DNA of 60,559 nt, from positions 1 to 60,559 of the forward strand of contig JAFAKE010000100.1 of assembly GCA_019235715.1 (NCBI GenBank). Direction: 5' to 3'. Positions 1-60,559 of the stretch are shown in pieces. Source of the stretch: Vulcanimicrobiota bacterium. Lineage in GTDB: Bacteria > Vulcanimicrobiota > Vulcanimicrobiia > Eremiobacterales > Eremiobacteraceae. Below the pieces are notes generated by a model. That model saw only the letters and a program-made list of their open reading frames with translations, made no database searches and was not told where the DNA came from. The position numbers and the translations under genes were made by a program. Position 1 is the stretch's first letter. Every line of letters begins with the position of its first letter.

Positions 1-732
1 AAAATCCTCAAACGTGATCACGCCGTCGGTGCCGTAGACGTCAAGCCGCGCGCATTTGTGCGGGTCGAGCCAGTTGACTTCGATGTGTCCGGCGCGTCCA
101 TGCGAGAACTGGAAGTCCGCATAGGCCACATCGGGCAGACGAGAAGAGAGCCACCCGATCTGCGAGGAGGTCGCGCTCTCGGGCTCCTCACCCATGATCG
201 CCAGCATCAACGCGACATCGTGCGGCGCGAAGCTCCACCACACGCTCTCGTGCTGGCGCAGTTTGCCGAGGCTCAGGCGGCGACTACGCAAATGCCACAC
301 CCGGCCGATCGCCTGATCGGCGATAAGCCCGCGCATCTTGCGAACGCCCGGATGATAGAGCAGCAAGTGACCGATGAAGAGCTGCCGCCCCGCCCGGTCC
401 GCGGCATCCTGCATGCGTTGACCGTCGCCGACGCTCAGCGCCATCGGTTTTTCGACGAAGACGTGCAGACCGCGTGCAAATGCAGCGATGGCGAGATCGG
501 CATGCGTGATCGCGGGCGTCGCGATGAGCACGCCGTCTAGTTGCGCCTCGAGCAAGAGCTCGTAATCGTCGTAGAGCGAGACGTCGGGATACGTCCGCGC
601 GAGCGCAGCGCGCACCCCTTCGTCAGCGTCGCAGATGGCGTCGAGAACGCCAAGATCTGCGCACGTGCGTATGAGGTTCTGGCCCCAGTAACCGCCCCCA
701 ATCACGCCGAGCCGCAGGGCGTTGCGGCTCAC
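1..732 (-). CDS. Gfo/Idh/MocA-family nucleotide-sugar dehydrogenase, 3' end beyond window
   Basis: I read 244 codons from GTG at 732 to the window edge without a stop; the C-terminus is missing. The N-terminus has a Rossmann fold (GVIGGGYWGQN, about residues 9-19), and the EKP motif typical of Gfo/Idh/MocA oxidoreductases follows around residue 95. The next segment resembles WlbA/WbpB-type enzymes that oxidise C3 of UDP-GlcNAc uronic acid with NAD. The GTG start overlaps the TGA stop of the upstream UDP-sugar 6-dehydrogenase (GTGA), so the two are probably translationally coupled. That order matches the first two steps of a UDP-2,3-diamino-uronic acid pathway, which is an inference because the aminotransferase and acetyltransferase lie outside the window. 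The substrate is not proven. Confidence 0.85.
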   Translation of the reverse strand, partial: MSRNALRLGVIGGGYWGQNLIRTCADLGVLDAICDADEGVRAALARTYPDVSLYDDYELLLEAQLDGVLIATPAITHADLAIAAFARGLHVFVEKPMALSVGDGQRMQDAADRAGRQLFIGHLLLYHPGVRKMRGLIADQAIGRVWHLRSRRLSLGKLRQHESVWWSFAPHDVALMLAIMGEEPESATSSQIGWLSSRLPDVAYADFQFSHGRAGHIEVNWLDPHKCARLDVYGTDGVITFEDF

Positions 733-2075
733 AAAAGCAGTACCTTTTCTCGCTGTTCGTCGACCTCGCGGGTCGCATTGCGCGTGTCGACGACGATCTT
801 CGAGTGGCGCACGACCTCGCGCCAATCTATCGTGCTGTGGTCTGTGATGATGAGCGTGCAATCGGCCTGCGCGAGTGCCTGCGGCGTGAGCTCGACCGAG
901 CGTCGCAGCACGCCATGCTCGTCGCGAAAGGCAGCGACGTGCGGGTCGTGATAGTCGATGAAGGCGCCGTCGCGCTGCAAAACGTCAAGCACTTTGAGCG
1001 CGGGTGATTCGCGCCAGTCATCGATATCGCGTTTGTACGCGACGCCGATCATGAGGATGCGCGAGTTCTTCACCGGCCGCCCGGCGCCGTTGAGAGCGCG
1101 AAAGACCTTTTCGCGCACGAAGTACGGCATCTGCGCGTTGATCTCGCCGGCGAGCTCGATGAAGCGCGTCGAAAAGTCGTACTGGCGCGCTTTCCAGGCG
1201 AGGTAGAACGGATCGAGCGGGATGCAATGTCCGCCGACGCCTGGGCCCGGATCGAAGCGCAGTAAGCCGAAGGGCTTGGTCGCGGCGGCATCCATCACTT
1301 CCCAGATATTGATCTTCATGCGGTCGCACAGCAGGGCGATCTCGTTGACGAGCGCGATGTTCACCGCGCGAAACGTGTTCTCAAAGACCTTCGTCATCTC
1401 AGCGACGCGCGGGTTGCCCACGCGGATCACGTGCTGGATCGTCTGCTCGTAAAAGGTGGCGGCGACATCAAGGCATGCGGCCGTCACGCCGCCGACGACC
1501 TTGCTCGTATTGCGTGTGGTGTATCGCAGGTTTCCCGGATCGACGCGCTCCGGCGAGAACGCCAAGAAATAATCCGAGCCGACGACAAGACCTGAGGTGG
1601 CGAGCATGGGCAGCAGCACCTCTTCGGTCGTGCCCGGATACGTCGTGCTTTCCAGGCTGACCAACTGACCGGGTCGCAGGATACGCGAGATCTGCTCGCC
1701 CACCGAGCGGATGTACGAGATGTTAGGCTCGCGATGCACCGTGAGCGGCGTCGGCACGCAGATCACGATCACGTCGCATTCAGCGAGCTCGTCAAAATTG
1801 CGCGTCGCCGTCAGCTTGCCGCTGTCGACGGCCGACTTGAGGTCGTCGCTGGCGACGTCGCGGATGTAACTGTGACCTTCTGCAACCGATTTGACGCGGT
1901 TGCCGTTGCGGTCAAAGCCGATGACCGAAAAGCCGACTTTCGCTTTCTCGACGGCGAGCGGCAAGCCGACATAACCGATGCCGACGACCGCGACCTTGGC
2001 GCTGCGCTCGACGATCTTCTGCGTGAGCAGCGCGCGCCGGTCCTGGCCGCTTTGCTGGCGGACGCGGGTTACGAT
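729..2075 (-). CDS. wbpA: UDP-N-acetyl-hexosamine 6-dehydrogenase (WbpA/WecC type)
   Basis: The protein belongs to the UDP-glucose/GDP-mannose dehydrogenase family, which converts a UDP-HexNAc to its uronic acid with two NAD. Visible features are an N-terminal Rossmann motif (VAVVGIGYVGLPLA), the catalytic-Cys motif GGHCIPLDP (Cys at about 284 of this model) and a C-terminal UDP-binding domain. The start is a problem. No ATG, GTG or TTG occurs in frame upstream of the Rossmann motif. The start chosen here is ATC at 2075, placed by a strong AAGGAG seven bases upstream; it overlaps the Wzc stop and gives 448 residues. A CTG at 2030 (433 residues) is the alternative. TTG at 1964 would delete part of the nucleotide-binding loop. 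It sits between wzc and the Gfo/Idh/MocA gene in one operon. Confidence 0.85.
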   Translation of the reverse strand: MVTRVRQQSGQDRRALLTQKIVERSAKVAVVGIGYVGLPLAVEKAKVGFSVIGFDRNGNRVKSVAEGHSYIRDVASDDLKSAVDSGKLTATRNFDELAECDVIVICVPTPLTVHREPNISYIRSVGEQISRILRPGQLVSLESTTYPGTTEEVLLPMLATSGLVVGSDYFLAFSPERVDPGNLRYTTRNTSKVVGGVTAACLDVAATFYEQTIQHVIRVGNPRVAEMTKVFENTFRAVNIALVNEIALLCDRMKINIWEVMDAAATKPFGLLRFDPGPGVGGHCIPLDPFYLAWKARQYDFSTRFIELAGEINAQMPYFVREKVFRALNGAGRPVKNSRILMIGVAYKRDIDDWRESPALKVLDVLQRDGAFIDYHDPHVAAFRDEHGVLRRSVELTPQALAQADCTLIITDHSTIDWREVVRHSKIVVDTRNATREVDEQREKVLLL

Positions 2076-4240
2076 GACTTGGCTCCTTCTTTGAGCAGCA
2101 GCGGTTGGCTGCCGTTGCGGTAATGCGCGTATTCCTTTTCAGATGTAGACGCTTGGTTGAGGATGACGCCCAGGATATTGGAACCGCCGAGCGCGAGCAG
2201 CCGTTTGAGCGCGCGCCGCGTCGAGCGGTTATCCGTGTGACCGGCGGCGACGACGAGCACGGTGCCGTCGACCTTCGTGCTGATGAGCGCGCCGTCGAAT
2301 ACCGGGAGCAGAGGCGGCGTGTCGAGGATGACGATGCGGTAGCGCTCGCGCAGCCGCGCCAGCACTTTGTCGAAGCGGTCGGAGTGCAGCAGCTTGAGCG
2401 GCAGCGGCACGCGCGGACCGGCGGGCAGGAAGTCGAGACCTTCGTATTTCGTCGGACGGACGACGTTGAGCACGTCTTCCGCGCCGACCAGCGCATCGGA
2501 CAGCCCGCTGTCGCTGGTCACGCCGAGGCTTTCGTGCAGCGCCGGCTGGCGCATGTCTGCGTCGACCAGCACCACGCCCGGCGAGACGTCGGCGAGCGCG
2601 ACCGCCAAGTTGAGGCACAACGTCGACTTGCCGTCGCCCGGCAGGGGGCTGACCAACGCGAGGGTGCGCAGCGGTTTGTCGGACGAGTAGCGCAGCGCGG
2701 TCACGATCTGCAAGAACGAATCGATCGTGAGCGAGCGCAACCACCCGTGCACCGGATCGTTCGTGTCGGCCTTGGCGGGCACTTTGGGAATGCTCGCCAG
2801 CACCGGCAACGGAATATCGCGCGTGACGTCACGTTCGTCTTTATACGTGTTATCGAAAAACTCGATGGCGAACACACCGCTGAACGCGAGCACCAAGCCG
2901 AGTCCGAGCGCGAGTAAGAAGTTGAGCTTGAGGTCCGGATGTACTTGGGCGAGCGCCGGGTCCGCCGACTCGGTGACCGCGACGTCGCTAAGCGACGACG
3001 CTTTTGCCACGGTCGCGTCGTTGTAGCGCTGCTGCAACGCGCTGGTGACGTCGGTCGCCATCTTCGCGCGCTGCTGCAGGTCGGTCAGCTCTTGCGATTC
3101 AGAAGGCAGCGCCTTGACGAGTGCGTTGAGCTGGCCCTTGTCGGACTTGAGCTGCGCATCGTCGGAGGCCATCTGCGCGCGTAAGGTCGCGGCCTGCTGC
3201 TGCAAAGCCTGATAGGTCGGGTTGACGCCGCTGGTGTGGCCGGACACGATCGACTCAGGCTGAGCTGCGATTTCTTTCTGCAGCTGCGCCTCTTGCTGGC
3301 GCAGCGCGATCACGGTCGGATGCTGCTCGGTGTACTGCTTGAGCGCCGTCTTGAGCTGCACGTCGACGGCCGCGAGCTGTTGCTGCAGCGTCGCCACGAC
3401 CGGGTTCTGCGTCACACTCGTCGCGCTCTCGACGCTCGCATTGGTCGTGCCGAGCTGCTGGTTGATGTTGGCAAGCGTCGCCTGTGCCTGGTCGCGATCG
3501 ACCTGCAGCTGCCCGATCTTCGCGTCGATCGCGGCTACGTTCGACTGTTGACCGGGTTGCGTGAGACTTGCCGCGTACGCGGATTCGTGCTTGGCCTCGT
3601 ATTCAGCGAGGTCATGCTCGGCCTTGGACTGCGCCGCGATCGCGTCGGGCAGCTTGGACTGCAAGAAGGTCAGCGCTGAATCGGCTTGCGCCGTGATGAG
3701 ATCGCGCTCGCGGTTGACGAACACTTGGCCGAAGTCGTTTGCGATGCGCGCCGAGCCCTCACGGTCCGGCCACGTGACGTCGAGTTGGATGACCGACGTG
3801 TTCGTCACCGGCTTCGAGTTGATGTGCGAGAGCAAGTCGGTCGGCGTGACGTTGAGATGCAGGTCGTCGATGACGCGTTGCGCAACCGGCGGCTCCTGGA
3901 GCAACTCGACGTAGGTCTCGGGCGATCGCCCTTGGGCATTGCCCAGCAGCGCGTTGAGCACCGGAAGATTCGACTCGGCGGGCTTAATGTCGGTGAGGCC
4001 GGGATCGCCCGCGATGAGTTTGGTCGTCGCCGTATAGCTGCGCGGCCAGATCAACGATACGAGCATGACCAGCGCGACGAAGCCGACCAGTATCGCGAGA
4101 AACGTGCGCCAGCGCCGTTCCAACACATGCCATATGGTGCTGAACTCGTCGTGCGGCGGTTCATCCATCCACGTGAAGTCGACCGCGGGTGTCACGTCAC
4201 CCCGTGAGGACGGCGGCACCTGTATCTGGTTGTTGGACAT
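2069..4240 (-). CDS. wzc: Wzc/GumC-type polysaccharide co-polymerase with BY-kinase domain
   Basis: A 723-residue inner-membrane protein that controls exopolysaccharide chain length and export. Domain order: N-terminal Wzz region with a first membrane segment at about 45-66, a long periplasmic coiled-coil part (about 180-400, rich in Gln and Ala), a second membrane segment at about 430-452, and a cytoplasmic tyrosine-kinase domain. The kinase carries Walker A (PLPGDGKST), Walker A' (VVLVDADMRQP) and Walker B (IVILDTPP). The C-terminal tail has only two tyrosines (YAHY) rather than the usual cluster, so autophosphorylation may be reduced. It lies 41 bases downstream of the Wza-like gene, and its stop overlaps the start region of the UDP-sugar dehydrogenase. 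Confidence 0.93.
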   Translation of the reverse strand: MSNNQIQVPPSSRGDVTPAVDFTWMDEPPHDEFSTIWHVLERRWRTFLAILVGFVALVMLVSLIWPRSYTATTKLIAGDPGLTDIKPAESNLPVLNALLGNAQGRSPETYVELLQEPPVAQRVIDDLHLNVTPTDLLSHINSKPVTNTSVIQLDVTWPDREGSARIANDFGQVFVNRERDLITAQADSALTFLQSKLPDAIAAQSKAEHDLAEYEAKHESAYAASLTQPGQQSNVAAIDAKIGQLQVDRDQAQATLANINQQLGTTNASVESATSVTQNPVVATLQQQLAAVDVQLKTALKQYTEQHPTVIALRQQEAQLQKEIAAQPESIVSGHTSGVNPTYQALQQQAATLRAQMASDDAQLKSDKGQLNALVKALPSESQELTDLQQRAKMATDVTSALQQRYNDATVAKASSLSDVAVTESADPALAQVHPDLKLNFLLALGLGLVLAFSGVFAIEFFDNTYKDERDVTRDIPLPVLASIPKVPAKADTNDPVHGWLRSLTIDSFLQIVTALRYSSDKPLRTLALVSPLPGDGKSTLCLNLAVALADVSPGVVLVDADMRQPALHESLGVTSDSGLSDALVGAEDVLNVVRPTKYEGLDFLPAGPRVPLPLKLLHSDRFDKVLARLRERYRIVILDTPPLLPVFDGALISTKVDGTVLVVAAGHTDNRSTRRALKRLLALGGSNILGVILNQASTSEKEYAHYRNGSQPLLLKEGAKSS
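2083..2088 (-). promoter_or_regulatory. Shine-Dalgarno AAGGAG for the UDP-sugar dehydrogenase
   Basis: AAGGAG on the minus strand lies inside the last codons of the wzc-like gene. It is seven bases before ATC (2075-2073), which is in frame with the dehydrogenase. It supports coupled re-initiation at a non-canonical start, since no standard start codon is available in frame. Confidence 0.5.
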
Positions 4241-4281
4241 TCGTTCTACCTTTGAATCCTTAGCATCGGTGCAACGCGAGC

Positions 4282-5331
4282 TTATTTCGGGATCCAGAAG
4301 AAAAGAGAGGAGATGAAGTTCATCAACGGGCCGCCGGCCGGGTGCGAGCGCGCCTGAGGCACGAAGACTATGTCACCTTTTTGCATCGGGGTGTCTTTAG
4401 AGAGGTCGCGCGTCTGCAGCACTTGATAGAGATTGACCGTCATCGTCTGCACTTGGCCGGTGGCCGTGCTTACGCGCCTGATCTCGACCCTGTTGAGATC
4501 GGGGTTCGAGGCGGAGCTGGGGGCGGCGCGGGCGATGGCCATCGCGAGCCCGTCACCTTCGTTGAGGGTGACGTCTCCGGGCTTATCGACGGCGCCAAAC
4601 ACTTCGACGTTAAACGTGTTGGGCGAGGGCACGTAGACCGTCGACTGGTCAGTCAGGCTGACATTGCCCGACGTATCGCCGTCGTGCAGCACCTTCTGAA
4701 GGTCGACTTGCTTCACGTTGCCGGAGGCATCTGCGACCCGGGCCTGCGGATAGTCGCCATTGACCGGGCCGAGACCGCCGGCTGCAGCGATCGCATCGGT
4801 GGCGCGTCCGCCGGACGGCAGCTGATACTTGCCCGGCGCTTTGACGTTCCCGAGCACGAGCACGTTGATCTGGCCTTCCTGCACGACCGAGATCGACACG
4901 ACCGGATGGCGGATGTACTTGCCAAGAGCCGCGGCGAGGGCGTGCTCCGCCTGCGTCGGCGTCATTCCACCGATATGGACGACTCCGGCCAACGGATAAT
5001 CGATGTCGCCGTCGGGCAACACCGTGGCCGTCGTCGGCAGATCCTTTTCGCCATACACGGTCACCGCGAGCTGGTCGCCGCCGTTGATCGTGTAATGCGT
5101 GTTGGGAACGCCAGGGCCGAAGCCGGGTCCAACGGGCGTCTGCGGCTTTGCTGGAGCCGGCTGCGCGGCGGGCGTAGGCGTGGGGGCGCCGCCGGGCGCT
5201 GCGGGAATCGGGTCGGCTTGAGCCGACGAAATGGTCGAGAGCGCGAGAAACGCGCACAGCGCGGCAGTCGCCCCCACGGTGACACACACGCGCATGCTCG
5301 TTCGCCGCGCAGATGCGGATAGAGTCGACAT
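4282..5331 (-). CDS. Wza-like polysaccharide export protein (SLBB domains)
   Basis: A 349-residue exported protein, expected to form the outer-membrane or periplasmic conduit for the polysaccharide handled by the Wzc-like neighbour. The ATG at 5331 gives an N-terminal signal peptide (hydrophobic ATAALCAFLALS, cleavage near AQA). There is no lipobox cysteine, unlike E. coli Wza. A Pro/Thr linker follows, then a polysaccharide-export domain (YTINGGDQLAVTVYG onward) and two SLBB-type repeats (near VLGNVKAPGKY and VFGAVDKPGDV). The extreme C-terminus (FISSLFFWIPK) is amphipathic, as expected for a Wza-type pore helix. An upstream ATG at 5466 adds an Arg-rich leader that looks non-coding; ATG at 5295 is also possible. 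Confidence 0.88.
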   Translation of the reverse strand: MSTLSASARRTSMRVCVTVGATAALCAFLALSTISSAQADPIPAAPGGAPTPTPAAQPAPAKPQTPVGPGFGPGVPNTHYTINGGDQLAVTVYGEKDLPTTATVLPDGDIDYPLAGVVHIGGMTPTQAEHALAAALGKYIRHPVVSISVVQEGQINVLVLGNVKAPGKYQLPSGGRATDAIAAAGGLGPVNGDYPQARVADASGNVKQVDLQKVLHDGDTSGNVSLTDQSTVYVPSPNTFNVEVFGAVDKPGDVTLNEGDGLAMAIARAAPSSASNPDLNRVEIRRVSTATGQVQTMTVNLYQVLQTRDLSKDTPMQKGDIVFVPQARSHPAGGPLMNFISSLFFWIPK

Positions 5332-5486
5332 GCGATGATAATGGTAGCGTCGCGGCGGGGACACGCAGAAGAACGTTCTTGCCCGCGTTGCGGGGTCATG
5401 GGGCCCCCATTGCGCTCGCCGCAAATGGGCCGGATGGCCCAGGAAGGAGCCGTGACGCTCCTGCACGCGCCTATTATAGAGGAAGA

Positions 5487-5906
5487 ATGAAGCGCAAGCT
5501 TGCCGGCCGGCCAGGCCGCGTCGCGATCTGGGTGCTGCTGCTGGCGGCGGCCGGCGGGCTCTTCGTGCTCGCCGTCAGCGACAGCGTCTACGATGCGACA
5601 TCGCCGGGCACGCTGCCCCACCACGTCATCGTGCGCAAGCTGTACAGCCTGGTGTGCTTCACACTGCTCGGATTGCTTTTCGGCCGCTCGCTCGGACCGT
5701 CAAGCCTCGTGGCGTGCGTCGCGCGTGCAAGTGCGGCGGTCGGCGCCTATAGCACGCTTGTCGAGATCGGCCAGCACCTTGCGGGCTCGCACGAGAGCAT
5801 CAAATGGAATCTGGTCGATATCTGCATCGGTGCCGTCGGCGGTGCGCTCGGCGGCGCGATCGACTGGTTATGGTCGGCCGTCCGAGCTCCCGCCAAGCAC
5901 CTTTGA
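5487..5906 (+). CDS. VanZ-like small membrane protein
   Basis: A 139-residue protein with about four membrane segments. The segment around EIGQHLAGSHESIKWNLVDI followed by GGALGGAIDWLW resembles VanZ-like proteins, where a charged 'E-Q...D-D' pattern sits between helices. The start is ATG at 5487 with GAGGAAG just upstream. It diverges from the Wza-like gene across a 155-base gap that contains an AT-rich TATTATAG box (5472-5479). Its last 39 bases overlap the 3' end of the convergent LuxR-type gene. VanZ-like proteins have been linked to envelope and lipoglycopeptide phenotypes; a specific role here is unknown. Confidence 0.6.
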   Translation: MKRKLAGRPGRVAIWVLLLAAAGGLFVLAVSDSVYDATSPGTLPHHVIVRKLYSLVCFTLLGLLFGRSLGPSSLVACVARASAAVGAYSTLVEIGQHLAGSHESIKWNLVDICIGAVGGALGGAIDWLWSAVRAPAKHL

Positions 5907-6458
5907 CACGAGTGCCGCGCGCGACGGCACATGCGCCTTCGTGAGAATCCGCTTGATGTGGCTTTCGACGGTGTTCTCCGTGACGCACAGGCGATCGGCG
6001 ATGTCGCGATTGCTCAAACCTTCGGTCATCAGCGCAGCAACCTCATGCTCGCGCGGCGTGAATCCGAACATGTCCAGCTGCTCGCGCGCGGCATCGCGCC
6101 GGGTCGCGGGTTCGAAGAGAAGGAGCAGATATTCGGCGCCGTCGGCGTGCAACACGCATGCCCGGCAGGCAAGCGTTTGCGAGATCATGATGACCGGTGC
6201 GGCCGAGGTCAAAAGCGCGTGACGCAGCTCGCGCAAATGGGTACGAAAGCCCTGTGGCAGCGACCGGAAATCCGCAGCCGGCGCTTCAGGCGTTGCCTCG
6301 CGAAGACGCTCTAGCGCCTCCGGCGCCGCCATGGCGACGCTGTCGTCGGGTGCGACGAGCAATGCCGCAGGGCGCGACCGGGAAAGAGGTCCCTCCACGG
6401 AGCCAAAACCCCTGGAATCGCCATTCGTCACGATAGCCGAAGGCATCCGTCGAAGCAT
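5868..6458 (-). CDS. LuxR-type transcriptional regulator without receiver domain
   Basis: A 196-residue protein. The C-terminal 65 residues form a LuxR/NarL helix-turn-helix (FTPREHEVAALMTEGLSNRD, then VTENTVESHIKRI). The N-terminal 125 residues lack the Asp and Lys of a response-regulator receiver and match no sensor domain I recognise. It may bind a ligand or be a stand-alone DNA binder. It is divergent from the NarL-type regulator at 6694 over an AT-richer 235-base gap, so the two may share control sites. Its 3' end overlaps the convergent VanZ-like gene by 39 bases. Proximity to the exopolysaccharide genes makes them candidate targets (inference). Confidence 0.75.
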   Translation of the reverse strand: MLRRMPSAIVTNGDSRGFGSVEGPLSRSRPAALLVAPDDSVAMAAPEALERLREATPEAPAADFRSLPQGFRTHLRELRHALLTSAAPVIMISQTLACRACVLHADGAEYLLLLFEPATRRDAAREQLDMFGFTPREHEVAALMTEGLSNRDIADRLCVTENTVESHIKRILTKAHVPSRAALVSKVLGGSSDGRP

Positions 6459-6693
6459 GCGCTGTTCCCTGATAAAGTCGAAACGAGCCGCTCTTGAGAA
6501 ACCATCTACCCCGCTTACCCTTAAAACTAACGTATCACCCGGTTAAAAAGTCCTAATAGTGCGCCTCTTTATTTAATCGCTTCGAACACCGGTTTCGGGG
6601 ATGAACGTCCGAGAAGCCCGTGCTATAAAGGAACTCCGACTTAAGTACCCAGTGTGGGAAATAAGGTGCCCCCACGCACGTCAAGAGTGAGCA
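6459..6693. promoter_or_regulatory. AT-rich divergent promoter region between two LuxR-type regulators
   Basis: These 235 bases are clearly richer in A and T than the flanking genes. They include TATAAA-like boxes (around 6623 on plus) and runs such as TTAAAAAG near 6543. No open frame of note is seen. Both flanking genes encode LuxR-family regulators reading outward, so auto- or cross-regulation is plausible. Confidence 0.4.
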
Positions 6694-7344
6694 TTGATCG
6701 TGAGCATGAAACAGAGCCGGGTTCGAGTGGCTCTTATCGAGCACCAGACCCTCTTCCGCAAATGGATCTGTCCGCTGCTATCGGGCGACCCCCGGATCGA
6801 ACTGGTGGCAGGTTGTGGCGATGCCGTCGATCTGGCGGCCATCGCTGCAAGCAAACCGGACGTCGTTCTCTTCGATGTCGACTTTCATAAGGGCGACCCT
6901 GCAGAGACGATCAAATATCTCAAAGAGGCGTATTCGCCGGTCCGCATTTGTCTGTTATCGATGTTCCCGCAACAGGATCTGCTGTCGCGCAGCCTGCTCT
7001 TCGGAGTCGAAGGCTACGTCGTCAAGGAGATCTCTCCGAACGATCTCGTCAAAGCTCTTGTTGCGATCGCAGAAGGCAGCGCATATGTCGACCCGAGTCT
7101 CGCCGGCAACATGCTGCGCCGGCTGACGACCAATCGTCTGAAGGCGCAGCCGAACGAATTGTCCGAACGCGAGACGGACGTGATCCGTTTGATCGCGCTC
7201 GGCCTTTCGAACAAACAGATCTCGAACAAGCTGTTCTTGAGCGAGAAGACGGTGAAAAATCACATCAGCCGCATCTTCAGCAAGCTCGACGTGTCCGCGC
7301 GCACGCAAGCCGCGGTCTACGCCATCAAGAACGGCATCGCGTAG
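6694..7344 (+). CDS. NarL/FixJ-family response regulator
   Basis: A 216-residue two-domain regulator. The receiver domain (about 8-125) has the phospho-acceptor Asp in LFDVDFHKG and the conserved Lys in GYVVKEIS. The C-terminal LuxR helix-turn-helix starts at NELSERETDVIRLIALGLS and continues to KTVKNHISRIF. No histidine kinase is present nearby, so its sensor is elsewhere. The start is ambiguous: TTG 6694 (AAGAG at good spacing), GTG 6700 or ATG 6706 are all in frame. It diverges from the receiver-less LuxR-type gene. Gene context suggests control of the exopolysaccharide cluster (inference). Confidence 0.88.
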   Translation: MIVSMKQSRVRVALIEHQTLFRKWICPLLSGDPRIELVAGCGDAVDLAAIAASKPDVVLFDVDFHKGDPAETIKYLKEAYSPVRICLLSMFPQQDLLSRSLLFGVEGYVVKEISPNDLVKALVAIAEGSAYVDPSLAGNMLRRLTTNRLKAQPNELSERETDVIRLIALGLSNKQISNKLFLSEKTVKNHISRIFSKLDVSARTQAAVYAIKNGIA

Positions 7345-7345
7345 T

Positions 7346-8395
7346 TCACACGAAATAGCGATACAGCGCTGCGGCGGCCGCTTCGGTGACCGTCGCCGCG
7401 ACGTTCGCTTCGGCTAGCGCGCGCGTCACATCCACGAGCGATCGTTCCATCTGCACGGCTGCCGCCGGCTTGGCCGCAGCGATGTAACGCGCCGCAAACA
7501 CGGGCGCCTCGGACGCGCGGTACTTGCGCTTGAAATGGATGAGGCTCTCCGCCTCGGCGATGCCGAGATCGAGCCGGCGCAGTCCCATCTGCGCCGCTGT
7601 CTCGATCGCCGACCACAGCAAGAAATCGTTCGGGCGCGCCTGCAGCGCGCTGCGATCCGAGGCGACGAACTTGTAGTACAGCGTGTCGCCGCATGTCAGC
7701 AGCAGTTCGGCTCCGACAACCGCTCCGTCAAGCTGCGCCGCTAACACGAACCCGCGCTGCGGGAAATAGCGACCCGCGAGCGCTTCGAAGAACGATCGCG
7801 GCTGAGGAAGCAGCGCGTGCTTCTCTTTGCGCGTGCGCAGGTGTAGAGGATAGAAGACCTCGATCGCCTCGGCGCCGTCATAGCGCTTCAAGCTGACGCC
7901 GGCGCGCAACGCTTGTCTCACTTCGCTGCGTTGGCGGCTGCGTGCGAATGCCAGCGCCTCCTCGCGATCGGCGGGCAGCTCGATCGTTTGATGCACGGCG
8001 ACCTGCCGCGTTTCCAGCGCCCGTTCGCCGGGCGAGCAGCGCGACCGGATCTGCCAGGGGATGTCTTCGGCGCAGAGCGCCGCCTCGATGGTTGGCCACG
8101 CTTCAGCGCCGAGCGGCTCGCAGACGTCGGCAAAAGCACCCGCGATGCGGCGCCGGCCGCGGAAGTCTTCGACCTCGGAGTACGGCAGACCGGCGCTCAC
8201 CACGCCGCCCTCGAGCACCATCGCGACGCGCGCGGGGAAGCCGTACGTCTCTTGCATGAGCGTGGCCCAGTCAGGATGCTGGAACAGCGTCGGCTGTGCC
8301 GCTTGGACGAACGCGCGCCAGCGCGGGTCGGAGTTGTCGGTCTGCACGACCTCCATCCGAGCGGCTGCAGGCGCTTCGAGGGACCCGGCTTTCAC
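7346..8395 (-). CDS. FemAB-like GNAT acyltransferase (BioF2-like domain)
   Basis: A 349-residue soluble protein of the FemAB/acetyltransferase-6 type. The C-terminal half carries the GNAT-like core (FVLAAQLDGAVVGAELLL, then YYKFVASDRSA and RLDLGIAEAES), typical of proteins associated with exopolysaccharide clusters. FemAB enzymes transfer aminoacyl or acyl groups to peptidoglycan precursors. Exopolysaccharide-linked members are thought to modify sugars; the substrate here is unknown. The GTG start at 8395 overlaps the glycosyltransferase stop (GTGA), indicating translational coupling. ATG at 8356 is an alternative start. The gene ends one base after the regulator on the opposite strand. Confidence 0.75.
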   Translation of the reverse strand: MKAGSLEAPAAARMEVVQTDNSDPRWRAFVQAAQPTLFQHPDWATLMQETYGFPARVAMVLEGGVVSAGLPYSEVEDFRGRRRIAGAFADVCEPLGAEAWPTIEAALCAEDIPWQIRSRCSPGERALETRQVAVHQTIELPADREEALAFARSRQRSEVRQALRAGVSLKRYDGAEAIEVFYPLHLRTRKEKHALLPQPRSFFEALAGRYFPQRGFVLAAQLDGAVVGAELLLTCGDTLYYKFVASDRSALQARPNDFLLWSAIETAAQMGLRRLDLGIAEAESLIHFKRKYRASEAPVFAARYIAAAKPAAAVQMERSLVDVTRALAEANVAATVTEAAAAALYRYFV

Positions 8396-9420
8396 GAGGC
8401 GGCGCGCGCCCTGCTCAGCGATCCGCGGACGCCGCGCTTGCGATGGACGAAGAAGCCGTTCCACCAGCCCAGGCCATACGCGATGTGCATCGCCGGAAGC
8501 ACGAACAAGAGGCACAGCGCAGGAAGTAGCGTACGCCGTTGCATGCCGATCACCAGCGCGGCGACGACCGTGAAGAGCGTGTAGATCGCCGGCAGCGCGA
8601 GCCACCACCACGATCTCAGCAGCACGGCGCCGATGAGTGAGAAGACAAGGCCCAGCACGAGCAGCGGGGGCGCCATGATGCGCCATGGCACGAATCGCGG
8701 GTGTTCGAGTTGCGTGCGCCGGCGCCAGAAACCGTAGCGGAACATCTGGCGCATCAACGCCGGAATGCTCTCGCGCACGTGGTAATTCACGCGGATCGTC
8801 GGCGAGAGCAAGATGCGGTAGCCCGCCTGCCTGAGGCGGTAATTGAGCTCGCTGTCCTCGTTGAACACGACGGTCTCATCGTATCCGCCCAAGTCGAGCA
8901 GCACGCGTCGTTCGAAGAAATCGCCGAACACCGTGTCGACGAAGCGCTCGTCGCTCGAGTAACGGAAGTGCGCGTTGCCGACGCCGAACGGCGATTGCAT
9001 CGCAAGCGCGATCGACTTGCCGATGAGCCCGTCGCCGACAGGCGTTTGCACGCCGCCGACGTTGGCTGCGCCCGTGCGGCGCTGCGCGTCGTAGCAGCGC
9101 GCCAGATAATCCGAAGCGTAGTCGGTGTGCGCGCTGCAGAACGCGACGAAGTGGCCGCGGGCCTCGCGCGTGCCGATGTTCCATGCGAACACCTGGTAGC
9201 GGCCGGGGTTGTCGAGCAGCCGGATGCGCGCGTCGCCGGCGGCCAAGGCCCGGACGATCTCGACGGTATGATCCGTGCTGCCGCCGTCGACGACCAGAAT
9301 CTCGAGGCTGCCGGGCAGGTCTACTTGGGAGCGCAAGCCGGCCAAGCACTCGGCGATATGCCTTTCTTCATTATAAGTGGCCACTACAGCGGTGATCAGC
9401 GGGGCCGTATCGGCTTGCAT
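8392..9420 (-). CDS. Family-2 glycosyltransferase, ExoA-like, membrane-anchored
   Basis: A 342-residue inverting glycosyltransferase from ATG 9420. The GT-A fold begins at once (ITAVVATYNEERHIAECL), with the nucleotide-binding VVDGGSTDHT motif and a downstream NEDSELNYRL motif matching the catalytic ED of family 2. Three membrane helices occupy about 265-335, as in ExoA-type enzymes of succinoglycan synthesis, which act on the cytoplasmic face with lipid-linked acceptors. It is coupled to the FemAB-like gene by a GTGA overlap. A longer frame to 9618 exists, but its first 66 residues are Arg/Pro-rich and overlap the divergent gene, so I rejected it. Confidence 0.88.
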   Translation of the reverse strand: MQADTAPLITAVVATYNEERHIAECLAGLRSQVDLPGSLEILVVDGGSTDHTVEIVRALAAGDARIRLLDNPGRYQVFAWNIGTREARGHFVAFCSAHTDYASDYLARCYDAQRRTGAANVGGVQTPVGDGLIGKSIALAMQSPFGVGNAHFRYSSDERFVDTVFGDFFERRVLLDLGGYDETVVFNEDSELNYRLRQAGYRILLSPTIRVNYHVRESIPALMRQMFRYGFWRRRTQLEHPRFVPWRIMAPPLLVLGLVFSLIGAVLLRSWWWLALPAIYTLFTVVAALVIGMQRRTLLPALCLLFVLPAMHIAYGLGWWNGFFVHRKRGVRGSLSRARAAS

Positions 9421-9520
9421 ATTTCGGCCATTGCCCGCGCGGCGGCATAGCAGCCTTGGGCCGTTCGGGCAGGCGTGCGCTACAGAGGTCCTTTCGGAAA
9501 CGGCTTGAAGCCGCGACTCG

Positions 9521-10153
9521 ATGACGTCCCGGCCTGACTTCGGCTTTTCGCCAGGCGAGCTTCGCGTGTTGCGCGGCCTGCGCACGCCCGCCGGCATCCA
9601 GAAGTTCCTTGACGCCATGCCCTATCATCTAGCCAACACAGCGTGGTCGCCGCGCCGCGTTCTTGCGGAGCGCAGCTCCCACTGTCTGGAGGGCGCGATC
9701 TTCGCCGCGGCCGCGCTGCGCGTGATCGGCTTTCCGCCCCTGGTCATGGACTTTGAGGCTGAAAAGGACACGGACCACGTCATCGCGCCCTTCCGCATCG
9801 GCGACTCGTGGGGAGCGCTCGCCAAGTCCAACTACACGGGCTGCCGTTATCGGGAGCCGGTCTATGCATCCGTCCGCGAGCTCGCGATGAGCTACTTCAA
9901 CGACTACTTCAATCTGCGCGGGCGCCGTTCGATGCGCACGTATTCACGGCCGATAAGCCTCGCGCGTTTCGACAACCGCTGCTGGATGACGACCGACAAG
10001 CCGGTGTGGTTCGTCGCTGAGATGCTGCTTGAGATCCCGCATCGCAAAGTGTTGACTGCGGCGATGATACGACGGCTGACGACTGTTGACGCGCGCGGCA
10101 TTGCCGCCGGCCTGGTGGGACGCAGAAGGCACGCGCCCGCTCCCGGACGCTAG
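9521..10153 (+). CDS. Transglutaminase-like cysteine peptidase family protein
   Basis: A 210-residue cytoplasmic protein. The pattern SSHCLEGA (Cys about 54), DHVIAPF (His) and KSNYTG (Asn/Asp position) fits the Cys-His-Asp/Asn order of the transglutaminase-like fold. No signal peptide is seen. It diverges from the glycosyltransferase across 100 bases. Its last four bases overlap the convergent spermidine-synthase-like gene. The family includes proteases and protein cross-linkers; the activity here is not predictable. Confidence 0.5.
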   Translation: MTSRPDFGFSPGELRVLRGLRTPAGIQKFLDAMPYHLANTAWSPRRVLAERSSHCLEGAIFAAAALRVIGFPPLVMDFEAEKDTDHVIAPFRIGDSWGALAKSNYTGCRYREPVYASVRELAMSYFNDYFNLRGRRSMRTYSRPISLARFDNRCWMTTDKPVWFVAEMLLEIPHRKVLTAAMIRRLTTVDARGIAAGLVGRRRHAPAPGR

Positions 10154-12426
10154 CGCGGTCCGATCGAGATGTTGATCGCAAACGCCGTGATGAGGCTCGA
10201 ATAATCGTCAGTCCATAGGCGGAACGAGGTCGGCGGACAGCGCTGCCAGCGCGCATTGCGGGCAACGACGTCGATGCCGCCGCCCGCCGCGCCCATCGCC
10301 ACCCAAATGGATGGACGTTTACCGGTCGCGGCTTCGGCCGCGAGCAACGACGTGTCGTGATTCACATAACACGTGAGGCCGGCATCGGCGGCGAGGCGCG
10401 AGAGCTCCGGAACCAAGTTGAACCAGATGCTGGTCGCGTGAAAGGCGAGCACGCCGCCCGCTCGCAGCTTGCTCTTGTACATCGCCATCGCCTCGCGCGT
10501 CAGCAGATGTACCGGCACATAATCCGCGCTATAGGCATCGAGGATCATCAGATCGTACGTGTCGTCAGGCGCGCGATCCAATGAGAGACGTGCATCGCCG
10601 ATGACGGTCGGCGTAGCGCCGCCGCAATCGCCGACGTACGCGAAGAGATGCGGATCGCGCGCGACCAGGTCTATCTGCGGATCGATCTCATACAGCGTCC
10701 AATTCTGTGCCGGCGTTCGAAAGCAGACGGCAGAACCCGCTCCTTCGCCGACGAGCGCGATCGAAGAACGCCGCAATTGCGGCCCAAGCGCAGTGAAGAT
10801 CTGGCCCAAGGGGCCGCTGCGCGTGAAGTACGAAAGCGGTACGTCGCGCCTCTCGGGCTGCATGTTCTCAATGCCGTGAATCGTCGTCCCGTGTACGAGA
10901 TAGTGGTAGTGCAGGCGCGCGACCACCGTTTTCACGCCGAAGAAATTACGGCCGGCGTAGAGATTGAATTCGGTGGTCGCGCGCACCAGCACGATGCACA
11001 GTAACAGCGCGGCGACCGACACCGCGAAACCAAGCGGGCGGCGGAACAAGACGAACGCGAGGAACGCCGCCGTCACGAACGCGATCTCGATCGCCGTTCC
11101 GGCTGTCGCCTGCGGCCTGCGTAGTTCGATCGAGAGAAAGACGGCGAGCGCCGCGCCGAGCAACAGCGGAAGTTCGAGGTCCCAGAGGCGTGGCCGGCTG
11201 ACCGGCGGTTGCGCCGGATTGCGCAAGAAGAACGCCGCGAGCACGAGGACCAGCGGGTACTCATACACGCCGTTGAACACAGCCGGAGCGACGATGGCGT
11301 TGAGAACACCGCCCAGCGCACCGCCGATCGCGATCCACAAATAGAACTCCGTCAGGTGCTCTCGTGCCGGCCGGTCTGCGGCGAGCATGCTATGGCATGT
11401 CAGCGCGATGATGAAGAACGCGATCAGATGGATCAGCATCGCGAGCGCCGTCGACGGATTGACCTGATTTCCGATGAGCAGGATCAGCACAAGGACCGCG
11501 ATGGGCGCGCTGATGTACAGGCGGCGTAACCGTGCCTCGCTGTCGCCGGAAAACGCGATCACAAGCGTCAGCAGATAGAGCGCGAGCGGCACCACCCATA
11601 GCAGCGGCAATGGGGCGACCTCCGCCGAGATGAATGACGTCACGCTCAGCATCAGACTGGACGGCACGAAGGCGAGCAATACCCAGCGCAGCTTGCGTGC
11701 CGGCGCAAGCGTCTCGACGTGCGCGTCGGTCTCATCAATGGAGCCAGCCGCTGATGCCGCCGGCTCTGCGCCGGCGCCCGAACGGACCTGCCGGAATGCG
11801 ATGAGGCCGGCCAATCCCAGGAATACGACGAGCACGAAGTATCCGATCATCCAGATGAGGCTTTGCGCGCGCAACCCGATGACCGGCTCGAGCACGAATG
11901 GATACGCGAGCAGGCCCACCATGCTGCCGGCATTGCTCGACGCGTACAGGAAATATGGATCGCGCGAACGCGGGTCGGGCGTGCGCGCGAACCAGCTCTG
12001 CAGCAGCGGGCTCGTGGCGCTGAGGACGAACAGCGGGATGCCGAGCGAGATGAGCAGGGTGATCAGCAGCCACGGCACAGCCGTGACGCTGGTCGGTGGC
12101 GGAAACGGCGTCAATACGCGCAACGGCAGAAACGCCACTGCCGCCAACACGATCGCGATATGCACGCCGATCTGCGCGTTGAGACCGAGCCGCCGCTGCA
12201 GGACGAACGCGTACCAATACCCGGCGAGCAGGATGAGTTCGTAGAAGACGACGCAGGTATTCCATACCGCCGGCGCTCCGCCTAACAGCGGTAGCAGCGC
12301 CTTGGCGAACATCGGTTGCACGAGAAACATCAACGCGGCGCTCACAAAAAGAGCACTTGCGTAGATGGCAGTCGCCCAGACGTCGATGTGCCGCTTCAAA
12401 TCTGCCGGCAGCTTCACAGCCTTCAT
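10150..12426 (-). CDS. Polytopic membrane protein fused to spermidine-synthase-like methyltransferase fold
   Basis: A 758-residue protein. Residues 1-480 contain about 14 hydrophobic helices, beginning ASALFVSAALMFLVQPMFA, the hallmark of 'MFS/spermidine synthase' fusions. Residues about 520-740 form a Rossmann domain like PAPT/spermidine synthase: GEGAGSAVC, then an acidic LYEIDP, then DLMILDAYSADYVP. I see no S-adenosylmethionine decarboxylase nearby, so polyamine synthesis is not supported by context. Such fusions are widespread and largely uncharacterised. It is convergent with, and overlaps by four bases, the transglutaminase-like gene. Confidence 0.8.
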   Translation of the reverse strand: MKAVKLPADLKRHIDVWATAIYASALFVSAALMFLVQPMFAKALLPLLGGAPAVWNTCVVFYELILLAGYWYAFVLQRRLGLNAQIGVHIAIVLAAVAFLPLRVLTPFPPPTSVTAVPWLLITLLISLGIPLFVLSATSPLLQSWFARTPDPRSRDPYFLYASSNAGSMVGLLAYPFVLEPVIGLRAQSLIWMIGYFVLVVFLGLAGLIAFRQVRSGAGAEPAASAAGSIDETDAHVETLAPARKLRWVLLAFVPSSLMLSVTSFISAEVAPLPLLWVVPLALYLLTLVIAFSGDSEARLRRLYISAPIAVLVLILLIGNQVNPSTALAMLIHLIAFFIIALTCHSMLAADRPAREHLTEFYLWIAIGGALGGVLNAIVAPAVFNGVYEYPLVLVLAAFFLRNPAQPPVSRPRLWDLELPLLLGAALAVFLSIELRRPQATAGTAIEIAFVTAAFLAFVLFRRPLGFAVSVAALLLCIVLVRATTEFNLYAGRNFFGVKTVVARLHYHYLVHGTTIHGIENMQPERRDVPLSYFTRSGPLGQIFTALGPQLRRSSIALVGEGAGSAVCFRTPAQNWTLYEIDPQIDLVARDPHLFAYVGDCGGATPTVIGDARLSLDRAPDDTYDLMILDAYSADYVPVHLLTREAMAMYKSKLRAGGVLAFHATSIWFNLVPELSRLAADAGLTCYVNHDTSLLAAEAATGKRPSIWVAMGAAGGGIDVVARNARWQRCPPTSFRLWTDDYSSLITAFAINISIGPR

Positions 12427-12501
12427 GTCATCGGCATACAGCGGCGACGACCTTAGATTTCGGCAGCCGCGGGTCGTGCGGGAGCTGCCCGAAACATCTC
12501 G

Positions 12502-12507
12502 TATACT
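12502..12507 (+). promoter_or_regulatory. Candidate -10 box TATACT just before the livG start
   Basis: TATACT ends five bases before the ATG at 12513. There is no Shine-Dalgarno sequence in the gap. This spacing would give a leaderless or near-leaderless livG mRNA. No convincing -35 is visible. Confidence 0.35.
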
Positions 12508-12512
12508 GTGCC

Positions 12513-13274
12513 ATGGCCCAGGACGGGGCGGTGCTTTTGACCGCCACGCGGCTCGTCAAGGAGTTCGCGGGGTTCCGCGCGGTCGATGGCGTCGATCTGC
12601 GCGTGCCCGCGGGCGCGACGTTGGCGATCATCGGTCCCAACGGCGCCGGCAAGACGACGCTGTTCAACCTGCTCTCGGGCTTTGTGAAACCGAGCGCGGG
12701 CAGCATAGCGTTCAACGGCAACGACATCACCGAGCTCGACGCAGCGAGCGTGGCGCGCCTAGGACTCGTGCGCAGTTTTCAGATCACCAGCGTGTTTCCA
12801 CACGTCAGCGTGCGCGATAACGTCAAGATCGCGCTGCTCGCCAAACATCCGCAGGCCCGCAGCTTTTGGGACTCTGCATCCGCCGCCGATTTCTTGGATG
12901 AGCCGGCTGACGCACTTCTCGATAAGCTGCGGCTGAGCGCGCATGCGGATCGGCTCGCCGCGGAACTCCCCTATGGCCGCAAGCGCGCTCTTGAGCTGGC
13001 GGTGACGCTCGCGCTCGATCCTTTGCTTCTTCTCTTGGACGAGCCGACCAGCGGCTTAGGAACAGAGGATGTCGATCCGATCATCGAGCTCGTCGCGGAA
13101 GCCGCGCAGGGCCGCACGGTCGTGCTGGTCGAGCACAACATGAACGTCGTCGAGCGCCTCGCGCAACACGTCGTCGTCCTGCAATACGGCAAAGTCATCT
13201 GCGAGGGATCGTACGCATCGGTCCACGACGATGCGCGCGTGGTGGAAGCCTACCTAGGCGGCATCGATGCTTGA
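12513..13274 (+). CDS. livG: Branched-chain amino-acid-type ABC transporter ATPase LivG
   Basis: A 253-residue ATPase of a high-affinity HAAT (LIV-type) importer. Visible motifs are Walker A (GPNGAGKTT), the LivG-type signature LPYGRKRALE, and Walker B with D-loop (LLLLLDEPTSGL), then the switch His (VEHNMNVV). The ATG at 12513 is used; an upstream frame reads into the divergent gene's promoter and looks non-coding. It overlaps livF by eight bases and heads the operon livG-livF-livK-livH-livM. The real substrate could be amino acids, amides or urea-like compounds. Confidence 0.93.
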   Translation: MAQDGAVLLTATRLVKEFAGFRAVDGVDLRVPAGATLAIIGPNGAGKTTLFNLLSGFVKPSAGSIAFNGNDITELDAASVARLGLVRSFQITSVFPHVSVRDNVKIALLAKHPQARSFWDSASAADFLDEPADALLDKLRLSAHADRLAAELPYGRKRALELAVTLALDPLLLLLDEPTSGLGTEDVDPIIELVAEAAQGRTVVLVEHNMNVVERLAQHVVVLQYGKVICEGSYASVHDDARVVEAYLGGIDA

Positions 13275-13959
13275 GGTTCGCGAGCTGCATGCCTGGTACG
13301 ACGAAAGCCACGCGCTGCACGGCGTCGGCCTGGATGTCGGCAAGGGCGAGGTCGTCACGCTGGTCGGGCGCAATGGCGCAGGCAAGTCTACGACGTTGAA
13401 GTCCATCGTCGGCATCATCCGTAAGAAGCGCGGTTCGATTCGGCTGCACGACGAGCCGATCGAACGCCAACCCTCACACCGCATCGCCCGCATGGGTGTG
13501 GCCTTCGTGCCGGAGGAGCGCGGCATCTACGCCGGCCTGTCCGTCATGGAGAACTTGACGCTTCCACCGGTCGTGGGCGCGAGCGCGTGGCCGCTCGAGC
13601 GCATCTTCGCGCTCTTCCCGCGCTTGCGCGAGCGCGCCCGATCGCCCGGTACGACGCTATCCGGCGGCGAGCAACAGATGCTCGCGATCGCGCGCGCACT
13701 GCGTACGGGTCCGAGCTTGCTGCTGCTTGACGAACCGACCGAGGGCTTGGCGCCCTCCATCGTAAAGGCCATCCGCGACCTCATTCTCGAAATCAAGCGC
13801 GACGGGATCACCGTGCTTTTGGTCTCGCAAAACGTGCGTTTCGCCGCCAAAGTCTCGGACCGGCACTATCTTATGGTGAACGGCCGGATTGTGGAGTCGC
13901 TGGCGAATGCGCAGGTCATCGACCGCGAGCACGAGCTCTTGGAATACCTTGGCGTCTAG
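13267..13959 (+). CDS. livF: Branched-chain amino-acid-type ABC transporter ATPase LivF
   Basis: A 230-residue ATPase that pairs with LivG to energise the LivHM channel. Walker A is GRNGAGKST, the signature is LSGGEQQMLAIARAL and Walker B is LLLLDEPTEGLAP; these are canonical LivF features. The ATG at 13267 lies inside the end of livG (8-base overlap), so translation is coupled. The length is typical for the family. Confidence 0.94.
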   Translation: MLEVRELHAWYDESHALHGVGLDVGKGEVVTLVGRNGAGKSTTLKSIVGIIRKKRGSIRLHDEPIERQPSHRIARMGVAFVPEERGIYAGLSVMENLTLPPVVGASAWPLERIFALFPRLRERARSPGTTLSGGEQQMLAIARALRTGPSLLLLDEPTEGLAPSIVKAIRDLILEIKRDGITVLLVSQNVRFAAKVSDRHYLMVNGRIVESLANAQVIDREHELLEYLGV

Positions 13960-13980
13960 ACATATGGGGATCAAATCGCA

Positions 13981-15198
13981 ATGAGACATCACATGAAGCG
14001 AGCGGTGGTAGCCATCGGGGCGTTCGTCCTCTGCACGTCGATGACGGCAGCGATGCCGGCGCCGGCCGGCGCCGAAAACCCGGTCATCATCGCGGTGGTC
14101 AACGACCAGTCGAAAGTCTACGCAGACCTATCCGGCCAGGGCACGGTCGCGGCCGTGCATATGGCAGTCGAGGATTATGGCGGTGCCGTGCTCGGCCGCT
14201 CGATCAAAGTGCTCTCGGTCGACCATCAGAACGATCCTGCGTTGGGTGCGAATAAAGCGCATGAGCTGTACGAGCAGGACCATGTGGACGCGATCTTCGA
14301 CGTGCCGACGTCATCGGTCGCGCTCGCGGTGGCCGGCGTCGCAGGAGCCGATCATAAGATTCTGTTCGTCACCACCGGCGGCACCGATGCGCTCAACATG
14401 GGGCAGTGCAACAAGTACACGTTCCACTACGGATACGACACGTACGCACTGGCGCAGAACACCGGCAAGCTCATCACCGAACAGGGCGGCAAGCGCTGGT
14501 ACATGATCACCGCCAACTACGCGTTCGGGCAATCCATGTTGGCGAATTTCAGCAACGCGGTCAAATCTGCCGGCGGCGAAGTGATCCACAACGACATGGT
14601 GCCCTTCCCGAACACCGACTTTTCCTCGTACCTGATCAACGCGCAGGCGATGAATCCGCAGGTCATCGGTCTGATGAACGCGGGCGACGATACCGTCAAC
14701 GCGATGAAGCAGATCAACGAGTTCGGCATCAAAAAGCGCATGGAGGTCGGCATCGGTCTGCTTTTCGAGAGCGATATCGCAGCGCTTGGCCCCGACTACT
14801 GGTCGGGAAGCACGATCACGGTCGGATCGTATTGGAACCTCGACGACAAGACGCGTGCCTGGGCCGCGCGCTATAAGAAGCGCACGGGCAAGATGCCGAC
14901 GTGGGTCATGATGGGCAACTATTCGGCGGTGACGCAGTATCTGGACGCGGTCGCCCGTGCGAAGACCGACGACGCGGATGCGGTCGTGAAGCAGCTCGAA
15001 GGCTATAAGTTCGAGGACGTCTTCGCGCGTCACGCCTACATCCGCGCGCAGGACCACCTGCTCATCCACGACATGTACGTCGCGAAGATCAAGCCCGCAT
15101 CGCAGGTCAAGGAGCCGTACGATTTCCTACAGATCGTCAAAACGGTGCCGGGCGAGGATTCGTACCGGCCGCTTTCGGCGGTCACGTGCCATCTCTAA
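13981..15198 (+). CDS. livK: ABC transporter periplasmic substrate-binding protein (LivK-like)
   Basis: A 405-residue periplasmic binding protein with a signal peptide (basic start, then VVAIGAFVLCTSMTAA; cleavage near AGA-EN). Type-I periplasmic-binding fold: LSGQGTVAAVHMAVEDYGG, NDPALGANKAHEL, and a hinge FVTTGGTDAL. No lipobox Cys is seen, so it should be soluble in the periplasm. It lies 21 bases after livF. Ligand specificity cannot be read from the sequence. ATG at 13993 is an alternative start. Confidence 0.9.
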   Translation: MRHHMKRAVVAIGAFVLCTSMTAAMPAPAGAENPVIIAVVNDQSKVYADLSGQGTVAAVHMAVEDYGGAVLGRSIKVLSVDHQNDPALGANKAHELYEQDHVDAIFDVPTSSVALAVAGVAGADHKILFVTTGGTDALNMGQCNKYTFHYGYDTYALAQNTGKLITEQGGKRWYMITANYAFGQSMLANFSNAVKSAGGEVIHNDMVPFPNTDFSSYLINAQAMNPQVIGLMNAGDDTVNAMKQINEFGIKKRMEVGIGLLFESDIAALGPDYWSGSTITVGSYWNLDDKTRAWAARYKKRTGKMPTWVMMGNYSAVTQYLDAVARAKTDDADAVVKQLEGYKFEDVFARHAYIRAQDHLLIHDMYVAKIKPASQVKEPYDFLQIVKTVPGEDSYRPLSAVTCHL

Positions 15199-15236
15199 CG
15201 CAAGGGTGACACAAGCCGGCCGATGATGCAGGGCGC

Positions 15237-16118
15237 GTGATGGGCGCCGGCTATCTCGCGCTCCAGATCTTCAACGGCCTGGTCAGCGGTGCGTACTTCG
15301 CGCTGCTGAGTCTCGGCCTCGCGATCATCTTCGGCATGATGCGCATCGTGAACTTCGCGCACGGTGCGATGTACATGCTCGGCGCGTTCGGCGCATATCT
15401 GGCCGCGAAGTACTTGGGCCTGCCGTTTTGGTGGGCCCTGGTGCTTGCGCCCGTTGCGGTCGGGCTGCTCGGCGCGCTTTTCGAGCGCACCCTCATCCGC
15501 AGGCTGATGCCGCTCGATCCGCTCTACAATCTCCTACTGACCTTCGGGCTGGCGCTCGTCATCGAAGATTTCATGAAGCTGTTCTTCGGCACGCAGGGGA
15601 CGCCGTATGCGATGCCGGCCGGCTTGAGCGGCGTCATCGATCTCGGCATCACCGTGTATCCGATCTACCGCCTGGCGGTCATCGCGATCTCGACGCTCGT
15701 CTGTCTCGCCGTGTGGTTCGCCATCGAGAAGACGCCGCTCGGCGCGAAGATCCGCGCCGCCACTGAGAATCCACAACTCACCGAAGCGTTCGGCATCGAC
15801 GTTTCGCGCCTCACCACGTTCGTCTTCGCCTTCGGCGTCGGACTCGCGGGTCTGGCCGGCGTGTTGGCCGCTCCGACGACGAACGTCACGCCGGTCATGG
15901 GCTCGGACATCATCATCACGACGTTTGCGGTCGTCGTGATCGGCGGCATGGGATCCATCAAAGGCTCGATCTTCACCGGCTTCATCGTCGGCATCATCGC
16001 GGCGCTCGGCGCCGTGTTGTATCCGCCCATCGCCAACACGCTCATCTTCTTGCTGATGGCGGCAGTGCTGATCGTCCGCCCGACCGGCCTGTTCGGCGCG
16101 CCCGAGGGGCAAAGATGA
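15237..16118 (+). CDS. livH: Branched-chain amino-acid-type ABC permease LivH
   Basis: A 293-residue inner-membrane permease with about eight helices. The LivH hallmark NGLVSGAYFALLSLGLAIIFG at the N-terminus continues into RIVNFAHGAMYMLGAF. The cytoplasmic coupling loop lies near GIDVSRLTTFVFAFGVGLAG. The start may be GTG 15237 or the adjacent ATG 15240. It overlaps livM by four bases (ATGA). Confidence 0.93.
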   Translation: MMGAGYLALQIFNGLVSGAYFALLSLGLAIIFGMMRIVNFAHGAMYMLGAFGAYLAAKYLGLPFWWALVLAPVAVGLLGALFERTLIRRLMPLDPLYNLLLTFGLALVIEDFMKLFFGTQGTPYAMPAGLSGVIDLGITVYPIYRLAVIAISTLVCLAVWFAIEKTPLGAKIRAATENPQLTEAFGIDVSRLTTFVFAFGVGLAGLAGVLAAPTTNVTPVMGSDIIITTFAVVVIGGMGSIKGSIFTGFIVGIIAALGAVLYPPIANTLIFLLMAAVLIVRPTGLFGAPEGQR

Positions 16119-17092
16119 TCGCGCGTGCGGCGGCGCTCGATCGCCGCATCGCACTCGCGCTCGCGCTTGGCGCGCTCGCGCTCGGCTTGCTGCTGCCGCA
16201 CGTGCTGTACGTCGGACTTGCGACCGACATCGTGATTTGGGCGCTCTTCGCGGCGGCATTCGACTTGCTGCTCGGATACACTGGACTGCTCTCATTCGGA
16301 CACGCGATGTTCTTCGGCGGCGCATCCTACGTAGCCGGACTGCTGATCCTGCGCGCGCACTGGTCGTTCTTTCCGGCAGTCGCGGCGGCCGTGCTCGCCG
16401 CGACCGCGATCGCGGCGCTCGTCGGCGCCATCGCGATACGGCGCCAAGGCATCTACTTCGCGATGATCACGCTTGCGTTCGGGCAGATGCTGTATTTCCT
16501 CGCAAACCAGTTCGGCGATTGGACGGGCGGCCAGGATGGATTGCAGAACGTGCAGCGCCCAACGCTTATCGCCGGCATTCGGCTCGACAACGATACGCTG
16601 TTGTATTACATCGCGCTCGCCGCGGCAGTGCTCGGCGTCGCATCCGTGTTGCGCGTCGTCAACTCGCCGTTCGGACGCGTTCTGAGCGCCATCCGCGAGA
16701 ATGAGCCGCGCGCGACGAGTCTCGGCTATCGTACGAGCGCCTACAAGCTCGTCGCCTTCGTGCTTTCCGGCGCGCTGGCCGGGCTGGCCGGAGCTCTGTT
16801 CGTCATCGCCCACCGCTTCACGTCGCTTGATACGTTGGATTGGCATACCTCCGGAGAGGTGGTCATCATGACCGTGCTCGGCGGCATCGGCACGGTATTC
16901 GGCCCGCTATTCGGCGCGCCGTTCTATTTGATCATCAACGACCGCTTGTCGACGTTGACGACGTCGCCCGGACTCGTGCTTGGTATCATCTTCATCATCG
17001 TCGTGAGCGTATTCCGGCGCGGCATGATCGGGGAGCTGGTGTACGCGCTGCGACGAAGGCGGCACGTCGAGCACGTAGCGCCCGGCGCGTGA
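16115..17092 (+). CDS. livM: Branched-chain amino-acid-type ABC permease LivM
   Basis: A 325-residue permease with about nine helices. LivM features include FDLLLGYTGLLSFGHAMFFG near residue 50 and the coupling segment AIRENEPRATSLGY. The ATG overlaps the livH stop (ATGA). It is the last gene of the importer operon. The C-terminus is short and basic. Confidence 0.93.
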   Translation: MIARAAALDRRIALALALGALALGLLLPHVLYVGLATDIVIWALFAAAFDLLLGYTGLLSFGHAMFFGGASYVAGLLILRAHWSFFPAVAAAVLAATAIAALVGAIAIRRQGIYFAMITLAFGQMLYFLANQFGDWTGGQDGLQNVQRPTLIAGIRLDNDTLLYYIALAAAVLGVASVLRVVNSPFGRVLSAIRENEPRATSLGYRTSAYKLVAFVLSGALAGLAGALFVIAHRFTSLDTLDWHTSGEVVIMTVLGGIGTVFGPLFGAPFYLIINDRLSTLTTSPGLVLGIIFIIVVSVFRRGMIGELVYALRRRRHVEHVAPGA

Positions 17093-17096
17093 CGCG

Positions 17097-17110
17097 CCCG
17101 GTGCGCCGGG
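17097..17110 (+). terminator. Hairpin after livM
   Basis: CCCGG and CCGGG arms flank a TGCG loop a few bases after the livM stop. No T-run follows, so intrinsic termination is doubtful; it may stabilise the 3' end. Confidence 0.25.
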
Positions 17111-17176
17111 ACACGACCTGCATGAGAATAGGCTGGGAAAGAATCTTCGCGCAGACGATGAAGAAGCGCAGCATCC

Positions 17177-19207
17177 ATGCTTACGTCCGAGTCGACCCCG
17201 GTGATCGCGCGCATCGCCGCCGCGCTGCTCGCGACCGCGTTCATCCTGCAAGCCACCGTTGCGCCTGCGCTCGCTATGAGCACCGCGACCGAGATCTCGG
17301 AAGGAACAGCCGAAAACGCCGAGATCGATTCGACGAGCATCGTCATCAGCGATCCATTCTTGACCAGTTGGACGAATCAGGTCGGGGCCAACCTTGCGAA
17401 GCACCGCAAGCGCCAGGACATCACCTACCGCTTCACCGTGCTCGACGATCCGAGCATCAACGCGTTCGCCATCAAAGGCGGCTACGTCCACGTCAATGTC
17501 GGACTGTTGAATTTCGTGTCATCGGACGACGAACTCGCAGCCACGCTGGGCCACGAGATGGGCCACGTCGAGATGCGCCACGTCGTCAAGGGTTCGAACG
17601 TCAACACCGTGATCGGCATCCTTACCGCGATCGCGGCGATCGTCTCGCCGGTCGCCTCGGTCCTCGGCGCGCTCGGCGGTGAGCTTGCGACCGACAAGTA
17701 CAGCCGCAGCGACGAACTTCAGGCCGACCACTACGGTCTGTCGCTTATGGCGCAAGCCGGCTACGATCCGAACGCAGCGATCGATGTCATGACCAAGCTC
17801 GGACAAATGGATGCCGGGCCAGAGTCACGCGCCGACAAAGCGTTCTTGGATCACCCGGTGCCTTCCGACCGCGTGTCGCATCTGGCCGGGTACCCGGAGC
17901 TCGATCGCGAGAGCGGACAGTCGCTGCTCGCCGACGCGATCCATGACCAGAGCGAAGGGCGCTACAGCTACGCGCGCTCTGAGCTCACGTCGCTGACCAA
18001 TCGCGACGACGCGCAAGTGGCTGAACACATCGCGCAGCTCGACTACGCGCTGCGCGAATCCGGTCCCAAGGCGGCGCCGGACGGCCGCGTCTTCCGCACT
18101 GCTGTCGACGTCAACGACCCGGCGCGCATCAGCGCGATCAAGGCGATCAAGGGCGCGCAGGTCACGGCCGCGGCCTCGACCACTGAAGCGAAGGCCGGCT
18201 CGCGTAAAGGCTTCGACGAGCTGCAGCAAGTGGTCCACAAACTCAACGTGCTTCAATCCGGTGCAGGCCCTCCGAATCTACGCTGGGCCGCCGAAGTCTC
18301 GTCTGCGTCGCCGCAGCCGTCTGCCACGCCGGGTCCCTCCGCGTCGCCGGCAGGCGGTGCGCCGTCGCCCGGCGGTGGACTGCCGCCGGTAGGACCGACG
18401 CGCACGACCGCGACCGGCATGGCGACGCTTGAGAAGCTGATCACGGGCACGCTCAATCCGATCAACGACGTGCTCGCCACCGCCCCCGGTCTCACGGTCG
18501 GCAATAGCGATGCGCTGCACGAAATGCTCGACCCGCTCATGGACGACGCTCCGCTGACGCCGAAGTTCCAGGCGCTGCTCGCCTACTATCCGGCGATGAT
18601 CTCCGATCTCAACGGCTCGACGAAGGGCTTGCAGGCCAGTATTGAACTCGCACGCGGCGCGATCGCGCAAGCCGACGACGCCGTCGCGGCCACACGCGCC
18701 GCTCTTGAGGTGCCGCCGCCGCAGAACAACGGCATGGGAACGCCTGCACCGCGGCCGCCGCCCGATCTGCACGCGGCACTGACGGCGTGGACTGCGGCGA
18801 TGCAGACCGCGCGCCGCGCGCAGAACGTGATGTATGCGGCCCAATCCGCCACGCTTTCGTCCGAGATCACGATGCTCGACGTGCTCTCATCTCCCGAACG
18901 CTACGCGGCGTATCGCAAGGCGCTCGCATTCCGGTTCCCGGGCGTGGATATTCCGGATTATCAGACCGCGATCGCGCTCGGTGTCCGGCCTGGAGAGCTG
19001 GCGTGTGCGGCGTGGGCAGCGCTTGAGACGGGCAAGTCAATCCAGACGGTGGTCGGCGGCATCAAAGCGAGCGGCCGCTCGTGCGAGGCGAATGCGCTCG
19101 ACGACGCGATGATGACCGAATCGATGGAGATCGCGCTGGGGCTCGTCTACGAAGACTACGTGGACGAGCCGCAGCACCGCAACGTCACGGCCAAGTCCAG
19201 CGGATAG
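17177..19207 (+). CDS. Exported M48-family zinc metalloprotease with long C-terminal extension
   Basis: A 676-residue protein with a signal peptide (cleavage after ALA near residue 33). The M48 catalytic domain has HEMGH at 126-130 and a downstream ELQADHYG supplying the third zinc ligand. A short hydrophobic segment between them (VNTVIGILTAIAAIVSPVAS) may dip into the membrane, as in BepA-like proteases. After about residue 300 the family match ends. A Pro/Ser/Thr-rich linker (about 375-410) and a helical domain of about 260 residues with no recognised homology follow. BepA/LoiP relatives degrade misfolded outer-membrane proteins; that role is inferred. Confidence 0.88.
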   Translation: MLTSESTPVIARIAAALLATAFILQATVAPALAMSTATEISEGTAENAEIDSTSIVISDPFLTSWTNQVGANLAKHRKRQDITYRFTVLDDPSINAFAIKGGYVHVNVGLLNFVSSDDELAATLGHEMGHVEMRHVVKGSNVNTVIGILTAIAAIVSPVASVLGALGGELATDKYSRSDELQADHYGLSLMAQAGYDPNAAIDVMTKLGQMDAGPESRADKAFLDHPVPSDRVSHLAGYPELDRESGQSLLADAIHDQSEGRYSYARSELTSLTNRDDAQVAEHIAQLDYALRESGPKAAPDGRVFRTAVDVNDPARISAIKAIKGAQVTAAASTTEAKAGSRKGFDELQQVVHKLNVLQSGAGPPNLRWAAEVSSASPQPSATPGPSASPAGGAPSPGGGLPPVGPTRTTATGMATLEKLITGTLNPINDVLATAPGLTVGNSDALHEMLDPLMDDAPLTPKFQALLAYYPAMISDLNGSTKGLQASIELARGAIAQADDAVAATRAALEVPPPQNNGMGTPAPRPPPDLHAALTAWTAAMQTARRAQNVMYAAQSATLSSEITMLDVLSSPERYAAYRKALAFRFPGVDIPDYQTAIALGVRPGELACAAWAALETGKSIQTVVGGIKASGRSCEANALDDAMMTESMEIALGLVYEDYVDEPQHRNVTAKSSG

Positions 19208-19208
19208 G

Positions 19209-19802
19209 CTAGCCGCTCCAGTAGCGGCGCGGCCCGGTGTCGAGATGGACCCAGCCACCACCATACGCCCCGACGCCGCCTGACCGCGGGCATTCCCAGC
19301 ACAAGTTCGCGAGGTCATAGATGTCGACGCCGGGCACTTCGAAATCGACGGCTTTGCCGTACATGTGCAGCGAATTGGTCGCCGCCCCTTCAGTGCGGGC
19401 GTTGGTCTCCGGCGTGCGGTAGCCGCTGTGGATGACGATCGGCTGGCGTACTCCTTGCTCGAGAAGAGCCTGCTGGACTCCCCAGAGCAGCTCGATCAGC
19501 GTGATCGAGATGTAAACGTCGCCTTCCGCAGGTGCGACGTGCGCGTCGCGCAGCGCGGCGCACAGGCGATAATAGCCGGGGTTGTAGACGGACTTGCCGT
19601 CGAGCGAAAACGCGTCGGCGACCTGCTCGCCGGTATCCATCCGTTCGAGCCAGAGGACGTACTGCGGTTGGGCTGCAGACGCGCGGCGCGAGGCGGACAA
19701 GAACACCGCAGGAACCGCGAGCGCTGCGGCCGTCGCCCCGACCGCGCGCAAAAACGTCCGCCGCGGCACATTCTCATGAGAACCGCCGCAAGAACAGGGC
19801 AT
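19209..19802 (-). CDS. Tat-exported M15A/YcbK-like murein peptidase family protein
   Basis: A 197-residue protein starting at ATG 19802. A twin-arginine signal (RRTFLRAVGATAAALAVPA) precedes a peptidase-M15A/DUF882-like domain. Visible are SGYRTPETN, HMYGKAVDFEV and WVHLDTG, which supply the His, Asp, His zinc ligands. Members cut peptidoglycan cross-links or act as L,D-carboxypeptidases in the periplasm. It is divergent from the patatin gene across 51 bases and convergent with the M48 gene one base away. A longer upstream frame would overlap the patatin gene and was rejected. Confidence 0.78.
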   Translation of the reverse strand: MPCSCGGSHENVPRRTFLRAVGATAAALAVPAVFLSASRRASAAQPQYVLWLERMDTGEQVADAFSLDGKSVYNPGYYRLCAALRDAHVAPAEGDVYISITLIELLWGVQQALLEQGVRQPIVIHSGYRTPETNARTEGAATNSLHMYGKAVDFEVPGVDIYDLANLCWECPRSGGVGAYGGGWVHLDTGPRRYWSG

Positions 19803-19853
19803 ACTTTCATCATCGGCACGAGCGTCCGGCACAGGGAGCGAGTAACAGCATAC

Positions 19854-20873
19854 GTGAGGGCTTTGATTCTGAGCGGCGGCGGGGCACGCGGCGCCTACGA
19901 AGCAGGCGTCGCCATCTCGCTGCTCGAGCAAGAGGACTTCGAGATCATCTGCGGGGCGTCGATCGGAGCGATCAACGGCGCTCTCATCGCCCAGGGGGAT
20001 CTGAAGGAGCTCGAGCGCGTCTGGCGCTCGATGGCGTCGCTTGGCGTGATACGCTTGGCGCCGGAAATCGAGGCGGTCGCGGCTCTGGTGTCCGACCTGC
20101 ACCAGACCGACGCGCTGCCGCAGCGCGCCGCCGCCATCCTCAAGCTCTACCAGCTCCACAGCGCGATCAGCGCGAATGGCGACTTGACCCGCTTGTTGGG
20201 AGCGCTTTCCTCGGAGCCCGTGGTGCAGGCGCTCGCGAACCGGCTCCGCTTTGCCTGGCTCAAGCGCACGTTGGTCGTCAGCACGACCAACATCACGCGC
20301 GGTACGGCCGAGGCGTTCTATCACTTCGCGGGCTTCAATAAGAGCGAGCAGGAGGCGGATTTCCGAGCGAGCCAGCCTGCGTCGCACCGCTTGACTCCGG
20401 ACAACTACGTTCCGGCGGTGTGCGCCTCTGCCGCCGTGCCGGGCGCTTTTCAACCCGTCACAATCGCAACGGATGAAGGGACGGCGCACCAGTACCTTGA
20501 CGGCAGCATCAGCAACGACTTGGTGAGCCAGGCGATCGACGCGGGCGCGAGCGACCTCACCGTCATCTACATGGATCGCGCGGACCTGCGGCCACCTAAT
20601 GTCGATCTATCGTCGATCGCGGATATCGGTCTGGCCGTTCAGGAGATCCGTCAGGAGCGCATCCTCGAAAGCGATCTGCGGTTGTGCCGCACGGTCAACA
20701 AGGCAGTGCTTGCGGGAACGGCGCCCGGCAAGCGCTTCGTGTCGATCAGGACGATCTGTCCGCAAACCCCACTACGGCTCTCGGTCATACAATTCGACGA
20801 TCAAGAGCTGATGGACGCGGCGTTCGACCAGGGGATGCACGAGGGCGCGCTGCTCGGCAAGCGCGCAAGCTGA
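19854..20873 (+). CDS. Patatin-like phospholipase
   Basis: A 339-residue cytoplasmic protein. The oxyanion-hole motif SGGGARGAYEAG starts at residue 7, the nucleophile elbow GASIG places Ser at 36, and the partner Asp is D216 in DGS. These form a complete Ser-Asp dyad. GTG at 19854 is chosen because it leaves a normal N-terminus; TTG 19863 is possible. The family hydrolyses phospholipid or lysophospholipid acyl chains. No lid domain or membrane segment is seen. Confidence 0.88.
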   Translation: MRALILSGGGARGAYEAGVAISLLEQEDFEIICGASIGAINGALIAQGDLKELERVWRSMASLGVIRLAPEIEAVAALVSDLHQTDALPQRAAAILKLYQLHSAISANGDLTRLLGALSSEPVVQALANRLRFAWLKRTLVVSTTNITRGTAEAFYHFAGFNKSEQEADFRASQPASHRLTPDNYVPAVCASAAVPGAFQPVTIATDEGTAHQYLDGSISNDLVSQAIDAGASDLTVIYMDRADLRPPNVDLSSIADIGLAVQEIRQERILESDLRLCRTVNKAVLAGTAPGKRFVSIRTICPQTPLRLSVIQFDDQELMDAAFDQGMHEGALLGKRAS

Positions 20874-20884
20874 CAGCAAACGTT

Positions 20885-21397
20885 CTAAGACGCCGGCGCT
20901 GCCTCCGACGCGGGCTCGCTTTGCAGCGCGGCGAGTTCCTGCGCCGTGATGCGGTGGAACGAATAACGATAGCCGAAGTACAGCGCGATCCCGTAGAAGA
21001 GCAGGTCGATGGGACTGAACGTCGCGCTGAGGATCGACCACGCGATGCCCGGCGTCGTGCGCATCAAGAGCGTGGTGAAAGGCACGTGATCGTGCGCGGA
21101 GATGTACATCACCGCTGCCAGGACGTTTCCAGCGGCGCAGCCCACCAGTGACAGGAGCGCGCCGATGTATCCGAAGATCTTATCGATGCCCTTGCCGAAG
21201 ACGCGTACGCCGAAGCCCGTGAGAAAACCGACGCCGATCGACATCCAGCCGATCTGGAACTGGGTAAGGGCGGTGATCGCGGCCCACGCAAGTGCGCCGA
21301 GCGCGGCGCCGATAGCGCCGCCGAGCATTCCAAGTCCTAAGTTCTGCGCACCGCGACGACGAGCCACAAACGCTTGAAGTTTGGTCTCATCGATCAT
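20885..21397 (-). CDS. Small membrane protein of unknown function
   Basis: A 170-residue protein from ATG 21397 (GTG 21409 also possible). A short charged N-terminus (TKLQAFVARRRGAQN) precedes about four hydrophobic helices; two are rich in Gly and Ala. I do not recognise the family. It lies between the convergent patatin gene and the VOC gene that reads the same way 15 bases upstream. Confidence 0.6.
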   Translation of the reverse strand: MIDETKLQAFVARRRGAQNLGLGMLGGAIGAALGALAWAAITALTQFQIGWMSIGVGFLTGFGVRVFGKGIDKIFGYIGALLSLVGCAAGNVLAAVMYISAHDHVPFTTLLMRTTPGIAWSILSATFSPIDLLFYGIALYFGYRYSFHRITAQELAALQSEPASEAAPAS

Positions 21398-21424
21398 CGA
21401 GTGTAGCACGGCGCGAATTCGCGG

Positions 21425-21841
21425 TCAACTTCGGGACGAAAACGTGATGCCCGCCTTTTGCACCTCTTGATATGGAAGCAGCCACACGAGCGATTCGTCG
21501 TGCAAATCGACCACTTGTACGTGGTTGCCGAACGGGTCGTAGAAATCACAGCGGAAGTGCGGATTGAGTTTCAGCTTGTACTTGTCGACGACTTTGTCGC
21601 GTACCTGAGCCAACTGCTCTTCGTCGCGCACGATGAGGCCGAAATGACGGGCGTGATCGCGCGCGACCTCGTCGACCTCGAACATCGCTAAGAATTGATG
21701 CTCGCCCACTTTGAAGAACGCGTCACCCTCGCCCTCGTCGAGCTTCTTGAGGCCGAAGACGTCTTCATAGAATGCGACCGCCTTGCCGATGTCCGTCACG
21801 CCGATCGCGACGTGATTGATGCCGTACACGTGAACATCCAT
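21425..21841 (-). CDS. VOC-superfamily (glyoxalase/dioxygenase-fold) protein
   Basis: A 138-residue single-domain VOC protein. It starts with INHVAIGVTDIGKAVAFYEDVFG and contains the C-terminal DPFGNHVQVVDLH strand with the expected metal-ligand region. The paired beta-alpha-beta-beta-beta modules suggest a metal enzyme or a binding protein such as lactoylglutathione lyase or fosfomycin-resistance relatives. Methylglyoxal synthase is encoded about 2 kb away, so a methylglyoxal-related role is conceivable but unproven. Confidence 0.8.
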   Translation of the reverse strand: MDVHVYGINHVAIGVTDIGKAVAFYEDVFGLKKLDEGEGDAFFKVGEHQFLAMFEVDEVARDHARHFGLIVRDEEQLAQVRDKVVDKYKLKLNPHFRCDFYDPFGNHVQVVDLHDESLVWLLPYQEVQKAGITFSSRS

Positions 21842-21903
21842 CGCACGCTCCTCCTAGGAAAGGGTATTCCCGCGGACGGCGAAAAAACCGCGTCCACGAA
21901 ATT

Positions 21904-21978
<75 letters not shown>

Positions 21979-21987
21979 TTCCGAGCC

Positions 21988-22617
21988 TTACGATCGAACG
22001 CTTCCCATAAGCGCCTGCGCTTGACGTACGCTCAGCGGCTTATTGTAAAGCGCCGTTTCAGGCTGTTGCCTGCGCCCGTCGACGAGCGACCCGTCGTCAA
22101 GCGGATCGTAGCCGATCGAGTCGATGAAGTTCGAGACGATCCGCTTCGCGTCGGCATCGTCTGAGGCGACCGGCAAGACGATGCGCTCGGTCGAACCTTT
22201 CGGACGCGCCGCGCTGGCGAGCGTTTTGGAGTACAGCGTGTTGAACGCTTTGACGACGCGAGCGCCGGGCAGCTCCTGCGCGACGATCTCGGACGATCCC
22301 ATGCCTTTGAGGTCCATCAGCGTGAAGTCGGCATTGTAGGCGTTCATCGCGTCGACGACGACCTTGCCGCGCAGATCGATGCCGCTTTGGAATAGCGCCG
22401 CGCGGTCACGGAATGGAATCGCGATCAGGACGATGTCGCCGTCGCGCGCGGCTTGCTCCGCCGTTCCGGCCCTTGCGTGCGCCCCGAGTGCAGCGACAAG
22501 GTCGCGCAAAGACTCTGGGCCGCGCGAGTGGCTGATGATGACGTCGTGTCCGGACGCGACGGCAAGACGTGCGACGGTCGAACCGATGTTGCCCGATCCG
22601 ATGATGCCGATGATCAC
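21988..22617 (-). CDS. NADP oxidoreductase, F420-dependent reductase-like (NpdG type)
   Basis: A 209-residue protein beginning GTG at 22617, well supported by AAGGAGG six bases upstream. The N-terminal Rossmann motif is IIGSGNIGSTVARLA, followed by SHSRGPESL, an NADP-type second-strand pattern. The family includes F420H2:NADP oxidoreductases and dinucleotide-binding proteins of unknown substrate. It is a distant paralogue of the protein at 36088-36732. No F420 biosynthesis gene is in the window, so the cofactor is uncertain. Confidence 0.8.
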   Translation of the reverse strand: MIIGIIGSGNIGSTVARLAVASGHDVIISHSRGPESLRDLVAALGAHARAGTAEQAARDGDIVLIAIPFRDRAALFQSGIDLRGKVVVDAMNAYNADFTLMDLKGMGSSEIVAQELPGARVVKAFNTLYSKTLASAARPKGSTERIVLPVASDDADAKRIVSNFIDSIGYDPLDDGSLVDGRRQQPETALYNKPLSVRQAQALMGSVRS

Positions 22618-22623
22618 GAGAGA

Positions 22624-22630
22624 CCTCCTT
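22624..22630 (-). promoter_or_regulatory. Strong ribosome binding site AAGGAGG
   Basis: AAGGAGG on the minus strand, six bases before GTG 22617. It decides the start of the NADP oxidoreductase over the longer upstream frame reaching 22926. Confidence 0.7.
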
Positions 22631-22735
22631 AGGCGAGAGCGCGAGCTTCGACCGCCGTCACACGTGACCTGGCGTTCCTGACCAAACGCGCAGTTACCCA
22701 CGGGAAATGCACGCGCCATCGAGTAAGCGTTCGAT

Positions 22736-23671
22736 ATGTCAGTCGCACGCGCGCTAACACTCATCTGGATGGTCTCGCTCGCGCTATCTTTCACGAGTGC
22801 CGCTCGAGCTGACGATGCTTCGCCTGCGCCCGCACGCGGGGTCGCGTACGATGAGATCCGCTGGCGCGCGGTCGATATGAAACCGCTGGCACCCGGCTCC
22901 TTCGCATCCGACCGCGAAACGCTCATGCGCCGCGTCGTGCCCGCCGAACGCTATCCCGATGTCGACGGCAACGTCCTGGGCAACCTCGGTGCGGATCTCA
23001 TGACGACGCGGCCGCAGTTCGTCGCCATCTATCGCTATTCGTACCTCGGTGACTGGGTGCGCGTCGACGATTTGCTGGCGCAGACCGCAGCGATCTCGCG
23101 GCCTGACAAGGGCGAAACCATTTTCTTGAACCTGCATGCGAAGACGTACCGCACGACCGCCGCCGCGGTGAAGCCAGGGCCAACCGTCGCGCCGACCGCG
23201 TCGCCCAACGCCGCGCCGGACAATTACCGCATCGACGTCTCCGCAGGCGGCGCGCCCGCGCTCTCGCTCGACGGCTTACCGACGACCGGCATGACGCTCG
23301 ATGGCAGACTGACGACCGTGCATGCGACAGACAGCTGCATCGAGATGGAAGGCAGCATGCATTGGCTGCTGTACCAAGCGCAAGACATTCCGACCATCGC
23401 ATCCGAGCCGGTCAACTTCTCTGAACCGTTGGCGATCTTCCACTGCACCTTCGACACGGCGCATGCGACGGTTAAACCGACATCGACCAACCTCGTCTTA
23501 TACTTGAGCGTGAGCCTGAGCGTGACGGCAGGGCCGATCCAGGTGCGCCCGATCATCTCGGTAATCGAGCGCGGCAACGTCGTCAAGCTCAGCCAAGCCG
23601 ACGCAGCGCTTTTCGATATTCCAGCCGACTTTCTGCCGCAAGGCAGCGTCTCGTTGCGGAGCGACTCATGA
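22736..23671 (+). CDS. Exported protein of unknown function
   Basis: A 311-residue protein with a clear signal peptide (LIWMVSLALSFTSAARA, cleavage after ARA). A Pro/Thr-rich segment (about 145-160) separates two parts; no catalytic motif is recognised. Two cysteines (in DSCIEM and FHCTFD) could form a disulfide. Its stop overlaps the mgsA start (ATGA), so it is the first gene of a three-gene unit with methylglyoxal synthase and the SRPBCC-like protein. Confidence 0.75.
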   Translation: MSVARALTLIWMVSLALSFTSAARADDASPAPARGVAYDEIRWRAVDMKPLAPGSFASDRETLMRRVVPAERYPDVDGNVLGNLGADLMTTRPQFVAIYRYSYLGDWVRVDDLLAQTAAISRPDKGETIFLNLHAKTYRTTAAAVKPGPTVAPTASPNAAPDNYRIDVSAGGAPALSLDGLPTTGMTLDGRLTTVHATDSCIEMEGSMHWLLYQAQDIPTIASEPVNFSEPLAIFHCTFDTAHATVKPTSTNLVLYLSVSLSVTAGPIQVRPIISVIERGNVVKLSQADAALFDIPADFLPQGSVSLRSDS

Positions 23672-24120
23672 GCACGAACCGGCATTGGCACACGTCGGCT
23701 GACGAACCGCGCCCGCGCGTGGCGCTGATCGCGCACGACGCCCGCAAAGAAGAAATGGCGCAGTGGGTCGAGTTCAACCGCGGCACGCTTGCGCGCTGCA
23801 CCATTTTTGCGACGGCGACCACCGGCGCGGTCGTCGAAGAACGGCTCGGCGTTCCGATCCACAAGCTGATGTCTGGACCGTGGGGCGGAGACGCGCAAGT
23901 CGGCGCTTTGATCGCTGAGCGGCGCATCGATGTCGTATTCTTCTTTTGGGATCCCTTGTCGCCCCAACCGCACGACGTCGACGTCAAGGCGCTGCTGCGC
24001 TTAGCCGTCCTGTACGACGCCCCGATCGCCTGTAACCGGCGCTCGGCCGACTTGCTCATCTCATCGCCGCTCTTCGCCGATGTCCGCTACCACGAGTCAA
24101 AGGAAGTCGCCGGCGCATAG
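23668..24120 (+). CDS. mgsA: Methylglyoxal synthase
   Basis: A 150-residue enzyme that converts dihydroxyacetone phosphate to methylglyoxal and phosphate, a bypass of lower glycolysis. Family residues are intact: ALIAHDARKEEM near the N-terminus (His/Asp), the phosphate-binding SGPWGGDAQVGALI with the catalytic Asp, and DPLSPQPHDVDVKAL with the active-site His. The ATG overlaps the upstream stop (ATGA). Length and motif order are standard. Confidence 0.93.
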   Translation: MSTNRHWHTSADEPRPRVALIAHDARKEEMAQWVEFNRGTLARCTIFATATTGAVVEERLGVPIHKLMSGPWGGDAQVGALIAERRIDVVFFFWDPLSPQPHDVDVKALLRLAVLYDAPIACNRRSADLLISSPLFADVRYHESKEVAGA

Positions 24121-24135
24121 GCGCACCACCGCCGC

Positions 24136-24609
24136 ATGACGGAGCTCAACGAACGCGCCTATGTCCAAGTGCCGTACGGCCATGCGGTGCGCGATCTGCA
24201 GACGTACTTACAGAGCATCGGATGGCGGGCCGGAGAACCGGCGACGCTGTCATTGCGCCTGGCTGCTCACGATCTCGGCGTGCCCAGCGACATGACGCTC
24301 GCGCGCGACGTCACCGCCAAGTTCGAAGCGGTGTACGATCCCACGCATTTGACAAGACCGCTGCGCGTCACGTGGTCGCCGTCCGGCGGCGGCCCCTATC
24401 CCACGTTCTCCGGAAAGCTGACGATCACCGAAGACGAGGATTACGGTACGTGCGTGCTGACGCTGTCCGGTGAGTACGAGCCGCCGCTCGGCGTCGTCGG
24501 TAAGGGCTTCGACGCGGTGATCGGCAAGCGCATCGCGATCGCGACCGCGCGCCGCCTGCTGGAGCAGATCCGCGACGGAATGGAAACGGCCCAAGCCGCG
24601 CAGCCCTAA
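24136..24609 (+). CDS. SRPBCC/START-like domain protein
   Basis: A 157-residue protein. Its predicted beta-rich middle and a long C-terminal helix (GVVGKGFDAVIGKRIAIATARRLL) fit the helix-grip (SRPBCC) fold that binds hydrophobic ligands. No signal peptide is seen. It begins 15 bases after mgsA and probably belongs to the same operon. The function is unknown. Confidence 0.6.
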   Translation: MTELNERAYVQVPYGHAVRDLQTYLQSIGWRAGEPATLSLRLAAHDLGVPSDMTLARDVTAKFEAVYDPTHLTRPLRVTWSPSGGGPYPTFSGKLTITEDEDYGTCVLTLSGEYEPPLGVVGKGFDAVIGKRIAIATARRLLEQIRDGMETAQAAQP

Positions 24610-24630
24610 CGCAAGCGAACGAGCCGAGCA

Positions 24631-24653
24631 TTGCCGCGCCGGCGACGCGGCAA
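24631..24653 (+). terminator. Hairpin TTGCCGCG/CGCGGCAA after the mgsA operon
   Basis: A perfect eight-base inverted repeat with a seven-base loop lies 21 bases past the stop at 24609. The sequence after it (GTTCTTGG) is only weakly T-rich, so it may act as an imperfect terminator. Confidence 0.45.
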
Positions 24654-24748
24654 GTTCTTGGGATATTCTAGTCTTGCCGCTCGGTGGCTCCGGCTCTCGC
24701 CGTCGCCAACGCGCCGGCTTCCGGCCCGCTCGGCTCGTTCGCAGGCAT

Positions 24749-24868
24749 CAGAGCGAGCAGCGCCTTTAGCCGAAACCTCTGAGGCGGCGAGAGCCGCCGA
24801 AGGAGCGGCGAAGCAAGAATTTCCCGATCATTCGCCGCGCGGTGAGGCGCAGGCGGCTGCTCGCTCTG
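24749..24868. repeat. 13-base inverted repeat pair flanking a gene-free spacer
   Basis: CAGAGCGAGCAGC (24749-24761) and its exact complement GCTGCTCGCTCTG (24856-24868) are 94 bases apart. They sit in the gene-free stretch between the convergent 24136 gene and the TonB-dependent receptor. The spacer is rich in GGCG/CCGCC steps and could fold into a branched structure. No open reading frame of interest is seen. Confidence 0.5.
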
Positions 24869-24873
24869 ACGCT

Positions 24874-24897
24874 GGATGTGAAGCCGGGCTTACATCC
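24874..24897 (-). terminator. Hairpin spanning the stop codon of the TonB-dependent receptor
   Basis: An imperfect inverted repeat (arms GGATGTAAGC and GCTTCACATCC on the minus strand, one bulge, three-base loop) covers the TAA at 24892-24890. It could mark the end of the 34263-24890 operon, but no T-run follows. Confidence 0.4.
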
Positions 24898-27800
24898 GGA
24901 ATTCGACGTCGAGGTACGCGTTGAACGGCTGGGAGGATAGCGCCGCGCCATACGGATAGCGCACCAGCGGCTGTATAGGATCGCCCGGATTGAAGATGTT
25001 GCCTGCGGGCGGGATGTGCCCTTGCAGGAAGTCATAGCCGCACGTCGATCCGGAGTTGGTCACCCACGGCAACGACGTGCCGCCCGAACACTTCGTGTAA
25101 AGATTGGTCAGCGTGAGCCGCAGCCGTGCCGCCGGCGATAACTCGTATCCGACCTGCGCGTGGAGCGCGAATAGATTCGGTTCGCGAAATGCGCCCGGCG
25201 CATCGAAGTTGCCCGTGAACTGGTCCGGGATCACCAGCGTGCCCGTACACGTCGTGGCGTCGTAGCCGGTGCCCGCTCCCCCAAATGGGTAGCGTGGATC
25301 GCTCGCGATCGGCGGCGCCGCCGCAAGCGGCGCGCACGTGGTCGGATCGACGCCGATCTGCTGCTGCGGTGCGCCGTACTTGCTGCCCGCCACATATTGG
25401 AGAAGCGGCGCAATGGTCAGGCGTTCATGCTTATAGCTCAGCGTGAGCGCGAGGAAATCGGGAACGCCGATGCTCGCCGTCGATAATTGCGTGCCGGTCG
25501 GCACGACGTAATAGGTCGGATATGCCGCATTCGGATCGAACAGCGGCCGCACCGGTGCGTTGAAGTAAGGATTGGCGACGCCGCTCGGCTCGGTCGCCAG
25601 CGCATTGGCGCCGCCGAACACGCCGCACGGCGCCGTGGCGCTGGCGGAAGGCAGCGCGCCCGCGCACGCGGACGTGAACGAATTGTACTGTTGGATCGAC
25701 GCGTTGACGCCGGAGAGCAGCGTCGAGCCGTTGGGCAGCGGGCTATACGTGATGCTGCTGTACGTATACGTGTAGGAGAGGAGAATGGAAAGACCGTCGC
25801 GGTTGAAGTCGCCCTTTTGCAGTTGGAACTCGAACCCGGAGCTCGTCTGCTTGCCCGCATTGAGTCCGCCCAGCGTGCCGGTCGTGGGGTTGATGAAGAA
25901 CCGTTGGATCTGATCGCGCGTCACGCGGCTGAAAGGTGTGAACTTGAGGCTCGTGTCGGCATCGTTGAAGCGGTGTTCGTACGAGAGATCGACGTCATAG
26001 GATACTTGCGGGCGCACTTGATGCAGCGGCGTCGTGTCGCCCAGCGCGTAATAGAGCGGACCGATGAAGGCCGGCAAGTTCTGCTGCAAGGTATCGCTAT
26101 ACATGAACTGTGATGGCGGCGGCTGCGCGTAGATGCCGTAGGAGAAGCGCAGCACGTCGTAATTGTTGAGCGAGTATGTCGCGCCGATGCGCGGCTGCAG
26201 CTCGTCGAACGATGCCGTCGCGCCGTTCGCGGTCGCGTTCGTCAAGGTCGCTTGCGCGAACATCGGGCCGCCCCCCGGAGGAACCGGAATCGTGTTGCAC
26301 GGCGTGCCGGGCGGCGCGCCCAACAGCGTTTCGTCGATCGGGTTGCCGCCGTTAAAACCCGGATAGACGCACATGACGTTGTTCCAGGCGTTGAACCAAA
26401 ACGCGCGCGCCGGACCACCGGCCGTCGAAGGGATATCATACACGAAACGGTCCCAGCGCAGGCCGACGCTCACGTGCAATCGCGCCGACGGCGTCCACTG
26501 GTCTTGGAGCGAGAGCGCGGAGAATTTCGGGGTGATGCCGTTGATCGGTCCGTTCTGTCCGTTTTCAAGCGCCAGCCATTCGCACGCTGAGGGACCACCG
26601 CACCCGCCGGGAGGCGCCGGGAAGAACGGTCCGGCGAACGTCAGGAATTTCTGGTTGATGAACCCGGAGCCTGGACCCGGCAACGGCGTGATCGGTTCGC
26701 ACGACGTCGGTGTGGGCGGACCGGGTAGGCTCGGCGGCGGCAACGGGAAGCTCAGGAAATAGCATGTGCCGTTGGTCGGAGCCGTCGCGCTCACCAGCGC
26801 GGCAAATGCGGTTTGCGGCGCGGGGAACCAGGGCGGGCCGCCGACCGATGTCGACGGTTGGTCGTTCTCCATCGCGTAGTCATTGCTGTACGTGTACGAG
26901 CCTTGGACCTCGAACAGGTTGTGCGTGCCGAGCTGTCCGTAATATTCGGCGGATACGCCGCGCTGGTGTTCGCTGAACTCACGATCCGCCGGCAGCGAGA
27001 TGTAGAACTGCGACTGGCCGTTCGGGCTGTACGTGAACCAGTTCGAGTAGGTCGTGAACCCGTAGACGCGCAGATACGCCTCGGGGCTGAAGAAATGCGT
27101 GTACTGCAGTTTGGTGATCGCGAGGCCATTGGATTGCGAATCTTCTTGGTTGACCGGGATCTGCGCGCCGGCGCCATACGCGCCGGCGCTCGGGAAGAAG
27201 TATGGGGTCACGCCCGTGATGGGACCGCCAAGGGTGCCGGCGATCGGCTGCAGCAGCGCTCCGGCGTACTGGAAGCCGGGCACGAAGCGCGCGACCTGTC
27301 CGGAGTGGAATCCGGGCGTCGTGTCATAGCCATTCCAGAACGCGGGGCCGCCCCAGTCGTTGTACGATGAGTACTCGTACGTGTACATCTGCGACAGATA
27401 GTAGAGGAACTGGACGTCGTCGGGCGTGTTGTTGCCGGCGCGCGGGATCGCGAAGTGCAAGTTCGCGATGTTGTTGCGGTCGCTGATGTAGGAGTTGCGG
27501 CCCATCGGGTACGGTCCGATGACGTAGCCGCCCGGACCGGCCGGTAGTGCCTGGAAAAAGCCAGTATTCGCATAACAGCCGGTGAAGTTTGATCCGTTGG
27601 GCAGGCCGCAGCCAGGCATGCCGCCGTTGAGCGGGCCCAGCACGACGTTTTTTAGATCAAACGGCTGGCCGAAGTCCGCGGAAAACGCGGCACCGTTGGA
27701 TTGATCTATGTAGCGGAAGGCCTGATCGTAACCGCCGACCGCGAAGAAGTACGAAAAACGGTGGTTCGGCGCGGCGCCGCCCGCTTCGAAATCGAACTTG

Positions 27801-28606
27801 TTGTAAAGCGCGGGTGAACCGATGCCAAGCGTGAGATCGGCAAAGCCTGGATACGTTCCCGTGCGCACCACCTGGTTGATGTAGCCAGCAAGCCCGCGCG
27901 ACTCGGCGTCGGCCGGAGCCCCTCCGGTGTAGACCTGGACCAGCTGCTGGCCGACGTTCGACAGCGTCGTCAGCGGCGCGTTGTCGTACGCGCGATTGAC
28001 CGGAATGCCGTCGTATTCATAGCCGACTTCATCGAACGCACCGCCGCGGATGAACACAGGCTGGTTCCAGCCGCTCGCGATCGGCGGCACGAATGCGCCT
28101 GGAACGGCGGCGATCGCTGAATAGCTGTTGTTGACGTCATAGCCGCCGTTCAGCCCGACGAGCGTGCGTTGCACGGGGCGATTCATCGAGTAGACGTCGA
28201 CCGTCGTGCCGGCGCTCACCAGGCCGCTGCGCGACACGACGACTGCGCCGAGCGTCTTGAGAGATTGAAGCTCCATGAAGACCGTGCGCGTGTTGTCGGC
28301 GACGACCTCCACGCCGGTCAAGGTCACGGTCTCGAATCCGCTCTTGGAAGCGGTGACGGCATACGTGTCGGGGATCAGCGCGACGAAGGCGAACTGCCCG
28401 CGCGCATCGGTCTGCGTTTTGGCGTTCTGCGACGGCGATGTCACGCTGATGTCCGCTGCTGCGACAGGCGCGTCGTGCGCGCTGTGCACGAAGCCGTAGA
28501 GCGTGCCGGTCGTACCGGCCGCGGCGCGCGGCGCGGGCACGAGCAGACAAAGCCCTGCGAAACCGAGGCACATAGCGATACGAAGCCATGACATGGTGTT
28601 TGGCAT
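24890..28606 (-). CDS. TonB-dependent receptor-like outer-membrane protein with carboxypeptidase-regulatory-like domain
   Basis: A 1238-residue protein. It has a signal peptide (about 1-30), then an Ig-like CarboxypepD_reg domain (about 33-113: GTLYGFVHSAHDAPVAAADI to VTLTGVEVVADNTRTV), then a plug region (about 140-260), then a long beta-barrel rich in Tyr, Phe, Gly and Pro. The C-terminus ends VEFRM rather than in Phe. ATG 28606 has GGAGA upstream. Such receptors import large substrates across the outer membrane using TonB; no TonB/ExbBD is in the window. It is the last gene of the RND > MFS > PlsC-like > receptor operon, 39 bases after the acyltransferase. Confidence 0.9.
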   Translation of the reverse strand: MPNTMSWLRIAMCLGFAGLCLLVPAPRAAAGTTGTLYGFVHSAHDAPVAAADISVTSPSQNAKTQTDARGQFAFVALIPDTYAVTASKSGFETVTLTGVEVVADNTRTVFMELQSLKTLGAVVVSRSGLVSAGTTVDVYSMNRPVQRTLVGLNGGYDVNNSYSAIAAVPGAFVPPIASGWNQPVFIRGGAFDEVGYEYDGIPVNRAYDNAPLTTLSNVGQQLVQVYTGGAPADAESRGLAGYINQVVRTGTYPGFADLTLGIGSPALYNKFDFEAGGAAPNHRFSYFFAVGGYDQAFRYIDQSNGAAFSADFGQPFDLKNVVLGPLNGGMPGCGLPNGSNFTGCYANTGFFQALPAGPGGYVIGPYPMGRNSYISDRNNIANLHFAIPRAGNNTPDDVQFLYYLSQMYTYEYSSYNDWGGPAFWNGYDTTPGFHSGQVARFVPGFQYAGALLQPIAGTLGGPITGVTPYFFPSAGAYGAGAQIPVNQEDSQSNGLAITKLQYTHFFSPEAYLRVYGFTTYSNWFTYSPNGQSQFYISLPADREFSEHQRGVSAEYYGQLGTHNLFEVQGSYTYSNDYAMENDQPSTSVGGPPWFPAPQTAFAALVSATAPTNGTCYFLSFPLPPPSLPGPPTPTSCEPITPLPGPGSGFINQKFLTFAGPFFPAPPGGCGGPSACEWLALENGQNGPINGITPKFSALSLQDQWTPSARLHVSVGLRWDRFVYDIPSTAGGPARAFWFNAWNNVMCVYPGFNGGNPIDETLLGAPPGTPCNTIPVPPGGGPMFAQATLTNATANGATASFDELQPRIGATYSLNNYDVLRFSYGIYAQPPPSQFMYSDTLQQNLPAFIGPLYYALGDTTPLHQVRPQVSYDVDLSYEHRFNDADTSLKFTPFSRVTRDQIQRFFINPTTGTLGGLNAGKQTSSGFEFQLQKGDFNRDGLSILLSYTYTYSSITYSPLPNGSTLLSGVNASIQQYNSFTSACAGALPSASATAPCGVFGGANALATEPSGVANPYFNAPVRPLFDPNAAYPTYYVVPTGTQLSTASIGVPDFLALTLSYKHERLTIAPLLQYVAGSKYGAPQQQIGVDPTTCAPLAAAPPIASDPRYPFGGAGTGYDATTCTGTLVIPDQFTGNFDAPGAFREPNLFALHAQVGYELSPAARLRLTLTNLYTKCSGGTSLPWVTNSGSTCGYDFLQGHIPPAGNIFNPGDPIQPLVRYPYGAALSSQPFNAYLDVEFRM

Positions 28607-28645
28607 GAAGTTCTCCGACGAAGGGTGGTGCGACCGCTTGGCCGC

Positions 28646-29836
28646 CTATCCCTTTCGCACGTCGAGCGCGCGCCACGCCGCCGAGGACTCCTCAAAAAAC
28701 GCGGCTTGATGCGCGATGACATCGCGCGTCTTGGGAAAGAGCGCATCATCGCGTTTGTCCGTCAGCTCGTATCCGTCGCCGTGCCGCCGCACGATGCCGC
28801 GCCAAAGCAGCCCGTCCAACGCCGCCGCTGTCAAACGCTCCGGTGATGCGCGCAGCTCTGGGTCGATCCACGCGAGCGCCGGCAGTAAGGCGAGGCGAGA
28901 GGTCACCGCCGCGCGCGCCTCGCGCACTGAAAACGGTCGCGATGCGGCGAGCTGCGAGAGGCCGGTTCCGCACAGCCAGTCTGCGAGCAACTGGCTTACC
29001 GTCACCGGCCGAGCTGCGTTCATCGAGTTGGCGAGATCGGCGCGATTGAGCGCGGGTATGACGCGGAACAGCATCGAGACGCGTCTGCCGACGAAGACGT
29101 CGTAGCTGATGGCGATCGTGTAGATCTGCTCGGCGAGCGGCGCCAAGCGCCACAGCGCTGTCCGCAGCGCGCCCATCCGTCCGCTCCGCGAAAAGCGCCC
29201 TTCGGGCGTCAGCCAGATCGTGGCGCCGCTGCGCAAGCGAGCCTCCAGCGCGCGCATGTCGGTTTCGATGTCGTCGCGCAACTGTGCGAACAGCTCGCTT
29301 CGATACGGCTCGAAGATCCACTTGGCGCGCACTGAAGTGCCGCGCGCGGTACGAAAGAACGTCGGCGCGAAAACGTCCGAAAGGTGCTTTTCGCGCACAT
29401 CCGCCGCCAGCGCGGCCAACGCCGGCTCCTTGAAGACGCGCGCGAGCGGCAGGTCGCCATGGCGGCTCAGCACTGCGCGCGCGAAACTCGTCAGGGGCCG
29501 CTCGCTGATCTCATTCTCGATCGGCAGCATGCCGACCAATGAAAAAAGCTTCGATGCGTCGGCTGTGCGCAAGACCGGCTCCAACCAAGGAAAGGGCCAT
29601 GCCAGCGCACCGCGTTCGAAAAGGCGGCGGCTGGTCACGGCGCAGATCGTCTTGTTTAGCGGACCGCCGCGCGCGAGATACGCGACGGTGATCTGGTCGT
29701 CGAGGTCATGCTGATGGTTGACGACGCACAGCGTTGGCCCGCGCGGCACGGGCAGCCGGCCCCACGCGCGAATGCGGTGCGCACGCACGTACCGGGGCCA
29801 CATCAACAATGCGGCCATGGCCTGGAACGAGATCAC
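28646..29836 (-). CDS. PlsC-like 1-acyl-glycerol-phosphate acyltransferase family protein
   Basis: A 396-residue protein. The acyltransferase catalytic motif is NHQHDLDD (His-x4-Asp) near residue 40, and the substrate-binding PEGRFSRSG motif is about 215. These are blocks I and III of the LPLAT family. The spacing between them is long, and a C-terminal part of about 150 residues is unlike standard PlsC. It begins with GTG overlapping the MFS stop (GTGA). It may acylate an envelope lipid handled by the neighbouring transporters (inference). Confidence 0.75.
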   Translation of the reverse strand: MISFQAMAALLMWPRYVRAHRIRAWGRLPVPRGPTLCVVNHQHDLDDQITVAYLARGGPLNKTICAVTSRRLFERGALAWPFPWLEPVLRTADASKLFSLVGMLPIENEISERPLTSFARAVLSRHGDLPLARVFKEPALAALAADVREKHLSDVFAPTFFRTARGTSVRAKWIFEPYRSELFAQLRDDIETDMRALEARLRSGATIWLTPEGRFSRSGRMGALRTALWRLAPLAEQIYTIAISYDVFVGRRVSMLFRVIPALNRADLANSMNAARPVTVSQLLADWLCGTGLSQLAASRPFSVREARAAVTSRLALLPALAWIDPELRASPERLTAAALDGLLWRGIVRRHGDGYELTDKRDDALFPKTRDVIAHQAAFFEESSAAWRALDVRKG

Positions 29837-31047
29837 GCGATGGAGCGGTCGAGTGTATTCGCCTGGCCGATGCGTTCCGGCCGTGGTTTCACGAACAAAA
29901 CGGACACTGCGCCGAGCACGAACGTCAGCGCGGACAACTCGAAGAGCGTCTGATAGCCTACGAGCGGGTTAAGGTAGCGCGCGAGGATCCAGCCGCCGGC
30001 GATGGGAGCGATCACGTTTGGCAGTCCTGACGCGATGCCCCAGACTCCCAGATCGCGGGCGACGTCGCGCATCTGCGGAACGGAATCGATCGCCAGCGCC
30101 CAACCGACTGCGAGAAAGGCGCCGTAGCCGAGCCCGAAGCACAGGGCGTAATAGACGAGGTATTGCTGCTGCGGCGCGATCGCGAAGCCGCCGGCCGCAA
30201 GGGCCATGGGCACGCCTGAAACCGCTAAGATGTACTTGCGCGGCACCCGATCGGAAAACGCCCCAGTCCAGAAGGCCGTGACGATAGCGCCGACGAGCGC
30301 TACGACGCCGAACAACCCGGTGGTGACCGATGGGTTGTCGACCTTCTCGACATCGCGAAAGAAGTACAACACGAACGTGTAGAGCAGCGTCAGCCCTGTG
30401 TTGGTCAGGAAACGCGAAAGGAAGACGACCCTGAAGTTGTGCCAGTCGCCGACGTGCACGTGTTCCGGCTCGACGTATCGGCCTTCCGGGGTCAGCGCGA
30501 TCGTAATGCCGCCGAGCAAGACGACGAGCGCGGACCACAGGAAGGTGGCATTCGGGGAGGAGAGCGATGCGACGGCCAGTCCTCCGACCGCGCCGACGAG
30601 TGAAGCGACGCCCTGGTATCCCGCCGATGTCCCCCAGTCCTGGCGCGGCACGACCTCCGGAATCAACGCTTGATAGGCTGCGGTGCTGATGCTCTGCCCG
30701 ATCACGGCGACGAATAGCGCGGCGGTGAACGACCACAGCGCGCCGGCGAACGCCAGCCAAACCAGGCTGGCGACATTGAGAAGGCAGCCGAGCAGGATGA
30801 AGGCGCGGCGGCGTCCGCCACGGCGGCGGACGTAATCGGAGAGCGCGCCGATCGGCGGCGGCACGAGGATTGAGATCGCCGCGGCGATGCTCGCCAGCAC
30901 CGCCAGCTGCTGCACGTGCCCGGCAGCCGTCTGGAACTTGAGCAGCGCCGCGGGCACGGCGATGGTCAGCAGCGCGGCGCCCTGGAAATTGAGCGGGACC
31001 CAATAAGCATTGAGCAGCGACTGGTCGCGAACGCCGCGTGAGAGCAT
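29833..31047 (-). CDS. Major facilitator superfamily transporter (SLC45/GPH-like)
   Basis: A 404-residue, about 12-helix transporter. The MFS loop 2-3 motif is GALSDYVRRRGGRRRAFILLG and a second-half loop carries GAFSDRVPRKYI. GWALAIDSVPQMRDVARDLG before helix 11 resembles sugar or glycoside symporters of the SLC45/GPH type. The substrate is not readable. It starts 18 bases after the RND gene and its stop overlaps the acyltransferase start. Confidence 0.85.
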   Translation of the reverse strand: MLSRGVRDQSLLNAYWVPLNFQGAALLTIAVPAALLKFQTAAGHVQQLAVLASIAAAISILVPPPIGALSDYVRRRGGRRRAFILLGCLLNVASLVWLAFAGALWSFTAALFVAVIGQSISTAAYQALIPEVVPRQDWGTSAGYQGVASLVGAVGGLAVASLSSPNATFLWSALVVLLGGITIALTPEGRYVEPEHVHVGDWHNFRVVFLSRFLTNTGLTLLYTFVLYFFRDVEKVDNPSVTTGLFGVVALVGAIVTAFWTGAFSDRVPRKYILAVSGVPMALAAGGFAIAPQQQYLVYYALCFGLGYGAFLAVGWALAIDSVPQMRDVARDLGVWGIASGLPNVIAPIAGGWILARYLNPLVGYQTLFELSALTFVLGAVSVLFVKPRPERIGQANTLDRSIA

Positions 31048-31065
31048 GGGCGGGGCTTGGACGGG

Positions 31066-34000
31066 CTAGCGGGCCGTGCCTGTACCCGCGCTACCGAGAT
31101 TTTGCGATTCCTCGGAGTCGACTGCGCGTAAGGCCGCAGCGACGCGTTCGCCTTTGACCTTGATCTCTTTCGGACCGATCCACATGTAGACCACGGGAAT
31201 GATGACCAGCGTCAAGAGCAGCGAGCTGATCAGGCCGCCGATGACGACGATGCCGAGCGAGCTGCGCGATGCGACCGCGTGATCGAGTCCGAGCGCTAAG
31301 GGCAGCATGCCGAAGATCATCGCGACCGTCGTCATCACGATCGGGCGGAAGCGCGTGCGCGCGCTTTCGCGGATCGCGCTGAGGCGGTCGAGCCCGCGGA
31401 CGCGCAGCTGGTTGGCGAAATCGACCAAGAGGATGCCGTTCTTGCTGACCAATCCGATGAGCAGGACCGTGCCGATGAAGGAAAAGGCATTGAGCGTTTG
31501 ATGGGTCAGCGCCAGGCCGCCGATCGCGCCCACGACGGCAAGCGGCACCGAGAACATGATGATGAGCGGCGAGACGTAGCTGTTGTAGAGCGCCACCATC
31601 AGCAAGAACACGAGCAGAATACCGAGCACGATCGCCATGACCATGCCGTTGACCGTGTCCGACAGATTCTGTTGGTTGCCCGCGCTGCTCGGCACCACGC
31701 GAACGCCGATGGGCAGGCTCAGGTCGGCCAGCCGTTTTTGGAATGCTGTATCGACGTTCGACAATGCCACGCCGGGCGCGATGTTCGCGCTGACGTGCAC
31801 GACGGTCTGCCGGTCCACTCGATCGATGGTAGGCGGGCCGCTTGAGGGGCCGAGGCGCACAAAGTCGCCGACGCGCACCACTTCGCCGCTGTTCGAGCGG
31901 ATCGGAACGTCGAGCAGTTGGCGTTTGTCGCGCTGATACGATGGCGGATAGATGACCTGCACGTCCTTGAGGCCGTCGGGGCCTTCGAACTGCGTCGCGC
32001 GCACGCCGTCGAACGCGGCTCGAATCGCCGTCGCTGCGGCGGTGAGACTGATATTGTGTCCGCGCGCGAGGGCGCGGTCGAAGGTGACGTCGAGCTGCGG
32101 TGAGAGGCTGCTCGCGGAGCTGTACACGTTGACCGCGCCAGGCGTATTCTTGAGCACTTGATAGATGCGCTGCGCGAAGCGCTGCGGGTCGCCGCTGGTG
32201 TCGGTGACGAGGTAATCGAGCGGCTGTGCGTTGCCTTCGCGCGCGTTGGTGACCGGGATGACGACCGGCGCTGCCTGCGGCACGAGGCGCTGGACGACGT
32301 CGCGCAGATGGCTAACCCAGTATTCGGTGGAGTGACGGCGCCGGTCTTTGAGATGGATGTCGATTTGGCCGACAGCGCCGTTGACCAGGTAGCCGCCGAC
32401 CGGCGACATCGCCGCGCCGGCGATCGTCGCTTCAGAGCGCACGTCGTCGATCGCATCGACTTCTCGTTCGACCGCTAATGCCCCGTCACGCGTCATCGCC
32501 AGCGGCGTGCCGCTCGGATAGCTGAGTTGGATGAAGATCTCGCCGTTGTCTTGCGCCGGATCGAAATCGAAACCGACGATGCCAAGCGGCAGCAGTGCGA
32601 GCGCAACGACAAGAGAGACGATGCCGATGCCGGCAACGGTGCTGCCGTGCGACAGCGCCCAGGGAAGCGCCGCCTCCGCATACCATGTCCGCAAGCGATC
32701 GAAGCCGCGCGCAAAACCGTTGGTGAACGCGATGAAGCGTCCTTTGGAGAGCAGCGCCCAGTTGCCGGCGAGCGCAGGCGTGACCGTGAACGAGACGACC
32801 AGCGAGGCCAGCGTCGCGGTCACGACGACAAGTGCGAACTCAGAGAGAAAACGACCCACCATGCCCGGCAAGAATGCGATCGGCAAGAAGACCACCACGT
32901 CGACGAGCGTGATGACGATGGCGGCAAGGCTGATCTCCAACCGCCCGTTGATAGCCGCAAGGAACGGCGACTCGCCCATCTCATAATGACGCTGGATGTT
33001 CTCGAGCACGACGATCGAGTCGTCGACGAGGATGCCGGTGATCAGCGTCATCGCCAGCAACGACACGGTGTCGATCGTGAAATGTCCGAGCTGCATCACC
33101 ATGAGCGTGGCGAACAACGAGGTGGGAATCGCGATGAGCACGGCGGTCGCATTGCGCCACGAGCGCAGGAAGAAGACCATGACGATCGCGACCAGCACGA
33201 TGCCCTCGATGAGGGTGCGTACGACGCCTTTGACCTGGCGCGCGGTGTTCGTCGAGCTGTCGTTGATGACGGTGAAGATGACGTCGGGGAACTGACGCTG
33301 CAGCTGCGGCAGCATGCGGATCACGCCTTGCGCGGCGTCGATCTCGCTGGCATCGGTGGCTTTTTTGATGTTGAGCAGCAGCGTCGGTTTGCCGTTCACG
33401 TAGGCGTAGATGCGCTGCGGCTCGTTGCTGTCTCTCACGGCCGCGACGTCGCCCACCGTGTAGAACTTGGGCGACGGATTGGCCGGGTTCATCAGCGCCC
33501 GAAAGGCGCTGTCCGAGAGCGGCGCGCTGCCGATCGGCAGATCGCGCACGGATTGAACGCCGGTGATGTCGCCGCGGATGTTGATCCCGGTTTCCACCTT
33601 GGTGCCGAACAGGATCCCGCCGGGGGCACGCACGTTGTTGCCCGCGACCGCGCCGACGACGTCGTTGATCGCGAGGCCGGCCTCTTGGAGTTTCCGCGGA
33701 TCGACCTCGACCTGTATCGACGGCGTGACGATGCCGTACGACTGGACGTTGCCGACGCCGGGGACTTCTTCGAGGGCCGGGATGATGCGATTGCTGATCA
33801 GCGACGACAGCGCGCCGGGACCGAGCGTGTCCGAGGCGACGGACAGGGAGACGATGTCGGACTCGCCGGGGTCGAACGTCTCGATGACGGGTGCGGGCAG
33901 ATCGGGGGGCAGTTGCGCCTGCGCGGCCTGCAAGCGGCGTTGCACCTCTACGAGTGCGTCCGTCTTCTTCGAATGCAGGCTGAACTGAGTGAGCACCATC

Positions 34001-34263
34001 GCGAATCCTTGCTGGATGCGCGATTGGATGTGCTCCAGGCCGGGCGCGCCTGCGAGCGAGTCCTCGATCGGGCGCACGATGCCGTCCTGCATTTCGTTGG
34101 GCGACGCGCCCGGATAGAAGAGCACGACCGCGATGTGCGGCACGTCGACGTTCGGCAGGTCCTGCATGCGCAGCGCCCATGCCGAAAGCAGACCGCCGAT
34201 CGTGATGAGCGCGACGAGCACGGCGGCGAGGGTCGGGCGCGAGACGAAAAGACGCGTGATCAT
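31066..34263 (-). CDS. RND efflux permease, HAE-1 type (AcrB-like)
   Basis: A 1065-residue proton-driven efflux pump. Twelve helices and two large periplasmic loops are in the standard order. The proton-relay residues are present: D414-D415 in GILVDDSIVVLENI (helix 4) and K941 in SKNGILLVDFAN (helix 10), matching AcrB D407/D408/K940. It starts at ATG 34263 with no obvious Shine-Dalgarno sequence. It heads the operon RND > MFS > PlsC-like > TonB receptor. No membrane-fusion protein or TolC homologue is adjacent. Confidence 0.93.
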   Translation of the reverse strand: MITRLFVSRPTLAAVLVALITIGGLLSAWALRMQDLPNVDVPHIAVVLFYPGASPNEMQDGIVRPIEDSLAGAPGLEHIQSRIQQGFAMVLTQFSLHSKKTDALVEVQRRLQAAQAQLPPDLPAPVIETFDPGESDIVSLSVASDTLGPGALSSLISNRIIPALEEVPGVGNVQSYGIVTPSIQVEVDPRKLQEAGLAINDVVGAVAGNNVRAPGGILFGTKVETGINIRGDITGVQSVRDLPIGSAPLSDSAFRALMNPANPSPKFYTVGDVAAVRDSNEPQRIYAYVNGKPTLLLNIKKATDASEIDAAQGVIRMLPQLQRQFPDVIFTVINDSSTNTARQVKGVVRTLIEGIVLVAIVMVFFLRSWRNATAVLIAIPTSLFATLMVMQLGHFTIDTVSLLAMTLITGILVDDSIVVLENIQRHYEMGESPFLAAINGRLEISLAAIVITLVDVVVFLPIAFLPGMVGRFLSEFALVVVTATLASLVVSFTVTPALAGNWALLSKGRFIAFTNGFARGFDRLRTWYAEAALPWALSHGSTVAGIGIVSLVVALALLPLGIVGFDFDPAQDNGEIFIQLSYPSGTPLAMTRDGALAVEREVDAIDDVRSEATIAGAAMSPVGGYLVNGAVGQIDIHLKDRRRHSTEYWVSHLRDVVQRLVPQAAPVVIPVTNAREGNAQPLDYLVTDTSGDPQRFAQRIYQVLKNTPGAVNVYSSASSLSPQLDVTFDRALARGHNISLTAAATAIRAAFDGVRATQFEGPDGLKDVQVIYPPSYQRDKRQLLDVPIRSNSGEVVRVGDFVRLGPSSGPPTIDRVDRQTVVHVSANIAPGVALSNVDTAFQKRLADLSLPIGVRVVPSSAGNQQNLSDTVNGMVMAIVLGILLVFLLMVALYNSYVSPLIIMFSVPLAVVGAIGGLALTHQTLNAFSFIGTVLLIGLVSKNGILLVDFANQLRVRGLDRLSAIRESARTRFRPIVMTTVAMIFGMLPLALGLDHAVASRSSLGIVVIGGLISSLLLTLVIIPVVYMWIGPKEIKVKGERVAAALRAVDSEESQNLGSAGTGTAR

Positions 34264-34349
34264 CTAACACGTAATATTTCGGCAGGTGGAGGTCGCGGCC
34301 TCTCTGCCTCCCTAGGATTCAAGGCGCCACGTACGATAGGGTTGACGCG

Positions 34350-35333
34350 ATGCGTGCCATGCTTTTGGAGAGCGCCAGAAGGCCGCTGACGTCTGCAGAA
34401 ATCGAGACGCCGCGTGCCGGCGACGGCCAGCTTCTCATCAAAATCCGTGCGTGCGGCGTATGTCGCACTGATCTGCACATCTACGACGGCGAGCTGACCA
34501 AGCCCAAACTTCCATTAGTGCTCGGCCACGAGATCGTCGGCATCGTGGAGGAATGCGGCGCAGGCACCGAGCGCTTCGCGGCCGGCGATCGCGTCGGCGT
34601 GCCGTGGCTGGGATGGGTGGACGGAACGTGCACGTACTGCCGCGGCGGCAGGGAGAACTTATGCGAACGCGCGCGCTTCACCGGTTACGACATCGACGGC
34701 GGATACGCGCCTTACACGGTCGCGAACGAGGCGTTTTGCTTCGCGCTGCCGGCGTCGTTCGAGGATGTTCACGCCGCTCCGCTCATGTGCGCAGGTCTGA
34801 TCGGCTATCGCAGCCTGCGTATGGCGGGCGATGCAGCGCGTCTAGGCATTTACGGCTTTGGCGCAGCCGCGCATATCATCGCGCAGGTCGCACGCCATCA
34901 AGGACGGCGCGTCTTCGCATTCACGCGTCCGGGCGACGAGCGGGGCCAGACATTCGCGTTGCAACTCGGCGCCGTGTGGGCGGGTGATTCGGACACATCG
35001 CCGCCCGAGCCGCTCGATGCGGCGATCATCTTCGCCCCGGTTGGCACATTGGTCGTGAGCGCACTGCGTGCGCTCGCGCGCGGGGGCGTCGTCGTCTGCG
35101 CGGGCATCCATATGACCGACATCCCGTCGTTTCCATATGAGCTGCTCTGGGAAGAACGTCAGGTCCGCTCGGTCGCCAATCTCACGCGCGATGACGGCGC
35201 TGAATTTCTGCGCATCGCGGCCCAGGCAGCGGTGCGCACGATGGTGACGACTTATCCGCTGGAGCGCGCTAATGAAGCTTTGGCGGATCTGCGCGCCGGA
35301 CGGCTCGAAGGCGCAGCCGTGCTCACCCCTTGA
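34350..35333 (+). CDS. Zinc-dependent alcohol dehydrogenase (MDR family)
   Basis: A 327-residue medium-chain dehydrogenase. The catalytic zinc site is complete: CGVCRTDLH (Cys) and GHEIVG (His-Glu). The structural-zinc lobe is atypical. Three cysteines remain (CTYC then NLC), but the usual first Cys is Asp (WVDGTC), so this zinc may bind differently or not at all. The Rossmann motif is GIYGFGAAAHIIAQVA. Its last 82 bases overlap the convergent alpha/beta hydrolase. It is divergent from the RND operon over 86 bases. Confidence 0.87.
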   Translation: MRAMLLESARRPLTSAEIETPRAGDGQLLIKIRACGVCRTDLHIYDGELTKPKLPLVLGHEIVGIVEECGAGTERFAAGDRVGVPWLGWVDGTCTYCRGGRENLCERARFTGYDIDGGYAPYTVANEAFCFALPASFEDVHAAPLMCAGLIGYRSLRMAGDAARLGIYGFGAAAHIIAQVARHQGRRVFAFTRPGDERGQTFALQLGAVWAGDSDTSPPEPLDAAIIFAPVGTLVVSALRALARGGVVVCAGIHMTDIPSFPYELLWEERQVRSVANLTRDDGAEFLRIAAQAAVRTMVTTYPLERANEALADLRAGRLEGAAVLTP

Positions 35334-36091
35334 GCGTGCGCGTGAAAGCGATCGCGTATGGATCCGAGCGCCTCTGAAAGCGCGGCCCTGAACTCTTCAG
35401 GCTGGTCGATCATCGGCCAGTGCCCGGCTCCGCGAAAGCGTTTGACCGCGAGCCCTCCGCTGCGAAGGAACTCGCGCGACGCCTTTGAGATGCCGTCGCG
35501 GGCATCGCCGTAGTAGTACACTGCGGGTACCTGCAATGACGAGTACGTGCGCGCCATCTCCCCATTTCGAGTGAGCGCGACGATCCCGCGCGCGCAGGCC
35601 AAAAACGTGAGCGCGTCAGCCCGCGCGACGCTGCGCGCGTAATGCAGCGGTGCGTTGCTCGTCTGAAATTTCACGCTGTCGCGGAACGATGCAAACCAGC
35701 GCGCGAAGTCTTTCGCCTGCGAAGCCTTCTTCGCCGTGTCACAATCAGCGAGCAGTAACGGCCCTTCGACATTCACAACGCCCGCGACAAGCGCGCAGCG
35801 CGCACCGAGCAGCGTCGCGATCATCCCGCCCATCGAGTGCCCGACCAGGATCACGGGGTCGCCCTGCTCTTCGATCGCGCTCTGCAGCCAATGCGCGGTA
35901 CCGTCGAGTCCACGCTCGCGCTGCGGCAGCGGGTCTGCGCCTCCATGCCCCGGCAACGCCGGTTTGATGAAGCGATATCCCTTGAGTTCTTGCTTGCGCC
36001 GCACGCTCTGCCACACGAGCGGCGAATCGCCAAGCCCGTGTACGAGCCACACCGTGCGCACATCGGTCGCGCTCGTCTTGCGTGCGCTCAC
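35252..36091 (-). CDS. Alpha/beta-fold hydrolase
   Basis: A 279-residue soluble hydrolase. The oxyanion-hole motif is VHGLGDS, the nucleophile elbow is GHSMGG, and a late His lies in GAGHWPMID; the catalytic acid is near GDARDG. The family covers esterases, lipases and related enzymes. GTG at 36091 overlaps the stop of the upstream NADP-binding gene (GTGA), indicating coupling. The last 28 residues (Ser/Ala/Arg-rich) lie in the 82-base antisense overlap with the alcohol dehydrogenase and look like a late extension. Confidence 0.82.
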   Translation of the reverse strand: MSARKTSATDVRTVWLVHGLGDSPLVWQSVRRKQELKGYRFIKPALPGHGGADPLPQRERGLDGTAHWLQSAIEEQGDPVILVGHSMGGMIATLLGARCALVAGVVNVEGPLLLADCDTAKKASQAKDFARWFASFRDSVKFQTSNAPLHYARSVARADALTFLACARGIVALTRNGEMARTYSSLQVPAVYYYGDARDGISKASREFLRSGGLAVKRFRGAGHWPMIDQPEEFRAALSEALGSIRDRFHAHAQGVSTAAPSSRPARRSAKASLARSSG

Positions 36092-36732
36092 GCGTGCAGC
36101 AGCTTGAATGCGTGGTCACGCGTCCGAGTCTGCATCGCGTACAGAACCCACAAGATGCACAGCGGCTCAAGGACGCGCGCACCCGCAATGCCGCCGATGT
36201 CGATGACGTTCCAGCCAAGACCGCGCAGCAGCGCGCTGACGGACTCTTTCGCGGCCGCATCGTTGCCGGCGATGAACATGTCGGGAGGTCCGCAGGGAAA
36301 ATCCGGCTTGACCATATGGTTGTTGCCGACGATGTTGAACGCTTTGACGACGCGCGCGCCGGGCAGCCAGCGCTGGATCTGCTCCCCGCGAGAGTCGTTC
36401 CAGCCGACCTCGAGACCGGGCGGCCCGCCGTCGGGAAACACGAGCGGATTGGTCGTGTCGATGACGACCTTGCCGTTGAAGTTCTCGCTGCCGGCAAGCT
36501 GCAAGGCGTGCTGCGTGCCGGTCCCGAGCGTCGCCACGAGGATCAGTTCGCCGAACGCGGCAGCCTGTGCGAACGTGCCGGTGGAGGCTCGGGGCCCGTT
36601 CGCATCTTTCCATTGGAGCAGCTTGTCGCTCGCGGGTTCGCGCGAGCCGATCATCACCTCATGGCCCAGACCGATGAGGCCGGCACCCAAGACGCGCCCG
36701 ACGTCGCCCGATCCCAAAACGCCAATCTTCAT
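36088..36732 (-). CDS. NADP-binding oxidoreductase, F420-reductase-like
   Basis: A 214-residue protein from ATG 36732. The Rossmann motif IGVLGSGDVGRVLGAGL and the NADP-type GSREPASD loop place it in the NpdG/F420-dependent reductase-like family. It is a paralogue of the protein at 21988-22617. The start is uncertain: no Shine-Dalgarno sequence is seen, and the ATG sits inside a TATATATAATG string. An upstream ATG at 36771 would add 13 residues encoded across a palindrome. Its stop overlaps the start of the hydrolase. Confidence 0.78.
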   Translation of the reverse strand: MKIGVLGSGDVGRVLGAGLIGLGHEVMIGSREPASDKLLQWKDANGPRASTGTFAQAAAFGELILVATLGTGTQHALQLAGSENFNGKVVIDTTNPLVFPDGGPPGLEVGWNDSRGEQIQRWLPGARVVKAFNIVGNNHMVKPDFPCGPPDMFIAGNDAAAKESVSALLRGLGWNVIDIGGIAGARVLEPLCILWVLYAMQTRTRDHAFKLLHA

Positions 36733-36745
36733 TATATATACATGC

Positions 36746-36765
36746 CGGCCGGACGCGTCCGGCCG
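36746..36765. promoter_or_regulatory. 20-base perfect palindrome in a divergent promoter
   Basis: CGGCCGGACGCGTCCGGCCG is self-complementary over all 20 bases. It lies between the divergent starts at 36732 and 36799, just upstream of a TATATATAAT string reading into the minus-strand gene. It may be an operator for a dimeric regulator or form a cruciform/hairpin. Confidence 0.5.
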
Positions 36766-36798
36766 CTCCATTCAAAGGGCGGCCATGATTAGCGCGGC

Positions 36799-37662
36799 AT
36801 GCGTCCGAACCCTAGCGCCGACCGTATGAACCAAGCCCAGCGGCCAGCATTCATCGGCGAGCGGATCACGCCGCAGACCGGAAGCGCCGACGTCGCGGCG
36901 ATGTCGCACGGCGAGCCCGGTTTGCCGCGCGCATTCCACTGGCGCGGCCACCGGTTTGAAGTGGCGCGCCGGCTCGGCAGCCGCCGTGACCTTGGCCAAG
37001 ATCGCGGCGACGTCTACGTACGCCGTCACGTGCACGAGTTCGAGACCACCGACGGCTTGCGTATGAGCGTGTACTTCGAACGCAATCCGCGCGACCGCAG
37101 CCGCTCCAAAGCATGGTGGCTGTACACGATCGCATTTCCAACGCCGGTCATCACGACGCAGAGGCTCTGGCTGCGGCGCTGGACGTATGCCGATCGCGCC
37201 GATTTCACACGCATGGTGTCGGATGCGGAGACGATGCGTTTTCTGCACGACGGCATTCCGCTGAGCACGCGCCAGGCGGACGAAGCACTCGATGCCACGA
37301 TCGCGCACTACGAGCTCGGCTACGGCGATTGGGCTATTGTCGCACGCGATGACGGCGCGATACTGGGAGAGAGCGGGCTCACGCGGCTGCGCGAAAGCGG
37401 AGAAGTAGAGCTCGGCTACATGTTGCGCAGTGCCTTCTGGGGGCGCGGGTTTGCGAGCGAGGCGGCAAGCGCGATCGTCCGCTACGCGTTTGACGAACTC
37501 GAACTCGGCCGGCTTGTCTCGCTGATAGAGCCGGCGAACGCAGCCAGCGTACGGATCGTCGAGCGCTTGGGCATGCGGCCGCTCGGCGCGACGCAACATC
37601 GCGGCCGGCGCATGCTCAAGTACGAACTGCTGGCGCCATCCGAACGGGCCGGCGGCGTCTAA
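36799..37662 (+). CDS. DUF6504-like domain fused to GNAT (RimJ/RimL) N-acetyltransferase
   Basis: A 287-residue protein with two parts. Residues about 15-105 resemble DUF6504 (FIGERI start, then FHWRGHRFEVARRL and a terminal WWLYTI segment). Residues about 110-275 form a RimJ/RimL-type GNAT: RLWLRRWTYADRADFTRM, AILGESGL, the acetyl-CoA loop GRGFASEAAS and IVERLGMRPLG. The fusion is unusual to me; the N-terminal domain is normally a separate small protein. ATG 36826 is an alternative start. Its stop and the next start share one base. Confidence 0.78.
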   Translation: MRPNPSADRMNQAQRPAFIGERITPQTGSADVAAMSHGEPGLPRAFHWRGHRFEVARRLGSRRDLGQDRGDVYVRRHVHEFETTDGLRMSVYFERNPRDRSRSKAWWLYTIAFPTPVITTQRLWLRRWTYADRADFTRMVSDAETMRFLHDGIPLSTRQADEALDATIAHYELGYGDWAIVARDDGAILGESGLTRLRESGEVELGYMLRSAFWGRGFASEAASAIVRYAFDELELGRLVSLIEPANAASVRIVERLGMRPLGATQHRGRRMLKYELLAPSERAGGV

Positions 37663-38294
37663 TGGGATTGCTGCTCAGCGCCGTCGCGGTCATCGGAATC
37701 CTGCACACGATCGTTCCCGATCATTGGGCGCCGATCGCCGTTCTTGCCAGGCAGCAAGGCTGGACGCGCCGCCACACCGCTTGGACCGCGGCCGGAGCCG
37801 GCCTCGGGCACACGCTTTCGACGTTGCTCATCGGTGCGTTCGCATGGATCGCGGGCATCGCAGCGGCTGCGCGCTACGGCCACTACGTGAACATCCTGTC
37901 AGGCGTCGCGCTGATCGCGTTCGGAGCGTGGATCGCGATCAGCTCCCTGCGCGAGGCGCGCGAGAGCGAAGAGCAGCTCGAATCGGAAGCGGCTGCGCAG
38001 GCGCGCACGATCGCGACGCGCACGTCCATCATGCTCATCGTCGGGTCATCGCCGAGCGTCGAGGCGCTGCCGACCTTTTTCGCCGCTGCGCCTCACGGCG
38101 TCTATGCCGAACTGCTGCTCGCGCTGGTGTTCGCCGCCACGACGATCGGCACGTACGTCGTAACGACGCTTGTCTCGACCGCAGGACTCGAGCGCCTGCG
38201 CATCAGCGCGCTCGAGCGCTACGGCGAGGTGATCAGCGGCGCGTTCGTCGCGCTCGTCGGCGCCGTCTTCTTGTTTATCGGGGCGAGCACGTAG
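37662..38294 (+). CDS. NiCoT/RcnA-like membrane protein
   Basis: A 210-residue, six-helix membrane protein. HTIVPDHWAPI in the first helix and GAGLGHTLSTLLIG in the next are the His/Asp pattern typical of nickel/cobalt transporters and related UreH/RcnA proteins. A charged loop (EARESEEQLESEAAAQ) separates the halves. It is shorter than classical NiCoT, so metal transport is only suggested. It overlaps the stop of the GNAT fusion by one base (TAATG). Confidence 0.65.
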   Translation: MGLLLSAVAVIGILHTIVPDHWAPIAVLARQQGWTRRHTAWTAAGAGLGHTLSTLLIGAFAWIAGIAAAARYGHYVNILSGVALIAFGAWIAISSLREARESEEQLESEAAAQARTIATRTSIMLIVGSSPSVEALPTFFAAAPHGVYAELLLALVFAATTIGTYVVTTLVSTAGLERLRISALERYGEVISGAFVALVGAVFLFIGAST

Positions 38295-38305
38295 AAGACT
38301 CGGCC

Positions 38306-38872
38306 TTAGCCTTTCGTGCACGCCACGTCGAATGAAACCGTTCGTCCCGATTTCTCTTTGAACGTGCTGTGCGATGTCGTTTTGGAGTCGCTCACTTTTG
38401 TCGTGACGGTCGGGCTCGTGGAGACGATGTCGGGTCCAGGCGTGAAAAGCGCATCGGTCCACGTGATCGTGCCGCCCTTCCAGCCCGGTGAATAGGAGAC
38501 ATCGTAGCCGCCGTTGTCATCGGTATAGACGTCAGCCCAACGCTTGAACGTGCCGTCGTAGGTGATGCGATCGACGCTGACGATCGCCGGCGCCCATGAC
38601 ACCTTGGGCGACGTGCTGTTGACGACCATCCAATAGCCCGTCGAATCAAGCGTCGTCACCGTCGTCGTTTTGAACGGAGTCGGTCTGCGCGAGCTCCGCG
38701 AGCTGCACTGCCACGTGCCCAGCATGAACTTCATCGTTGAGAAATCGGGCTTCGGTGACTGTGGGATCGGCGTCGATTCCATGCCCGGCGTTGCATCTGC
38801 AAACGCCAGCCCGCTGCACGCGAGCACGACGCTGACGAGCGCGACGCACGTACGAAGAAAACCAGGTCGCAT
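38306..38872 (-). CDS. Exported DUF1579-like protein
   Basis: A 188-residue secreted protein from ATG 38872, supported by GGGAGG six bases upstream. The signal peptide is CVALVSVVLACSGLAFA. The mature part (MLGTWQCSS, then a run of beta strands with Trp/Tyr/Gly) resembles DUF1579/lipocalin-like folds. No enzyme motif is seen. It is convergent with the NiCoT-like gene and divergent from the lipase-like gene over 121 bases. Confidence 0.65.
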   Translation of the reverse strand: MRPGFLRTCVALVSVVLACSGLAFADATPGMESTPIPQSPKPDFSTMKFMLGTWQCSSRSSRRPTPFKTTTVTTLDSTGYWMVVNSTSPKVSWAPAIVSVDRITYDGTFKRWADVYTDDNGGYDVSYSPGWKGGTITWTDALFTPGPDIVSTSPTVTTKVSDSKTTSHSTFKEKSGRTVSFDVACTKG

Positions 38873-38993
38873 ATCAACCTCCCGAGTGTGTAGGTGTGAC
38901 GCGGGCCCTTTCGGGCTGATGCGAGGTTTGGCGTGTTGAGCGGCTCTCCTTTGCGACGGGGAAACGCAGCGCGCGCGCGAACATCCGTACCGG

Positions 38994-40463
38994 ATGAAGA
39001 GCGCCGTTATCATCGTCCATGGCATCGGTCCGCTTGATCGTTATCAGATCCAGGATCAATTCGCGGGCGAATTGCGCGACGCGCTGAACACCGAGACCGA
39101 CGACGAGCGGCGCCAGCGCTTCGGCGGCGAGCCGCCGCCGCGACAAGGCCAGTGGCACGCGGATGTGATCTGGCCGCCCGTGCAGCGCAATCAGGAACTC
39201 GAAGGCGTGCGTCCCAGCGCGGTGCGCGTGCACTGCGACAACCGCGGCGTCGACGTCTTGCAAGAGCCGTGTGTCGACGTGTTCGAAGCGTATTGGAGTC
39301 CGGCGGACAAAGGGCGCACGAACGCCTTCTCCGTCCTGACGTGGCTGTTGCGTTCGATATTTTCGCCGGTGGCGGATACGCGCATCGCCGCGCCGGCGCT
39401 GAAGACCGCGCACGACGTCGCCTGGGTCATCATCATCGCGCTGCTCGTTCCCGCGCTTGCCGTTCTGTCGCTCGGCAGCGCATATCGCGCGTACCTCGGC
39501 TTTGAAACGGGCACGTTGCGTCCGTTGGTGGCGCTGCTCGTCGGACTGGCGGGCGGCTATCTCGTCGCGCAAGGCTTGTCGCGCTTGGTTCCTCTGCTGT
39601 TCGTGTCGTCCGCCGGAAGGAGCACGCGCCGGCCGGTGCTTCTCGTCGTGCTCGGCCTTGCGATCGTCGCGCTGACCGCGTGGCTTGCCGGGGGCGAATA
39701 CTTCGACATCTTCGGGCGTCTTGGGTGGCTGCTCGTCACGACGACATCGGCCCGGCTGCTGCTGAGCCTCATGATCGATTTCCTCGACAACCGGATCGGC
39801 GATATCCAGATCTACGCGACGCACAATGAGAACGAGAGCTTCTTCGCGCTGCGCGAGAAGATCTTGCAGATCGTCGGAGATACGACGCTGTCAGTGCTGC
39901 GAACGAAGGATGGATTGCTCGCCAAGCCGCTGTACGACCGTGTGTATCTTGTCGGCCACAGCCTCGGATCGAGCATCTTGATGGACGTGATCATCGAGCT
40001 CCACCGGTTGCTCATGGAAGGCGGACTCGACGAATCATCGTGGAGCCGGCTGCGCTGCTTTGTCAGTTACGGCAGCGCGCTGGAGAAGACGCACTATCTA
40101 CTCGGTTGCGCGCGTCCGCGACCGCCGCAACAAGTCAGCGAGTTCAAAACTGACCTTTACAGCCGTTTGTTCAGCGCGGACATCTCGGCGCTGCGCCCTG
40201 CGAGTGCGGCGACGCGGCCTCCGATGTTCTGGACCAATTATTGGTATTTCTCCGACGTCGTCGCCAACGCGATCGCTTCGTACGGACACGCACGCGACGT
40301 AGATCAGCCGCCCGTTGACGGCACCCACTACACGTGTCTGAACGCGCAGCTGCCGTCGCCGGCCGGCGTGCTCTGGTCGCACAACTACTATCTCAACGAC
40401 CGCAGCGTGTGGCACTCTGCAGGCGAGCGGCGCGGCTTAGCGACGATTCTCGCGGCGTCGTAA
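38994..40463 (+). CDS. Membrane-embedded alpha/beta hydrolase (lipase-like)
   Basis: A 489-residue protein with an unusual layout. The N-terminus has an oxyanion-type IIVHGIGPL strand. A block of four hydrophobic helices (about 140-260) is inserted before the nucleophile elbow GHSLGSS (about 325). A late His may be in GTHYTCL or WSHNYY. The soluble hydrolase halves thus flank a membrane domain. I do not recognise a named family, although hydrolases with such insertions exist. The substrate could be a membrane lipid. Confidence 0.6.
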   Translation: MKSAVIIVHGIGPLDRYQIQDQFAGELRDALNTETDDERRQRFGGEPPPRQGQWHADVIWPPVQRNQELEGVRPSAVRVHCDNRGVDVLQEPCVDVFEAYWSPADKGRTNAFSVLTWLLRSIFSPVADTRIAAPALKTAHDVAWVIIIALLVPALAVLSLGSAYRAYLGFETGTLRPLVALLVGLAGGYLVAQGLSRLVPLLFVSSAGRSTRRPVLLVVLGLAIVALTAWLAGGEYFDIFGRLGWLLVTTTSARLLLSLMIDFLDNRIGDIQIYATHNENESFFALREKILQIVGDTTLSVLRTKDGLLAKPLYDRVYLVGHSLGSSILMDVIIELHRLLMEGGLDESSWSRLRCFVSYGSALEKTHYLLGCARPRPPQQVSEFKTDLYSRLFSADISALRPASAATRPPMFWTNYWYFSDVVANAIASYGHARDVDQPPVDGTHYTCLNAQLPSPAGVLWSHNYYLNDRSVWHSAGERRGLATILAAS

Positions 40464-40543
40464 CGCCTGGGCCGCGCCTAAAGAGCTTTGAAGCCAAGGC
40501 TTTCCACCGTAACCTGCGAAGCTCCAATCTGGTACATGACGAC

Positions 40544-43500
40544 ATGTGGCTGACGCGTTTTACCCTCCGGCAACCCATCATCGCGACCCTGTTCTTCCTC
40601 GGCGTGGCCGTGTTCGGGCTGATCGGCTATTTCTCGATGGGCGAGAACATCATCCCCAACGTCAATTTCCCGATCGTGACGGTCACGGCCGCCTATCCGG
40701 GCGCCAGTCCGGAAGAGATGGAGCGGCTCGTCGTCAAGCCGATAGAAGATCAACTCCAGGGTCTTGCGCACCTCGACAAGGTCACGGCGATCGTACAAGA
40801 GGGCACGGCGACGATCACCGTCCAGTTCAAGCTGGGCACGGACGTCAATTTCGCCTCGACCGACGTGCAGCACGCGGTCGACGCCTCGCGCATCTATCTG
40901 CCCAACGATCTCGATCCGCCGCTCGTCGATAAGTTCGACGTCACATCGCAGCCCGTGCTCACCGAGGCGATCACCTCGAGCGTCTTATCGCCGGTCGAGC
41001 TGTCGAACATCATCACCACCGAAGTGGTGCCGGTGCTACGCGGTGTCAAAGGCGTCGGCGCGGTCGTCGTCGGCGGCAAATACACGCGCCAGATCACCGT
41101 GCAGCCGGATCTCGCACGGCTGCGCAGCGTCGGCCTGACGCTCTCGGATGTCAACAGTTCGCTGGCCGCCGGCAACGTCAGCATGCCGGGCGGCCGCTTG
41201 GACGAGCCGTTCGCCGAATCGACGGTCGGCGTGCGCGCCGACATCACCAACGCGCAACAGATCGCGCACCTGCCCTTGATGAACCCGCTCGGCTTCGCGT
41301 TCGGGCAACCCCAAGGCGCGAACGGCATTCCGCTGCGCATCGGCGATGTCGCCGAAGTGGTCGACGGCTATGCCGATCATCGCGTCATCTCGACGGTCAA
41401 TCACACGACCGCCAACATCGTCAGCATCTCGCGCGACGCCACGTCCGACACGGTCAAGACGACCCAAGCGGTGCGCGTGGCATTCGCCGGCCTACAGAAG
41501 CGCTACCCGCAGATCAAGTTCTCGGAGATCGACGCCGACCTTTATTTCACCCGCGACTCGATCAACGGCGTGCTCGAAAACCTTTTCGAAGGCATCCTGC
41601 TCACCGCGCTCGTGCTGCTTCTCTTCCTGCACGTCTGGCGCAGCGCGCTCGTCGTCATGATCGCGATCCCGACCTCTTTGCTCGCGACGTTCTTCGTTAT
41701 GTGGATGCTGGGATTCACCGTCGACGTGCTGTCCCTGATGGGACTTTCGCTGACGATCGGTATCCTCGTCGACGATTCGATCGTGGTGATCGAGAACATC
41801 ACGCGCCATCGCGAGATGGGCCAGCAGCCGGATGAGGCCGCGATCACCGGGCGCTCGGAGATCGGCGCCGCCGCGATCGCGATCACGCTCGTAGACGTCG
41901 TCGTGTTCGCGCCGATCGCGTTCATGTCGGGCATCATCGGCCAATACATGCGCGAGTTCGGGCTGGTCGTCGTATGCGCGACGCTGTTCTCGCTCCTCGT
42001 CTCCTTCACGCTGACGCCACTGCTCGCCGCGCATTGGGCATTGGTCCGTAAGCCCAAGCCGCCCGCCGGATTGTTCAAAGTCTTCGCCGACTGGTTCGAA
42101 CGCATGCGCGTCGCCTACCACGACCGCTGGCTGCCCGCGGCCATGGCGCATCCATATCTGACGTTTTTCGGCTCGCTCGGCATCGTGCTCGGCTCGGTGG
42201 TGCTCGCGGGCGTGCTGATCGGCGTCGGTGTCTTGCCGGGCGAGTTCCAGCCGTACACGGAGTGGGGCTACGCCAGCATCGATCTGAACTATCCGCCCGG
42301 TACTCCCATCGAGGTCACCGCGGCCGGCGCGCAACGTATCGGCCTCGCGCTTGAGAAGATGAAGGGCGTGAAGAACGTCTCGGTGACGGTCGGGCGCGCC
42401 GCGAACGGCGTCGATGAGATCGTGGGCGGCAACGTCGCGCATATCTGGGCGTTTCTCTATCAGAATCAGCGGCACGAAGAGCGCGGCATCGTCGCCAAAG
42501 TATCCACACTGGGTTACCTCGCGCCGGGTGCACGCATTTCTGCATCGGGTGCGCAAAATGCCGGTCAGCCGCCGATCGACTTCACGCTCAGCGGACCGAC
42601 GGAACAACTCGACCTTGCGAGCAAAAAGCTGCTCGCGTTCATCGCCAAGCAGCCCAACGCCGTCGACGTCACGGCGAGCAACGCGATCGTTGGTCCGCGC
42701 CTTGAGATCAGCATCGATCGCGATCGCGCGGCCGTGCTCGGCGTGAGTCCGCAAGACGCGGCGCTCACCGCGCGCGCGGCCGTCGGCGGCGTCATCTCGA
42801 CGCGCGTGCGCCAGCCCGAAGGCCTCATCGACGCCGTGGTGCAGCTGCCGCCGGCGACGAGGAACGATCCCGAACAGCTGCAGACCGTCGACGTGCGCTC
42901 GACCACGACCGGACAACTCGTTCCGCTTGGCGACGTCGCCAGCTTCACCAAGACCACGGAGCCGCCGTACATCGAACGCCAAGATCGCGAACGCATCGTC
43001 AGCATCACGGCGAACACCGCGAACGGAGCGCCGATCGGTCCGATCGTCGACAAAGTCACGCAAGCGCTCAACACGCCGGGCTTCTTGCCCGCCGGCGTAC
43101 ACGTCACGACACAGGGCGATACGCAGCTCTTCGGCGACGCGATCGCCAAGATCGGGCTCGCGCTGGGGACCTCGTTCGTGCTCATCTACATGCTGCTCGT
43201 CGTGCTCTACCGCAGCTATTTGACGCCGTTCGTCATCATGATGAGCTTGCCGGCCGCGATCGTCGGCGTCATCGGCGTGCTCATCATCCTCAACCTGCTC
43301 AACCTCGCGTTCCCGGACTTCCACGTTCAGCTTGGACGCTTCTATCTGCGGCCGTTCGCGGGGCAGACCCTGAACTTGTTCTCGATGCTCGGCGTCGTGA
43401 TGCTGACCGGCCTTGTCGCCAAGAACGGCATCCTGCTCGTCGACTATGCGAACACGATGCGCGCGCGCGGTTTGGCGCTCGTCGACGCGATGCGCGAATC

Positions 43501-43795
43501 GGCGGCGGTCCGCTTCCGTCCGATCGTCATGACGACCGCCGCGATGATCGCCGGCATGACGCCGCTGGCTCTCGGGTTGACAGAGGGCGCTGAGTTCCGC
43601 AAGTCGATCGGCACGGTCATCATCGGCGGATTGACCAGCTCGCTATTCCTGACATTATTCCTCGTCCCGGTGGTCTACGTGGCCGTCGTCGGCTACTTCG
43701 ACCGCCTGGCCCAGCGCAAGCTGGCACGCCAGCTCACCGTGGCGAAGGAGCCGGAAGCCCCAACCGGAACCGAGGAGGCGCTGGGCGCGCGCTGA
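40544..43795 (+). CDS. RND efflux permease, HAE-1 type, first of a tandem pair
   Basis: A 1083-residue RND pump. Helix-4 relay residues are D410-D411 (GILVDDSIVVIENITRH) and the helix-10 Lys is K960 (AKNGILLVDYANT). Both periplasmic loops are intact. ATG 40544 begins MWLTRF, the usual cytoplasmic amphipathic start; the longer frame to 40334 overlaps the lipase-like gene and is rejected. It is about 60% similar by eye to the next gene and lies 68 bases before it. No adaptor or channel protein is nearby. Confidence 0.93.
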   Translation: MWLTRFTLRQPIIATLFFLGVAVFGLIGYFSMGENIIPNVNFPIVTVTAAYPGASPEEMERLVVKPIEDQLQGLAHLDKVTAIVQEGTATITVQFKLGTDVNFASTDVQHAVDASRIYLPNDLDPPLVDKFDVTSQPVLTEAITSSVLSPVELSNIITTEVVPVLRGVKGVGAVVVGGKYTRQITVQPDLARLRSVGLTLSDVNSSLAAGNVSMPGGRLDEPFAESTVGVRADITNAQQIAHLPLMNPLGFAFGQPQGANGIPLRIGDVAEVVDGYADHRVISTVNHTTANIVSISRDATSDTVKTTQAVRVAFAGLQKRYPQIKFSEIDADLYFTRDSINGVLENLFEGILLTALVLLLFLHVWRSALVVMIAIPTSLLATFFVMWMLGFTVDVLSLMGLSLTIGILVDDSIVVIENITRHREMGQQPDEAAITGRSEIGAAAIAITLVDVVVFAPIAFMSGIIGQYMREFGLVVVCATLFSLLVSFTLTPLLAAHWALVRKPKPPAGLFKVFADWFERMRVAYHDRWLPAAMAHPYLTFFGSLGIVLGSVVLAGVLIGVGVLPGEFQPYTEWGYASIDLNYPPGTPIEVTAAGAQRIGLALEKMKGVKNVSVTVGRAANGVDEIVGGNVAHIWAFLYQNQRHEERGIVAKVSTLGYLAPGARISASGAQNAGQPPIDFTLSGPTEQLDLASKKLLAFIAKQPNAVDVTASNAIVGPRLEISIDRDRAAVLGVSPQDAALTARAAVGGVISTRVRQPEGLIDAVVQLPPATRNDPEQLQTVDVRSTTTGQLVPLGDVASFTKTTEPPYIERQDRERIVSITANTANGAPIGPIVDKVTQALNTPGFLPAGVHVTTQGDTQLFGDAIAKIGLALGTSFVLIYMLLVVLYRSYLTPFVIMMSLPAAIVGVIGVLIILNLLNLAFPDFHVQLGRFYLRPFAGQTLNLFSMLGVVMLTGLVAKNGILLVDYANTMRARGLALVDAMRESAAVRFRPIVMTTAAMIAGMTPLALGLTEGAEFRKSIGTVIIGGLTSSLFLTLFLVPVVYVAVVGYFDRLAQRKLARQLTVAKEPEAPTGTEEALGAR

Positions 43796-43863
43796 CCCGC
43801 AACGGCGGCCAGGTCACCTGAAATTTCAGTAACTTACACGGCACACGGCGAGTAGGATTTGGC

Positions 43864-46800
43864 ATGTGGCTCACGCGTTTCGCCATTCGGCAACCGACGG
43901 TCGTCACGTTGTTTTTCCTCGCCGTCGCGGTGTTCGGCATCATCGGCTTTTTCGAGATGGGCGTCAACGTCAATCCGCCCGTCACGCTCCCGGCGGTCAT
44001 CGTCTACGCACCATATTCCGGCGCGAGTCCTGAAGAGATCGAGCGGCTGGTCATCCGTCCGATCGAAGACCAGTTGCAAAACGTGCGCCACGTCGACCGC
44101 ATCTTCGCGCGCGCGCAGGAAGGCTCGGGCTTCATCAGCGTCCAGCTCAAGCTGGGCGCCAACGTCGACTTCGCAGCGACAGACGTCCAGCAAGCCGTCG
44201 ATGCGGCGCGCATCAACCTGCCGACCGATCTCGATCCGCCTGTCGTCAGCAAGGAAGATCCGAACGCGCAGCCGATCCTCAGCGAGTATCTGACTTCGAA
44301 GAAGCTCTCGCCGGTCGAACTTTCGAACCTCGTCGAGACCGAAGTCGTGCCGGCGTTGCGCGGCGTGCACGGCGTCGGCTACGTCAACGTCAGCGGCGAA
44401 TTCATCCGCGAGATCCACGTCCAGCCGGATCTGGCGCGTCTGCAGATGCTGGGCGCTACGCCCGTCGACGTGGTCAACTCTGTCGGCCAGGGCAACGTCA
44501 GCATGCCCGGCGGCCGCTTGGATGAAGCGTTCCGGGAAGCGACGGTCGGCATCCGGGCCGACATCACCGACCCGGCGCAGATCGCGCAGCTTCCGCTCGT
44601 CGTTCCCAACGCGTCGCCCAACCAGATCAAGATCGGCGATGTGGCCAATGTGCTGGACACGTACCAGGATCACCGCCTCGCATCTGAGGTCAACGGCCAG
44701 CCGGCGATCGTGCTGAGCGTCGCACACGACAGCGATGCGGACACGCAGCGCACGACGCAAGCGATCCGCGCGGCGTTCGCCCAGCTGACCGAGAAATATC
44801 CCGATGTCCGCTTCCAAGAGCTTTCGGCGGACGAAGATTTCTTGCACGAAGCCGTCGACGGCGTCATGTCCAACCTGTTCGAAGGCGTGTTGCTCACCGC
44901 GCTCGTGCTGCTGCTGTTCCTACACGTCATCCGCAGCGCGGCGGTCGTGATGATCGCGATTCCGACGTCCATTTTGGCGACGTTCCTCGTCATGTGGCTG
45001 CTCGGCTTCTCGATCGACCTACTTTCGCTCATGGGACTCTCGCTGACCATCGGCATCCTTGTCGACGACTCGATCGTCGTCATCGAGAACATCACCAGGC
45101 ATCGCGAGATGGGCAAGCCGCCCGAAGAAGCGGCGATCGTCGGGCGTACGGAGATCGGCGGCGCGGCGATCGCGATCACGCTCGTCGACGTCGTCGTCTT
45201 CACACCCATCGCGTTCATGGGCGGCATCGTCGGCCAGTTCTTGCGCGAGTACGGGCTCGTGATCGTGACGGCGACGCTGTTCTCGCTGCTCGTGTCGTTC
45301 ACGCTCACGCCGCTGCTCTCGGCGCACTGGGCGCTGCTGCGCCGGCCCAAGCAGACGACGTTTTCGTCGCGCGGCATCGCTATCACATTGGTGGTCGTCG
45401 GTATCGTGTCGCTGCTCGGCATCGCGGCGCGCATCGCCGGCCTACTCAGCGGCCCATTGCTCGTCGCCCTGCTGATGCTCACCTTCACGGTCGCGCTGCT
45501 CGCGCTGCTCTACAACCACTTCAACGCGTGGTTCGAAGCGCTGCGCCGCTGGTATCACGATACGCTGCTGCCGAACGCGCTGCGCCATCCGTACTTGGTC
45601 GGCTTCGGTTCGCTTGGGCTCGTTTTGGCTTCGATCGTCGTTGCGGCCATTCTCGTACCCACCGAATTCACTCCCGACACCGAATACGGCTCGGCATCGG
45701 CGAGCATCACCTATCCGGTGGGCACGCCCATCGCGGTGACGACCGCCGGTGCAGAACGCATGGCTGCCATTCTGCGCAAGCGTGATGACGTGCGCGAAGT
45801 CGTCGTCAACGTCGGCGCGGACACGAACGACGTCAACGGCGGCTACGTCGCCAACCTGCAGGTGAACCTCAAGCCTGAGCGCCGCCACGATCAGCATCTC
45901 GTCGTCGATCAAATGCGCCACATGGAGTCGGTCGTTCCGGGTGCGTACATCAACGCCGGCGGCGAGGGCGGCGCGCAGATGATCTACACGCTGCTGGGTC
46001 CGCCCGACAAGCTCTACGAAGCGGCCGATAAGCTCGTCGCATATATAAAGAAGATCCCGAACACGATCGACGTCGTCGCGACCAGCGAAATCGTCGGACC
46101 GCGCCTTGAGATCGACATCGACCGCGCGCGCGCGGCCACGCTCGGCGTGTCGCCGCAGGCGATCGCGCTGACCGCCCGCGCCTCAGTCGGCGGCGTCATC
46201 GCCACGAAGATGCGTTCGAACGAAGGGTTGGTCAACACGATCGTCCAGCTGCCGCCCGGAACGCGCAACGACTTCCGCAATCTGACCTACGTGCCCGTGC
46301 GCGCCCAAGACGGCGTCACGCTCGTGCCCATGGCCGACGTCGCGCACTTCCGCTGGGTCACCGAGCCGCCGACGCTGCGGCGCGAAGACCGGCAGCGCAT
46401 CGTGCGCGTCTTTTCGGACACCGTGAACGGCGCACCGATCGGACCGATCGATTCGAAGGTCCAAGCGGTCTTGCGCCAGCCGGGCTTTCTGCCCGCCGGC
46501 GTCCAGGTGTTGGCTGAGGGCGACACGCAGTTCTTGGGCGACACGATGAACAAGATCGGCATCGCGCTGGTCACGTCGTTCATGCTGATCTACATGTTGC
46601 TCGTGATCCTGTATCGCAGCTATCTCGAGCCGTTCATCATCATGCTCAGCATACCGCTGGCGCTTGTCGGCGCGCTCGGCATTTTGGTCGTTTGTAATCT
46701 CATCCACATGGTGGCGCCGGACCTGCGCTGGTTTGCCGGACAGACGCTCAACATCTTCTCGATGCTCGGCATCGTGATGCTCATGGGGCTGGTGGCCAAG

Positions 46801-47172
46801 AACGGTATCTTGCTCGTCGATTACGCGAACACGCTGCACGCGCGCGGTCTTTCTCTGCTGGACTCCGTGGCTGAATCGGCCGCGATCCGGTTCCGGCCCA
46901 TCATGATGACCACGGCAGCGATGATCGTCGGCATGACGCCGCTCGCGCTCGGCTTCACCGAAGGCGCCGAGTTCCGCAAGTCGATGGGCACGGTCATCAT
47001 CGGCGGCTTGACCAGCTCGCTGCTGTTGACGCTGTTCCTCGTGCCGGTCATGTACGTCGTGATCGTCGGCGCCGTCGAACGCTATCGCCAGCGCCAGCTG
47101 AGCAAACGCCTCGTGCTCGCCGCGGACGAGGACGAAGCCGTCGGCAGTCCCCTGAACGCGCCAGGCTCGTAG
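43864..47172 (+). CDS. RND efflux permease, HAE-1 type, second of a tandem pair
   Basis: A 1102-residue RND pump, paralogous to the preceding gene from the MWLTRF start to the C-terminal helix. Relay residues are D401-D402 and K979. Compared with its neighbour it has an extra hydrophobic pair near 500-545 (ITLVVVGIVSLLGIAARIAG), which would add membrane helices in the central region. The two genes probably arose by duplication and may form a heterotrimer, as in MdtBC-type pumps (inference). Confidence 0.93.
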   Translation: MWLTRFAIRQPTVVTLFFLAVAVFGIIGFFEMGVNVNPPVTLPAVIVYAPYSGASPEEIERLVIRPIEDQLQNVRHVDRIFARAQEGSGFISVQLKLGANVDFAATDVQQAVDAARINLPTDLDPPVVSKEDPNAQPILSEYLTSKKLSPVELSNLVETEVVPALRGVHGVGYVNVSGEFIREIHVQPDLARLQMLGATPVDVVNSVGQGNVSMPGGRLDEAFREATVGIRADITDPAQIAQLPLVVPNASPNQIKIGDVANVLDTYQDHRLASEVNGQPAIVLSVAHDSDADTQRTTQAIRAAFAQLTEKYPDVRFQELSADEDFLHEAVDGVMSNLFEGVLLTALVLLLFLHVIRSAAVVMIAIPTSILATFLVMWLLGFSIDLLSLMGLSLTIGILVDDSIVVIENITRHREMGKPPEEAAIVGRTEIGGAAIAITLVDVVVFTPIAFMGGIVGQFLREYGLVIVTATLFSLLVSFTLTPLLSAHWALLRRPKQTTFSSRGIAITLVVVGIVSLLGIAARIAGLLSGPLLVALLMLTFTVALLALLYNHFNAWFEALRRWYHDTLLPNALRHPYLVGFGSLGLVLASIVVAAILVPTEFTPDTEYGSASASITYPVGTPIAVTTAGAERMAAILRKRDDVREVVVNVGADTNDVNGGYVANLQVNLKPERRHDQHLVVDQMRHMESVVPGAYINAGGEGGAQMIYTLLGPPDKLYEAADKLVAYIKKIPNTIDVVATSEIVGPRLEIDIDRARAATLGVSPQAIALTARASVGGVIATKMRSNEGLVNTIVQLPPGTRNDFRNLTYVPVRAQDGVTLVPMADVAHFRWVTEPPTLRREDRQRIVRVFSDTVNGAPIGPIDSKVQAVLRQPGFLPAGVQVLAEGDTQFLGDTMNKIGIALVTSFMLIYMLLVILYRSYLEPFIIMLSIPLALVGALGILVVCNLIHMVAPDLRWFAGQTLNIFSMLGIVMLMGLVAKNGILLVDYANTLHARGLSLLDSVAESAAIRFRPIMMTTAAMIVGMTPLALGFTEGAEFRKSMGTVIIGGLTSSLLLTLFLVPVMYVVIVGAVERYRQRQLSKRLVLAADEDEAVGSPLNAPGS

Positions 47173-47198
47173 GACGACACGTCACACATCGGCCGTTT

Positions 47199-47214
47199 CG
47201 GGCTCGAAAGCCCG
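47199..47214 (+). terminator. Hairpin CGGGCT-CGAA-AGCCCG after the RND pair
   Basis: A perfect six-base stem with a CGAA tetraloop, 26 bases after the stop of the second RND gene. It is not followed by a T-run on the plus strand, so it is a structural or 3'-protective candidate rather than a classical terminator. Confidence 0.45.
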
Positions 47215-47243
47215 GGACCGGTGTGCGGCGTGCCGAAAATCCA

Positions 47244-48242
47244 ATGGTGAGCCGGCTTGCCTTCCTTCCGATGTGCTTTCTGCTGTGCGCGCTTGCGGCG
47301 TGCACGGGGGCGCCGACCGCGGGCGCGCCGGGTCCGCCATCGGGCAGTCACACTCCGTCACCGGGACCGACGCCTACGCCGGTTGCCGGTGCCGCCTCAA
47401 TAGGTGGATGCCAAGTCTTCCCATCCGATAATCCGTGGAATGAAGACGTCTCGGCCCTGCCTGTCGACCCGAACTCTGCGAACTATCTCGCGCAGATGAA
47501 CGCGGGGACGAAGTTCTTGCATCCGGATTTCGGTTCGAACCCGACGTATGGCATCCCATACGTCACCGTGCACGGAAACACGCAGCCGTTCGTGCCTATC
47601 AACTTCACGCTGTATCCAGCGGAAAGCGATCCCGGACCGTATCCGATCCCGCCGAACGCGCCGGTTGAAGGCGGCTCGGGTTCGACAGGCGACCGGCACG
47701 TGCTCGTCGTCGACATCGACAACTGCGTCGACTACGAGATGTATTACGCATTCTTCGTCGGCCCGGGCTGGAATGCAGGCTCGGGCGCAGTGTGGCATTT
47801 CAATTCCAACAACCTGCGGCCGTACTATTGGACGTCCGCCGACGCCGCGGGGCTGCCGATCGTCGCCGGTTTGGCGCGCTATGACGAGACGGTTCAAAGC
47901 GGAGCGATCTATCACGCCCTGCGCTTCACCGTCGCCAACACGCAGGCCGGATTCATCCTGCCGGCGACGCACTACGCGGCGACGTGCGGCAACCCGAACT
48001 GTCCGCCGATGGGCCTGCGCGTACGTCTCAAAGCGAGCTACGATATCAGCTCGTTCCATGGCGCCTCGCTCGTGATCCTGACGGCGCTCAAGAAATACGG
48101 GATGATGATCGCCGACAACGGCTCCGATTGGTTCATCAGCGGTTCGACCGATACGCGCTGGGACGACACCGATCTCGATCAGTTAAAGACAGTGCCTGCA
48201 AGCGCGTTCGAAGTGGTTCAAACCGGCTCGATCATTCATTGA
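47244..48242 (+). CDS. Secreted lipoprotein of an uncharacterised conserved family
   Basis: A 332-residue protein. The signal peptide ends in a lipobox (CALAAC), giving a lipid-anchored Cys at about 20, then a Pro/Thr/Ser-rich linker (about 25-50). The mature domain begins CQVFPSDNPWNEDVSALPVD and continues with HPDFGSNPTYGIPY, DRHVLVVDID and ADNGSDWFISGS. From memory this pattern recurs in secreted proteins of actinobacteria and other soil bacteria whose function is unknown. Its last 11 bases overlap the convergent gene. Confidence 0.75.
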   Translation: MVSRLAFLPMCFLLCALAACTGAPTAGAPGPPSGSHTPSPGPTPTPVAGAASIGGCQVFPSDNPWNEDVSALPVDPNSANYLAQMNAGTKFLHPDFGSNPTYGIPYVTVHGNTQPFVPINFTLYPAESDPGPYPIPPNAPVEGGSGSTGDRHVLVVDIDNCVDYEMYYAFFVGPGWNAGSGAVWHFNSNNLRPYYWTSADAAGLPIVAGLARYDETVQSGAIYHALRFTVANTQAGFILPATHYAATCGNPNCPPMGLRVRLKASYDISSFHGASLVILTALKKYGMMIADNGSDWFISGSTDTRWDDTDLDQLKTVPASAFEVVQTGSIIH

Positions 48243-48825
48243 TCAACTGGGCTGCGAGCGGAGGCACTTGCGGTGCGAGTCGCTTCGCGTGGCTGGGGTA
48301 AAGCGGTACGCGCGCAACCGTGTAATCCTTCGCAATCGAAGCAAGATACTCAAAATTCTCGTACAGCGCCGGCTCGTTGATCAACGCCCGGACGAGCGCC
48401 ACAAAACCTTGGACGTCGTCCCACATACTGACAACCGTAAAAGAATAAACGTCGAGAAACAGATCCTTGTCGACAAGCCGGCTCTTGATAAGCACGCCCA
48501 AATTCTCGTGTGTATTGCTGACAAGCCGTGCGGCGAAGCGCGCCTCGATGTAACGCGCCTTCTCGATCGGTTCGCGATCCGTAAGGATGGCGATCATGTA
48601 TGCGCAGAAGCCTGCGTCCTCCCAGATCGCGGGGAATTCCCGGCGGACGATGCTCGAGGCGTTGCGGTACGCATCGGAATCGAACTCGCTGCGCACCGCA
48701 AGGAACGCCGCGATCTGATTGTTCGTGCGCATGTGGCGCAGCTGGATGATGGCCGCAATGGCGGTCGCCGCGATGACGACAGCCGTCACCAACGAAGCGA
48801 TCGCGCTAACGAGCTCCAGTGACAC
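48232..48825 (-). CDS. Membrane-anchored DUF4760-like protein
   Basis: A 197-residue protein. One N-terminal membrane helix (LVTAVVIAATAIAAIIQL) is followed by a helical cytoplasmic domain starting RTNNQIAAFLAVRSEFDSD, which resembles DUF4760-type proteins of unknown role. GTG at 48825 has GGAG upstream. It lies 15 bases from the tricorn gene on the same strand, but upstream and downstream order suggests independent expression. Confidence 0.65.
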   Translation of the reverse strand: MSLELVSAIASLVTAVVIAATAIAAIIQLRHMRTNNQIAAFLAVRSEFDSDAYRNASSIVRREFPAIWEDAGFCAYMIAILTDREPIEKARYIEARFAARLVSNTHENLGVLIKSRLVDKDLFLDVYSFTVVSMWDDVQGFVALVRALINEPALYENFEYLASIAKDYTVARVPLYPSHAKRLAPQVPPLAAQLINE

Positions 48826-48840
48826 TGACGCCCGCTCCGG

Positions 48841-51800
48841 TTACGTGCGCGGAGGCAGTTTGGGCGGCGCCAGGTTCGGCCTGCCATCAAACGACGGCAG
48901 TTTGACCGGCTTGCGCTGCAGCTCGTCGAGGATCAGCCCGAGCGCCTTATCCATCTGCGGATCTTTGCCGTCGCGATAGTCCTGCGGCGCGACGTCGACC
49001 TCGTAGTCGGGATCGGTGCCGTAGTTCTCGACCTTCCAGCCGACGTCGACGAACCAGAAAGAAAATTCCGGCTGCGTCGTCACGGTGCCGTCCACGAGCG
49101 GATGCTGCGGCCAGATTCCGATCACGCCGCCCCACGTGCGCTTTCCGACCAGTGGTCCGAGCTTGTACAACTTGAAGCAGTGGCTGAAGATGTCACCGTC
49201 GGAGCCCGCGAACTGGTTGGTCAGACCGACCATCGGCCCGGCGACCGATTCGTCAGGATACGGCCGCGGCACGCCGTGGCGCGGGATGTCGTAGCCGACG
49301 CGGCTGCGCGACAGCTTCTCGAGCAGCAGCGCGGACACGTGGCCGCCGCGATTGTAACGTGCGTCCACGACGAGCGCGCCGCGGTTGAACTCCGCCAAGA
49401 AGCCGCGATGGAACTCAGCGAACCCCGCCGGCCCCATATCGGGGATGTGCACGTAGCCGACGCGTCCGTTCGAGCGCTCGTGCACGAGCCGGCGGTTGGC
49501 CTCCACCCATTCGCGATAGCGTAGAGCGCGCTCGTCGCGCAAGGTCTTGACGATCACGCGGCGCCGCACGCCTTCAAGGTCGAGCAGGGTCAGCGCGACC
49601 TCCCGGCCGGCGAGATTGACGAGCAGCGCCTCGACCGACGTCTGCCGGTTGACGGGATGTCCACCGACGTTGACGATGATCTCGCCCTCGCGCACGCGCA
49701 AACCAGGTTCGGCCAGCGGCGAATCGGTATCTCGATTCCACGAATCGCCGCGTAAGATGCGCTTGATCTTGTAACCGCCGCTCGCCTCATCGAACGCAAG
49801 ATCGGCGCCAAGCAGGCCGACGCGATACGACGGCGGACGGCGGTAGTCGCCGAAGTATTCGTACGCGTGCGACGTGCCAAGCTCGCCTTGCATCTCCCAG
49901 AACAGGTCCGAGAGCTCGCCGCGCGTGCGCACGCGCGGGAGCAGCTTGGCGTAACGGTCGCGCACGACGTTCCAGTCGACCTGCGACATCGCCTCATCCC
50001 AGAATTGCTCGCGCTGCAGACGCCACGCTTCATAGTACATCTGCGCCCACTCGTCGCGCGGCTCGACCAGCACTGAGATGCGGCTCAAGTCTATCCAGCC
50101 GGACCTGCGGCTCGCATCGTCGGGGATCGGCGGCCGCGGATCGCCGTCGCCGAGCGGCTCCAGCGCATTGATCGCGCGCAAGCGGCAACCCGAGCGATAC
50201 ACGAGCGTCCGGCCATCGGCAGCAAGGCGGATCTCGCCGATCTGATTTGCCAGACTGCCGCAGCGCTGTTCGCTGAAATCGTAGGCGAGCAGGGTGCCGT
50301 CCTCGTGGCTGTCTTCCTTTATAAACGAATGCCCCAAGCTGCCGCGCACGGGGAATTGGGTGAACAGCGCGCGGCCCGGCGCGCCTGCGATTTGATCGTA
50401 TCGCCCCTCATCGACGGGGAAGCCGATCACGCGTCCGTTGATCCCTTCAAAATCGATCTCAACGCTCGCCGACGGTTTGGGCGATTCCGAGGGAGCCGGC
50501 GGTGCGGGTTCGGCAGGTTTGGTCTCGGCTTTGGTCGCGGTCGGCACGCGTGCGAGCACGTCTGTGGTCGAACCGGGTGCGCTCGTGCGGGCGGGACCGT
50601 CATCGTGCGCCGGCTCGTCGTACTCGTGAGGCGCCGGCGTCTTCGGTGCGCCGTCGAAAGCGCGCGCCTTCGGCACGAACGGAGAAGGCGTGTCGCCGCG
50701 CAGCGTCACCAAGAAGGGCCGCATCGCGAACGGGAAGCTGAGGTCGAACTGCAGCGCATCGTAGACCGGATTGAAGTCGCGCGTGGAAAGAAAATACAGA
50801 TACTTGCCATCCGGATCCCATGCCGGCGAACGATCGAAACGCAACGGCGCGGTGATATCACGGACGTTGCCGGTCGAGGCTTCGGCGACGCGGATGATCG
50901 ACTGGTCGCCGTGCGGCGCGTACGTGTACGCGACCCAGCGCCCGTCCGGCGACCAGGCGAGATCGCTGACGCGCATGCCAGGGCTGCGGTCGACGACACG
51001 CGCTTGTCCGGAGTCGAGATTCACGATCGCCAGCTCGTGACGGTGGTTCGCCACGGCGACGACATCGGCTGTGGGTGACACGGCAAGTCCGACGATGCGC
51101 CCGAGATCGATATCGCTCACGTTGACGGCCGGCTGGCTGTCGTCGGCCCAGAAGATCTGCAGATGCTCGCTTCCGCCTTCGTCGGTCACCGCGACGAAGC
51201 GTAGGCCATCGCGCAGCCACGACGCGTGGCGATAGCGCACGCGGCTGCCGGTGCCGTGATGCGTGACCGCCTCTTCCCACAAAGGCATCGTGAACGGCTG
51301 TCCGCGTGCGATGAGCGCCAGCGAGCGTCCGTCGGGATGCGGCGCGAAATGTTCGAGCGTCGGCGCCGCGTCGACAAAGCGGCGAGCCGTTTGGGTTGTG
51401 CCCGATGGCGCGCTCACTTCGATGCGCGCGGTCGTGTCGGATGCGGCGTTATGCACGTAGAGATCGCCGCCGGCCGCATAGACGACACGCGTGCCGTCGC
51501 TCGATGGGAAGCGCACGTAATACTCGTCGTGATCGGTATGGCGGCGCACGTCTGAGCCGTCGGCTTTACACGAATACAGATTGCCGATGCCTTCGTGATC
51601 GGAGAGGAAGTAGATACGGCCGGCCACCCACATAGGCGTCACCGTGTTGCCGCCTAGCGACGGGAGTTTCGTGAACGTGCCGGCGCCCGAAGCATCGACC
51701 CAGATCTCGCCGCTGGTTCCGCCGCGGTAACGCTTCCAGCGCGCGGGATCGTTATTGTTGCGGCCGATGACCTTGGCGCCGTTCTTGGCGATATCGAGGG

Positions 51801-52212
51801 AGAGAAGATGGCCGAGGTTGAGAGGCTGCGGATTGCCGCCGCGGCGATCGATCGCAAACGCTTCGGTGTGCCGCAAGAACGGCGAGCGCCCATCGGTGGC
51901 GAACAACACGCTCTCGCCATCGGGCGACCACCCCGTGATCGCGCACGTCTCGGCGCCGAGATAGGTGAGCCGGACCGCGTCGCCGCCCTCGGACGGGATC
52001 ACGCAGACCTCGGGCACTCCCTCCTCTCGGCCGATGAACGCGATATGGCGTCCGTCGGGTGAGAAGCGCGGCGTCGAGCATTCGCCCAGCCCCGCGGTCA
52101 AGCGGCGAGCAGTGCCGCCCGACACGGGCACCGACCACAGATCGTCCTCACACACAAATGCGATGACATCGCCGGCGATCGTGGGTTGGCGATAATACCC
52201 TGCGTTGCTCAT
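48841..52212 (-). CDS. Tricorn-type protease (S41 family)
   Basis: A 1123-residue protein from ATG 52212. The N-terminal two-thirds hold beta-propeller repeats of WD40/TolB type (repeated SPDGR/WSPDG motifs). A Pro/Ala-rich linker (about 500-560), a C1 region, a PDZ-like domain (LAEPGLRVREGEIIVNVGG) and the S41 catalytic domain follow. Catalytic residues match tricorn: His782 in GTSHAY and nucleophile Ser1004 in FAGSDGD. Tricorn degrades oligopeptides from the proteasome or other proteases in the cytoplasm. No signal peptide is seen. Confidence 0.92.
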   Translation of the reverse strand: MSNAGYYRQPTIAGDVIAFVCEDDLWSVPVSGGTARRLTAGLGECSTPRFSPDGRHIAFIGREEGVPEVCVIPSEGGDAVRLTYLGAETCAITGWSPDGESVLFATDGRSPFLRHTEAFAIDRRGGNPQPLNLGHLLSLDIAKNGAKVIGRNNNDPARWKRYRGGTSGEIWVDASGAGTFTKLPSLGGNTVTPMWVAGRIYFLSDHEGIGNLYSCKADGSDVRRHTDHDEYYVRFPSSDGTRVVYAAGGDLYVHNAASDTTARIEVSAPSGTTQTARRFVDAAPTLEHFAPHPDGRSLALIARGQPFTMPLWEEAVTHHGTGSRVRYRHASWLRDGLRFVAVTDEGGSEHLQIFWADDSQPAVNVSDIDLGRIVGLAVSPTADVVAVANHRHELAIVNLDSGQARVVDRSPGMRVSDLAWSPDGRWVAYTYAPHGDQSIIRVAEASTGNVRDITAPLRFDRSPAWDPDGKYLYFLSTRDFNPVYDALQFDLSFPFAMRPFLVTLRGDTPSPFVPKARAFDGAPKTPAPHEYDEPAHDDGPARTSAPGSTTDVLARVPTATKAETKPAEPAPPAPSESPKPSASVEIDFEGINGRVIGFPVDEGRYDQIAGAPGRALFTQFPVRGSLGHSFIKEDSHEDGTLLAYDFSEQRCGSLANQIGEIRLAADGRTLVYRSGCRLRAINALEPLGDGDPRPPIPDDASRRSGWIDLSRISVLVEPRDEWAQMYYEAWRLQREQFWDEAMSQVDWNVVRDRYAKLLPRVRTRGELSDLFWEMQGELGTSHAYEYFGDYRRPPSYRVGLLGADLAFDEASGGYKIKRILRGDSWNRDTDSPLAEPGLRVREGEIIVNVGGHPVNRQTSVEALLVNLAGREVALTLLDLEGVRRRVIVKTLRDERALRYREWVEANRRLVHERSNGRVGYVHIPDMGPAGFAEFHRGFLAEFNRGALVVDARYNRGGHVSALLLEKLSRSRVGYDIPRHGVPRPYPDESVAGPMVGLTNQFAGSDGDIFSHCFKLYKLGPLVGKRTWGGVIGIWPQHPLVDGTVTTQPEFSFWFVDVGWKVENYGTDPDYEVDVAPQDYRDGKDPQMDKALGLILDELQRKPVKLPSFDGRPNLAPPKLPPRT

Positions 52213-52261
52213 AAGAGGAAAAGAATTAGCGTCGCCGGGTGCGGGTGCCTGCGAACTGCGC

Positions 52262-53275
52262 TCACGGCCGCGTCGCCGGCGGCGTCGGTCCTTGCGGCAG
52301 AACCTCGTTCGTCGTGCCCGTAGGCACGACTCCGGCAAGCATATCGTGCCATGCCTTGCTCGCCATCGGAGCGACCGATTGCAGTGAATGCGTGCCATCG
52401 GGCTGCTCGTAGTATGTCACGAGCGCGCCGTTGGAGCGCAGCCACGACGCGAGCTGGCGCATATACGCGGCGCTGACGCTGGCGTCGTTGCTGCCGGCCA
52501 CCAGATACAACGCTTTACCGTGCACATGTGCCGCGACAAAATCGCTGTCGCCCTGCGCCACCGCTCCTTCGATCACAAGCCCCGCGCGCCAGCGCTCCGG
52601 TCCCTCGGCAAGTGTGCGGAATGCGGCAAAACCGCCGAGCGAGTTGCCCGCCAGGAACGTGTGGCGACGGTCGGCGTGCATGGCGTCTTCGATCGCGCCG
52701 AGCGCTTGGTATAATTCGCCGATGCTCGCGTCGCTGAGCATATCTTCATCGCTCGAATACGGCGCGACGACCACCGCTCCGCCCGCGTCGGCCCACGAGC
52801 GCACGAGAGGAGATGCGATCACGTCCGCTTCGCTTTGCCCTTTACCATGCAGATAGATGATGAGCGGTGTCATGCCGTGCACGATAACAGACGTGGGCAC
52901 GTATATCGCGAGCGCGTGCGCGAGCTTCTTGGGACCAATCGCCGGCAGCAATCCGGCGGATGCGCCACGTACCGCGCTTAACGACACGTAGGTCTGGGTG
53001 GCGAGCTGATCGACGAGCCCAGCATCGAGTTGCGCGAGCAACAGCATCTCGTCGGGACTGGCCGTGGTCGCGACCTGTGACAGGTGGGCCCGCAAGCGCG
53101 CCGTGAGTACTTGCGTCAATCCCGAGCGCTGGTCGATCTCCGCCGCGTTCGCGCTAAGTTCGCGCTGCGCGTTTTCGAGCAGCGATCGCGCCTGCTCCGT
53201 GCGCGTGTCGGGCACATCGGCGCGCGCGGCCGACAAAGTCAGCACAAGCAGCGCAAGAAGGCCCAGGACCCGCAT
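52262..53275 (-). CDS. Exported alpha/beta hydrolase
   Basis: A 337-residue protein from ATG 53275. A signal peptide (VLGLLALLVLTLSAARA) leads into a helical segment of about 100 residues, then a hydrolase domain: LIIYLHGKGQS (oxyanion loop), AGNSLGGFAA (nucleophile elbow, Ser), and GTHSL (His). It resembles periplasmic dienelactone-hydrolase or esterase-like proteins. The longer frame to 53866 is antisense to glgA and is rejected. It is divergent from glgA over 75 bases. Confidence 0.78.
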   Translation of the reverse strand: MRVLGLLALLVLTLSAARADVPDTRTEQARSLLENAQRELSANAAEIDQRSGLTQVLTARLRAHLSQVATTASPDEMLLLAQLDAGLVDQLATQTYVSLSAVRGASAGLLPAIGPKKLAHALAIYVPTSVIVHGMTPLIIYLHGKGQSEADVIASPLVRSWADAGGAVVVAPYSSDEDMLSDASIGELYQALGAIEDAMHADRRHTFLAGNSLGGFAAFRTLAEGPERWRAGLVIEGAVAQGDSDFVAAHVHGKALYLVAGSNDASVSAAYMRQLASWLRSNGALVTYYEQPDGTHSLQSVAPMASKAWHDMLAGVVPTGTTNEVLPQGPTPPATRP

Positions 53276-53350
53276 GCGTAGTTTTCCGCCGGACTCGCGG
53301 AATTCACCTACCGAAGTGCGAATCGGCCCGCGGATGCACATCGGATCTGT

Positions 53351-54790
53351 ATGAAACTGCGCGTCCTGTTCGTCATCGCCGAAGCGAGCCCACTCGCGAA
53401 GGCCGGCGGGCTTGGCGATGTCGGCGGCGCGCTGCCGTCCGCGCTGCGCAGCCTCGGCGTCGACGTGCGGCTGATGTTGCCCGGCTACCCGAGCGCGCTC
53501 AATGCCGTGCAGCAAGCAGCCATTGCGCATCGTTTTGACGATTCGTCGTGGGCGGGACCGCTCGAGATCATCGCGGGGCACATGCCGGGCGGAGACGTGC
53601 CGGTATATCTCGTCAAGTCCAAACGCTACTTCGAGCGCCCGGGCGGACCATACACGGACGAAAGCGGCAAAGCATGGCCTGACGAAACGGAGCGGTTCGC
53701 GGCGCTCTGCCACGCGGCGGTGCGCTTCGTCGATGAATCGCGTGACTGGCGCCCTTCGATCGTGCACGCCAACGACTGGCACGCTGCCCTCATACCGGCA
53801 ATGCTCAAGGCGCAGGGTTTGCGGTCTGCGTCGAGCCTGCTGACGATCCATAACGCATCGTATCAAGGCGTCGTCTCCAAAGCGGAATTGCGCCGCTATG
53901 GCATCCCTGTATCACAGCTGCGAGGTCGCCGTGCGCATTCGTTCCTGGAGTTGGGTGCGCGGCACGCCGATCGGCTCAGCACCGTCAGCCCGCGCTACGC
54001 TAAGGAGATACAGACTAAGAAATTCGGGTGTGGACTCGAGCGGCTCTTCGCATCGCGCGCCCGCACGTTGGTCGGAATCCTTAACGGCGCTGACTATACG
54101 CGATGGGATCCCGCGATCGATGTCGCTATTCAAGAGAAATACGATTCCACGGATCTTTCCGGCAAAGCCGCATGTAAGAGCGCGCTCCAACGCGCGCTCG
54201 CGCTCGAGGGCTCGTCGCAAGCGCCCCTCATCGGCATCGTGAGCAGACTGACGTGGCAGAAGGGGCTCGACCTCGTGCCGCGCATCGCAAAATCGCTGAT
54301 CGCTTGCGGTGCACGCATCGCCGTGCTCGGTCAAGGCGAGCCACGGCTCGAAGCAGATTTTCTCAAGCTCGCGGCGCGCTATCCCTACCGCGTCGCGGTG
54401 CACATCGGTTTTGACGAGGCACTCGCGCACCAGATCACGGCGGGCGCCGACATCTTCCTGATGCCCTCACGTTTCGAGCCATGCGGCATCGCGCAGCTTC
54501 ACAGCTTACGGTATGGCACCGTGCCGGTCGTCGCGCGCGTCGGCGGCCTTGCCGACACCGTTGAGGACGGCGGCGAGCGCGGCATCGCCTCGGGCAAGAC
54601 GACCGGATTTCTGATGCGGCGGTTTAGCTCGGCCTCGCTTGGCGCCGCGGTGAAAAAAACGATCGCAGTGTTTGCGGCCGCTTCCGAGTGGCAGACGTTG
54701 CAGCGCAACGGAATGAAAAAGAATTTCAGTTGGGATCGTTCGGCGCGCGCCTATCGCGATCTATACATGAAAACGCGCCGTGAACGCTGA
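53351..54790 (+). CDS. glgA: Glycogen (starch) synthase, GT5
   Basis: A 479-residue enzyme that extends alpha-1,4-glucan from ADP-glucose (or UDP-glucose). The KAGGLGDV motif at residues 17-24 binds the nucleotide sugar. The C-terminal GT-B half has the SRFEPCGIAQLHSLRYG motif with the catalytic Glu near 376, and the GLADTVED loop follows. The length is typical. No other glycogen gene is in the window. The next gene begins 54 bases downstream. Confidence 0.93.
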   Translation: MKLRVLFVIAEASPLAKAGGLGDVGGALPSALRSLGVDVRLMLPGYPSALNAVQQAAIAHRFDDSSWAGPLEIIAGHMPGGDVPVYLVKSKRYFERPGGPYTDESGKAWPDETERFAALCHAAVRFVDESRDWRPSIVHANDWHAALIPAMLKAQGLRSASSLLTIHNASYQGVVSKAELRRYGIPVSQLRGRRAHSFLELGARHADRLSTVSPRYAKEIQTKKFGCGLERLFASRARTLVGILNGADYTRWDPAIDVAIQEKYDSTDLSGKAACKSALQRALALEGSSQAPLIGIVSRLTWQKGLDLVPRIAKSLIACGARIAVLGQGEPRLEADFLKLAARYPYRVAVHIGFDEALAHQITAGADIFLMPSRFEPCGIAQLHSLRYGTVPVVARVGGLADTVEDGGERGIASGKTTGFLMRRFSSASLGAAVKKTIAVFAAASEWQTLQRNGMKKNFSWDRSARAYRDLYMKTRRER

Positions 54791-54844
54791 GTGTGCCGGT
54801 CGCTCGGACGGAAACGGGCGCTCGCACTGCGAATGTCAGAGAGC

Positions 54845-55396
54845 ATGAAAGCCAAAGCGTCGGTGGTCTGTCTGATAGCGCTTGTCCTCATCGCTTCGGC
54901 AGCGGCCCGGGCGAGCGCCGCTCAAGCGATGCTTGAGGACGGAGCCGCGGTACCAGCGGTGCCCGCGCTGCAATCCGTGTTCGACGGCAACGACACGCCG
55001 TTCGACCTGAAACAGGCCTCGGCCGGCACGACGCTCGTCCTCTATTTCTTCCCGCAAGCATTCACGTCGGACTGAACCATCGAGGCGAAAGCCTACGCCG
55101 CCAGGTTGGCGGACTTCAAAAAGCTCGACGCGACGGTGGTCGGCATATCCTACGATCCGATCGATGTGCTCAAACGGTTCCAGTCTGAAGAGCAGGCGCC
55201 GCAGCGTTTCGTGTCGGACCCCAAGGGCGTCGCGGCCGATGCATTCGGCGTATCCGCGAGTTCGCAAGGTCAACAGTACGCGAAACGAGCGACGTTCATC
55301 ATCCGAGACGGCACGGTCGTGCACACGGTGTTCGACTGGAGCCCGCTGGGTAACGTGAACAAGACATTCGACTGGTTGAGCGCGCACCCAAAGTGA
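54845..55396 (+). CDS. Candidate selenocysteine-containing peroxiredoxin (in-frame TGA at the active site)
   Basis: Reading through one TGA (55073-55075) gives 183 residues. A signal peptide (VVCLIALVLIASAAARASA) is followed by a thioredoxin-fold AhpC/TSA domain: LVLYFFPQAFTSDUTIEA, with U at 77. This is the peroxiredoxin motif PxxxTxxC with selenocysteine in place of the peroxidatic Cys. No other Cys follows, so it would act as a 1-Sec peroxidase. The family continues normally after the TGA (VVGISYDPIDVLKRF, TFIIRDGTVV). The start may be ATG 54845 or 54833. The stop overlaps the downstream TlpA-like start. The alternative is a nonsense mutation or base error; the position argues against chance. 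Confidence 0.75.
55098..55112 (+). promoter_or_regulatory. Candidate bacterial SECIS hairpin
   Basis: CCGCC (55098-55102), loop AGGTT, GGCGG (55108-55112): a perfect five-base stem. The loop begins 28 bases after the in-frame TGA, with G among the first two to three loop bases. This fits the general description of bacterial SECIS elements, and the loop resembles the AGGUCU loop of E. coli fdhF. The hairpin lies inside the coding sequence, as required for SelB delivery. Confidence 0.6.
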
Positions 55397-55926
55397 TGCC
55401 GCGCGCCGCCTTGGCGTTCGGCGTGTTCGCCGTGTTGCTGATGCCGCCGGCCGGACGGGGGTTTTTTCTCGACCAGGCGGCCGCAGCCCCAAAGCCTCCG
55501 CTGGTGGAGCAGAGCGCGCCTGCGTTCTCCGTGCAGCTCATCGCCAACGGCGATGGCGAATTTGTGTTGGCGCAGCAGCGCGGCCATGGCGTCTATGTCA
55601 ATTTCTTCGCGTCATGGTGCAAGCCGTGCACGCAGGAAGCGCAGACGATAGAGACGATCGCTCCGCCGTTCATGCGGCAGGGCGTGCGCGTCGTCGGGAT
55701 TGCCGTGCTCGACGATCGCGCCGCTGCACTCGCGTTCGCGCGCGCCCATCATCTGACATATCCCATCGCGTTCGACACGTCGGGCAAGACCGGCGCGGCC
55801 TACCGTCTCGAGCAACTGCCGCTGCATGTCTTCATCGGGCCTGACGGCATCGTCGATCAATACGTTTCCGGAGGACCCATTCCGGCGCAAGAGCTGCGCG
55901 CGGGTCTCACGCAAATCGCGCGCTAG
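55393..55926 (+). CDS. Exported TlpA/ResA-like thioredoxin-fold protein
   Basis: A 177-residue protein with an N-terminal signal or anchor (FGVFAVLLMPPAG). The thioredoxin active site is WCKPC (Cys76 and Cys79), preceded by VNFFAS, and a cis-Pro region lies at LEQLPLHVFIG. It reduces periplasmic disulfides or other thiols. The GTG at 55393 overlaps the stop of the peroxiredoxin (GTGA); an ATG follows directly at 55396. The tight coupling suggests it recycles the selenenylated or oxidised form of that peroxidase. Confidence 0.85.
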   Translation: MMPRAALAFGVFAVLLMPPAGRGFFLDQAAAAPKPPLVEQSAPAFSVQLIANGDGEFVLAQQRGHGVYVNFFASWCKPCTQEAQTIETIAPPFMRQGVRVVGIAVLDDRAAALAFARAHHLTYPIAFDTSGKTGAAYRLEQLPLHVFIGPDGIVDQYVSGGPIPAQELRAGLTQIAR

Positions 55927-56029
55927 GATTTCTCACCTGCGCGCCCAAGGCGGGGCTCCTCGCGCGGACCGAGTCAGGTGCCCGAGTGCTGCAGGATAAT
56001 GCCAGGGCACCGAATCACACTTGTCGTCG

Positions 56030-57826
56030 ATGAGAACGCAACATCAGCGGTGGGCCTTATTCATGGCCGCCGCCCTCATCGTATTGGTTGTGGCCGGACG
56101 TGCAGCGCTTGGTCAAAAAGTTGAACCAAGCGATCCCACCTGGCATGGCTCGAAGACGATTTGGGATGCGGTCGTCGTCAACAATCCGGCGTCATGTTGG
56201 AGAGACGCACGCGAAGCGGTCGACAGCGGGCTCGATGGGTTCGATCCTGATGACGACTACACCGAGTACCGTGTCAGCTGGCAGCACTTCAAGGGTGACC
56301 TGCTCTCGCTGCCGCCGAACGGGGACGCAAGCAAACATCTCAACACATTTCAAAACGTCAATGGTCTCGAGACCGTGTCGTTCGACGTGCCGCTCGAGGG
56401 AGAGGATGAGTGGATCTATGTCGACATCATTGAGAATAAAGTCGCGTCACGCAAAGTGACCGATGGGACGTCCGAGCTGTGGCATTCGCTCACGATCGTC
56501 CACGGTGACAGCCTCTGCGGTCTCAAGGAAGGCAAGAACGAAGACGACGCGTATTTCGATGAGTTCACCGTCTGGTGGGATGGTTATTACGAGGACACGA
56601 AAACCCAAACCAGCGACGGCAAGAAGAAGCGGGAGTACAGCGCCAATCTTGACGCCGCGTGGCAAAAACAAGTCACAACGCCGTTGAAGAATGAAGCGGG
56701 CGTCGATCTGATCCGATGCTGCAAGCTCAAGGTCACGACGACTCCTCCACCAGGAACCACCGGAACTCCCAAGCCCGGTACCAAGACGCCCACGCCCAAC
56801 GAAAAAACGCCGACACCGAAGCCCGCTAAGCCACGGTCGCCAGGCGGCGAGAAGAAGGGCGTTGAGTGGCGTCCGTATGACCACTGGGCGAACCACACTC
56901 CGGCCCCATTCCCAGCGCCTGTCGTTTCTCCGCTAGGAAAAGACAACGTTCATACGCCGGTATCGCCTTCGCCGGGTACCGGCGCCGGTACGGAAGGCGG
57001 AGTCTATCTCGCCCCGGCAGCGGGCCCGCGTTCGGTGATGTTCGGTACGGTTGAAGATCCGAGCACGGGCACGGTCGGCCCGACCGCTTACGTCGTCGGC
57101 GTCGTCCAACCAGACGGCAAGAAGACGTTCTGGCATGGCGTCACCGATGCGAACGGTCATCTCAATTTCAAGTTGCCGGCCATCGCCATCAGCGCGGTCA
57201 CGCTCTTCAGATTCTTCGACAAAGAGGGCATACCCGACAAAGGCGCCGAGTGCACGGTTGGAACCAACCCAGTCCCCGATCTCGAACAGATTCCGGAAAT
57301 TCCGGCACACCAAACGCCAGCCGTCCTGGGCGGCAGCTCGAGCTTGCAGCGCGGCGGCGCAGATCGTGGTTTGTTCAACCTTGAAACGCGCGGCAACGAT
57401 CCGCTGGACACGAGAGTGGTCATCGACGGTCGACCGACGGGCGCCGACGTCGTTGGTGCTTCGAACCGCAGCATCAGCGCTCGTCTTGAGGATGACCTCA
57501 CGCTCGGTCGCCATACCTTTGCGATACAATCGGACGGCAAACGGAGCAACGCGTTCGAGGCCGACGTCCTGGAGATCACACCGGATCCGCTGCCGACGCA
57601 GCACGTGGGCTCAGTCAACACCGTACGCGTGCACGTGATCGGCTTGCCGCTCTCGGATTCCGCGACAATGACGTTCGATGTCGGTGGCGCGGCTACGTTG
57701 CTCGACGGCGGCTCGCAGGTGACGGTGCCTGTCAAGAATGGAGTCGCGGAAATCCAGATCCGCGGCGTGCGCAGCGGCGAGTCGCTGGTGCGCTTCAGGC
57801 TTCAGGTCGAGCTAAAGCCGCTGTAG
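56030..57826 (+). CDS. Secreted multi-domain protein of unknown function
   Basis: A 598-residue protein with an N-terminal signal or anchor (WALFMAAALIVLVVAG). The first 215 residues are rich in Trp, Asp and Tyr with three conserved-looking Cys. A Pro/Thr/Lys linker follows (about 225-300, PKPGTKTPTPNEKTPTPKP-like). The C-terminal part has Ig-like or CARDB-like beta segments (VVIDGRPTGADVVG and STVRVHVIG-type strands). No catalytic motif is recognised. ATG 56030 is chosen; TTG 56021 is in frame. Confidence 0.7.
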   Translation: MRTQHQRWALFMAAALIVLVVAGRAALGQKVEPSDPTWHGSKTIWDAVVVNNPASCWRDAREAVDSGLDGFDPDDDYTEYRVSWQHFKGDLLSLPPNGDASKHLNTFQNVNGLETVSFDVPLEGEDEWIYVDIIENKVASRKVTDGTSELWHSLTIVHGDSLCGLKEGKNEDDAYFDEFTVWWDGYYEDTKTQTSDGKKKREYSANLDAAWQKQVTTPLKNEAGVDLIRCCKLKVTTTPPPGTTGTPKPGTKTPTPNEKTPTPKPAKPRSPGGEKKGVEWRPYDHWANHTPAPFPAPVVSPLGKDNVHTPVSPSPGTGAGTEGGVYLAPAAGPRSVMFGTVEDPSTGTVGPTAYVVGVVQPDGKKTFWHGVTDANGHLNFKLPAIAISAVTLFRFFDKEGIPDKGAECTVGTNPVPDLEQIPEIPAHQTPAVLGGSSSLQRGGADRGLFNLETRGNDPLDTRVVIDGRPTGADVVGASNRSISARLEDDLTLGRHTFAIQSDGKRSNAFEADVLEITPDPLPTQHVGSVNTVRVHVIGLPLSDSATMTFDVGGAATLLDGGSQVTVPVKNGVAEIQIRGVRSGESLVRFRLQVELKPL

Positions 57827-57879
57827 GCAGAAGGCGCGAACCTCGAGACCGTCCAAGCAAAACGTGGCCACGCACGCGT

Positions 57880-57956
57880 GGCGCTGTAGCTCAGTTGGTT
57901 AGAGCGCCTGCCTGTCACGCAGGAGGTCGTCGGTTCGAGCCCGATCAGCGTCGCCA
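57880..57956 (+). tRNA. tRNA-Asp (GTC)
   Basis: A 77-base cloverleaf. The acceptor GGCGCTG pairs with CAGCGTC (one G-U), the anticodon stem CCTGC/GCAGG encloses CTGTCAC with anticodon GTC, and the T-arm is GTCGG-TTCGAGC-CCGAT. CCA is encoded. A degenerate copy of its 3' half occurs at 59432-59470, so this tRNA appears to have served as an integration site. Confidence 0.95.
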
Positions 57957-57960
57957 CTTG

Positions 57961-57991
57961 AAACCCGCATCGCGTAAAGCGGCGCGGGTTT
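57961..57991 (+). terminator. Rho-independent terminator of tRNA-Asp
   Basis: AAACCCGC and GCGGGTTT form an eight-base stem with a 15-base loop, followed by further T residues. It lies four bases after the tRNA CCA. Confidence 0.75.
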
Positions 57992-58020
57992 TTCTATGGC
58001 CGAGAAGCCTGCGCCGCATT

Positions 58021-58489
58021 TTGACCTGGACCATCAAAGCACCCGCTGGGTCGACGCCGCTGCCGGGTGTCACCGGGAGTATGAACGTCATCCAGGTAAT
58101 CAACTCGACCCAAGTTGCCGTTCCGAGTGGTTGCCAGAACGTGTACCCCACAAGCGGTACCGAACTCGACCTCGATTTATTCTAGGCAAATGCAACGCCG
58201 GCTCCGATTTCGGGAACTTGGTCGAACGGGGATAGCCCAGTAGTAGAGTTGGGAACCTTCTTCATGCTCGAGCCTCACTCGATCTGACACATTTACCGAC
58301 TACCTCATGTTCCAGTCCGCCAAGAAGAATTCGATTTGGACGCCAATCATGAACTTCGGCTGGAGCTGGTCGGGCACCGCGCTCTATAGCAGTGGGTGGT
58401 CGCTTGGGAACCACTCTTCAACCAAGAACCCAAGCGGGTCGCCCGCATACACACTTCCATCTTGGACGGGCAGGTACGTGGGGAACTAG
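58021..58489 (+). pseudogene. Decayed secreted-protein gene, 3' portion
   Basis: Two protein-like stretches lie in the same direction but cannot be one intact frame. The first (58021-58282, from LTWTIKAPAGSTPLPGVTGS) is broken by a TAG at 58183 and continues as ANATPAPISGTWSNG to FFMLEPHSI. After a frameshift near 58280 the sense continues as TDYLMFQSAKKNSIWTPIM and ends WSWSGTALYSSGW...GRYVGN at 58489. No start codon with a ribosome site is seen, so the 5' end seems lost next to tRNA-Asp. Composition (Ser/Thr/Gly/Trp) suggests a secreted protein. Confidence 0.5.
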
Positions 58490-58526
58490 GCGTTCGTAAA
58501 ATCCGTTTCAACCCAAGGAGCGAGTT

Positions 58527-59054
58527 ATGAGAATGTCGATTAGGAACTGCGTGATGGCCGTTTTGCTTATCTCGGCCATTGTGATGCAGGCGCTCACATC
58601 CTCGGCAAAAACGCTTAGCATCGAGACCCAGCCCGCTGGTTATTCATATGGGCCCGCGAACAAGAGCCTCGAGCTATCGGTCAAGTTGTCAACTTCTGCA
58701 GTGACTGTAGGTGCTCCGATCGCTGTAACGTTTGCAATCGAGAATCTGGGTCCGCCGATCAAGCTCTTCCGAATGGGCAGCATCAAAGAATATGTCATTA
58801 CGGGGACTGACCCCAACGGCGCCCCCATCAAACAAGGTGGACCTGGCATTCTTTTCGCCGGCAGCGTGCCCGATGGCTACTTCTTGGACACGGGTCAAGC
58901 GTATGTGCTCGGCTTCGAAGATCTTGGTCAAGCCTACAATTTCAAGCAACAAGGGCAGTACACGTTCTTCGTCCAGACTGCAGTAACGCTAGGATATGGA
59001 TCACCGGTTTACGTCGTACTCAAATCAAACACAGTCACACTGAAAGTTCAATGA
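58527..59054 (+). CDS. Small secreted protein with BsuPI/Ig-like fold
   Basis: A 175-residue protein. ATG 58527 has AAGGAG seven bases upstream. The signal peptide is CVMAVLLISAIVMQALTSSA. The mature part is a beta-sandwich candidate (LELSVKLSTSAVTVGAPIAV, TFAIENLGPPIKL, QQGQYTFFVQTAV), similar in pattern to BsuPI or transthyretin-like domains of extracellular proteins. Base composition is less GC-rich than upstream genes, consistent with acquired DNA after tRNA-Asp. Confidence 0.75.
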   Translation: MRMSIRNCVMAVLLISAIVMQALTSSAKTLSIETQPAGYSYGPANKSLELSVKLSTSAVTVGAPIAVTFAIENLGPPIKLFRMGSIKEYVITGTDPNGAPIKQGGPGILFAGSVPDGYFLDTGQAYVLGFEDLGQAYNFKQQGQYTFFVQTAVTLGYGSPVYVVLKSNTVTLKVQ

Positions 59055-59439
59055 CCCGCGTGAAGCTGCGGTGCTCTATCCTGCAGGTTCACCATAGCAC
59101 AATTATCGCCGGCTCGAGGAGAAGGCGGTTTGGAGAGTTTCCGGCGTATCCTGGCCTAACCTGAAAAGCCGAGGGCAGAGATCAGCGGACAACGCTGAAC
59201 GGTAACGCGCACTGGCTGGCGCTTACGGACAGTTGGCGGGGTCGGTAGGAAAGCCGGCAATCTCGCGCATGCACCGCGATCGATGACTTTGCTCTGGTGG
59301 CTTAATGTGGCTTATCGGCCAATAACACGCTCGTGGACGCGAGCGAACAACCAAGAGCAGGTTCGCGCGGATGCAGCAGTCGTGCCAAAGTTCTTTGGCG
59401 GATGCTCGCGGACGTTGGTGGACGAGCTGAAAGCGCCTG
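59055..59439. other. Gene-free 385-base stretch with repeat and att-like sequences
   Basis: No convincing gene is seen. The stretch holds the 56-base repeat copy (59296-59351) and leads into the tRNA-Asp-derived fragment at 59432. The frame at 59283-59474 is probably fortuitous because it crosses both elements. Confidence 0.6.
59296..59351 (+). repeat. 56-base direct repeat, copy 1 (paired GTGGCTTA boxes)
   Basis: It begins GGTGGCTTAATGTGGCTTAT, a tandem of two GTGGCTTA boxes, and ends GCGAACAAC. The copy at 60504-60559 has the same length and about three-quarters identity, with the boxes and the end conserved. It lies 136 bases before the tRNA-Asp fragment. Confidence 0.75.
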
Positions 59440-59470
59440 TCACGCAGGAGGTCGTGGGTTCGTCGTCGCC
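59432..59470 (+). repeat. Degenerate tRNA-Asp 3' fragment (att-like remnant)
   Basis: AGCGCCTG directly joined to TCACGCAGGAGGTCG matches the tRNA-Asp anticodon arm with four bases missing. It continues through GGTTCG and ends TCGTCGCC, with about 13 bases of the T-arm deleted. This looks like a displaced 3' half of the tRNA left after site-specific integration. Confidence 0.7.
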
Positions 59471-59946
59471 GTGAGATTCGCGAAGCCGGGGATGCTAAGG
59501 ATTTTCCTGTAAGGTCCGCTCGCTACCATCGGCTGTAAGGTTCGGTCATCGGGCACACGCGGTACTATGAAAACCGAGCCATCCGCGCTTCGCGCTATGC
59601 CCCCCGATGGGTCGGCTTTATACTGCCTCAGCCGGCTAGCGATTTCAGGACGGTTTGCGTGGACGGTCTCAACACCGTTCTCTGCCGTGATGACAAATAC
59701 GGCCGTGGACTCGGAAAGAGCGGACCGAATCGTCGCCGGGGTCAATCCGATCGCGTTCACTAGAAGCTGTTTGTCTGACTGGGTGAGACCGCTCGAGAGA
59801 ATCCGCGACCATGCGAGCGAGTTTCCAGGAACATACTCCGAAGCATCGGGTCTCCCCAGCGTCGTTTCGCTCGGCGATGCTGCGCATGCGACAAGCAAGA
59901 TGGCTGAACCCACGAATGCAAGAGCGCGGGGCTGATATCCACGCAT
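59440..59946 (-). CDS. Small lipoprotein whose C-terminus is encoded by the tRNA fragment
   Basis: A 168-residue protein from ATG 59946. A signal peptide with lipobox (AILLVACAASPS) gives a lipid-anchored Cys at about 21. The mature part is helical (GLTQSDKQLLVNAIGLTPAT) with a strand AVFVITAENG. The last residues (TTNPRPPA) and the TGA stop come from the tRNA-Asp-derived sequence in antisense, so the original C-terminus was probably replaced. It shares a loose pattern (LT...NA, then VFV) with the next gene and may be a distant paralogue. Confidence 0.65.
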   Translation of the reverse strand: MRGYQPRALAFVGSAILLVACAASPSETTLGRPDASEYVPGNSLAWSRILSSGLTQSDKQLLVNAIGLTPATIRSALSESTAVFVITAENGVETVHANRPEIASRLRQYKADPSGGIARSADGSVFIVPRVPDDRTLQPMVASGPYRKILSIPGFANLTATTNPRPPA

Positions 59947-59978
59947 CGCAGTCGTCCTTTCCGAAGAAGTCGAGTCCG

Positions 59979-60437
59979 TTATTCTCCCAGCGGGTTCACA
60001 GCATGTATCGTACACGGAGAATTTGGGCCTTGATTTAGCCCGTAAACCAAATGTCCCCCGTCCGGATTCCGATAGTCCGAATCAAAAGCCCTATACCCTT
60101 GAGCCGCTAAAACGACCATCGGGCCCCAACCTTCGAGCGGCACAAAAACGATCACTTTGCCAGTAATCGCTGCCCACCGCAGTTTGTTTCTGTCTGACGG
60201 CGCGGCCCTGCTTGCGGCATTGGTGATAAATGACACCTGAGCTGGTGTGAGCTTTTGACTGTCGAAAGCTGCAGAATTGACGGGGAAAGATGGACAATTC
60301 CCCTTGCCATCTGCAATAGTTTGCGTTGGGTTTGCCTGAACGGTGGCGACAGCTGCGGTTGAACCGCCATGCCGTTCCAACGTTACGACGACCAGAACTC
60401 CGAGAACGAGCACGATCGGTACAATGAAGCGTCGCAT
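59979..60437 (-). CDS. Small exported protein of unknown function
   Basis: A 152-residue protein. An N-terminal membrane or signal segment (FIVPIVLVLGVLVVVTLE) is followed by a mature domain with two Cys and the helical LTPAQVSFITNAASRA pattern, then VIVFVPLEGWGPMVVLAAQG. The resemblance to the adjacent lipoprotein suggests a common ancestor. It lies upstream of that gene on the same strand (32-base gap) and may be co-transcribed. Composition is less GC-rich than the left part of the window. Confidence 0.65.
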   Translation of the reverse strand: MRRFIVPIVLVLGVLVVVTLERHGGSTAAVATVQANPTQTIADGKGNCPSFPVNSAAFDSQKLTPAQVSFITNAASRAAPSDRNKLRWAAITGKVIVFVPLEGWGPMVVLAAQGYRAFDSDYRNPDGGHLVYGLNQGPNSPCTIHAVNPLGE

Positions 60438-60503
60438 ATGCAGGACCTCAATACCTTGGCGCGCTTGTCTAGGTTCCCCCGGGAACTGCGTTGCCCCTAT
60501 GTC

Positions 60504-60559
60504 GGTGGCTTAGGGTGGCTTACCGCCCAAAAAGACGAGTGTAAACGTCAGCGAACAAC
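60504..60559 (+). repeat. 56-base direct repeat, copy 2, at window edge
   Basis: GGTGGCTTAGGGTGGCTTAC at the start and CAGCGAACAAC at the end match copy 1 at 59296. The element is cut off by the window end. By analogy a tRNA-Asp fragment should follow about 80 bases further on. Confidence 0.7.

Follow-up and report, generated by a model that had tools for sequence, protein, structure and literature searches.

The locus described here raises the question of whether a TGA codon at the active site of a peroxiredoxin gene terminates translation or is read as selenocysteine (Sec). The gene lies in a stretch of 60,559 nucleotides from a member of the Eremiobacteraceae (the window), and its features are compiled in Table 1. 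Read-through of positions 54845–55393 yields a protein of 183 amino acids with one in-frame stop, the TGA at 55073–55075. The preliminary description had proposed an otherwise intact peroxiredoxin gene with a single TGA at the catalytic position, and both points hold: the codon corresponds to residue 77, the peroxidatic site of the motif PQAFTSDU. The match to the Pfam family AhpC-TSA (PF00578) spans the TGA and covers residues 47–160 (83.9 bits at a cut-off of 26), so that the similarity to the family does continue beyond the codon, as had been stated. In the alignment, the active site comprises P70, T74 (nearly invariant), U77, and R148, which is invariant. The mature part of the protein, modeled by AlphaFold2 with 41 homologues, gave a mean pLDDT of 97, and in the PDB this model was most similar to BCP/PrxQ-type and AhpC-type peroxiredoxins (TM up to 0.88). 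The hydrophobic N-terminus and its AxA-type end are shared by the relatives, and on this basis the protein is probably exported. Its only cysteine, residue 9, lies inside the predicted signal peptide, and hence no cysteine downstream of the TGA could act as a substitute, in line with the earlier claim.

Table 1. Features of the peroxiredoxin locus (positions refer to the window)
Feature	Position	Strand	Remarks
Exported Sec-peroxiredoxin, predicted CDS	54845..55396	+	183 aa with TGA as Sec; stop codon TGA 55394-55396
Signal peptide MKAKASVVCLIALVLIASAAARASA, N-terminal, predicted	54845..54919	+	from the sequence; hydrophobic, AxA-type end
Putative Sec codon TGA, residue 77, peroxidatic position in PQAFTSDU	55073..55075	+	column comparison with homologues
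bSECIS-type hairpin CCGCC-AGGUU-GGCGG	55098..55112	+	loop 55103-55107; 27 nt after UGA; conservation
TlpA/ResA-like periplasmic thioredoxin, WCKPC, predicted	55393..55926	+	Pfam AhpC-TSA/Redoxin; NCBIfam ResA-like below cut-off

Under translation table 11, the locus breaks up into open reading frames of 94 and 96 amino acids, the latter with a TTG start. In addition, an antisense frame of 218 amino acids (54836–55492, also with a TTG start) covers the gene and is longer than either sense fragment. Mis-annotation, as previously suspected, is therefore likely and, since gene callers split such a gene in two, exported selenoenzymes have likely been missed in Eremiobacterota. Ordinary genes of the window end in TGA, indicating that the genetic code is unchanged. 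Elsewhere in the window, two genes for AcrB-type RND transporters are arranged in tandem (40334–47172), a Tricorn-type protease with PDZ_Tricorn, Tricorn_C1, and Peptidase_S41 domains is encoded on the minus strand (48841–52398), and an open frame of 601 amino acids with no Pfam match at 0.001 is located downstream of the TlpA gene (56021–57826).

Alignment of the relatives across the TGA revealed that the column holds either TGA or a cysteine codon. TGA occurs at this position in 12 Eremiobacterota genomes, namely in 10 of the 11 copies of the window's family and in two copies of a sister family (one in G039 and a fragment in G075), which supports the earlier argument that the codon is not a chance nonsense mutation. 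The remaining copy of the window's family, in genome G011, has TGC. No stop interrupts any of the listed full-length orthologues from a third family of the class, and Cys occupies the column in all 18 aligned copies. Frameshifts or stops elsewhere in the gene, which had been named beforehand as evidence against the proposal, were not seen in any aligned relative. Among the best 80 loci of a contig-database search, 78 came from outside the phylum and all of these have Cys at the column, although the search may have overlooked Sec copies from other phyla because one search pattern demanded a Cys codon at this position. The Eremiobacteria Sec copies in this search were L051 and L052, with Candidatus Eremiobacteria as named neighbours. 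In the phylogenetic tree, which was midpoint-rooted only and in which the sister-family row is long, all Sec copies are located on one side of a branch with 99/97 support, and the Cys copy of G011 is nested among them. The fewest changes would thus be one switch between Cys and Sec on this branch and one reversion from Sec to Cys in G011. Two species pairs gave dN/dS values of 0.16 and 0.09 for the region after the TGA; this region is under purifying selection.

The bacterial SECIS (bSECIS) model requires a loop of 3–9 nt with a G followed by G/U near its start, a stem of 4–16 bp, a spacing of 16–37 nt, and a folding energy of at most −7.5 kcal/mol (PMC13188914). The hairpin downstream of the TGA satisfies this model with a spacing of 27–28 nt, a stem of 5–6 bp, the loop (A)GGU(U), and −8.6 kcal/mol. 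All 11 tested TGA copies passed the model, compared to none of 19 Cys copies including that of G011, in which the hairpin is broken. The stem is invariant in 10 of 10 Sec copies of the family, while the sister-family hairpin consists of other bases and has a longer stem. As the family stem is nearly invariant, compensatory changes are few and limited to one pair in a sister-family copy. Among the Sec copies of the family, synonymous codons agree more often in the 13 codons that follow the TGA (identity 0.78) than before the TGA (0.50) or further downstream (0.46). Alanines within these 13 codons are always encoded by GCC GCC and GCG; the loop codon is always AGG or AGT. Folded alone, the hairpin region did not differ significantly from shuffled sequences (z −0.98), and an Rfam scan of the region returned no match. 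The hairpin by itself is therefore unremarkable, and the SECIS argument rests on its conservation and on the contrast between Sec and Cys copies. A loose hairpin screen of all TGA codons in the window was passed by 46 of them and is non-specific; for this reason, no further Sec gene is claimed in the window.

A search of the genome that contains the window (2.5 Mb at 96% completeness) for selA, selB, selC, and selD, as suggested in the preliminary description, identified the complete set. The tRNA-Sec has the anticodon TCA and scored 75.4 bits (cut-off 47), and SelA, SelB, and SelD scored 523.9 (cut-off 268), 312 (cut-off 242), and 370 bits (cut-off 125), respectively, with the C-terminal winged helix present in SelB. 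A single contig carries selA, selB, and the tRNA-Sec gene. Among the genomes of the order, all of which are multi-contig drafts, 13 of 14 have a selB above the cut-off, the remaining one being a draft of 370 contigs.

Two further observations concern Sec-related loci elsewhere. In L154:9867-17923 (G000:C29), selA-selB has two genes for Cys-type MsrA as well as a GST-like gene nearby in the same orientation. Furthermore, 13 genomes of the order, among them that of the window, encode a second Sec peroxiredoxin, which is PrxQ/BCP-like and likewise has TGA as its peroxidatic codon (L141–L153; copy L148 is found at G000:C92:74242-74703 on the minus strand). Twelve of these 13 copies pass the bSECIS model; nine copies, one of which fails, form a group with a GGUC-type loop at approximately +28, and in the other four the loop is AGUUCC and lies at +16.

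Explanations of the TGA other than Sec have to be weighed against these results. The codon might be a nonsense mutation, so that the gene is either a pseudogene or yields a short N-terminal product that is still functional, as would fit an in-frame TGA in an organism that also uses this triplet as a normal stop. However, the same codon occurs in 12 genomes at exactly the catalytic residue, and the purifying selection past it, the conserved SECIS element, and the Sec machinery of the genome render a nonsense mutation very unlikely. Formally, UGA could also be decoded as Trp, Cys, or Ser through a suppressor or near-cognate tRNA, but TGA terminates ordinary genes of the window, the position coincides with the catalytic Cys column, and a SECIS hairpin and selABCD are present, so that we regard such decoding as highly improbable. 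An erroneous TGA in place of TGC or TGT would be a concern in a draft assembly; since the assemblies of 11 other species contain the same TGA, the probability of a sequencing or assembly error is negligible. The Sec reading is supported by the Sec machinery, the conserved column, the SECIS hairpin, and the purifying selection, and we estimate a probability of about 93% that the peroxidatic residue is Sec. Judging from the sequence, Sec would be inserted in vivo and the product would be exported and act as a peroxidase. Of the checks suggested in the preliminary description, every computational one favoured the Sec reading; the loss of the +40 Cys, the TlpA partner and its fusion, the reversion in one relative, and the second Sec peroxiredoxin were not part of that description.

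The Sec copies also differ from their Cys homologues at a second position. A second Cys at +40 from the peroxidatic residue is present in 78 of 78 Cys homologues from outside the phylum and in 18 of 18 aligned Cys copies of the third family of the class. In the mature peroxiredoxin domain, all Sec copies are devoid of cysteine, at +40 or elsewhere, and the Cys revertant of G011 lacks the +40 Cys likewise. We take the +40 residue to be the probable resolving Cys, as an analogy to atypical 2-Cys PrxQ enzymes suggests. Most likely, the lineage replaced Cys by Sec and lost the +40 Cys in the same evolutionary interval; as both changes map to one branch of the tree, their coupling represents a single unreplicated event.

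The loss of this resolving-type Cys makes direct reduction of the oxidised Sec by a TlpA-like protein most likely. The gene for a TlpA/ResA-like thioredoxin starts at GTG 55393 or ATG 55396 and overlaps the peroxiredoxin stop codon. Such a gene is located directly downstream of the peroxiredoxin gene in 8 of 11 genomes of the family, and no TlpA-like neighbour was found at 97 further loci, 19 from within the class and 78 from outside the phylum. The three family members without it constitute one genus, indicating that the neighbour is not obligatory. In G002, which belongs to the window's genus, the Sec-peroxiredoxin and the TlpA-like domain are fused in an open frame of 332 amino acids (L022:1462-2457, G002:C88) that gives two Pfam matches and has a short linker in place of the leader of the second domain. 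Two proteins with a DsbD_TM domain are encoded in the window's genome. In Caulobacter, as summarised in PMC5403849, ScsB feeds electrons to TlpA and then to the envelope peroxiredoxin PprX (Cho et al. 2012). The likeness to the unit proposed here would consist in an envelope peroxiredoxin fed by TlpA and, putatively, a DsbD-like carrier; PprX has Cys where the window protein has Sec, and the comparison of the two systems covers the pathway layout.

SelB and tRNA-Sec would insert Sec at UGA 55073, directed by the downstream hairpin. Based on the gene pairing, the G002 fusion, the DsbD_TM proteins, and the likeness to Caulobacter, we propose that the oxidised Sec would be reduced directly by the TlpA/ResA-like thioredoxin of the overlapping gene, which in turn would draw electrons from the cytoplasm via a DsbD/CcdA-type membrane carrier. 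We consider reduction by the TlpA partner reasonably probable. Alternatively, the Sec enzyme might be reduced by another thiol, such as a different envelope thioredoxin or a low-molecular-weight thiol, and the TlpA neighbour might have another role, for example in cytochrome c maturation. This would agree with the three family members that have the peroxiredoxin without the TlpA neighbour and with the best score of the TlpA-like protein, which was obtained for ResA, the cytochrome c maturation reductase, and lies below the model cut-off. However, the overlap of the genes in most relatives and their fusion into one protein in G002 argue for a direct link in function, and reduction by another thiol appears less likely. 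Reduction by TlpA would be part of a peroxide-scavenging unit of the envelope, in which a one-Sec peroxiredoxin devoid of a resolving Cys is resolved by a dedicated TlpA, up to a self-contained fusion; such a unit is somewhat favoured by our data.

Peroxiredoxins with the motif PxxxTxxU are an established selenoprotein family (PMC13188914, PMC1794560, PMC1088965). Like the window protein, PrxU and its relatives (PF00578) have a peroxidatic Sec, an AhpC/TSA domain, and a downstream SECIS; in contrast to PrxU, the window protein looks exported, lacks further cysteines in its mature domain, and is accompanied by TlpA. It scored 35.8 bits against the PrxU equivalog NF040737 (cut-off 270) and 58.6 bits against the BCP/PrxQ equivalog NF006960 (cut-off 140), and thus below the cut-off of both. 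BCP/PrxQ structures such as 3hjp and 5epf resemble the window model in fold (TM 0.86–0.88) and are less than 30% identical. Outside the Sec clade, the nearest homologues are Cys peroxiredoxins of the exported type from Proteobacteria and a sister Eremiobacterota family, with approximately 30–40% identity. These share the domain, the hydrophobic N-terminal leader, and the motif with the window protein but differ in having a peroxidatic Cys, a second Cys at +40, and no adjacent TlpA gene. A literature search of limited extent yielded no paper tying Eremiobacterota (WPS-2) to bacterial selenoproteins. As far as this limited search allows, the exported, TlpA-coupled form without a resolving Cys appears to be new, while Sec-peroxiredoxins as such were already known.

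If the proposed unit is correct, a single gene family would show the replacement of a 2-Cys mechanism by Sec plus a partner protein, along with one natural reversion from Sec to Cys. The sister lineages with Cys and the +40 Cys, the window's family with Sec and without the +40 Cys, and G011 with Cys and without a second Cys would together constitute a natural experiment in which two questions become directly testable: why a peroxidatic site retains Sec, and whether an internal resolving thiol is less needed once Sec is present.
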